Assembly: GCA_014379355.1 (NCBI GenBank)
Contig: JACMLX010000002.1
Coordinates: forward strand, 1-35,406
Source of the DNA: Gemmatimonadaceae bacterium
Lineage (GTDB): Bacteria; Gemmatimonadota; Gemmatimonadetes; Gemmatimonadales; Gemmatimonadaceae
DNA length: 35,406 nucleotides
Direction: 5' to 3'
Position numbers and translations under genes: made by a program. Numbering within the stretch: the stretch's first letter is position 1; each line of letters opens with the position of its first letter. Below the pieces are notes generated by a model. It was not told the origin of the DNA. It saw only the letters and a program-made list of their open reading frames with translations, and searched no databases. Shown here piece after piece: positions 1-35,406 of the stretch.

Positions 1-1161
1 CGACACCGCGCGCGGTGCCACGTCACCGAGGCCGGCCAGCACTTCCTCGAGCGAGAGCGTGCGGTCGAGCAACGCGAGGCGCACGAGCAGTGTCTCGAAC
101 ACCAGCTGAGGCTGTCCGCTCCGGCGCAGCCGCGCTTCGACTTCGGCCATCAGCTGGAGCACGCGCAGCAGATCGCCGGCGCGCCACTGCGGTGCCATCG
201 CCGTCAGGCGCTCGCGCACCGCGGTCGATACGGCCCCGGGATCACCACCGAGCACGATCGCAAGCTGCGCGCGCACCAGGTCGGCGAGCCCCGTGAGCAG
301 CAGCACGAGATCGACGCCAAGGTTGGTGAGACGGTCGACGGTGCCGAAGACATCCGCCGCGCGACGCTCGCCGATGATTGCAAGCAGCGCAAGCAGTTCA
401 TCCTCGGGCACCAGGCCAAGCGCGTCGCGCACTCGCGCCGACGTCAGGCGCGAATCATCACCGAAGGCGAGCACCTGATCGGTCAATGACAACGCGTCGC
501 GCAGCCCACCGTCCGCGGCGCGTGCAAGCATCTGCAGCGCGTCGGCTTCATACGTCACCCCTTCGTCGTCGAGCACCGACGCGAGGCGATCACGGATCTC
601 GGCCGGATTGATGCGCCGCAGGTCGAAGCGCTGCAATCGACTGAGCACCGGTGCCGCAGTCTGCGCGATCTTCTGCGGCTCGGTGGTGGCAAAGACGAAC
701 ACCACGCGCGGCGGCGGCTCCTCGAGAATCTTGAGCAGCGCATTCCACGCCTCGCGCGTGAGCATGTGCGCCTCGTCCACGATGTACACCTTGTAGCCAT
801 CGCTGGTGGACGGCGCGTACATGGCGCGTTCACGGAGCTCGCGCGCATCGTCCACGCCACGATTCGACGCCGCGTCGATCTCGATCACGTCGAGCGACGC
901 GCTGCCGCTCCAGATGCGTGTGCACGCGCCACAGGTGCCGCACGGTTCGCCGTCATCGCGGAGTTTGCGGTTCTCGCAGTTGAGCGCCATCGCGAGCACG
1001 CGCGCGAGCGTGGTCTTGCCGGTGCCGCGCGGCCCGCACAACAGGTAGCCGTGTGCGACGCGATCGCGCGCGATGGCGCCCTTCAGCGTGTTCGACACGT
1101 GCGTCTGCACGGCGACCTGCGCGAAGTTCTTCGGTCGATATTTGCGGGCGAGCGCAAGCAC
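1..1161 (-). CDS. dnaX: DNA polymerase III subunit gamma/tau (5' part; C-terminus outside window)
   Basis: This is the clamp-loader ATPase that loads the beta clamp in chromosome replication. The protein opens with LALARKYRPKNF, the family's N-terminal signature. It then shows a Walker A loop (GPRGTGKTT), a four-Cys zinc module (one Cys, then CGTCGAC), Walker B (YIVDEAHML) and the sensor region LSRLQRFDLR. The 387 codons seen cover AAA+ domains I-II and most of III; the tau part lies beyond base 1. I chose the GTG at 1161 because homologues begin two to five residues before LARKYRP and GGGAGG lies upstream. An in-frame ATG at 1236 would add 25 Arg/Ala/Pro-rich residues. The SRP RNA gene lies just upstream on the same strand, the arrangement known as scr-dnaX in Bacillus subtilis. 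Confidence 0.95.
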   Translation of the reverse strand, partial: MLALARKYRPKNFAQVAVQTHVSNTLKGAIARDRVAHGYLLCGPRGTGKTTLARVLAMALNCENRKLRDDGEPCGTCGACTRIWSGSASLDVIEIDAASNRGVDDARELRERAMYAPSTSDGYKVYIVDEAHMLTREAWNALLKILEEPPPRVVFVFATTEPQKIAQTAAPVLSRLQRFDLRRINPAEIRDRLASVLDDEGVTYEADALQMLARAADGGLRDALSLTDQVLAFGDDSRLTSARVRDALGLVPEDELLALLAIIGERRAADVFGTVDRLTNLGVDLVLLLTGLADLVRAQLAIVLGGDPGAVSTAVRERLTAMAPQWRAGDLLRVLQLMAEVEARLRRSGQPQLVFETLLVRLALLDRTLSLEEVLAGLGDVAPRAVS

Positions 1162-1319
1162 GGGCTGGGGATCCTCCCGAGGGGCGCGAAGATCAGCCGG
1201 GGCGCGGCTGGTCAGGGCACGACGGGCACGGGGCATCGCAACGCGCTGCGGACCACATGCTGGCAGAAACGAATCGCGCGGCGTCGCCGTCCGTCACCGG
1301 ACGATCGAACGGCCGCGCG

Positions 1320-1420
1320 ATACTCCAGGCCTGACGGAGCAACGCAAGACACCACACGGCGCTGCTACCTCTCGGTCCTGACGCGGTTAGCGGGCTGACG
1401 CCCTCCGGGACCTGGAGCAC
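1320..1420 (-). ncRNA. ffs: Signal recognition particle RNA, small bacterial (4.5S) type
   Basis: On the minus strand, about 100 nt fold as a 4.5S RNA. The terminal stem pairs GCTCCAGG (near 1418) with CCTGGAGT (near 1322), followed by CGGAG/CTCCG. The apical domain reads GTCAGG-ACC-GAGA-GGT-AGCAGC (about 1358-1383). This matches the helix 8 / Ffh-binding consensus of symmetric and asymmetric loops, with the TCC/GGA pair of E. coli changed compensatorily to ACC/GGT. The apical tetraloop is GAGA rather than the usual GGAA, still of GNRA type. The RNA would pair with Ffh to target membrane proteins. Its position directly before dnaX is a known arrangement. The ends are estimated from pairing only. 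Confidence 0.88.
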
Positions 1421-1734
1421 TGAAGAATCTACCTCGCCCGCTGCCTGCCGTCGACCCTTCAGCCGGCTCCGCTCGCATTGGAGGCGCTGGTCTCGCACAG
1501 AGCCACAGCGGGCTCGGGCCACTACACGATCGCGAACACTTTTCGCGCGAGGCCCGCGGGGAACGCGGGGAAGAGCAACGGCAGCATCGTTTGGAACAGC
1601 GTCTCGCAAGCGCACTTCCAACCGCATTGGTTTGTCCCCGCGTTCCCCGCGGGCCCCGTGTGAAAAGTGTTCCTTTCACAGGACAGAACCTCCGGGCAGT
1701 CTGTGGCTCTGCGGCTCCGTGCGAGACCCGCAGG
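1421..1734. other. Intergenic region upstream of ffs; promoter expected, no gene seen
   Basis: This is a 314-bp gap between the SRP RNA gene and the 3' end of the threonine aldolase gene. Both neighbours read leftwards, so the ffs promoter should lie in about 1421-1490. I cannot point to a convincing -10/-35 pair. The rest is taken up by the inverted-repeat element at 1489-1728. Short open frames here are low-complexity and run through the repeat. Confidence 0.6.
1489..1728. repeat. 240-bp imperfect inverted-repeat element
   Basis: Two nested pairs of arms face each other. The outer arms are 1489-about 1512 and 1701-1728, and both read GGTCTCGCAC.GAGCC.CAG when oriented alike. The inner arms are 37 bp each (1534-1570 and 1636-1672), sharing GAACACTTTTC at one end and GCCCGCGGGGAACGCGGGG at the other, with a few mismatches between. 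About 65 bp separate the inner arms. No open frame looks real. It could be a MITE-like or REP-like element, or a strong hairpin that ends threonine aldolase transcription. It does not resemble the repeat pair near 23.6-25.0 kb. Confidence 0.75.
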
Positions 1735-2754
1735 TCAGCCTGCGAGCGCCGCCGCGACGATGTGGCCGGCGGAGGTGGCGTCGGCGGCCGAAACGTCGAG
1801 GTGGAACACGGCGCGGATGCGCGTCGGAGACCAGTCCGAGATCGCGACACCCGCCGCGCGGGCGGCCGCGACCACCGGTGCGACGCGCTGGCCTGCGCGC
1901 AGGTCGAACATCACGATGTTCGTGTCGGGCGCGACCACGCGCGCGCCGCCGGCGCCGGCAACGAGGTGCGCGAAGGTGCGCGCGTTGTCGTGATCGAGGT
2001 GCAATCGTGACAGATGCTGGTGCACGCCGTGCAGCGCCGCGGCCGCGATGATTCCAGCCTGGCGCATGCCGCCGCCGAATCGCTTGCGGACTTCCCACGC
2101 GGCGTCGATGAGTGCCTTCGGTCCCGCGAGTGCCGCGCCGATCGGTGCACCAAGGCCCTTCGAGAAACTGACCATGACGGTGTCGGCCACGGCGGCCAGT
2201 TCGTGCAACGGTGCGCCGGTCGCGGTGTGCGCGTTCCACAATCGCGCGCCATCCATGTGCACGTTGAGCCCTGCCGCACGACCGGCCGCCGCGAGCGCCT
2301 GCAGTTCGGGCAACGGCGTCACCATGCCGCCGGCACCGTTGTGCGTGTTCTCGATGCAGAGCAGTGTCGCGCGCGGCGCATGACGTGATGGCGCGCGCAG
2401 GCCGCGCTCCACGTCGATCGCACGAATGGTCTCGCCGAGTGGCGTGAGCGTCCGCATCTGCACACCCCGCAGGACCGCGGCGCCGGCGAACTCCCAGTCC
2501 ACGATGTGCGAACGCGCGTCGCAGAGCGCCTCGGTGCCAGGTTCGGCGAGCAACCAGATGGCGGTCTGATTCGCCATCGTGCCGCTCGGGAAAAAGAGCG
2601 CGGCGTCCTTGCCCAGGAGTGCCGCCACCTCCGTCTCCAGCGCGCGGACCGTCGGGTCGCCGTCCAGCACATCGTCGCCCACCTCGGCGTTCGCCATCGC
2701 GCTACGCATGGCCGCCGTCGGGCGTGTGACCGTGTCGCTGCGCAGGTCGATCAT
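1735..2754 (-). CDS. ltaE: Low-specificity L-threonine aldolase
   Basis: This PLP enzyme of the aspartate aminotransferase fold splits L-threonine or L-allo-threonine to glycine and acetaldehyde in the cytosol. The 339-residue protein has the usual length and starts with the family signature [13 protein letters not shown]. It has DVLDGDPTV near residue 30, [10 protein letters not shown] (55-63), HMDGAR with Asp168 (pyridine nitrogen contact), and [11 protein letters not shown] with the PLP-binding Lys199. The open frame runs upstream to 3213, but that part is out of register with the YihY gene on the same strand. The ATG at 2754 overlaps the YihY stop as ATGA, so translation is probably coupled. 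It is last in a cupin-YihY-ltaE unit. Confidence 0.95.
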
Positions 2755-3728
2755 GCAAGCGCTTCCTGTTTGCGTCGATGGTGTCGCCGGAGTTCCACCA
2801 CCTGCGCGACTTCCGCCCCGATGATGAAGATCAGCGAAGCGTAGTACGTCCAGAGCGTCACGACGACGAGCGTCGCGATGGTGCCGGTGTACAGGGAACT
2901 CGGCGAGAATCTTTCCACGTAGTAGCCGAATCCGATGCGCGCCAGCTCGAAGAGCAGACTGGTGATGATCGATCCGACCCACGCCGTGCGCGACGGTATC
3001 GGCCGGTTCGGCACAAGGCGATACGCGGCAAAACAGAGCAGCACGACGAGCGCGAATGCAACCACGCGACCGAACAGGTATTCGAGCGGTCCCATCACAC
3101 TCTCCCGCACACCGAGCTGCGTGAGCACGTGCGCGCCACGCGTCGTGGCCGCGAGCAGATAGGCGGTCAGCGCGCCGTAGGCCGTGATGCCGATGGCCGC
3201 CAGGAACGAACACCAGATGTCGAACGCCTTCCCGTGCAGGATACCACGCTCGTTGGGCACGTCGAACGTCTTCAGGAACACGCTGCGCATCGAGCTGAAC
3301 ACGCGCGTGGAGAACCAGAGAAACCCGATCGACGAGTAGACAGTGACGGAGCCGCTGACGCGGGCAATGTCACGGACGGTCTCGCGAATCTGGTCGCCAT
3401 CGGTCCAGCTCTGCGAGGGCAGCAACCGATCGAGGAATCCGAGCGCAACGTCGGCCGCACCATCCGGCGTGTTGCCGAGAAAGAAGATCGACACCGACAC
3501 GAGCAGCAGCACGAACGGCACGACGGCAAGGAGCAGGTTGAACGACACGCCTGACGCGAGGAACATCACGTCGTCGTCGCCCAGCGACTTCCAGACCTGC
3601 CCGAGGAAGGTGCGCGTGGTGGACCACGGCGTGCTCGGCCGCGGCGTGACGGGTGCGGCGACGGGTGCGCCCGATCGGCGCGGCGTCGGTCCGCGCTTCT
3701 TGCGATCGCGGGGGCGCGGTTGGTTCAC
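2751..3728 (-). CDS. YihY/virulence factor BrkB family membrane protein
   Basis: This is an inner-membrane protein of the family once called ribonuclease BN; its biochemical role is unsettled. A basic N-terminal stretch ([15 protein letters not shown]) is followed by about six membrane segments. The first, beginning [20 protein letters not shown], is the typical opening of the family (A..Y/F.L..A..P..L). It has a conserved-looking central loop ([17 protein letters not shown]) and the end segment [20 protein letters not shown], also typical. The start is uncertain. I give the GTG at 3728, which avoids overlap. A GTG at 3812 would add 28 residues and overlap the cupin gene by 35 bp. Its stop overlaps the ltaE start (ATGA). 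Confidence 0.88.
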
Positions 3729-3777
3729 GAAGCGCGTGAGGTGACGCGAGCAGCGCGCGCGCGACGCAAACGCATCG

Positions 3778-4140
3778 TCAGATCCACTGCAACGTTTCGC
3801 GCGTGCGTTCACTCACGACCGCACCGGTATTGACGGTGCCGACGGGCTCGAAGAGCATGATCTCACATTCGGATTCGGCCACGGGCCGATGTTCCATACC
3901 GCGTGGCACCACCAGCATGTCGCCCGCCCGCAGCAGCACCCTCCGGTCGCGGAATTCCATGTGAAACTCACCGCGATGCACGAAGAACAGTTCGTCTTCA
4001 TGCTCGTGCGAATGCCAGTCGAACGCGCCGTGAATTTTCGCCAGCCTCACCTGCTGCCCGTTCAGTTCGGCGACGACTCGCGGATTCCAGTGATCCGAGA
4101 AGCCCGCGAATTTCTCCTCGAGCACAATGCGTTCGCTCAT
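3778..4140 (-). CDS. Cupin-domain protein (small single-domain)
   Basis: This is a 120-residue single-cupin protein, probably cytosolic. The first cupin motif is complete: His43 and His45, four residues, Glu50, six residues, Gly57 (WHSHEHEDELFFVHRGEF). The second motif gives His84 (VVPRGMEHRPVA), so a 3-His/1-Glu metal site is expected. Such proteins are often annotated as mannose-6-phosphate-isomerase-like, but many have no known substrate; I assign none. The ATG at 4140 is preceded by AGGTGA at good spacing. A start at 4179 would add 13 unlikely residues. It is the first gene of a leftward unit with YihY and ltaE and is divergent from the alcohol dehydrogenase gene. Confidence 0.9.
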   Translation of the reverse strand: MSERIVLEEKFAGFSDHWNPRVVAELNGQQVRLAKIHGAFDWHSHEHEDELFFVHRGEFHMEFRDRRVLLRAGDMLVVPRGMEHRPVAESECEIMLFEPVGTVNTGAVVSERTRETLQWI

Positions 4141-4312
4141 GGCGTCACCTGGACAGGGAATGGGCAGCGTATGGCACAAGGATCACCAGAGCGCCGGTGC
4201 GACACAATCCGCAGTTGCGACGTGTCTCGCATCAGCACGGCGGGGCCGATGCGAGTAAATTACCGGTGGCACAACCGATCGACGACACTTTTTCCATCAG
4301 GATTCGGCATCC
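4141..4312. promoter_or_regulatory. Divergent intergenic region between cupin operon and alcohol dehydrogenase
   Basis: The 172 bp between two divergent starts must hold both promoters. On the plus strand an AGGA (about 4299-4302) lies 10 nt before the dehydrogenase ATG. On the minus strand AGGTGA precedes the cupin ATG. I see no clear -35/-10 pair, palindromic operator or riboswitch fold. Confidence 0.45.
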
Positions 4313-5359
4313 ATGACCGCTTCACGAGGCTACGCGGCCCAGACCGCGAAGGCACCGATGGCTCCCCATGCCTTCGAGCGCCGCGCGCCGGGCCCGAAGG
4401 ACATCCACATCGAGATCGCGTACTGCGGCGTCTGTCACAGCGACCTGCATCAGGTTCGCGACGAATGGGGCGGCGCGATCTTTCCGATGGTGCCGGGCCA
4501 CGAGATCGTCGGGACCGTCACGGCCGTCGGCAGTGACGTGAAAAAGTTCAAGGTCGGCGATCGGGCCGGTGTGGGCTGCCTGGTGGAATCGTGCCGCACG
4601 TGCGACAACTGTGTCGAGCATCAGGAGCAGTATTGCACCGGTGGCGCGACGTTCACGTACAACGGGCGCGACAAGGACGGCGCGCCGACGTACGGCGGCT
4701 ACGCCAACGACATCGTCGTGGACGAGGCATTTGCGCTGACGATCCCTGCGGGGCTGGATCTTGCGGCCGTGGCGCCGCTGCTCTGCGCGGGCATCACGAC
4801 GTATTCGCCATTGCGCCACTGGAACGTGAAGGCCGGACAGAAGGTCGGCGTCGTCGGTCTCGGTGGGCTGGGACACATGGCACTCAAGTTCGCGAAGGCG
4901 TTCGGCGCGCACGTGGTGCAGTTCACGACGTCGGCGAACAAGGTGGAGGACGCGAAGCGGCTCGGAGCTGATGACGTGGTGATGAGCAATGACGACGCGG
5001 CGATGAAGGCGCATGCGGGCACGTTCGACTTCATTCTCGACACCGTGTCGGCACCCCACGATGTCATGCAATTCATCGGGCTGCTGCGACGCGACGGCAC
5101 GATGACACTCGTCGGTGTGCCCGAGAAGCCACCGGTCGTGCACCCATTCGTCCTGATCGGTGCACGCCGGTCGCTGGCCGGCTCGCTGATCGGTGGCCTC
5201 GCGGAAACACAGGAGATGCTCGACTTCTGCGGCACGCACGGGATCACTTCCGACATCGAACTGATCGCGATGAAGGACATCGATGCGTCGTTCGAGCGCA
5301 TGTTGAAGGGCGATGTGAAGTACCGCTTCGTGATCGACCTGGCGACGCTCGACGCGTGA
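4313..5359 (+). CDS. Zinc-dependent alcohol dehydrogenase, YahK/cinnamyl-alcohol type (NAD(P)H aldehyde reductase)
   Basis: This is a medium-chain dehydrogenase/reductase of 348 residues with normal length. Catalytic zinc ligands are seen in GVCHSD (Cys41) and PGHE (His63, Glu64). The structural zinc lobe has Cys94, Cys97, Cys100 and Cys108 (C..C..C.......C). The Rossmann glycine motif is VGVVGLGGLGHMALK. The closest relatives by pattern are YahK/AdhC-like enzymes that reduce aldehydes with NADPH; the true substrate is not visible. The ATG at 4313 has an AGGA upstream. It opens a rightward run of five genes, though the 31-bp gap to the next gene only weakly suggests co-transcription. Confidence 0.93.
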   Translation: MTASRGYAAQTAKAPMAPHAFERRAPGPKDIHIEIAYCGVCHSDLHQVRDEWGGAIFPMVPGHEIVGTVTAVGSDVKKFKVGDRAGVGCLVESCRTCDNCVEHQEQYCTGGATFTYNGRDKDGAPTYGGYANDIVVDEAFALTIPAGLDLAAVAPLLCAGITTYSPLRHWNVKAGQKVGVVGLGGLGHMALKFAKAFGAHVVQFTTSANKVEDAKRLGADDVVMSNDDAAMKAHAGTFDFILDTVSAPHDVMQFIGLLRRDGTMTLVGVPEKPPVVHPFVLIGARRSLAGSLIGGLAETQEMLDFCGTHGITSDIELIAMKDIDASFERMLKGDVKYRFVIDLATLDA

Positions 5360-5390
5360 TCTGCATCACGCCAGTCCGGAGGCCGGACTG

Positions 5391-5780
5391 ATGCCCGCGT
5401 CCCTGCTCGTCACGGCGGCACTGTTCGTCGTGGCGGGTGTGCTGCACTTCGTGATTCCGCGGACGTATGTCGCGATCATGCCATCCTGGCTGCCTTCATG
5501 GCTGCCGAGTCCGCTCACGCTCGTGTATGTGAGCGGCGTGTTCGAGGCGCTGGGTGGTGTCGGTCTCCTGCTCCCTGCCACTCGCCTGGCGGCGGCGATC
5601 GGCCTGATCGTGCTGCTGGCCGCGGTTTTCCCGGCGAACGTGGAGATGCTGCGACAGGCGCAGGAGCGCGACGCAAGCGCGCTCTTCATCGCGGCCTGCT
5701 GGATTCGACTGCCATTGCAACCGTTGCTGATCTGGTGGGTGTGGCGCGTGGCACGGGCGGGGCACGATCTTTCGCGCTGA
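5391..5780 (+). CDS. DoxX-like small integral membrane protein
   Basis: This 129-residue protein is almost wholly hydrophobic, with four membrane segments (about residues 3-25, 45-62, 66-84 and 100-120). The pattern VAGVLHFVIP, then VSGVFEALGGVGLLLP, then AAVFPANVEM is typical of the DoxX/DoxD-like superfamily, which also includes YphA-type proteins. These proteins are linked to thiol redox and oxidative stress in a few species, but here the role is unknown. GGAGG (about 5379) precedes the ATG at 5391. The next gene encodes a thioredoxin-fold lipoprotein, which fits loosely with a redox role. Confidence 0.85.
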   Translation: MPASLLVTAALFVVAGVLHFVIPRTYVAIMPSWLPSWLPSPLTLVYVSGVFEALGGVGLLLPATRLAAAIGLIVLLAAVFPANVEMLRQAQERDASALFIAACWIRLPLQPLLIWWVWRVARAGHDLSR

Positions 5781-5813
5781 GCGAAGGTCGGTCTCTTCTC
5801 GCACCCCACCGCC

Positions 5814-6470
5814 ATGTTTTTCACCATTCTGCTCGCCAGCCTTGGCGCGTGTGGCCCGATGGCCACGCGCATGCCGACCGCAGTGCCGTCGGTGCAGGTC
5901 GCTTCCGACAGCACGCTGCGCACCATCTACGACAAGGGCCTGACGTTCGCCGAGTTCGTGGAGAAGGCGACGGCACGTCGTGAGGGTTGGTTGCGCCTGC
6001 AGCGTGATGCCGTCGTGCGTCCGGCGCTGGTGTCGCGGGCACGCGCCGTCGGAGGCAACTGGCAGGTGCTCGTCATCGCGCGCGACGGGTGCGGCGACTC
6101 CATGAATTCCGTGCCGTATGCGGCGCGCCTCGTCGATTCCGTACCCGGCCTGTCGCTGCGCATCGTGTCGCCCGTCGACGGACAGGCCGCCGCCAACTCG
6201 CACCGCACCGCGGATGGGCGCATGGCCACGCCGACGTTCGTGCTGCTCGACTCGACCGGTGCGGACGTGGGATGCCTGGTCGAACTGCCTGCGCCGCTCC
6301 GCCAGTGGACGAACACGCATCGCGGCAGCGTGAGCGACGACTCGTTGCACACCTACCGGAATACGTTCTACGCGAAGGATGCCGGCGTGAGCGTGACGAC
6401 CGAGCTGGTGGAACTGCTGGAAGCGGCGCGAACGGGCACGCCGCAGTGCGATCGGCAGCTGACACGATGA
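5814..6470 (+). CDS. Thioredoxin-fold lipoprotein (Thioredoxin_9-like), single-Cys active site
   Basis: This is a 218-residue protein with a very short signal and a lipobox ending at Cys13 (LASLGAC), so it is probably lipid-anchored in the periplasm. The core matches the Thioredoxin_9 family pattern. A beta strand leads into DGCGDS (Cys93), followed by SVPYAARLVDSVPGLSLRIV and later MATPTFVLLDSTG, with Pro140 in the cis-proline position. The CxxC pair is reduced to one cysteine (CGDS), as in the WCGD motif of that family, so disulfide oxidoreductase activity is not assured. A downstream Cys in VGCLVEL might serve as a resolving residue. It lies 33 bp after the DoxX-like gene, which suggests the same transcript. 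The substrate is unknown. Confidence 0.75.
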   Translation: MFFTILLASLGACGPMATRMPTAVPSVQVASDSTLRTIYDKGLTFAEFVEKATARREGWLRLQRDAVVRPALVSRARAVGGNWQVLVIARDGCGDSMNSVPYAARLVDSVPGLSLRIVSPVDGQAAANSHRTADGRMATPTFVLLDSTGADVGCLVELPAPLRQWTNTHRGSVSDDSLHTYRNTFYAKDAGVSVTTELVELLEAARTGTPQCDRQLTR

Positions 6471-6519
6471 TCGTCCGAAGGACGTACGGCAGCACATCCC
6501 CTTACCCGAGACGCCGCAC

Positions 6520-7449
6520 ATGACCCCGACGGACGCAGAAGTCATCATCACGATTGCCGCGCAGGCGGCGATGGCCGACGGTACGCGGAGCACGTTCGAA
6601 CTCTCGGAGATTTCCGCCGCCGCGAAGCGACTCGGTCTCGCGAACGCCGATGCCGTCGTGCAGCAGGCGGCGATCGCGCCGGAGGATGTGCGTGTGCTCG
6701 TCGCCTCGCTGTCGAGTGATGCGGCGCGCCGCGCGGCGTATGAGATTGCGGTCGCGGTCTGCAATTCCGAAGGCGTGGCAGGTGACAAGGAGATCGCGTT
6801 CCTGCAGACGTTGTCCGGCGCACTCGGCACCGGTGTCGCGACGGCGGAGATGTCGGTGATCGCGTCGGTCGCGGCGCTCACCGGACAGGTGATGCCACCG
6901 CCGGTGCCGGCCACCGCACAGGCACAACCGCCGGCACCCGGTGAACTGGACGCGATGATACTCGATCAGGCGATCCTCACCGCCGCACTCGAAGTGTTGC
7001 CGGATCGGCTGTCGAACATGGCGATCCTGCCCCTGCAACTGCGCATGGTGTACACGATCGGCCAGCGTCACGGACAGCGGCTCGATGCGGCGCAGGTCAA
7101 GGATCTGGCCGCAACGTTCGGCATCGGTGCCGCGGCGCAATTCATGGAGGGCATCGTGCGCAAGACGTTCGGCAGCCTGGCCGGCGGATTGCTCGGCAAC
7201 ATGCTCGGTGGCGCGACAGGCATGGCCGCCGGCGCGGCGCTGACGTTCGGGGCGACCTATGCACTGGGCCACGCCGCGACGCAGTACTATGCGCAGGGCC
7301 GCGCGCTCTCCACCGCCGACATGAAGGCACTCTTCACCCGCTTCCAGAAGGAAGCCGAGACGCTGTTCCCGAAGGTGCAGGACCGCGTGCAGACCGTTGC
7401 GCGAGGCACCAATCTGCAGTCTGTCCTCGGTACACTGCGCGGCCGGTGA
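6520..7449 (+). CDS. TerB-like N-terminal domain fused to DUF697-like membrane domain
   Basis: This is a 309-residue protein with two parts. Residues 1-125 are helical and TerB-like: EVIITIAAQAAMADG near the start, repeated acidic helices, and CNSEGVAGDKEIAFLQ matching the second D-G-x-V/x-x-x-E acidic loop. After a Pro/Ala/Gln linker (about 126-145), residues 150-300 resemble DUF697 (the YcjF/GTPase-associated C-terminal domain). It has a helix with QLRMVYTIGQRHGQ, a glycine-rich membrane-active stretch (GGLLGNMLGGATGMAAGAALTFGATYALGH), and a C-terminal helix with FTRFQKEAETLFP. TerB proteins bind metal and partner with membrane stress systems; the function here is unknown. It starts 50 bp after the lipoprotein gene and sits 44 bp before another membrane protein. 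Confidence 0.72.
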   Translation: MTPTDAEVIITIAAQAAMADGTRSTFELSEISAAAKRLGLANADAVVQQAAIAPEDVRVLVASLSSDAARRAAYEIAVAVCNSEGVAGDKEIAFLQTLSGALGTGVATAEMSVIASVAALTGQVMPPPVPATAQAQPPAPGELDAMILDQAILTAALEVLPDRLSNMAILPLQLRMVYTIGQRHGQRLDAAQVKDLAATFGIGAAAQFMEGIVRKTFGSLAGGLLGNMLGGATGMAAGAALTFGATYALGHAATQYYAQGRALSTADMKALFTRFQKEAETLFPKVQDRVQTVARGTNLQSVLGTLRGR

Positions 7450-7493
7450 TGCGCGGCTGATCGCGCAGGCGCTCTTTTCCTCTACCATCCGAC

Positions 7494-8561
7494 ATGTTCA
7501 AGAGTCTGCGCGTTCCTGAGCGGTTGTTCTCGATCGCGATGTGGGCGGTGTCGCTGGTGTTCGCCGGATTCCTGACCGGGCTCGGTGGCAAGATCGTCGG
7601 TGAATTGCCCGGTGTGGACCAATCGATCTCGATCGACCAGTTCGTCGATCAGGGCAAGGCCATTCCCTTGCGCGCGCGACGTGATGCGCTGCGTCGTGAA
7701 GCGAACGACGTGGACAATCGGCGCAACACGGCCAGCCTGATCGTCGACTCGAGTCGCACGACATACCAGAATCGCAAGGAAGCGTACGACAACTGGCGGT
7801 CGACGCGCACCGCGACGAGCAATCCGGACCAGGATCCGGAGGGAATCGCGAAGACGCGCGAGATGGAGGGACTGCTCGCGCAGCAGGCGGCGGCGCAGAA
7901 GGTGGTGGAGATGCAGGACGGGCGGCGCCTCGAGATCTCGCAGGCGCTCGACTCGGTCGGCACCCTCACCTCGGAGCTCGAAGACGCCGCCCGACCCCTG
8001 TACGATCAAGCGCAGTTTCAGCAGGAACTGCGCGTCTTCGGCATCCGCCTCGCGCTGACGCTTCCGCTGCTCCTCATCGGCATCTGGCTGATCGCGAAGA
8101 AACGCAAGAGTCAGTACTGGCCACTCGCGCGCGGGTTCGTGCTGTTCGCGCTCGTCGCGTTCTTCGTGGAGCTGGTGCCGTACCTGCCCAGCTACGGTGG
8201 CTACGTCCGCTACGTGGTCGGCATCATCCTGACGCTGATCGCCGGGCACTATGTGATCCGCGCGATGCAGCGCTACGTGGCGAAGCGCCAGTTGGTCGAG
8301 AAGCAGACGGAAACCGAGCGTCGGCAGTCACTGGGCTACGAGGACGCCTTGCGCAAGATGAGCGCGAACATGTGTCCCGGCTGTGAACGCGCCATCGCCG
8401 GCGGCCCGAATGCGACGACGAACTTCTGCGTGCACTGCGGCATGAAGCTGTTCGACAAGTGCGGCGTCTGCGACACACGCAAGAACGCGTTCTTCCAGTA
8501 CTGCCCGGCGTGTGGTGTGACTGCGGGGCGAACGGTGGATCTGGAGCAATCGCTGACCTGA
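7494..8561 (+). CDS. Membrane protein with extracytoplasmic coiled coil and C-terminal double zinc ribbon
   Basis: I do not recognise a named family for this 355-residue protein. One N-terminal membrane helix (about 12-32) is followed by a long charged helical region (about 50-180) with coiled-coil character. Three more hydrophobic segments follow (about 185-205, 213-232 and 240-258), then a basic helix. The C-terminal tail has four CxxC pairs (CPGC, CVHC, CGVC, CPAC), enough for two zinc ribbons. By the positive-inside rule the coiled coil would be outside the cytoplasmic membrane and the zinc tail inside. It follows the TerB/DUF697 gene by 44 bp, so the two may work together at the membrane. 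Confidence 0.8.
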   Translation: MFKSLRVPERLFSIAMWAVSLVFAGFLTGLGGKIVGELPGVDQSISIDQFVDQGKAIPLRARRDALRREANDVDNRRNTASLIVDSSRTTYQNRKEAYDNWRSTRTATSNPDQDPEGIAKTREMEGLLAQQAAAQKVVEMQDGRRLEISQALDSVGTLTSELEDAARPLYDQAQFQQELRVFGIRLALTLPLLLIGIWLIAKKRKSQYWPLARGFVLFALVAFFVELVPYLPSYGGYVRYVVGIILTLIAGHYVIRAMQRYVAKRQLVEKQTETERRQSLGYEDALRKMSANMCPGCERAIAGGPNATTNFCVHCGMKLFDKCGVCDTRKNAFFQYCPACGVTAGRTVDLEQSLT

Positions 8562-8598
8562 ACACTGCTGAAGTCGGAACTCTACAGCCACACAGAAG

Positions 8599-9024
8599 TC
8601 AGACAGCACCGTTGTCGTGTTCGCGGGAGCGGGACACATCGGCGGCGCGTTGCTCGGCCATGCGGCGCTCGAGATCTTCGCGAGCGGCGCGGGCGGCTTC
8701 GCGACCGGCGTCCACGGCGCGTGAGACCTGCACCTTCTTGAGGTCGATCGAGGAGCGGGCGGTGTCGATGCGCGACTCCAGATCAGCCTTCGCCAGCGCC
8801 AGCGCGTCGGTGACCTTCTCCCCGGCACGTTTGGTCGCATCTCCAGCCTTTTTCGCGCCACGCTTGATCGACTGGCGTGTTTCCTCGCCACTCTGCGGTG
8901 CGAAGATCAGCGCGAGACCGGCGCCGATCGCGGCGCCGAGCAGAAAGGCGGACATGCCTGAGGAATCATCGTTCTCTTCGACGATGATGAAGTGGTCGTC
9001 GTCGTCCCAGTCGCGGCGAGACAT
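8599..9024 (-). CDS. YtxH-domain protein
   Basis: This 141-residue protein has an acidic N-terminus rich in Asp (DWDDDDHF) and one glycine-rich membrane-spanning segment (SAFLLGAAIGAGLALIFAP). Directly after it comes QSGEETRQSIKRGAKKAG, the typical YtxH/gas-vesicle GvpP-like signature, and then a long charged amphipathic helix to the end. Members are tied to general stress in Bacillus; their molecular role is unknown. I set the start at the ATG 9024, since the longer frame to 9180 would add 52 residues unlike the family. It converges with the zinc-ribbon protein gene (37-bp gap) and lies 43 bp downstream of the response regulator gene on the same strand. Confidence 0.85.
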   Translation of the reverse strand: MSRRDWDDDDHFIIVEENDDSSGMSAFLLGAAIGAGLALIFAPQSGEETRQSIKRGAKKAGDATKRAGEKVTDALALAKADLESRIDTARSSIDLKKVQVSRAVDAGREAARAAREDLERRMAEQRAADVSRSREHDNGAV

Positions 9025-9067
9025 GCAGAGCGGAGTCGAAAATGGGTGGAAAAGCGCGACCCGGACC

Positions 9068-10546
9068 TCAGCGTCCGGGGGCAGCCTTCCCTTCGTTGGA
9101 ACGTATGAGACGGACCGATGCCCGGTCACCTCCTTCTCCCCCATCCGTAGGCTCTTCTCCTGACGGATCGGGCAGGGCAAGCAGGGCCATCAGTTCTTCC
9201 CGAAGTTGCGATTCCTTCAGGCCCAGCATCGCGGCGGCCTTCGGCAGGTCACCGCTCAGCTGCGCGAACGTGCGCAACGCCAGCTGCCGGCGTGCGTCGG
9301 CCATCGACGATCCGACCGTCAGCGTCACCGGGCCAAGGCTTTCCGCCGTGCCCCGCAGGTGACGCGGCAACAGGTCGGCCGCACTGACTTCCGTCGTGCG
9401 CGCGAGAATCACCGCACGCTCGATGGCGTTCTTCAGCTCGCGCACGTTGCCCGGCCACGGATACATCGCCATCCACTCTCGCGCACCATGCTCGAAACCC
9501 GTGAGCCGCTTGCCGTTCTGCTTCGAGAAACGTTGCAGGAACGCCTCGGCGAGGATCAGGATGTCGGTGCCACGCTCACGCAGTGGCGGCAGGATGAATT
9601 CCACGACCGCCAGTCGATAGTAGAGGTCCTCGCGCAGTTCATTGGCGGCAATGGCCTTCTGGATGTCCTTGTTGGTCGCCGCCACGATGCGGATGTCGAC
9701 CGGAATTTCCTTCTTGCCGCCGAGCCGGCGAATCGACCGCGTCTCGAGTGCACGCAGCAGCTTGACCTGGATGTCCGTCGGCATCTCGGCGAGCTCGTCG
9801 AGAAAGAGCGTGCCTCCGCTCGCATTCTCGAACGCACCCGTCTTTTCGTTCACGGAACCCGTGAACGCACCCTTTTCGTGGCCGAACAACTCGTTCTCCA
9901 GGATCTCCTTCGGCAATGCGGCACAGTTGAGCGCGTAGAACGGGCCCTTGGCGCGGTCGCTCTTCTGGTGCAGGGCACGCGCGACCAGCTCCTTGCCGGT
10001 GCCACTTTCGCCCAGGACGAGCACCGAGGCGTTGCTCGGCGCCACCGCCTCGATGAGGCCATAGACCTCGCGCATCGGCTCGGACTGGCCGATCAGTTCA
10101 CCGAAACTCGTCAGGCCCTCGAGGCGTGAGGAGAGTTCGCGGTTCTTGCGGCGCGTGGTCTCCTTCTCGATCGCCTTCGGGATCAGCGCCTTGAGGCGCG
10201 TCAGCTTCTGCTTGGTGAGCGGCTTCTCGATGTAGTCGTAGGCACCGAATCGCATCGCGTCGACGGCGGTGTCCACCGACGCTTCGCCCGTGATGATGAT
10301 GCATTCGACGAGCAGTTCGCGCGTGCGGATCGCCTCGAGCAGTGCCATGCCATCGAGGCCCGGCATCTTCAGGTCCGTCAGGACGAGCGCGATGTCGTCC
10401 TGCTCGATGCGTTCAAGTGCGGCGAGGCCGTCGCTGACCACCACCACGTTGTAGCCGTCGGCGGAGAGCACGGCTTCGAGTGGCGTGGTGACGGCGGGTT
10501 CGTCATCCGCGATGAGGATTGTGGCGTTGGCCATTGCGTGGGTCAT
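9068..10546 (-). CDS. Sigma54-dependent response regulator, NtrC/AtoC type
   Basis: This is a transcription activator that would remodel sigma54 RNA polymerase after phosphorylation. The receiver domain (residues 7-120) has the acidic pair IADDEP, phospho-acceptor Asp58 in LTDLKMPGLDG, and Lys in YIEKPL. The AAA+ domain (about 150-385) shows Walker A GESGTGKE, Walker B GGTLFLDELAEM, the arginine-finger region PPLRERGTDI and WPGNVRELKN. The sigma54-contact loop reads GAFTGS in place of the usual GAFTGA. The C-terminal region (about 420-460: ALRTFAQLSGDLPKAAAMLGL) is a Fis-like helix-turn-helix, followed by an acidic/basic tail. A second ATG at 10534 would put the phospho-acceptor at residue 54. 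It begins 3 bp after the kinase-like gene stops. Confidence 0.95.
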   Translation of the reverse strand: MTHAMANATILIADDEPAVTTPLEAVLSADGYNVVVVSDGLAALERIEQDDIALVLTDLKMPGLDGMALLEAIRTRELLVECIIITGEASVDTAVDAMRFGAYDYIEKPLTKQKLTRLKALIPKAIEKETTRRKNRELSSRLEGLTSFGELIGQSEPMREVYGLIEAVAPSNASVLVLGESGTGKELVARALHQKSDRAKGPFYALNCAALPKEILENELFGHEKGAFTGSVNEKTGAFENASGGTLFLDELAEMPTDIQVKLLRALETRSIRRLGGKKEIPVDIRIVAATNKDIQKAIAANELREDLYYRLAVVEFILPPLRERGTDILILAEAFLQRFSKQNGKRLTGFEHGAREWMAMYPWPGNVRELKNAIERAVILARTTEVSAADLLPRHLRGTAESLGPVTLTVGSSMADARRQLALRTFAQLSGDLPKAAAMLGLKESQLREELMALLALPDPSGEEPTDGGEGGDRASVRLIRSNEGKAAPGR

Positions 10547-10549
10547 TGG

Positions 10550-11183
10550 TCAGCTGATCGGCGGAAACAGAAGACGCAGGCCGTCCTCGGTCGGACTGAT
10601 GCGGCCGCCGACCTTCTGAAACTGCACAACCCATTCCAGCGTGGCGTCCGGTTCGAGTCGATACCCCGAAACGACGGCCAGCGTTGAGCCGGTCTCGGCC
10701 GCACTGACGACGAAGACCGGTGCTTTCGGGCTGCCGAGGGCCAGCATGAGCACTTCGAGGGCAACGGCGCGCGTGAGCATGGGGTCGAGGCCGACGGCTG
10801 CGACGACGGGATTCGACACCGAGACGGGGCGCAGCGGAACCAGCGCCGCCGCCTCGCTGACGATGACGGACAAGTCGGACGACGTCCGGCCGCGCGCGAA
10901 GGCAATCAGCGAATTCGTCATCTCGGCCAGTCGTTCGATGTGTTCCGAGGCGACGTTCGCGTGCGAGAGGATGGCCGCCACATCCGGTGTCTTCGACGCG
11001 GAGCGCACCGCGATCGCCTCGACCTGCATCGAGACGACACCGAGCGAATTCCGGAGGTCGTGTGCCAGGGTCGCAATGGCGCGTGCGACGGCCGCGTCGA
11101 GCAACTGACGCGACGCCCGAGACGACGCAGCGGCCGCATCCTCGACAGAGAGTGTGGCCGCTGCGAACTCGCGCGTGGGAATG

Positions 11184-11191
<8 letters not shown>
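10550..11191 (-). CDS. Histidine-kinase-like protein with degenerate ATPase domain
   Basis: This is a 213-residue soluble protein without membrane segments. Residues about 30-100 form a HisKA-type dimerisation helix pair. The H-box reads TLAHDLRNSLGVVSMQ, the form seen in NtrB/AtoS-like kinases. After it, the ATP-binding part is short: I find no N-box asparagine and no DxGxG or GxGxG motif, only the end VGGRISPTEDGLRLLFP resembling a G2/G3 tail (GG.I...E..G....F). It may be an inactive kinase, a phosphotransfer protein or a phosphatase for the response regulator that follows it by 3 bp. The start is GTG at 11191, overlapping the aldolase-family stop (GTGACTGA), so the three genes are translationally linked. 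Confidence 0.8.
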
Positions 11192-12593
<1,402 letters not shown>

Positions 12594-12644
12594 CACAACC
12601 TCGAGTGAATGAAAGTGGAATACAGCCTCGAGACCAGCACCGAC

Positions 12645-12665
12645 GGGGAGCACGGAAAGCTCCCT
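12645..12665 (-). terminator. Possible hairpin terminator after pgi
   Basis: A GGGGAGC/GCTCCCT stem of 6-7 bp with a 7-nt loop lies about 45 bp beyond the pgi stop, before the aldolase-family start. No T-run follows on the minus strand, so it could equally be a leader hairpin of the aldolase-family gene or chance. Confidence 0.3.
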
Positions 12666-12707
12666 ACCGCTGTCACGAGACACAAGTGAGTATCCGCCTG
12701 GCGATGC

Positions 12708-14093
12708 TCAGACGGAGCAGGCAGGGTCGGGCTGCGCCAACCCGTTGAAGCGATCACGATCCGCCTCGAAGCCGGGACGGCCGAAAATCCCGTACGTGAA
12801 CTGCTTGCCCAGCTCGACGCCCGGCTGGTTGTAGGCATCGATGCCATACAACGCGCCGGCAAACGCAGTCGCGAACTCGAACAGCATGATCAGTTCACCC
12901 AGATGGTGGGCGTCGACCTTCGGAATGTGCAGCACCCCGTTCGGGCGACCGCTGCTCGCGAGCGCGCCGGCCGTCGCACGACGCTCGGCATCGAGCAAGG
13001 CACCGATCGTGTTGCCACCGAGATAGGCGAGATCGGGGAAAGCTCCATGCAGTGCCGGAATCGTGATGTCGCGATCGAGTGTGCCGACCGCGATGAACGT
13101 GACGGTCTTGTCGTGCGGCCCCTCCATGAAGTTCTGCACCTGAGCGTGCTGATCGGTGGCGCCAAGTGCCGGCACGGGCGTCGGCCCGACATTCCCACCG
13201 CCCGGCAGCGCCTTCCCCAGGCTCTCCGCCCACAGCTGCACGAACCAGTTCGCGACGTCGCGCAGCGCATCGGCATACGGCATCAGCACGTGAATGCTGC
13301 GTCCGTTCTGCTGATCGTGCAGTTGCTGCAACACGGCAAACACACCGGCCGGATTCTTCGCGAGCTCCGGCGTTTCGCAGCGATCACGCATGGCTGCCGC
13401 ACCGGCGCACAACGCATCGATGTCGATCCCGATGAACGCCGCCGGTGCGAGGCCCACTGCCGTCAACACGCTGAATCGACCGCCTACAGTCGGCGGGATG
13501 TCGTACGTGATGATGCCATCGGTCCTGGCGATGGCACGCAGCACGCCCTTCTCCGGATCGGTGATGAACCGCAGCACCTTCTTCGGCCATTCGGCGCCGA
13601 GCGTGTTCAGCTTCTCGCGCATCACGAGATACTGCGACATCGTTTCGGCGGTGCCACCGGACTTGGAGATCACGAGCACACGAGTGCGCGTGAGGTCCAC
13701 ACGATCGAACAACGCGCCCATCGTGACGGGATCGACGTTGTCCATCACGTGCAGGCGCGGCCAGCCGCCTCGCGCTTCGGCATCGAGCTCATTCCACCGT
13801 GGCGGACAGAGCGCGCTGCGCAGCATGTTCGGGCCGAGCGCCGATCCACCGATGCCGCACAACACGACATCGTCGATCTCGCCACGCGATGCGAGCGCAT
13901 CAGCCTTCAGCGCAGCGCGCAGGGCGGCGTCTTCCGGCAACATCGGAAACCCGAGCGTTCCGGCCGCGCGCCGTGCGGTGACGTCGGCCACGGCGGTCGT
14001 GAATGCGGCGGCCGAGGTGGCAAGCGTCTCGGCCGGCAGCCCGCCGGAACACGCGGGCGCGAGCATGTTCGTGAAATCGAATCGGACGGCCAT
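12708..14093 (-). CDS. pgi: Glucose-6-phosphate isomerase
   Basis: This cytosolic enzyme interconverts glucose-6-phosphate and fructose-6-phosphate. The 461-residue form is close to the short bacterial type. Motifs in order are CGIGGSALGPNML (phosphate loop), VISKSGGTAETM (SIS sugar-phosphate binding), ITDPEKGVLR, PPTVGGRFSVLTAVGL, WAESLGK, GPTPVPALGATDQHAQVQ (catalytic His region) and GKQFTYGIFGRPGFE at the end. The ATG at 14093 gives MAVRFDFTNM, a natural N-terminus, and sits 4 bp after the acetyltransferase stop. The longer frame to 14378 overlaps that gene in another register and is rejected. It is last in a pyk-MBL-GNAT-pgi unit. Confidence 0.96.
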   Translation of the reverse strand: MAVRFDFTNMLAPACSGGLPAETLATSAAAFTTAVADVTARRAAGTLGFPMLPEDAALRAALKADALASRGEIDDVVLCGIGGSALGPNMLRSALCPPRWNELDAEARGGWPRLHVMDNVDPVTMGALFDRVDLTRTRVLVISKSGGTAETMSQYLVMREKLNTLGAEWPKKVLRFITDPEKGVLRAIARTDGIITYDIPPTVGGRFSVLTAVGLAPAAFIGIDIDALCAGAAAMRDRCETPELAKNPAGVFAVLQQLHDQQNGRSIHVLMPYADALRDVANWFVQLWAESLGKALPGGGNVGPTPVPALGATDQHAQVQNFMEGPHDKTVTFIAVGTLDRDITIPALHGAFPDLAYLGGNTIGALLDAERRATAGALASSGRPNGVLHIPKVDAHHLGELIMLFEFATAFAGALYGIDAYNQPGVELGKQFTYGIFGRPGFEADRDRFNGLAQPDPACSV

Positions 14094-14097
14094 GAGA

Positions 14098-14526
14098 TCA
14101 GGAAGTCTGGGAGAGGTCTTTCCGGAGATAGTACCGGGTATGTCCCGGCGGATAATCCTCGAGCGTGCCGAACAGGCGCCATCCGAGTTTTTCGTAGAAC
14201 GGTCTCGCCTGAAAACTGATCGTGTCGAGGTGCGCCTTCGTGCATCCGCGTCGCCGCGCCTCGTCCTCGGCTGCGGCCAGCAACGCGGTGCCGTATCCAG
14301 CACCACGATGCGCCTCGTGGACCCACAACACATCCACGAACACCCAGGTCCAGCGCGTTTCGCAGAGACATCCACCAACGATCGTGCCGTTGTCGTCGCG
14401 CAACACGACGTTGAATGGCGCCGGATCGACCGGCTCCATGTGGCGCACGTTGAAGCTGCGCAGTCCGGCCGTCACATCGGCGATGCTGGACGCAGACGCC
14501 GGTGATTCGACGTCGATCGTGGCCAT
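14098..14526 (-). CDS. GNAT-family N-acetyltransferase
   Basis: This is a 142-residue acetyl-CoA-dependent transferase of unknown substrate. The GNAT core is clear: a VVLRDDNGTIVGGCL strand pair, a WVFVDVLWVHEAHRG strand, then the acetyl-CoA loop HRGAGYGTALL (R/Q-x-x-G-x-G/A form), and AHLDTISFQARPFYEKLGWRLFGTLEDYPPGHTRYYLRKDL. The latter is the usual C-terminal pattern of small-molecule or peptide acetyltransferases. The ATG at 14526 lies 3 bp after the stop of the metallo-hydrolase gene and the stop is 4 bp before pgi, so it is co-transcribed with glycolytic genes. Nothing links it to them functionally. Confidence 0.9.
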   Translation of the reverse strand: MATIDVESPASASSIADVTAGLRSFNVRHMEPVDPAPFNVVLRDDNGTIVGGCLCETRWTWVFVDVLWVHEAHRGAGYGTALLAAAEDEARRRGCTKAHLDTISFQARPFYEKLGWRLFGTLEDYPPGHTRYYLRKDLSQTS

Positions 14527-14529
14527 CGG

Positions 14530-15309
14530 CTAGTCGACCCGGACGGTGAGGCCGTCGAATGCCGGAGCGATGCCCGACGGCAACTCCGCTTCCAGGTCCG
14601 CATGAAAATTATCGTGCGTCAGGTGGGTCAGATATGTGCGTTCCGCGCCAATCTCACGTGCCACGGCGATCGCTTCCGGGATGCTGAGATGTGTCGGATG
14701 CGCCGTGCGAAACAGCGCATTGAGCACCAGCACCTTCACCCCGCGGAGGATGTCGATGGCGTCGGGAGGCACGGTCTTGGCGTCGGTCACATAGCCCAGC
14801 GCGCCAATGCGAAACGCGGTGACGCTGAAGCGGCCGTGCGGTACGGTGAATGGCTGCACGAGCATGTCACCGACGGTCACCGGAACGCCGGCCTCGATGA
14901 TGAACGTCTGGCCTTCGGGCTTCAGTGTCCCGGGCATCGGGCGCATCGCATCGTCGAATACGTACCGGAACTTGTCGTGGAGGCTCTGCATCGTCGTGGC
15001 GGAACCGTACATCGGCAGCGGGCCGTCACGACGCGCGGAAATCGCACGGATGTCATCGAGGCCGTGTGTGTGATCCGCGTGATCGTGGGTGAACAGCACC
15101 GCGTCGACACGATCGACACCATTGGCGATCAACTGCACCCGCAGTTCGGGCGGTGTATCGATCAGCACGCGTGTGCCACCCGAGGACTCGACGACGGCTC
15201 CGACCCGCGTGCGTTTGTCACGCGGGTCGGGTGAGCGACAGACTGCACAGTTGCAACCAACCTGCGGCACGCCGAAACTCGTTCCGGTGCCGAGGAAGGT
15301 CAGTCTCAC
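14530..15309 (-). CDS. MBL-fold metallo-hydrolase, PhnP-like (cyclic phosphodiesterase type)
   Basis: This is a 259-residue metallo-beta-lactamase-fold enzyme. The N-terminus MRLTFLGTGTSFGVP leads into GCNCAVCRS (Cys19, Cys21, Cys24), the structural-zinc signature of PhnP-like proteins. The dinuclear site shows THDHADH (His75, His77, Asp79, His80), then VPHGR, YVTDAK and THLTHDN near the end. E. coli PhnP opens 5-phosphoribosyl 1,2-cyclic phosphate, but there are no other phosphonate genes here, so another cyclic phosphate or nucleotide is possible. The start is GTG at 15309, overlapping the pyk stop as GTGA, which points to coupled translation. Confidence 0.9.
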   Translation of the reverse strand: MRLTFLGTGTSFGVPQVGCNCAVCRSPDPRDKRTRVGAVVESSGGTRVLIDTPPELRVQLIANGVDRVDAVLFTHDHADHTHGLDDIRAISARRDGPLPMYGSATTMQSLHDKFRYVFDDAMRPMPGTLKPEGQTFIIEAGVPVTVGDMLVQPFTVPHGRFSVTAFRIGALGYVTDAKTVPPDAIDILRGVKVLVLNALFRTAHPTHLSIPEAIAVAREIGAERTYLTHLTHDNFHADLEAELPSGIAPAFDGLTVRVD

Positions 15310-16721
15310 ACCGTCTCCACACGCATGAAGTTGGTGGTTCCCGGCGTGTCGAACGGCACACCGGCCGTGACGACGATGTGATCACCCGGATCGGCGAGAT
15401 TGAGACGGCGGACGGCGGCCAGTCCCTCGACCACGAGTTCCTCGTAATTGTCCTTGCGCGGCACGAGCTCCGGCTGCACGCCCCAGACGAGTGCGAGCTG
15501 GCGGTACGTCTTCTTGAGATCCGTGCACGCGACCACGGTGACGGCCGGACGCATGCTCGACACCACGCGCGCCGTGGAGCCGCTCTTCGTGAAGCAGACG
15601 ATCGCCGGCGCGTGCAGCATCTTCACCGCAGCCGCCACGGCCGACGCGATGGCTTCGGCGACTTCATGCTTGTGCTCCGGCATGCGACGCTTGTCCTTGT
15701 TGGCCAGGTCGAGCTTCGAGCGCTGCTCGATCTCGATGATGATCCGCTGCATCGCTTCGACGGCGAGGCGCGGATAGGCACCGGCTGCCGTCTCGGCGGA
15801 AAGCATCACGGCGTCGGTGCCATCGAGGATGGCGTTCGCGACGTCGGACGCTTCGGCGCGCGTGGGGCGCGGATGGGTGATCATCGACTCCAGCATCTGC
15901 GTCGCCGTGATGACGGGGCGACCCATGCGATTGCAGAGCGCGATGATCTGCTTCTGTGCGACAGGCACGCGCTCGAACGGGAGCTCGACACCGAGGTCGC
16001 CGCGGGCCACCATGATCGCATCGGAGGCCGAGACGATCGTCTCGATGTTGTTCAGCGCGACGTCCTTCTCGATCTTCGCGACGATCATCATGTTGTTCGG
16101 CACGAGGCCACGCAGCTGCCAGAGATCTTCTGCACGTCGCACGAAACTCAGCGCGAGGTATTCCAGATCCTGCTCGACGGCGAAACTGACGTCCGCGCGA
16201 TCCTTTTCGGTGATCGAGGGTGCCGAGACCGCGATGCCGGGCAAGTTGATGCCCTTGTTGCTCTTGAGCTCACCGCCGAAGACGACCTCGCACCGCACGC
16301 GCTTGCCCATCACCTGCAGGACGCGCAATTCGATCAGCCCGTCGTTGATGAGGATACGGCCGCCGGCGCTGACGTCGTGCGAAAGCTGCGTGTAGGTGAC
16401 CGGGATGTCGCCGGGCTCCTCCTCGCCTTCGTGGGCGAGGATGACTTCACGGCCGGGTACGAGTTGCATCGTCTGCGAGAGGACGCCGATGCGGATGCGC
16501 GGACCCTGCAGGTCACCGAGGATCGCGACAGGCTTGCCGAGCTCCTCTGCCACTTCGCGCACGATGGCGATGGTCTGCGCGTGCTGGTCGTGCGTTCCGT
16601 GGGAGAAGTTGATCCGGGCCACGTTGAGGCCGGCTTCGATCAGTGCTCCGATGCTCTCGCGAGTGGCAGAGGCGGGACCGAGTGTGCAGACGATCTTGGT
16701 TTTCGGGGCGGTGACGGACAC
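15306..16721 (-). CDS. pyk: Pyruvate kinase
   Basis: This enzyme makes pyruvate and ATP from phosphoenolpyruvate and ADP. The 471-residue protein has the standard bacterial length without extra C-terminal domains. Motifs are TKIVCTLGPAS (residues 8-18), NVARINFSHG, GDLQGPRIR, INDGLIELRV, SITEKDRAD, the catalytic-lysine segment IVAKIEKDVA, MVARGDLGVELP, TATQMLESM and AILDGTDAVMLSAETAAG. The C-terminal allosteric domain ends with TAGVPFDTPGTTNFMRVETV. The start is GTG at 16721. The open frame runs on upstream to 17381, but that part is antisense-like junk overlapping the next gene. It is first in the pyk-MBL-GNAT-pgi unit. Confidence 0.96.
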   Translation of the reverse strand: MSVTAPKTKIVCTLGPASATRESIGALIEAGLNVARINFSHGTHDQHAQTIAIVREVAEELGKPVAILGDLQGPRIRIGVLSQTMQLVPGREVILAHEGEEEPGDIPVTYTQLSHDVSAGGRILINDGLIELRVLQVMGKRVRCEVVFGGELKSNKGINLPGIAVSAPSITEKDRADVSFAVEQDLEYLALSFVRRAEDLWQLRGLVPNNMMIVAKIEKDVALNNIETIVSASDAIMVARGDLGVELPFERVPVAQKQIIALCNRMGRPVITATQMLESMITHPRPTRAEASDVANAILDGTDAVMLSAETAAGAYPRLAVEAMQRIIIEIEQRSKLDLANKDKRRMPEHKHEVAEAIASAVAAAVKMLHAPAIVCFTKSGSTARVVSSMRPAVTVVACTDLKKTYRQLALVWGVQPELVPRKDNYEELVVEGLAAVRRLNLADPGDHIVVTAGVPFDTPGTTNFMRVETV

Positions 16722-16819
16722 GGGATCGGCGTCGAGTGGATACGGCCCCGAACCAGCCGGGCCGGGCGGGCGCAGCCGACACGTCCACGCGTCGGCTCCC
16801 GAGCCCCAAGATAGCGAGG

Positions 16820-17260
16820 CTAACCCTTCAAAGAAGCCGTTTGGGCGGATTCCGGGCGCAATCCGGCACCGAGACGTGCAGCGGGCCCAGCCAGCAGTGC
16901 CGGCAGGGCGGTAATCAGCCCCAGCAGCAGGTTGGGCTTCTGGCGCATGGCCCCCGCGAGTTGCTGCATGAAATTGCCGAGGTTGCCGTGAATGGCCGTC
17001 CAGGCAAAGAGGAGGGCCCAGGCGGTGAGTGCCGCCGAGCCGACCATGAGCACGACGCCCTTTCGGCGGGCCCCGACCAGGCCGAGCACCAGACCGACGA
17101 CCGGAAGTGCCCACCAGCCCATCACGAATTCGGCGGCGATGAACAGGAGCACGGCAATGGCGACGAACATGGGTTGGTTCCGGGACTGGTTGGCCCACAA
17201 CAGCACGACGCCGGTGGCGACGAGTGCGGCGACGATGAGGAGGAGTGACGAAAACGCCAT
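16820..17260 (-). CDS. Small four-helix integral membrane protein, unknown
   Basis: This is a 146-residue hydrophobic protein that I do not recognise. Four membrane segments are seen (about 2-20, 27-43, 45-65 and 75-95). A less hydrophobic part with NLGNFMQQLAGAMRQKPN follows, then another hydrophobic stretch (LLLGLITALPALLAGPAARL). The ATG at 17260 gives MAFSSLLLIVAAL. The longer frame to 17362 overlaps the acylase gene and is unlikely. It lies 5 bp after the penicillin-acylase stop, so it is co-transcribed with it. It is upstream of pyk with a gap of about 100 bp, which probably holds the pyk promoter. Confidence 0.7.
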   Translation of the reverse strand: MAFSSLLLIVAALVATGVVLLWANQSRNQPMFVAIAVLLFIAAEFVMGWWALPVVGLVLGLVGARRKGVVLMVGSAALTAWALLFAWTAIHGNLGNFMQQLAGAMRQKPNLLLGLITALPALLAGPAARLGAGLRPESAQTASLKG

Positions 17261-17265
17261 GGCCG

Positions 17266-19755
17266 CTACGGCCGCAGATCGAGCGTCGAAAGAATTCGCG
17301 CCTTCGGAAAGGCGGCGTCGCTCTCCGGCACCACCAGCGAATCGAGCTGGCCCGTGCGCCACTTCTCGAGCCGGTCGTCATACCGTGCGCTGGCCGGATT
17401 GCCGCTCTGGCCGCCTGGATAGATGGCCCATGCCGTCCGCCGGTCCCTCGTCAGCTCGACGATCATCCGCCAGCTGGCGCCGTGACTGCCGGTGGCACCC
17501 GAGGCGGGTGCGATGGTGCCATAACCCGACGTGACCGGGAGATGATCACGCGAGAAGCCGGGAAGGTTCACGAGGTGATGAACGTTGATGCCGCCGGCGC
17601 GACCCCACGCCCATGGCGGGCCGGCGGGCCCGCGTGTCAGGGTGAGTGAGTCGTAGGCCGCCTCGAGCGCGTCCGCGAGCAGTCCGTCGCGCGTTTCGAC
17701 CGCGCCGTTCGTGCGACGATCGTCCCACCAGCGGCTCGTGGAATCGCGAAGGAGTTCGAGGAAGACGACGGTCGCCGGCGTGGCGACGGCGGGCTTCCCT
17801 TCACCGGGACTCAACTCGTCCCAGGCGTTGCGCACCGCGCGCTTCATGGCGGCCTCGAAGAGCACTGGCGCCTGTGCGTCGAGCGTGTAGCGATAGTCCC
17901 AGTCCCGCAGGAGTTTCGCGGCCGCACCGAGTGCGGGATTGTTGCTGCGCTCGGCAGCGCGCACGAAGTACGGTGCGATCATCCGCGCGCGCACGTTGAG
18001 CGGGTCCATATGCATCTGTCGCACACGTTCCGGCGTGACCTTGTCATCCGCGCGGAGAATTTCATTGATGCGCAGTGCGCGCCACGGATCGGGCCAGTTG
18101 CCACCGATGTAGCGCGGCACCACGGCGGGATCGAACGGCTGCTGATTCGCACTGACGATGTAGCCCTGCGCCGGATTCGTGACCTGCGGCATGTCGTCGA
18201 GTGGTGCCATGCCGATCCAGTCGCTGGCGCGCGTGCGTCCATCACGCACGTATGCACCTTCCTCACCGTTCGGACGCATCGGGTATTCGCCGTACGAGCG
18301 CAGCGCGATCGTACCACTGCGATCCGCCACCAGCATGTTCTGCGTCGGCGACTTGTACGGCAGCATCGCGGCCTGCCACTGCTGCACCGACGCCGCTCGC
18401 GTCGCCGCCACGAATCCATCCAGCTCGTTCGACGCATCGTGCGCCGTCCAGCGGAAGCTCAGGAACCGGCCGTTCTCGCGCGCGACTGGCCCGCGATGCG
18501 TGTAGAAGACCGTGTCGGTCGCGATCGTGGTGCCGGCGGCGTTGCGATACGTCTCGACACGCAGGTCGAGCTTCTGCCACTGACCGTCGAGCAAGTACTT
18601 CGTGGGCGCCTTCGCGTCGTCCACCTGTTCGAGGAAATAGTCGGCGACATCTCCGCCGGTATTCGTGAACGTCCATGCCACGTTCTGGTTGAAGCCGATC
18701 ACGATCGTCGGTGAACCGGGAAACGTCACGCCATACACGTCGAGTGAATCCTTCACGACGAGATGCGCCTCGTACCAGATGGACGGCAGCGACAGATCGA
18801 GATGCGGATCGCCGGATAACAGCGCGCCGCCACTCGCCGTGCGCTGCGGTGCGATCGCCCAGTTGTTGCTGCCCAGTGCATCGCCGGTCTGTTCGGCACC
18901 CGGCATCGCGAGCGCGGTGTGTTCGAGCAGGCTCGCCGCCTTCGCGGGTACGAGCAGCGATGTATCCGGCGCGCCGGGTACGGGCAGCACGGTCCACAGT
19001 TCACGTGGTGCCGTACGGCCGGGCACCGGTTGAATCGGTTCCTGGATCGGGTTGTTGCGCGGGAACAGTGCGTTCGCGGCATCGCGCCCGACCAGCGCGG
19101 CGGCGCGCGTCCGACGCAGGTCCTCCGGATCGTATGCCAGCGTGAGCGCCATGCGCATCAGCAGGTAGACAGAATACCTCGCCTCCCACTTCGCCATCGG
19201 TGTCGTGCCGAGGAGCTTGTATTCGACCGGCGTACTGGCGGTCGTCATCGTCTCGCGATAGGCGTTCACACCATCCGCGAACGCGTCCATGGCTCGGCGG
19301 CCTTCGCTGGCGCTGTCGAGCGCGGCCCACTTGCGCTCCGCCGCCCACGCGAGGCCGAGTGTGCGCGTTTCCTTGTCGAGCGGCAATGCACGTGCGCCGG
19401 CGAGTTCGGTGAGGGTGCCGGACGCCGCACGATAGGTGAGTTCCATCTGGAAGAACCGATCACGCGCCACCGCGTACCCGAGCGCGCGATACGCATCACG
19501 CGTGTTGCTGGCGTAGACATGCGGCACACCGCGCGTATCGAACAGCACGCGCGTGGCGGTGGTCATGCCCGGCACGGCTTCCGATTCCGTGACCGGCAGG
19601 TCGGCGTAGCGCACGCTCGCCGCGGCGCCCTGCACCGGATCGAGCAATGGACCGATCGGCGGGATGCCCGCCGCACTCACACCGCGTGCGCACACAAAGA
19701 CCGTGACGGCCAGCGTGACCGCGCTGCCGATGGTACCGACGAGACCTCGTGCCAT
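17266..19755 (-). CDS. Penicillin acylase (penicillin amidase) family protein, Ntn-hydrolase
   Basis: This is an exported, self-processing amidase of 829 residues with the domain order signal peptide (1-29), alpha chain, spacer, beta chain. GVPHVYASNTRDAYRALGYAVARDRFFQMEL (split across residues 77-106) is the family's alpha-chain signature. The N-terminal nucleophile after autocleavage would be Ser296 in LGSNNWAIAP, and SGDPHLDLSLPSIWYE follows as expected. The last 100 residues hold WRMIVEL...YPGGQSGNP, also typical. Members cleave N-acyl groups from beta-lactams, homoserine lactones or other amides; the substrate is not predictable here. The ATG at 19755 follows a 146-bp gap that should contain its promoter. 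Confidence 0.93.
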   Translation of the reverse strand: MARGLVGTIGSAVTLAVTVFVCARGVSAAGIPPIGPLLDPVQGAAASVRYADLPVTESEAVPGMTTATRVLFDTRGVPHVYASNTRDAYRALGYAVARDRFFQMELTYRAASGTLTELAGARALPLDKETRTLGLAWAAERKWAALDSASEGRRAMDAFADGVNAYRETMTTASTPVEYKLLGTTPMAKWEARYSVYLLMRMALTLAYDPEDLRRTRAAALVGRDAANALFPRNNPIQEPIQPVPGRTAPRELWTVLPVPGAPDTSLLVPAKAASLLEHTALAMPGAEQTGDALGSNNWAIAPQRTASGGALLSGDPHLDLSLPSIWYEAHLVVKDSLDVYGVTFPGSPTIVIGFNQNVAWTFTNTGGDVADYFLEQVDDAKAPTKYLLDGQWQKLDLRVETYRNAAGTTIATDTVFYTHRGPVARENGRFLSFRWTAHDASNELDGFVAATRAASVQQWQAAMLPYKSPTQNMLVADRSGTIALRSYGEYPMRPNGEEGAYVRDGRTRASDWIGMAPLDDMPQVTNPAQGYIVSANQQPFDPAVVPRYIGGNWPDPWRALRINEILRADDKVTPERVRQMHMDPLNVRARMIAPYFVRAAERSNNPALGAAAKLLRDWDYRYTLDAQAPVLFEAAMKRAVRNAWDELSPGEGKPAVATPATVVFLELLRDSTSRWWDDRRTNGAVETRDGLLADALEAAYDSLTLTRGPAGPPWAWGRAGGINVHHLVNLPGFSRDHLPVTSGYGTIAPASGATGSHGASWRMIVELTRDRRTAWAIYPGGQSGNPASARYDDRLEKWRTGQLDSLVVPESDAAFPKARILSTLDLRP

Positions 19756-19901
19756 GCGATTTCCGTGGGATGAAAGCGTCAGAGGCCGTCAGCAATGCGC
19801 AGACAGCCTCCAGACCAGATCCTGCGAGAGTCACCCGCCTGCTACCGACCTACACTCTAGCGCCGTGCAAGTGAAGGGCGAGGTGCAGTCGTCGTCTTCG
19901 G

Positions 19902-21053
19902 TTACACGGCACTCGCGACCGGCGCGCGGCCGAGGGAGCGCAACTTCGTCTCCAGGCCCACGAGCAGCGTGTCGAACGACTTCTGGAAGCTCGCGAGACC
20001 TTCAGCCAACAGCTTGTCGGTGACGGACGTCATGCTGATGCCTTCGCTGGCGAGCGCCTGGAGCAGCGCTCGCGCCTCGTCGACGCCGGCGTCCACGGTG
20101 CGCGACACGTCGCCGTGATCCTGAAACGCGGCAATCGTCGCAGGAGGCATCGTGTTCACCGTATCCGGGCCGACCAGCTGCTCGACGTACATCACGTCGC
20201 GATACGACGGATTCTTGGTCCCGGTGCTGGCCCACAACGGGCGCTGCACGCGGCCCGACTTGGCACGCAGCTTCTCCCATCGGGCGCCGGCAAAGTGCCG
20301 CTGAAACAGCGCGTAGGCGAGTTTGGCATTCGCGATGGCCGCCTTGCCCTTGAGCGCGCCGAGTCGGGAGCGCGACGCATCGTCGGCCTCCTTGATCATC
20401 GCGTCGAGTCGGGCGTCCACTTCGGAGTCCACGCGACTGATGAAGAAACTGGCGACGCTGCCCACGTTGTGCAGCTCGCCACCGTTCTTCATGCGCTCCT
20501 CGAGGCCGGCCAGATACGCCTCGATCACCCGCGCATACGCCTCGACCGAAAAGAGCAGGGTGACGTTCACGTTGAGACCATCGGCGATCAGGCGGCGGAG
20601 CGCCTTCGACCCTTCCTCGGTGCCCGGCACCTTGATCATCACGTTCGGCCGGTTGACGAGCTTCCACAGCCGATGGGCTTCCTCGACAGTGGCGTCGGCA
20701 TCGTTGGCGACGTTCGGCGAGACCTCGATCGACACGTAGCCGTCCGTGCCACCCGACCCTTCGTACACGGAGCGGAACTGATCGCAGGCGGTGCGCACGT
20801 CATCGCTCTCGACGAGTTCGAACAACTGCCATGGCGTGAGGCCGTCAGGTGCGGAGGCGAGCTGCCCATCGTACGCCGTGCCGTTGGCGAGCGCCTTCTC
20901 GAAAATGGTCGGGTTGGACGTCATGCCGGTGAGGGCGTCGTCCGCGATCTGCTGCGTCAGCGCGCCGTTGGCGAGGATGCTGCGATCGATATAGTCGAGC
21001 CACACGCTTTGTCCGGCAGCGTGCAGCTTGTGAAGTCGGGAATGATGCGGCAT
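19902..21053 (-). CDS. tal: Transaldolase (long, TalB-unlike bacterial type)
   Basis: This enzyme of the non-oxidative pentose phosphate pathway moves dihydroxyacetone units between sugar phosphates through a Schiff base. The 383-residue length and motifs match the transaldolase type common in actinobacteria and cyanobacteria. They are SVWLDYIDRSIL near the start, GMTSNPTIFEKA, VSIEVSPNVAND, NVMIKVPGTEEG with the Schiff-base Lys141, NVNVTLLFSVEAY, VASFFISRVDSEVD, LWASTGTKNPSY and VNTMPPATIAAFQDHG. I use the ATG at 21053; an in-frame ATG at 21089 adds 12 residues. It reads leftwards towards the acylase gene, with a 146-bp gap. Confidence 0.95.
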   Translation of the reverse strand: MPHHSRLHKLHAAGQSVWLDYIDRSILANGALTQQIADDALTGMTSNPTIFEKALANGTAYDGQLASAPDGLTPWQLFELVESDDVRTACDQFRSVYEGSGGTDGYVSIEVSPNVANDADATVEEAHRLWKLVNRPNVMIKVPGTEEGSKALRRLIADGLNVNVTLLFSVEAYARVIEAYLAGLEERMKNGGELHNVGSVASFFISRVDSEVDARLDAMIKEADDASRSRLGALKGKAAIANAKLAYALFQRHFAGARWEKLRAKSGRVQRPLWASTGTKNPSYRDVMYVEQLVGPDTVNTMPPATIAAFQDHGDVSRTVDAGVDEARALLQALASEGISMTSVTDKLLAEGLASFQKSFDTLLVGLETKLRSLGRAPVASAV

Positions 21054-21184
21054 GTGCGGGATGTGCTGCGGGAAAGCGTGAACCACCACCGAAGACGAAA
21101 GATAGCGGTTTCGCGTCGCCGATGGACACTCGCCACGGTCGTCAGGCAGCGCAGAAAGAGCACCGAATGACGCGTGAAACGGAC

Positions 21185-21215
21185 GGCGGGCCCGGCGAGA
21201 GTCGCCGAGCCCGCC
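21185..21215 (-). terminator. Strong hairpin, probable terminator of the DUF2911 gene
   Basis: A 14-bp stem (21185-21198 with 21202-21215, one mismatch) closes on the 3-nt loop GAG. It lies 28 bp beyond the stop of the DUF2911 gene on the minus strand. The following bases (GTCCGTTTCACG on the minus strand) hold only a short T-run, so it is an atypical but strong terminator-like structure. Confidence 0.6.
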
Positions 21216-21242
21216 GGGTCGATCCGACTCCCGCCGTGCGCC

Positions 21243-21833
21243 TTACGGAACGATGGCGACCGGCACCGAGAAGTCCGTCTTGCCCCACGTCAGGTGCAGC
21301 GTGGCGCTGGCTGGTGCGGTGGTGGCCGGCTCGAGCGAAATCACGAACGCATCGCGCGCATCCGCGAGTGTCTTCGCGGTCATCGGCACGCGTCCGAGGT
21401 CCATCGCCTGGTTGTATTCCGTACCCCACTGGCCCGTCGCCTTGTTGATGATCAGCTGCATGCCCGCCGTCGCTGACCAGAGCGAATACAGGGAGTACGT
21501 GCCCTTCGGGACTGCAAGTGATCCGATACGAAGATTCGCATCCGTCGTGAAGGTCGTGGACGCGTTGGCACCGGTGCGCCACACGGTGCCACTCGGAATC
21601 AATCCACCTTCGCCGGCGCGGCCGCGCGCGAACGGCTGACCGTAATCGACGGTGACCTTCATCGGTGCGGCGTTCTGCACACCGGTGCTGATGGACATGA
21701 CCGCCGTCGCGCGCGGTGACGGCTGGACCGAGAGCTTGCCGGCGGGCGGCGCGGCCATCGTCATGCCGCCCTGGGCGGAGACAATGGCTGCACTGGCGAG
21801 GGCGACGACTGACAAAGTGACGTAACGACGCAT
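21243..21833 (-). CDS. DUF2911 domain protein, secreted
   Basis: This 196-residue protein has a signal peptide (MRRYVTLSVVALASAAIVSAQ). The mature part follows the DUF2911 pattern: VTVDYGQPFARGR, GGLIPSGTVWRTGANASTTF, LAVPKGTYSLYSLW and QLIINKATGQWGTEYN. It ends with a beta sandwich strand, LHLTWGKTDFSVPVAI. The family occurs in Bacteroidetes, Gemmatimonadota and similar bacteria and has no known function; it is probably periplasmic or outer-membrane associated. The ATG at 21833 places the signal peptide at the very start, so the longer frame to 21956 is rejected. It is divergent from the glycosyltransferase gene and followed by a strong hairpin. Confidence 0.9.
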   Translation of the reverse strand: MRRYVTLSVVALASAAIVSAQGGMTMAAPPAGKLSVQPSPRATAVMSISTGVQNAAPMKVTVDYGQPFARGRAGEGGLIPSGTVWRTGANASTTFTTDANLRIGSLAVPKGTYSLYSLWSATAGMQLIINKATGQWGTEYNQAMDLGRVPMTAKTLADARDAFVISLEPATTAPASATLHLTWGKTDFSVPVAIVP

Positions 21834-21966
21834 GATGGGATCGTGATTGGAGTGAACGCACGGCGGCCATGTGCAGGCAGGCACTGGCGCAGCACCAAAG
21901 GTATGCCTGAGCGGCACGGGATGTTCCCCCTGCCGATCACGTGACGTATCCACCACATTCGCTCAC

Positions 21967-23145
21967 GTGACTTCCGAATCTGTCGTGCTCGCCCTGCTGG
22001 TCGTGGTGCAGGGCTTCGCCACTGCCCTGCTGATCCTGCGGCTGCTCCCCGGTCGCACACGTCGCCCGCCGATCGCGCCACTCACCGGCGATGCGCACGC
22101 CGGGAAAGTGACGGTGGTCGTCGCCTGCCTGGACGAGGCGGCGCGCATCGGCCCGTGCCTGATGGGGTTGCGGCGGCAGGGCCCCGCGATGCTGGAAGCG
22201 CTGATCGTGGACAGCCGCTCGACCGACGGTACGTGGGAATTGCTCGGTGACGCGGCGCGGCAGGACTCACGCATCCGGCCGATGCACGACGACCCGCTGC
22301 CGCCCGAATGGGTTGGCAAGGTCTGGGCGCTCGAGCACGGACTGCGTCACGCCAGGGGCGATTGGGTGCTCGGCATCGACGCCGATACGACCCCGCAACC
22401 GGGCATGGTGGCGGCGGTCGTGAATGCCGCCGAACAGCTCGGGCTCGACGCCGTGAGTTTTGCGCCGCGCTTCAATGAGATGACGGTGGCCGAGCAATGG
22501 CTGCAGCCGGCCATGTTGACGACGCTCGTGTATCGGTTCGGCGCGGCGGGCGAGAAGGCGCCGGCGCCGGATCGGGTGATGGCGAACGGCCAGTGCTTCC
22601 TCGCGAAGCGCAGCGTACTGCTGGCGAATGGTGGCTACAGCAGCGCGCGACGCAGCTGGTGCGATGATGTGACACTCGCGCGACACATGGCGCGCAACGG
22701 AGCCCGGGTCGGGTTCCTCGATGGCGCGCGAATCATCGGCGTGCGCGCATACAGCGGTATCGGCCAGATGTGGCGCGAGTGGGGCCGCTCCATCGACCTG
22801 AAGGACGGCACGACACCGTTCACGCAATTCCTCGATTGCTGCTTCGTGATCCTGACGCAGTTCGTGCCACTGCCGGCGTTGCTGCTCGCGGGTGCGCTGC
22901 ATGTGCCGGAGTGGCGCGCGGGTGGGCCTGGCGCGGCGTGGTTCTGGCTCAACGTCGCCTTAGTGTCTATTCGTGTCTTATTGCAGTTCGGGCTTGCAGG
23001 CTCGTATGCGGAGCGACACTGGACGTTCTGGCTCTCGTTCACCGCGGATCCGGTGGCCGCCGTGCGCATCGTGATGAGTTCGCTCAAGCGACCGCGCCAG
23101 TGGCGCACGCGGCACTACGACGCCGATACCGTGGTGCCGGCCTGA
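21967..23145 (+). CDS. Family 2 glycosyltransferase with C-terminal membrane segments (HpnB/CrtQ-like)
   Basis: This is a 392-residue membrane-bound glycosyltransferase. An N-terminal helix (about 6-27) precedes the GT-A domain, with VTVVVACLDEAARIGPCL, the acceptor/nucleotide motif VDSRSTDGTWE, LPPEWVGKVWALEHGL, the metal site GIDADTTP (Asp138, Asp140), and NGQCFLAKR. WCDDVTLARHMARNG stands in the catalytic-Asp position. Three hydrophobic segments follow (about 285-385). The P-x-x-W-x-GK pattern is shared with hopanoid-associated HpnB and carotenoid glycosyltransferases, so a lipid acceptor is likely but unproven. The start is GTG at 21967; an upstream frame to 21871 has no such helix context. 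Its stop overlaps the crcB start (TGATG). Confidence 0.88.
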   Translation: MTSESVVLALLVVVQGFATALLILRLLPGRTRRPPIAPLTGDAHAGKVTVVVACLDEAARIGPCLMGLRRQGPAMLEALIVDSRSTDGTWELLGDAARQDSRIRPMHDDPLPPEWVGKVWALEHGLRHARGDWVLGIDADTTPQPGMVAAVVNAAEQLGLDAVSFAPRFNEMTVAEQWLQPAMLTTLVYRFGAAGEKAPAPDRVMANGQCFLAKRSVLLANGGYSSARRSWCDDVTLARHMARNGARVGFLDGARIIGVRAYSGIGQMWREWGRSIDLKDGTTPFTQFLDCCFVILTQFVPLPALLLAGALHVPEWRAGGPGAAWFWLNVALVSIRVLLQFGLAGSYAERHWTFWLSFTADPVAAVRIVMSSLKRPRQWRTRHYDADTVVPA

Positions 23146-23534
23146 TGTACACGATGCGCAACGTGTTGCTGGTGGCACTCGGTGGCGGGGTCGGCAGCGC
23201 GTTGCGCGCGATGCTGGTGTGGGGCACGGCCGGACGCGTCGGCACCGCGTTCCCGCTCGGCGTGCTGCTGGTCAACGTGCTCGGGTGTTTTGTGTTCGGC
23301 GTGGCGATCCGCTACGGGGTCGGATCGAGCGCAATGAGCGACAGCACGCGTCTCTTGATCACCACCGGTTTCTGCGGCGGCTTCACAACGTTCTCAGCCT
23401 TCTCGATGGATATCCTCGAGGGCCTCGAGCAGGGTCGGACCGTGATGATCACGACCTACGTCTGCCTGAGCGTAATCCTTGGCGTTCTGGCGATGGTGGC
23501 GGGCATGTCACTCGCGAAGACCCTGGCGCGATGA
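23145..23534 (+). CDS. crcB: Fluoride ion channel CrcB (Fluc)
   Basis: This is a 129-residue dual-topology fluoride channel that works as a dimer in the inner membrane. Four membrane helices are seen. Signatures are GGGVGSALRAM (residues about 13-23), PLGVLLVNVLGCFVFG with the conserved Asn, and GFCGGFTTFSAFSMD, the Na+/fluoride-pore motif. The ATG at 23145 overlaps the glycosyltransferase stop (TGATG), with a second Met at 23154. This tight coupling leaves no room for a dedicated fluoride riboswitch in front of crcB. Confidence 0.96.
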   Translation: MYTMRNVLLVALGGGVGSALRAMLVWGTAGRVGTAFPLGVLLVNVLGCFVFGVAIRYGVGSSAMSDSTRLLITTGFCGGFTTFSAFSMDILEGLEQGRTVMITTYVCLSVILGVLAMVAGMSLAKTLAR

Positions 23535-23588
23535 AGGCATCGGCACCTCCGAACGCGGTCCGCAATCTGAACTGACTTTTTTGAGCGA

Positions 23589-23818
23589 GGAGCGCACGGA
23601 GCTCACGGAGTGCGTCGCTTGCCACCCGTTGCGCCAGTCGTACGATCTCTCACTCGCTGTCGGGATAGGCTGAGGAGGCCGGAGAGCGCGCGAGGTGCGA
23701 CGCTCGGCGAAGCGCGAGACATCGCTGACTTTTGTTGGAACTGCTGTTCACAAAGCATCATCCGTGGCCGATGGGCAGAGCGTTGCAGCGCACGCACTCG
23801 GTGCGCTCCGTGCGCTCC
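23589..23818. repeat. MITE-like repeat copy A with 24-bp terminal inverted repeats
   Basis: The ends are inverted repeats: 23589-23612 (starts GGAGCGCACGGAGCTCACGG) and 23795-23818 (ends CGTGCGCTCC), matching at 22 of 24 positions by eye. The interior shares a block with copy B, beginning CGACGCTCGGCGAAGCGCGA (from 23699) and continuing through CATCGCTGACTTT, CTGTTCACAAA and GATGGGCAGAGCGTTG. Weaker similarity continues past the right end, to GACGCACT.CCCGGCC and CCCTATC near 23887. Copy A has about 75 bp (about 23623-23696) that copy B lacks. It has no open frame of its own. Confidence 0.75.
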
Positions 23819-24042
23819 CTACCCAACGCAGTTCAAGAAGGATGTGGGCAGCGAGTGTGACGCACTGCCCGGCCCCCCGCCCTATCCACGCAACGCAGTA
23901 CCGATGCCGCGCGCGTCTGGAACACATTCGCAGCTGGCGTAAAGCGCACGATGGCGCGTTGAAGGCGAGAAGAAGATCGGTGTGATAGCGTCATGCTCTC
24001 CAGCAATCGAACGTGTCTCCCCTCGGACGCACGCCTGGTCCA

Positions 24043-24066
24043 CACCCGCACCCGCACCCGCACCCG
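24043..24066 (+). repeat. Tandem hexamer repeat, CACCCG x4
   Basis: Four perfect copies of a 6-bp unit end 11 bp before the ATG at 24078. If the HExxH protein started at the GTG 23982 instead, the repeat would code for a Pro-Ala linker. Hexamer number changes would keep the frame. Confidence 0.8.
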
Positions 24067-24077
24067 GGGCCTACAGC

Positions 24078-24692
24078 ATGTACAACGTGTATCTCGCCAG
24101 TGGGCTTTCCATCGGCAACGCGATGCAGACCAGGAGCCTGAAGACGGACATCATCCTGGAGGTCAATCGCAAGCTGCAGGGCTATTTTGACCGCGTCATT
24201 CTCGCGCATGATGCGATCAGGGGGAGACCGAAGTACGGGCGCGCACTGGTGCAGTGGCTGGCTTTCGTTCCTGTCGTCCAGCCGCACGAGTTGCTGGTCT
24301 ACCTCCTTCCGCTGGGCTCGAAAATGGTCGAGGCCAAGAAGATCGGTGTGGGTGCTCCGCCGCCAAACCACGACGGCTTCACCGCGCTGTACGCCGGTGG
24401 CGCCTCGGCGGGATCCGAGGTCTACGACCGCTTCTCGAATGATGCGGCCTTGATCGCGAACCTGATGTTCCACGAGTTCATGCACAACAAGTTGAACCTC
24501 GGCAACACCCTGCACTCCCGCAACGGATTGGCCGCGGCCACCGTTACCGCCGCCACGCAGCTGACGAACGAGAACATCAACGACATGGCGGCGGCGTTGG
24601 ATGCCCGGCGACCGCAGTGGGTGGACGGAGTGGGGATCATCTCGGCCCGAAGCGCGATGTCTGACAACGATCCGGCCAAGGGCCTGTTCTGA
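24078..24692 (+). CDS. Unrecognised protein with HExxH zinc-peptidase-like motif
   Basis: This is a 204-residue protein with no signal peptide and no named family that I can recognise. The best clue is FHEFMHNKLNLGNTLH: His132, Glu133 and His136 form HExxH, and His146 ten residues on could be a third ligand, though this spacing is not the metzincin HExxHxxGxxH. The N-terminal half is mixed helix/strand (SLKTDIILEVNRKLQGYFDRVI, LLVYLLPLGSKMVEA); the tail is LTNENINDMAAALD...ARSAMSDN. The start is uncertain: ATG 24078 has CGGGG 8 nt upstream, while GTG 23982 would add 32 residues including a Pro-Ala run. It stands alone between two related repeats, which suggests an accessory gene. A metalloprotease role is inference only. 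Confidence 0.6.
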   Translation: MYNVYLASGLSIGNAMQTRSLKTDIILEVNRKLQGYFDRVILAHDAIRGRPKYGRALVQWLAFVPVVQPHELLVYLLPLGSKMVEAKKIGVGAPPPNHDGFTALYAGGASAGSEVYDRFSNDAALIANLMFHEFMHNKLNLGNTLHSRNGLAAATVTAATQLTNENINDMAAALDARRPQWVDGVGIISARSAMSDNDPAKGLF

Positions 24693-24999
24693 GGCCCGCG
24701 CGCGTCGCTTGCTTCCATCGGCGCCAGACGACAGATCGCTGACTGCTCTGGGTGAGGAGCGCGCCGAGGACACTGAGTGCGTGGCTTGCGACGCTCGGCG
24801 AAGCGCGAGACATCGCTGACTTTTTTTGAAACTGCCGTTCACAAAAAAATCATCGGTCCGCGATGGGCAGAGCGTTGTTCAGCGAGCACTCCGTGCACTC
24901 CGTGCGCTCCACGCCCAAAGCAGTTCACGACGGTGCGCGACGCGAGGAGTAGCGAGAACGACGCACTCCCCGGCCTCCCACCCTATCGCCCCCACGCAC
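24693..24999. other. Non-coding stretch holding repeat copy B
   Basis: There are 307 bp between the convergent HExxH and AGMO-like genes. No gene is seen. Apart from the repeat at 24756-24910, the right flank (to about 25000) still resembles the flank of copy A and runs up to the stop codon of the AGMO-like gene. Confidence 0.6.
24756..24910. repeat. MITE-like repeat copy B
   Basis: This is a 155-bp relative of the repeat at 23589-23818, in the same orientation. Its ends, 24756-24779 and 24887-24910, are imperfect inverted repeats (about 19 of 24 by eye), and the right end again closes in CGTGCGCTCC. The shared core starts CGACGCTCGGCGAAGCGCGA at about 24789 and includes CATCGCTGACTTT, GTTCACAAA and CGATGGGCAGAGCGTTG. 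The two copies bracket the HExxH gene as direct repeats about 1.1 kb apart. Confidence 0.72.
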
Positions 25000-26298
25000 T
25001 CAGCGATGCTGCGAGAGCGTACGAGCCCCGCGTGGCAGGCGCACGAGCCAGACCGCTGAAGCAAGGCTGGCGCCCAGCGCCAGCAGTGCGGTGACGCGAT
25101 ACTCAGCGCGCGCGATGAATGCGGAAGCCGCAACCGCGATGGTGGCGAGGCGCGCGAACTCGATACCGATGGCCCAGCTCCGGCCCTCGAAGAGCGAGCC
25201 GACGTTCGCGAGGCCAAGTGTCACGACGAAGAGCATCGTCGCGATCTCGTGCGATGCCATCGTGCCGGCGTTGACCAGAGTGAGATACGCGGCGATCAGG
25301 ATGAGGAAGAATTGTGCGGCGGCGTAGTACTGAAGTTGACGCGGCACGACCGGATCGAATTGTGGTGCATTCACGGGCCACGATGTCTTCGGGGCGCCGG
25401 CGCCCACGAGATCGGTCGGCCGGAAGCCGGGGTGGCCGAAGACGACGCGCCACTTGTCGCGCCAGTGCCTCGTGCGCCACGCATCCCGCATGATGTCGGC
25501 GAAGACATGCACGTTGGCCCACACCGGATTCCAGCTCTCGAGCGGCGTGGTGATGCCGTACACGACCGGCTCGACCTCGGGTTCGAAGGTGCCGAACATC
25601 CGATCCCAGATGATCAGCGCGCCGGCATAGTTCCGGTCGTGATACTGCGGATTCACGCCGTGATGCACCCGATGATGCGACGGTGTGTTGAGCCACCATT
25701 CCATGCCCCACGGCATCCGATCGATCTCGCGCGTCTGAATCCAGAACTGATACACGAGGTTGAGTGCATAACATGCCGCGAACATCGTCCACGGCAGACC
25801 GATCACGGCCAGCGGGATGAAGAACACCCAGCTGAAGACGCCATGCAATGCGCTCTGCCGGAGTGCGACTGTGAGGTTGTACTCCTCACTCGAGTGATGC
25901 ACGACGTGGCCAGCCCACAACACATGGATGGTGTGGGAGTAGCGATGCAGCACGTAATACGCGAGATCGACGAGCAGGAAGGCGACAGTCCAGACACCCC
26001 ATGCCGCCCAGTCGATGCCCAGCCGCCCGGGCATCGAACCATCGCCGAACGGCACCCGATCGATCCACGCCGGCGCGACACCGAACGACTGCAGCGAGAG
26101 ATGACGGGCGAACCAGACGTAGGCGCCGAGGACCAGCAACTTGGTGAAGACGCCGAGCAGCTGGCTGAGGATGCCGCACGACAGGTCACTGATCGAATCA
26201 TTGAGCCGGTAGACGGCGGATTGCCGACGGCGCGCGATCACCAGCTCGACGACGATGAGCAGGAAGAAGAGCGGAATCGAGGCTTCGATGATGGCCAT
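25000..26298 (-). CDS. Sterol desaturase/fatty acid hydroxylase family, alkylglycerol monooxygenase (AGMO/TMEM195)-like
   Basis: This is a di-iron membrane oxygenase of 432 residues with several membrane segments in both halves. The histidine boxes are HRYSH (His118, His122), HVVHH (His131, His134, His135) and HHRVHH (His208, 209, 212, 213). Around them are VLWAGHVVHHSSEEYNL, TALRQS-like VALRQSAL, LNTPSHHRVHHG, and NYAGALIIWDRMFGTFEPE with VVYGIT. These are very close to animal AGMO (TMEM195), which cleaves ether lipids, and the length agrees (about 445). The C-terminal third is hydrophobic, as in AGMO. The substrate here is unproven; other family members act on sterols, carotenoids or fatty acids. 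Its start is 26 bp from the divergent DUF411 gene. Confidence 0.87.
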   Translation of the reverse strand: MAIIEASIPLFFLLIVVELVIARRRQSAVYRLNDSISDLSCGILSQLLGVFTKLLVLGAYVWFARHLSLQSFGVAPAWIDRVPFGDGSMPGRLGIDWAAWGVWTVAFLLVDLAYYVLHRYSHTIHVLWAGHVVHHSSEEYNLTVALRQSALHGVFSWVFFIPLAVIGLPWTMFAACYALNLVYQFWIQTREIDRMPWGMEWWLNTPSHHRVHHGVNPQYHDRNYAGALIIWDRMFGTFEPEVEPVVYGITTPLESWNPVWANVHVFADIMRDAWRTRHWRDKWRVVFGHPGFRPTDLVGAGAPKTSWPVNAPQFDPVVPRQLQYYAAAQFFLILIAAYLTLVNAGTMASHEIATMLFVVTLGLANVGSLFEGRSWAIGIEFARLATIAVAASAFIARAEYRVTALLALGASLASAVWLVRLPRGARTLSQHR

Positions 26299-26324
26299 AT
26301 CGGGCGGGGAAGATAACTTTACGC
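26299..26324. promoter_or_regulatory. 26-bp divergent start-to-start spacer
   Basis: The AGMO-like gene (leftward) and the DUF411 gene (rightward) start only 26 bp apart. The spacer reads ATCGGGCGGGG then AAGATAACTTTACGC. GATAAC lies about 7 nt before the DUF411 ATG, close enough for a leaderless transcript if it is a -10 box. Each promoter must overlap the other gene's coding region. Confidence 0.4.
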
Positions 26325-26810
26325 ATGGCCCATCACCTGACCCGCCGCGAGTTCCTGACCCGCGCTGCTACTGTCGCCGCCGCTGCCGCCTTCACGAGTC
26401 GCCTGGCTGACGCCGTGCCGCCCGCGACGCGCGTGACGGTCTACAAGGACCCGAACTGCGGCTGCTGCACCGCCTGGAACGAGGCGATGCGCAAGGCTGG
26501 CTTCCTGATCGACGTGCGTGACACGCCGAACATTGCGGCCGTGAAGGCATCGCTTGGCGTGCCGGAGGCACTCGCGTCGTGTCACACCGGTGTCGTGGCG
26601 GGCTACCTGTTCGAGGGCCACGTTCCACCCGATCTGGTGCAGAAAGTCCTCAAGGAACGCCCCGCCCTCGTGGGTTTGTTCGTGCCCGGCATGCCGAGCG
26701 GTTCGCCGGGCATGGAAGGACCGAGTCCGGAACGGTACGACGTGATTGCGCTGGGTCGCGATCAGAAGCAGGGCGTGTACGCGACGCGCATGGGTCGTAC
26801 GCAGGCCTGA
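26325..26810 (+). CDS. DUF411 metal-binding protein with Tat signal
   Basis: This is a 161-residue protein exported by the Tat route: TRREFLTRAATVAAAAAF carries the twin-arginine motif at residues 7-8. The mature part begins RVTVYKDPNCGCCTAWNEAM, where Cys45, Cys47 and Cys48 form the DUF411 CxCC motif in a thioredoxin-like fold. LGVPEALASCHTGVVAGYLFEGHVPPDLVQKVLKE (split over residues 80-115) and VPGMPSGSPGME follow as in the family. DUF411 proteins often sit beside copper-resistance genes, so periplasmic copper binding is likely, but no other copper gene is in this window. Only 26 bp separate its ATG from the divergent AGMO-like start. Confidence 0.92.
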   Translation: MAHHLTRREFLTRAATVAAAAAFTSRLADAVPPATRVTVYKDPNCGCCTAWNEAMRKAGFLIDVRDTPNIAAVKASLGVPEALASCHTGVVAGYLFEGHVPPDLVQKVLKERPALVGLFVPGMPSGSPGMEGPSPERYDVIALGRDQKQGVYATRMGRTQA

Positions 26811-26840
26811 CCCTTCGCTATTCCGTCACGCGTGGCACGA

Positions 26841-28085
26841 TCAGCGATAGAGTCGATCGACGCGTGTGTCACGTTCGAACCTGGCCGCCTGCGCTCTCCA
26901 GTTCGCGAGCAGTGTGCCGGTTTCCGAGATCGTGCCGTTGAGCGCCGCACGCAGCGCGCTCCCGCCGGCAAGTTTGTCGAGAAACGCATCGCGCCACACG
27001 AGTTCACGCGAGTGTTTCGCGTGAATGATGGAGAGCAGCGCGGCACCCACCCGCACGGCGTCCACCGAATCGCGGTCGCGGACGGTGATGCGAATCATGG
27101 GAATCGTCTGACCGGCGAATTTCTGTCCTGCAGCGATGGTGCGCGACACCGAATCGAAGCTGACGCCACGCGTGTACCTCGGCAGGCGTGTCAGGATGCG
27201 CGCGATCTCGCCGGCATCGGTCAGCCACGGTGCGCCGACGAGTTGGAATGGTGCGTCGGTGCCCCGCCCTTCGCTGAGGTTCGAGCCTTCGACCAGCACG
27301 GTGCCCGGATAGAGCAACGCGGCGTCCACCGTCCGCAGGTTCGGCGAAGGCGCGATCCACGGCAACCCGGTCTGATCGTACCACATCGCGCGTGACCAGC
27401 CCTGCAAGGGAATCACCGTCGTCGCTGCGGTGACCTGCTTCGTGCGGACGAGATGTCGCAGCATTTCGCCCGGTGTGAGGCCGTAGCGCAATGGCACCGG
27501 GTACTGCCCGACGAAGGAACGGAATGCGACGTCGAGAATGTTGCCCTCCACGACGTCGCCGCGAATCGGCACCGGTCGATCACAGACGATGAACGGAATG
27601 CCGCGCTTGCCGGCGGCATCGGCTGACAGCGCCATCGTCCAGACGAACGTGTAGGTGCGTGCGGCGACGTCCTGGATGTCATAGATGAGGACATCGACAT
27701 TCTTCAGCATCTCTGCCGTCGGCACACTGGTCGTGCCGTAGAGCGAGAACACGGGAACACCCGTCGCACTGTCCACCGACGACGCCACGTGCTCGCCCGC
27801 TTCGGCTATGCCGCGCAAACCGTGCTCCGGGCCGAACAGTGCCACGAGCGTGACGCCCGGCGCGTGGGCGAGCAGGTCGATGCTGCTTGTCCCGGACGCA
27901 TCGCGGCCCGTGTGATTCGTGATCAGGCCCACCCGCTTGCCGCGGATGAGGTGGATCGAATCGCGGACGAGCACGGTGATCCCCGGTGTCACGCGTGCCG
28001 CGGGTGCCGCGGGTGCCTGAGCGGCAAGCGGCGTGACCACGAGTGTGACCAGTGCGACAACGCGACGGCAGGGCGAAATGGGCAT
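26841..28085 (-). CDS. namZ: Exo-beta-N-acetylmuramidase, NamZ type (DUF1343)
   Basis: This is a secreted cell-wall recycling enzyme of 414 residues that, in characterised relatives, removes MurNAc from the non-reducing end of peptidoglycan glycans. A signal peptide (about 1-22) is followed by the Rossmann-like catalytic domain: GKRVGLITNHTGRDASG, LFGPEHGLRG with candidate catalytic Glu87, FSLYG, VLIYDIQDVAARTYTF, and IVCDRPVPIRGDVVEGNIL. The C-terminal domain has TVLVEGSNLSEGRGTDAPFQLVGAPW, a hallmark of DUF1343. The ATG at 28085 puts the signal peptide first; the frame to 28193 is longer than needed. No transporter or NagZ/AmiE-like partner is next to it. Confidence 0.92.
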   Translation of the reverse strand: MPISPCRRVVALVTLVVTPLAAQAPAAPAARVTPGITVLVRDSIHLIRGKRVGLITNHTGRDASGTSSIDLLAHAPGVTLVALFGPEHGLRGIAEAGEHVASSVDSATGVPVFSLYGTTSVPTAEMLKNVDVLIYDIQDVAARTYTFVWTMALSADAAGKRGIPFIVCDRPVPIRGDVVEGNILDVAFRSFVGQYPVPLRYGLTPGEMLRHLVRTKQVTAATTVIPLQGWSRAMWYDQTGLPWIAPSPNLRTVDAALLYPGTVLVEGSNLSEGRGTDAPFQLVGAPWLTDAGEIARILTRLPRYTRGVSFDSVSRTIAAGQKFAGQTIPMIRITVRDRDSVDAVRVGAALLSIIHAKHSRELVWRDAFLDKLAGGSALRAALNGTISETGTLLANWRAQAARFERDTRVDRLYR

Positions 28086-28384
28086 GGGCGGGACGGTGCC
28101 GTGCGCCTCAACGCGGCGCAAGGTGGGATCGTAACCGGACGGTCCTCCAAGCTGGCGCGCGACGGGTCCGGGGACGGACCACGGCAGGGCCACGTGCCAG
28201 GATCACCCGTGGCGGAATGCCGTATTGCGGGCGGTCCTGCGTCGCGGCGCCAGCGATAACTCCATGCCAGGCAAGCGTCTTTGCGAGAACTGCCGGTTCG
28301 GTTCGGGGGCGTTTTCCTCGGCCCCTTCTCGGCCGCCCGTAACCCTCCCTATTGCACGTTGGCGGTACACGGTGGAGAATCGTC
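28086..28384. promoter_or_regulatory. Divergent intergenic region, namZ / hypothetical gene
   Basis: About 300 bp separate the two divergent starts. Open frames here are short and without codon character. A GGTGGAG (about 28370-28376) serves the rightward gene. I see no clear promoter, repeat or RNA fold. Confidence 0.4.
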
Positions 28385-28849
28385 GTGCTCCCCAACCCAT
28401 ACTCTCCGATGTGGCCACTCGACGAACTCAATGACGAGAGCACGGACGTCCGTCTGACCTTCGGTCGGCGGTACGGCTGGCACCTGCGTGAGGCAGCTGA
28501 TGCACTGTTCGGCAGCGATGGTGATCACGGGCGGTTGGCCGCACTCTGGGTACAGCAGATGCTGCATCGCGGCGAGCTTTTCCAGGACTGTGATTCCGAT
28601 CGCGTGATGTTGCGGTTGACGATTGGCCCCTGGACGTTCGACTTCGACATCTATTGGGACCAGGTCGGCGGCGCGCTGCCGGTGCGCGCCGGCTTGCCGG
28701 ACACCCTCTTCCGGGACTGCTTCGCAATCAGCGCGAGCGACTATTCCGCCGAGGAACTCGCGGCACTGCGGGCCGCCGTGGCGGCGTCAGGTGCGGATTG
28801 CACGAATTCGCTGTTCCCCAGCCTCGCGCGACTTTCGTTCGACGACTAG
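28385..28849 (+). CDS. Hypothetical protein, about 154 residues
   Basis: I do not recognise this protein. It has no signal peptide or membrane helix and is acidic. It contains RLTFGRRYGWHLREAADALFG, a Trp-rich strand region (LRLTIGPWTFDFDIYWDQVGGALP) and a C-terminal helix (SAEELAALRAAVAAS). The start is GTG at 28385, preceded by GGTGGAG at about 8 nt; a TTG at 28352 would add 11 residues. It stands alone, divergent from namZ and convergent with hldD. The frame has sensible amino-acid composition over its whole length, so I regard it as real. Confidence 0.6.
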   Translation: MLPNPYSPMWPLDELNDESTDVRLTFGRRYGWHLREAADALFGSDGDHGRLAALWVQQMLHRGELFQDCDSDRVMLRLTIGPWTFDFDIYWDQVGGALPVRAGLPDTLFRDCFAISASDYSAEELAALRAAVAASGADCTNSLFPSLARLSFDD

Positions 28850-28947
28850 GGAACCGCTGCAGAGGCAGGATGCAGAGATTCCCTGGCGGACTGGAGCGGA
28901 TCGTCGGGATGGAGTCGGCCGCCGGGGCAGTCCGGGCGACGGCACCG

Positions 28948-29946
28948 TCACGCGCCGACGACACCCAGCATCGCTTCGTCCCGCGCGAGGTACTGCGTGA
29001 CGTAGTCCGTGACGGCATCCTCCAGCGAGCGGAATTTCACTGGACAGCCCGCGGCCTGGAGCCGTGCCATCGACGCCTGCGTGTAGTACTGATACCGGTC
29101 CCGGATCGACTCCGGCATCGGAATGTAGCGGATCTTCGGCGTGCGCTGCATCGCCGCGAAGACGGCCTGTGCGAGCGCATTCCAGCTGCGCGACTGCCCG
29201 GTGCCGAGGTTGAAGAGTCCGTGCACCTGTGGCTCCGCGACCAGCCACGCGATCACGGCCGTGGCATCCTTCACGTAGACGAAGTCGCGCTTCTGCTCTC
29301 CGTCCGCGAATTCGGGCCGATGTGACTCGAAAAGCTCGAGATCACCCGTCGCGAGTATCTGGCGATGCGCCTTGCACACCACGCTCATCATGTCGCCTTT
29401 GTGGTACTCGTTGGGGCCGAACACGTTGAAGAACTTGAGCCCCACGATCTGCTGCAGCAGTCCGCCGCGCGCCGCCTGGAGATCGAACAGGTGCTTCGAG
29501 AAGCCGTACATGTTGAGCGGCACGAGTGATTCGAGCCGTTTCGGATCATCGTCGAAACCGCCGGCCGCATCACCATAGGTCGCCGCACTGCTGGCGTAGA
29601 TGAATCGTGCGTGGCGCTCGAGTGCCCACTCACACAATTCGAAGGTGTAGTGCGTGTTGTTCGTGAGCAGGTAATCGGCGTCGCGTTCCGTGGTCGAGGA
29701 ACAGGCGCCGAAGTGGATCACGGTGTCGGCCTGATACGCGCCCGAGTTCCGACGAAGTGTCGAGAGGAACTCGTCCTTGTGCAGCGCGTCCGTGATGCGC
29801 AGCCCGACGAGGTTCTTCCACTTGTCGCCCGTCCGCAGCGCGTCGACACAGATGATGTCATCGTAGCCCAGCTTGTTGAGCTGCCAGATGGTGGCGCTGC
29901 CGATGAAGCCGGCGCCGCCGGTGACAATCAGGCGATGACGTGACAC
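28948..29946 (-). CDS. hldD: ADP-L-glycero-D-manno-heptose 6-epimerase
   Basis: This short-chain dehydrogenase-type epimerase makes ADP-L-glycero-beta-D-manno-heptose for the LPS inner core. The protein starts with LIVTGGAGFIGSATIWQLN (NADP-binding Rossmann loop) and has TVIHFGACSSTTERD, IYASSAATYGD, the catalytic pair Tyr/Lys in YGFSK, and NVFGPNEYHKGDMMSV, which is specific to HldD. It continues with KRDFVYVKD and GLFNLGTGQSRSWNALA. The start is uncertain: GTG 29946 lies four residues before LIVTGG, as expected, while GTG 29997 would add 17 residues. It is the best sign in the window of a Gram-negative outer membrane. The UDG-family gene lies just upstream on the same strand. Confidence 0.93.
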   Translation of the reverse strand: MSRHRLIVTGGAGFIGSATIWQLNKLGYDDIICVDALRTGDKWKNLVGLRITDALHKDEFLSTLRRNSGAYQADTVIHFGACSSTTERDADYLLTNNTHYTFELCEWALERHARFIYASSAATYGDAAGGFDDDPKRLESLVPLNMYGFSKHLFDLQAARGGLLQQIVGLKFFNVFGPNEYHKGDMMSVVCKAHRQILATGDLELFESHRPEFADGEQKRDFVYVKDATAVIAWLVAEPQVHGLFNLGTGQSRSWNALAQAVFAAMQRTPKIRYIPMPESIRDRYQYYTQASMARLQAAGCPVKFRSLEDAVTDYVTQYLARDEAMLGVVGA

Positions 29947-30012
29947 GGAACGGGGATCAGGGTGAGGGACGGTTGCGACGCGCGAAATGTACGGCACGTC
30001 CGGTGTCGCGGT

Positions 30013-30591
30013 TCAGCGCAGCAACGCCGCCAGGTTCCTGACCCATGCCGCCTCGAGGTCGGCCATGCGGGCGCCCTTGCCGCGGTCGGGTGCGGAAGTC
30101 AGCAGCCCTTGCGCGCTCGGATGCGGCAGCGCGTGCACTGTGATCGGCAGCTCGAGCAGCAACACGACCGACGCCGCGACCTTGCCAAGGCAGCAGACGC
30201 GATCCGCACCGTGCTGCATCGCCCCTTCGATGTCAGTGCGCAGCCGCCGAAGATTGTCCGGACTCTCACGCTCATCGCGCGACGGAGCACGAAACGTCTG
30301 TCCATCGTCCGTCGGGCAGCGATCGAACGCGTTGGTGAGCACGACGTGTGAGACGACGGGAACCACGCCGGCGTGCGTGAGCGCGGCACCATCCCACTTC
30401 ACGCCGGTCGGATCACCGACCCACGAGAGAACGCCGGCCTCTGCGAGCGCGGCATAGAGAGGTTTCCCGGCGCGATCACCGAAGAATGGAATGCCGGATT
30501 GATCGGCGCCGCGCGGTCCGGGCGCTTCGCCAACGAGCACCGCACGGATGGCGGCCGCCGGATCACGGGGGCGAAGTGGCGCCACGGCCAC
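30013..30591 (-). CDS. Uracil-DNA glycosylase family protein
   Basis: This is a UDG-superfamily protein of about 192 residues. The motif-1 region reads VGEAPGPRGADQSGIPFFGDRAGK (split over two stretches), like family 4/5 enzymes (GExPG..E...G.PFVG.AG). HVVLTNAFDRCP follows as in the strand that holds ...NVVKCRP. The end HALPHPSAQG is the HPS motif for DNA binding. The four cysteines for a 4Fe-4S cluster expected in family 4/5 are not all present (single Cys in DRCP, then Cys-Cys), so it may be a cluster-free relative. I set GTG 30591 as start; a TTG at 30642 directly abuts the DUF4097 stop. Confidence 0.82.
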   Translation of the reverse strand: MAVAPLRPRDPAAAIRAVLVGEAPGPRGADQSGIPFFGDRAGKPLYAALAEAGVLSWVGDPTGVKWDGAALTHAGVVPVVSHVVLTNAFDRCPTDDGQTFRAPSRDERESPDNLRRLRTDIEGAMQHGADRVCCLGKVAASVVLLLELPITVHALPHPSAQGLLTSAPDRGKGARMADLEAAWVRNLAALLR

Positions 30592-30642
30592 TCCGCGAAT
30601 GCGACCCGGTGATGTGGAGACCGCGCGGCGTACTGCTGACAA

Positions 30643-31464
30643 TCAGATTCCGTTGCGCTTGAGCGAGACGTCCCCATTCGTGGTGCGCACGATGATCGAG
30701 CGGCCACCCTGTCCGAGCGTCGCCTTGATGGACTTGCGCGGGAATCGCCCGGTCATCGTGATCGGAAATTCCGAGCTCAGTCCCCCGTTCACCGTCGCCA
30801 TTTCGAGATCGGCGGAGAGTGATGGCGGCGCGAAGAGCGTGACTGACCCGTTGGTCGTCGTGAAACGCATCGGCTCATCGCTCGTGAGTCGTCCGAGCGA
30901 TGCGGAGATGCTGCCGTTGGTCGTGGTGGCGTTCACGTAACCACCACTGGTGCGGATGTTCACGTCACCATTCGTGGTCGACGCATCGACCTCGGACGAC
31001 AGCCCCTCGGCCGAGATGCCGCCGTTCGTGCTGCGCGCCACGGTCTTCACACCATCAGGAACGCGCACGCGCATCACGACTTCGATGTCATCACCACGCG
31101 ACCAGTTGCCACCCGAGTGATAACTGCCCCGGCTGCCGTCATCGGTGCAGCGCATGTCCTCGCCCCAGAGTGCGCAGACGACCACGTCACCATCGGCGCG
31201 TGTGCGCACTTCGAAACGCACGGTTTTCGCATTGCCGCGGCGCACCTTTCGCTCGGCATTGACTTCGACCCTCGACCCGGATTCGGCCCGTTCGATGCGG
31301 ATGCTGCCATTCATGTTGTGCAGCCGAATGGCACGCCCGACCGGAACCGGTCCGGACCAGTTGAACGTCGTGCCGTCATCGGTTTGTGCAGCAAGCGGGG
31401 AGCTGACGGCAAGCCCTGCGGCGACGAGTGTGACGGCGAGACGTGAACGCATGGAGAGGCTCAT
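30643..31464 (-). CDS. DUF4097-type secreted beta-solenoid protein
   Basis: This is a 273-residue protein with a signal peptide (MSLSMRSRLAVTLVAAGLAVSSPLAAQ). The mature part begins with RAIRLHNMNGSIRIERAE, the usual start of DUF4097/adhesin-like families. It then has at least six turns built around TNG (TNGGISAEG, TTNGDVNIRTSGG, TTNGSISASLG, TTNGSVTLF, VNGGLSS, TTNGDVSLK), typical of a right-handed beta helix. Such proteins often accompany LiaF/anti-sigma stress modules, but none is here. The function is unknown; it is probably periplasmic or surface located. Its stop is next to the UDG-family gene, and it is divergent from a 53-residue ORF. Confidence 0.9.
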   Translation of the reverse strand: MSLSMRSRLAVTLVAAGLAVSSPLAAQTDDGTTFNWSGPVPVGRAIRLHNMNGSIRIERAESGSRVEVNAERKVRRGNAKTVRFEVRTRADGDVVVCALWGEDMRCTDDGSRGSYHSGGNWSRGDDIEVVMRVRVPDGVKTVARSTNGGISAEGLSSEVDASTTNGDVNIRTSGGYVNATTTNGSISASLGRLTSDEPMRFTTTNGSVTLFAPPSLSADLEMATVNGGLSSEFPITMTGRFPRKSIKATLGQGGRSIIVRTTNGDVSLKRNGI

Positions 31465-31528
31465 GAGGCTGGGGGATGCTGGCGCCTACGGCGCATGGCG
31501 CAAGGCGGTTTCCCGCCGTGACCAGCGC

Positions 31529-31563
31529 ACGGTGACGCTGGCCCGCGGGTTACGCCAGACCGT
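31529..31563. promoter_or_regulatory. Imperfect inverted repeat between divergent genes
   Basis: Within the 117-bp gap between the DUF4097 gene and the 53-codon ORF, ACGGT....CTGGC pairs with GCCAG-ACCGT across an 11-bp spacer (a 4-nt bulge on one side). It could be an operator or a hairpin in a leader. There is no experimental or consensus support. Confidence 0.3.
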
Positions 31564-31581
31564 ATCGCACGTCACACCGGC

Positions 31582-31743
31582 ATGAGGAAGACACTCTCAC
31601 TGGTCGGCAGCGTTGCCGTCAGCTCGGTTCTTGGCTGGATCGGCTCCAGGTTCGGCATCATGACGGGCTTCATGCTGGGCATGATCGGCACGGGCATCGG
31701 CATGTACGCCGGCTACAGGCTGGCGGAGCATCTGGGCGCGTAG
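31582..31743 (+). CDS. Small glycine-rich membrane protein, 53 residues
   Basis: This short open frame runs from ATG to TAG and codes for 53 residues. Its first part is basic (MRKT), then two hydrophobic stretches rich in Gly and Met (SVAVSSVLGWIGSRFGI and MTGFMLGMIGTGIGMYAGY), and it ends RLAEHLGA. The G-x-x-x-G spacing resembles glycine-zipper membrane helices. Similar very small proteins are common in Gemmatimonadota-like and Bacteroidetes genomes, but I cannot name a family. It is alone on the plus strand between two leftward genes, divergent from DUF4097 and convergent with the YCF48-like gene. No strong ribosome binding site is seen. Confidence 0.6.
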   Translation: MRKTLSLVGSVAVSSVLGWIGSRFGIMTGFMLGMIGTGIGMYAGYRLAEHLGA

Positions 31744-31772
31744 TTTCTCGCGGCTCGCTCGGCTCGTGCCGC

Positions 31773-32810
31773 TCAGCGCCAGTCGAGCCGGACGACCCGA
31801 CCCTTCGGCCCGACCAGCCATCCGCGTCCGCGCCTGCCGAATCCAACGCTCCAGTAGGCCGCAGAATCGAGCAGTGTCCACGTATCGCCGTCATTCACGG
31901 AAAACGCAGCGCCGCCGGGCCCGACCGCGACCACCACGGCTTTTCCGCGCACGGTGGTGTATGCGACACCGTACACGGCCCCTGTGAACGATGGCTCGGT
32001 GATCACCGACCAGGTGCGGCCGCCATCGATGGTGCGCGCGGCGCGTGGCCCGGTGGCTGTGCCGCCGATCACGCCACCAACGGCGATGCCATGTCGCGCG
32101 TCCCGAAACGCAACGGCGGTCGCGCCAGCCCCGCTACCGCTGGCGAGGGGCAGGATGGCATCGGTCCAGGTCCGGCCACGGTCGGTGCTGTGGCGCACGC
32201 GTGGCGTGGCGGCGGACCCGGTGCTGATCCACGCGTCACCCGACGGCAGCGTCTGGGCACAGCCGCCGCTGGCCGCGAACCCGCCCTCACCGTCGAGTGC
32301 GGGGACGCTGAACACCGACCAGTCGGTGCCGTTTGCGGTGTACGCAATCGGCGTACGCGAATTCACCGCGTCGCTGAAGGCGAATCCGTGTGTGTCGTCC
32401 CAGAACGCCATGCAATCGTAGAAGGCCGCCGTGTCGGTATTCGCGAAGACCTGTGCCCACGAGAGGCCGCCGTCTCGCGTCTGGAAGATGCCCGATTTCA
32501 CACCGGTGCCCGCCGCCATCAGCCAGGCACGATTCGCGTCGATCGCGTGCACGTCGCGAAACTGCAGACTGTCGTGACCCGGCATGACATGTGATTCCCA
32601 CGTCGCGCCCGCGTTCAGCGAGCGCGCCCACGTGCCGGCATGTCCGCTGATCCAGACGATGTCGGGATCATTCGCGCTGACACTGACCGCCTGAAAGAGC
32701 GCCGAGGTGCCGGCGTTCTGTTCAGTGAGGACAGGCTGTTGCGCGCCCAGCGCCAACAACGGAACGACCAGCAACGACGACACGCGACCGACATGCGACA
32801 CGACTGACAC
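31773..32810 (-). CDS. Secreted YCF48/BNR-repeat beta-propeller protein
   Basis: This is a 345-residue exported protein with a signal peptide (about 1-23, ending LALGAQ). The mature part consists of repeated propeller blades with the Asp-box-like pattern S-x-D-x-G-x-T-W: ARSLNAGATWES, FQTRDGGLSWAQV, RHSTDRGRTWTDA, RTIDGGRTWSVI and SVNDGDTWTLL. Proteins of this type include YCF48 (photosystem II assembly) and sialidase-like BNR proteins; in soil bacteria most are secreted with unknown ligand. The start is GTG at 32810 with GGAGA 5 nt upstream. It follows the MFS transporter by 15 bp on the same strand, so it may belong to the sugar unit. Confidence 0.88.
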   Translation of the reverse strand: MSVVSHVGRVSSLLVVPLLALGAQQPVLTEQNAGTSALFQAVSVSANDPDIVWISGHAGTWARSLNAGATWESHVMPGHDSLQFRDVHAIDANRAWLMAAGTGVKSGIFQTRDGGLSWAQVFANTDTAAFYDCMAFWDDTHGFAFSDAVNSRTPIAYTANGTDWSVFSVPALDGEGGFAASGGCAQTLPSGDAWISTGSAATPRVRHSTDRGRTWTDAILPLASGSGAGATAVAFRDARHGIAVGGVIGGTATGPRAARTIDGGRTWSVITEPSFTGAVYGVAYTTVRGKAVVVAVGPGGAAFSVNDGDTWTLLDSAAYWSVGFGRRGRGWLVGPKGRVVRLDWR

Positions 32811-32825
32811 GCAATCTCCGGGATG

Positions 32826-34112
32826 TCAGGCGTGCGCTGGCATCGCGGCGTTGGCCGCCGGCTTGACCTTGAACAGCGCCGCAAAAATCAGCAGCACACC
32901 GAGCGCACCCATCGCCGGCACGAACCAGATCTTCGCCCAGTCGTGCGTCACCGCGCCACCCGGGGTGGCCGATGCAATGACATTCGCATCGACGACGAGG
33001 CCCGACAGCTTGGAGCCGATCAGCTGTCCGGCACCGAGTGTCACCAGCGCGATGAACCCCTGCGCCGCAGCGCGGATCCGGATATCAGCCTGCTGGTCCA
33101 CGTAGATCTGTCCGGTGACGAAGAAGAAGTCGTAGCACACGCCGTGCACGAGCAGCGCGAGGTACAGCATCCACATGCCGCTGCCGGCGTTCCCGTACGC
33201 GAACAACAGGTAACGGAACGTCCACGTCGCCATGCCGATGAGCAGCAATTTCTTGATGCCGAGGCGCGCGAAGAAGAAGGGCATCAGCAGCATGAAGCCG
33301 ATTTCCGACATCTGGCCGATCGTCATCTTGGCGGCCGCGTTCTGCACACCGATCTCGTTCAGGAACGGGTTCGCGAACGCATAGTAGAACTGCAGCGGGA
33401 TACAGAGCAGGAAGGAGCCGAGCACGAACACGGCGAAGGAACGGTCCTTCATCAGCGCCAGCGCGTCGAGGCCGAGCACGTCGCGCACCGAGAGCTTCTT
33501 GCCGGCGTTGTGCGGCGGCGTATGCGGGAGCGTCAGGCAGAAGAGCCCCATCACCAGCGACGCACCAGCGCCGAGCAACAACGGGACTGCCGTCTTCTCC
33601 GCGCTGACCAGCACGGCCTCACCCGCCACCGACTGTTCGGGAAGAAAGCCGATCGCCCAGCCAGCCGCGATGAAGCCGATCGTCCCGAGCACACGAATGC
33701 GCGGAAATTCCGTCGCCGGATCGGACATGTGGTCGAACGCGAGCGCGTTCGTCAGTGCGAGCGTCGGCATGTAGCACAACACGTAGAGCAGGAACAGCGG
33801 CCAGAATCCGTCGAAGGCGGGCTGCGTCGCGGCGAAGTACAGCAATCCCGCGCCGGCCACATGCAGGAATGCGAGCACCTTCTCGGTGGAGAAGAAGCGA
33901 TCAGCGATCATGCCGACCAGAAAGGGCGAGACGATCGCGGCGATCGCCGGCAGCGAGTAGGCCGTGCCGATGTCACTGCCACTCGCCTTCAGGGCATTAC
34001 CGAGGAATGTGCCGAGCGTGACCAGCCATGATCCGTAGATGAAGTATTGAATGAACATCATCGCCGACAGTCGGACGCGAATTGAGCTGCTGCCAGCGGC
34101 GGCGGTGGTCAT
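32826..34112 (-). CDS. MFS transporter, nucleoside:H+ symporter (NupG/XapB) family
   Basis: This is a 428-residue inner-membrane transporter with about 12 membrane helices. It shows the family's N-terminal pattern RVRLSAMMFIQYFIYGSWLVTLGTFL, then GTAYSLPAIAAIVSPFLVGMIADRFFSTEKVLAFLH (split over residues 49-84). FPRIRVLGTIGFIAAGW follows, and in the second half HGVCYDFFFVTGQIYVD. E. coli NupG and XapB move nucleosides, but relatives next to DUF1080 and Gfo/Idh/MocA genes, as here, are better candidates for sugar or keto-sugar uptake. Its ATG overlaps the DUF1080 stop (ATGA), so translation is coupled. Confidence 0.9.
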   Translation of the reverse strand: MTTAAAGSSSIRVRLSAMMFIQYFIYGSWLVTLGTFLGNALKASGSDIGTAYSLPAIAAIVSPFLVGMIADRFFSTEKVLAFLHVAGAGLLYFAATQPAFDGFWPLFLLYVLCYMPTLALTNALAFDHMSDPATEFPRIRVLGTIGFIAAGWAIGFLPEQSVAGEAVLVSAEKTAVPLLLGAGASLVMGLFCLTLPHTPPHNAGKKLSVRDVLGLDALALMKDRSFAVFVLGSFLLCIPLQFYYAFANPFLNEIGVQNAAAKMTIGQMSEIGFMLLMPFFFARLGIKKLLLIGMATWTFRYLLFAYGNAGSGMWMLYLALLVHGVCYDFFFVTGQIYVDQQADIRIRAAAQGFIALVTLGAGQLIGSKLSGLVVDANVIASATPGGAVTHDWAKIWFVPAMGALGVLLIFAALFKVKPAANAAMPAHA

Positions 34113-34870
34113 GGCAGTTCCCGGATGCGCATCCCGCGGATGCTGAGCTGTCCAGGGTGATCGCCCTGGATCGAAAGGAAGCCTCGGCGCGCGAGACCAT
34201 AATTGGCGAATTCACCGAACTTGGTGGCCTTCACCTTCGCCATCCATTCCGGGCTGCTGAGCTGGTACTGCACGACCTGCTGTCCGTTGAGCCAATGCTC
34301 GACGAAGTTGCCCGCGACGACGATGCGCGCACTGTTCCACTCGTCGAGTGGCCTGGTGACTTCTGCCGGTGGCGCATAGACACCGTATGCGGCGCCCGAC
34401 GCGAGCAGGAGATTCTCACCCTTCGGATCCATCGACTTGTCGCGCAGCTGGTATTCCGGCCCGCTCCAATACGGCTTGTCGTATTCCTCCGTGACGCGAT
34501 AGAACACGCCGGCATTGCCGACCTTGCCGATCTTCCAGTCGAACTCGAGTTCGAAGTTCGCGTACTGCGCGCGGGACTCGAGATCCGTGACCAGGCCGTC
34601 CTTCGAGATCATGCTGTCCGTGACGATCCAGCCGGTCGGCATCGCGTCACCCTTCCACGCGCGCCACTGCGTCATCGTCGCGTCGATGAGCGACGTCCAT
34701 TGCACCGTCGAGGCCACGGGGAGGTCACCTTTCGTCGTCTGCGGCGCGGCGGCGGCCGCGACGGTCGCGGCCGAGGAATCACCCGTCGCGCCTGATTTCG
34801 TCTCGCCACTGCAGGCCACGAGCGTCGCGGTGGATGTGATGAGTGCGGAGATGCCACTGATGCGGCGCAT
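34109..34870 (-). CDS. DUF1080 (3-keto-disaccharide hydrolase) lipoprotein
   Basis: This is a 253-residue protein with a lipobox ending at Cys20 (TATLVAC), followed by a Ser/Ala-rich tether, so it is anchored in the periplasm or outer membrane. The DUF1080/LamG-like beta-jelly-roll follows: WTSLIDATMTQWRAWKG, GWIVTDSMISKDG, FELEFDWKIGKVGNAGVFYRV, GPEYQLRDK, EWNSARIVVAGNFVEHWLNGQQVV, and the C-terminal GFLSIQGDHPGQLSIRGMRIREL. Characterised members split 3-keto-disaccharides or 3-keto-glycosides. The ATG at 34870 overlaps the oxidoreductase stop (TGATG), so I prefer it to GTG 34882. It sits between an oxidoreductase and a transporter, which fits 3-keto-sugar use. Confidence 0.92.
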   Translation of the reverse strand: MRRISGISALITSTATLVACSGETKSGATGDSSAATVAAAAAPQTTKGDLPVASTVQWTSLIDATMTQWRAWKGDAMPTGWIVTDSMISKDGLVTDLESRAQYANFELEFDWKIGKVGNAGVFYRVTEEYDKPYWSGPEYQLRDKSMDPKGENLLLASGAAYGVYAPPAEVTRPLDEWNSARIVVAGNFVEHWLNGQQVVQYQLSSPEWMAKVKATKFGEFANYGLARRGFLSIQGDHPGQLSIRGMRIRELP

Positions 34871-35406
34871 CAACGCTGCCACTCGTATCGGGACACTGCC
34901 GACGTGAAGGTGTCGAGATTCTCGCCGGGAAAGTCGACGGTGCGACCCTGTTCGGCACTCTGGTAGGCAGTCATCAGCATCTTCACGACATCAAGTCCAT
35001 CGGCAAAAGTGAGGCGTGGCTCCTCGAGTCCGAGGAACACACGTGCAAAATGACGATCTTCGGCTTCGTAGCCATAGGCCACCGGCTCGGCGGGCACGAC
35101 CGGCATGCCACCGGTTTCCGCCTGCTGCTTTTCAATCAGGTCTTCGCCGACGCTGCCGCGCACCTCGCGCGAGAAAAACAGGTTCAGTCCCGAGTCGAGC
35201 GAATTCCACTTCATCGAGTATTCCGGGCCCAGCAACTCGGCCGACAACCGCAAGCCCGGCCCGACGAAACTCCACGACGTCGTCGCTTCGCCAAGCACGG
35301 TGTATCCGTCGTTCGTCCGGAACTCGACATGCATGCTCGCAAAATCTTCCGACGGCGTCTTCGTGTAGTCGATCGGGACCTTCATCTCGTCGCGCAGCAC
35401 ACTCGC
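34870..35406 (-). CDS. Gfo/Idh/MocA family oxidoreductase, C-terminal part (5' end outside window)
   Basis: Only the last 178 residues are present; the gene continues beyond base 35406. The visible part is the alpha/beta C-terminal domain of a Gfo/Idh/MocA dehydrogenase. It has SMHVEFRTNDGYTVLGEATTSWSFVG, LSAELLGPEYSMKW, FFSREVRG, then the closing helix pattern GYEAEDRHFARVFLGLEEPRLTFADGLDVVKMLMTAYQSAEQGRTVDFP (split over residues 110-160). The NAD-binding half cannot be seen. Its stop overlaps the DUF1080 start (TGATG). A sugar 3-dehydrogenase or inositol-type dehydrogenase would fit the neighbours. No internal start is proposed because the frame is open to the window edge. Confidence 0.88.
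   Translation of the reverse strand, partial: ASVLRDEMKVPIDYTKTPSEDFASMHVEFRTNDGYTVLGEATTSWSFVGPGLRLSAELLGPEYSMKWNSLDSGLNLFFSREVRGSVGEDLIEKQQAETGGMPVVPAEPVAYGYEAEDRHFARVFLGLEEPRLTFADGLDVVKMLMTAYQSAEQGRTVDFPGENLDTFTSAVSRYEWQR

What the first reader, a model, noticed from the sequence alone, without database searches (positions are those of the whole stretch)
23589..24910. HExxH gene bracketed by two related repeats with terminal inverted repeats
Copies at 23589-23818 and 24756-24910 share a core and ends (22/24 and about 19/24 arm matches by eye) and lie in direct orientation on either side of one unrecognised gene. This is the layout expected for a cassette gained or lost by recombination or trans-mobilised by a transposase that knows these ends. 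It is the clearest accessory patch in the window.
Basis: partly seen in the sequence, partly recalled or inferred. Interest (0 to 1): 0.6.

Follow-up and report, generated by a model that had tools for sequence, protein, structure and literature searches.

The report
Scattered hairpin repeats bracketing orphan gene
The two repeats are members of a family of at least 63 hairpin-forming DNA elements scattered between genes in this bacterium; that two of them bracket one orphan gene is what chance predicts, but their ends match those around a small GxxExxY nuclease-like gene, which may be what spreads them.

Summary
In detail: two related, directly oriented repeats with terminal inverted repeats bracket one HExxH ORF. 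The cassette reading is not supported. At least 63 copies are scattered over about 50 contigs, nearly all intergenic, mostly near gene 3' ends. With that number about one single-gene bracket is expected by chance; two were seen, the other around an ordinary TonB receptor. The two bracketing copies are not each other's closest relatives. In same-genus G002, crcB and the DUF411-like gene lie 26 bp apart, so the accessory block is the whole 2.8 kb (repeat, HExxH, repeat, AGMO). HExxH looks like a genuine but orphan gene. What lifts the case: the inverted 9-nt arrays at the repeat ends also bound a GxxExxY (PF13366) gene in this genome (1 of 467,042 background positions scores as high as its weaker arm). 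About half of 38 GxxExxY genes in this genome and relatives lie between inverted repeats (controls 3/212), and 6 of 7 array-rich genomes have arrays beside a GxxExxY gene. Most likely these are non-autonomous, REPIN/MITE-like elements with GxxExxY as candidate mobiliser; that mechanism is inferred, and RAYT transposases were not searched for.

The parts
   Evidence: alignment of 20 copies and flanks; DNA fold, 0 of 100 shuffles fold as well
23589..23614 (+). left arm of copy 1: 9-nt-period array GGAGCGCACGGAGCTCACGGAGTGCG
23793..23818 (-). right arm of copy 1, inverted array
24078..24692 (+). orphan HExxH gene (204 aa from ATG; a GTG start at 23982 is also possible), motif HEFMHNKLNLGNTLH
   Evidence: GC by codon position; no Pfam, PHROG or NCBIfam family; no convincing relative in 395 phylum genomes
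24702..24998 (+). repeat copy 2, whole unit; fills the gap between the HExxH stop and the AGMO stop; outermost left array degenerate
   Evidence: fold z-score -4.95
24756..24781 (+). left array of copy 2
24885..24910 (-). right array of copy 2, inverted
25000..26298 (-). AGMO-like fatty acid hydroxylase gene (PF04116), part of the accessory block
26325..26810 (+). DUF411-like gene, right border of the accessory block (name from sequence likeness, no family search made)

Best explanation
The two repeats are members of a species-specific family of dispersed, non-coding palindromic elements (at least 63 copies, mostly about 300-430 bp), built of modules that begin with an array of 9-nt units (CACGGAGNN) and fold into one long hairpin. 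Shown: copy number, intergenic placement, gene-end bias, predicted hairpin form, and that two copies bracketing one gene is chance-like. Inferred: they spread as non-autonomous elements that settle between genes, much as REPINs or MITEs do, and they are recognised by their inverted arrays, most likely by a protein of the GxxExxY type (TIGR04256/PF13366), one gene of which sits between the same kind of inverted arrays in this genome. The HExxH gene came with, or beside, the accessory block between crcB and the DUF411-like gene, and is not carried by the repeats.
For: 63 copies mapped, 124 arm hits against 0 in the control. Convergent gene pairs 21, divergent 5 (P = 0.0025), no credible gene inside a copy. 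Both copies fold better than all shuffles. Family not found by BLAST in 20 relatives, two of the same genus (one marginal 41-bp match). The GxxExxY gene on contig C51 has inverted arms scoring 24.3 and 15.0 on the family's arm matrix; 1 of 467,042 background positions reaches 15. 20 of 39 GxxExxY loci examined (one counted twice, so 19 of 38) lie between inverted repeats against 3 of 212 control placements. The 7 genomes rich in such arrays all have PF13366; 0 of 23 lacking it are rich (P = 0.0014). In 6 of the 7 an array pair lies within 420 bp of a GxxExxY gene, about 0.14 expected.
Against: Half of the GxxExxY loci show no flanking inverted repeat; the other two GxxExxY genes in this genome have different, 8-nt arrays; in G017 none of three examined loci matched its abundant arrays. 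The association is not corrected for relatedness: genomes lacking both are mostly of other families. No target-site duplication and no orthologous empty site for a single copy was established.
Confidence: 0.6

Rival explanations
1. REP/REPIN elements mobilised by a RAYT (HUH tyrosine transposase) or TIRYT; the GxxExxY neighbourhood is incidental.
For: Placement between unidirectional and convergent genes, high copy number and hairpin doublets are as described for REPs, and RAYT-like genes flanked by long TIRs with TIR families are known (PMC3733652; PMC3116915).
Against: Arms are iterated 9-nt arrays matching a GxxExxY element in the same genome; array-rich genomes all carry PF13366.
Confidence: 0.25
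2. One reading: the two repeats define a unit R1-HExxH-R2 gained or lost by recombination or transposed as a composite element.
For: Direct orientation; orphan gene; block absent from same-genus genomes; an analogous gene-between-two-hairpins layout exists for GxxExxY in G014.
Against: About one such bracket is expected by chance; the two copies are not closest relatives; the block missing in relatives also contains AGMO; the only other single gene bracketed is a TonB receptor.
Confidence: 0.12
3. Fixed intergenic RNA hairpins (terminators or mRNA 3'-end stabilisers) kept by selection rather than spread by mobility.
For: Bias to gene 3' ends and strong hairpins.
Against: Copies differ widely (mean 66% identity), vary in module number, and the family is not found in same-genus genomes beyond one marginal match; no Rfam match.
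Confidence: 0.1

Closest known systems
REPINs / GTAG REPs with RAYT REPtrons, and TIRtrons (PMC3116915, PMC3733652)
   Same: High-copy, intergenic hairpins of two inverted repeats, mostly at gene 3' ends, with a gene-bearing relative bounded by the same ends
   Different: Much longer (mostly 300-430 bp), modular, ends made of iterated 9-nt units, and the associated gene is GxxExxY instead of a RAYT; RAYT presence not tested
GxxExxY protein family (NCBIfam TIGR04256, Pfam PF13366 PDDEXK_3)
   Same: Own genome has three members, one bounded by the repeat family's arm type
   Different: No mobility role is described in the papers held (two passing mentions); the window's repeats carry no gene
23S rRNA intervening sequences with an S23/PF05635-type ORF (PMC4990558)
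   Same: Small gene between complementary termini, proposed to have been mobile; PF05635 genes in this order lie between inverted short arrays
   Different: IVS sit inside 23S rRNA genes; the window's repeats do not and carry no gene
Integron gene cassettes with attC sites
   Same: Single gene between directly oriented imperfect inverted repeats
   Different: Copies are scattered over about 50 contigs in both orientations, not in an array

Membership tests
Composite/trans-mobilised single-gene cassette | Flanking repeats are close copies of one another | tested here: not met
   R1-R2 75% identical; R1 (87%) and R2 (78%) are closer to the copy on C207
Composite/trans-mobilised single-gene cassette | Presence/absence boundary coincides with the repeats | tested here: inconclusive
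   In G002 the absent block runs from crcB to the DUF411-like gene and includes AGMO; no strain with crcB-AGMO only was available
Composite/trans-mobilised single-gene cassette | Other copies bracket single genes more often than by chance | tested here: not met
   2 single-gene brackets observed, 0.96 expected, P 0.25
MITE / REPIN-like non-autonomous element | High copy number, non-coding, inverted terminal repeats, intergenic | tested here: met
MITE / REPIN-like non-autonomous element | Gene-bearing relative with the same type of ends in the same genome | tested here: met
   C51 GxxExxY element, both arms; arms are alike, not identical
MITE / REPIN-like non-autonomous element | Target-site duplication or orthologous empty site | tested here: inconclusive
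   Flank alignment shows no clear duplication; synteny with G001/G002 breaks near copies on C176
REPIN/RAYT system | RAYT (HUH tyrosine transposase) gene near or bounded by the repeats | not tested
Integron cassette array | Clustered, uniformly oriented attC-like sites | tested here: not met
   copies on about 50 contigs, both orientations
Integron cassette array | intI integrase | not tested
   not searched

The most novel reading that the evidence does not exclude
GxxExxY (PDDEXK_3) genes are the acting gene of a so far undescribed class of miniature mobile elements bounded by inverted arrays of 8/9-nt units, and in several host genomes they have given rise to families of gene-less hairpin derivatives, of which the window's two repeats are examples.
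Probability: 0.35. Interest if true: 0.75.

Novelty: new variant of a known kind. Interest (0 to 1): 0.45.

Why it matters
As a gene cassette the finding is ordinary. The repeats matter because they tie a widespread nuclease-like family of unknown role, GxxExxY, to species-specific hairpin repeat families, which gives that family a testable role as mobiliser of a REPIN-like system without a known transposase.

Tried and rejected
HExxH homologues: none convincing in 99 relatives, 395 phylum genomes (the one weak hit, in G141, covers 51 residues and has a stop inside), viral contigs (37), genome contigs (42), plasmids, phages or PDB (72, E 0.63 only); single-sequence AlphaFold2 was useless (pLDDT 36). 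Rfam: no match (79). An exact scan of genome contigs for the arm found one match only, in a Streptomyces record, presumably chance. The idea that the C207 copy shows an empty site was dropped: that contig ends with crcB's 3' end at 98% for 120 bp and then diverges, so it is a recombinant or a chimeric contig.

Full report
Observation. Copy 2 is longer than reported, about 24702-24998, starting ten bases after the HExxH stop and ending two bases before the AGMO ORF.

The family. nhmmer over fetched contigs gives 63 separate copies (62-480 bp as mapped; the shortest are cut by contig ends) on about 50 contigs. This is a lower bound, since some arm hits were not listed. Mean pairwise identity is 66%. 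A crude codon-usage gene finder places nearly all copies between genes, none with a credible gene inside; flanking genes are convergent 21 times and divergent 5 times (P 0.0025). One copy (C73) overlaps a predicted ORF. BLAST does not find the family in 20 relatives, two of the same genus, beyond one marginal 41-bp match.

The bracket. With 63 copies in about 4,080 gaps (gene density estimated from the window) simulation expects 0.96 single-gene brackets, P of two or more 0.25. Two were seen: HExxH here and a TonB-siderophore receptor on C99. R1 and R2 are 75% identical; R1's nearest copy is on C207 at 87%, and R2's is the same copy at 78%. That C207 copy lies at a contig end that may be chimeric, so R1's figure should be read with care. 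In same-genus G002 the crcB stop and the DUF411-like start are 26 bp apart, with no repeat, HExxH or AGMO; in G001 the glycosyltransferase gene is followed directly by the DUF411-like gene. AGMO itself has no counterpart in either. So the accessory block is 2.8 kb, and no genome here separates the bracketed part from AGMO.

The HExxH gene. Codon-position GC marks it as coding. It has no family and no convincing relative in any collection searched; a zinc-protease role is only suggested by HEFMHNKL...H.

The GxxExxY link. The own genome has three PF13366/TIGR04256 genes, all between inverted 8- or 9-nt-period arrays. On C51 the arms have the same form as the repeat family's; on its weight matrix they score 24.3 and 15.0, against 1 of 467,042 masked background positions at 15 or more. 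Over this genome and relatives, 20 of 39 loci (one locus counted twice, so 19 of 38) have a flanking inverted repeat at a score reached by 3 of 212 control placements. Seven of 41 genomes have ten or more arrays; all seven have PF13366, and none of the 23 without it does. In six of the seven an array pair lies within 420 bp of a GxxExxY gene, 0.14 expected. This last test used patterns chosen after looking, allows three mismatches, and does not correct for relatedness.

Mechanism. Shown: the repeat family, its predicted hairpin form, its placement, and ends of the same type as a GxxExxY locus. Inferred: mobility, and GxxExxY as the acting protein. REPIN/RAYT systems behave very similarly (PMC3116915, PMC3733652) and a RAYT was not searched for, so this rival stays open. 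The literature held mentions GxxExxY only in passing, but most subscription papers are not held, so novelty is provisional.

Noticed in passing
L054, L055, L056, L057, L063, L070 (relatives): PF05635 four-helix-bundle genes lie between inverted arrays of about 7-nt units, a parallel to the 8/9-nt arrays around GxxExxY genes.
   Followed up: partly
window 23503-23622 and C207:49365-49484 (L079 end): The crcB 3' end plus the first part of copy 1 recurs at a contig end at 98% over 120 bp, then diverges to about 82%: recombination between copies or a chimeric contig.
   Followed up: partly
L129 2128-2237 and 10958-11067 (C176): Two related gene ends, about 81% alike over 120 bp, are each followed by a repeat copy, the copies 8.4 kb apart.
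   Followed up: partly
L090 5034 (C52:19033): A lone array GGAGGTCTCCGAGGACACCGAGTGTG lies in what looks like a valyl-tRNA synthetase reading frame.
   Followed up: no
L050 1938-2240 (G006): Two tandem hairpin elements with CACRGRG-type arrays stand beside a GxxExxY gene.
   Followed up: no
window 25000-26298: The AGMO-like gene is accessory too: no match in either same-genus genome, best match 50% identical in G013.
   Followed up: partly
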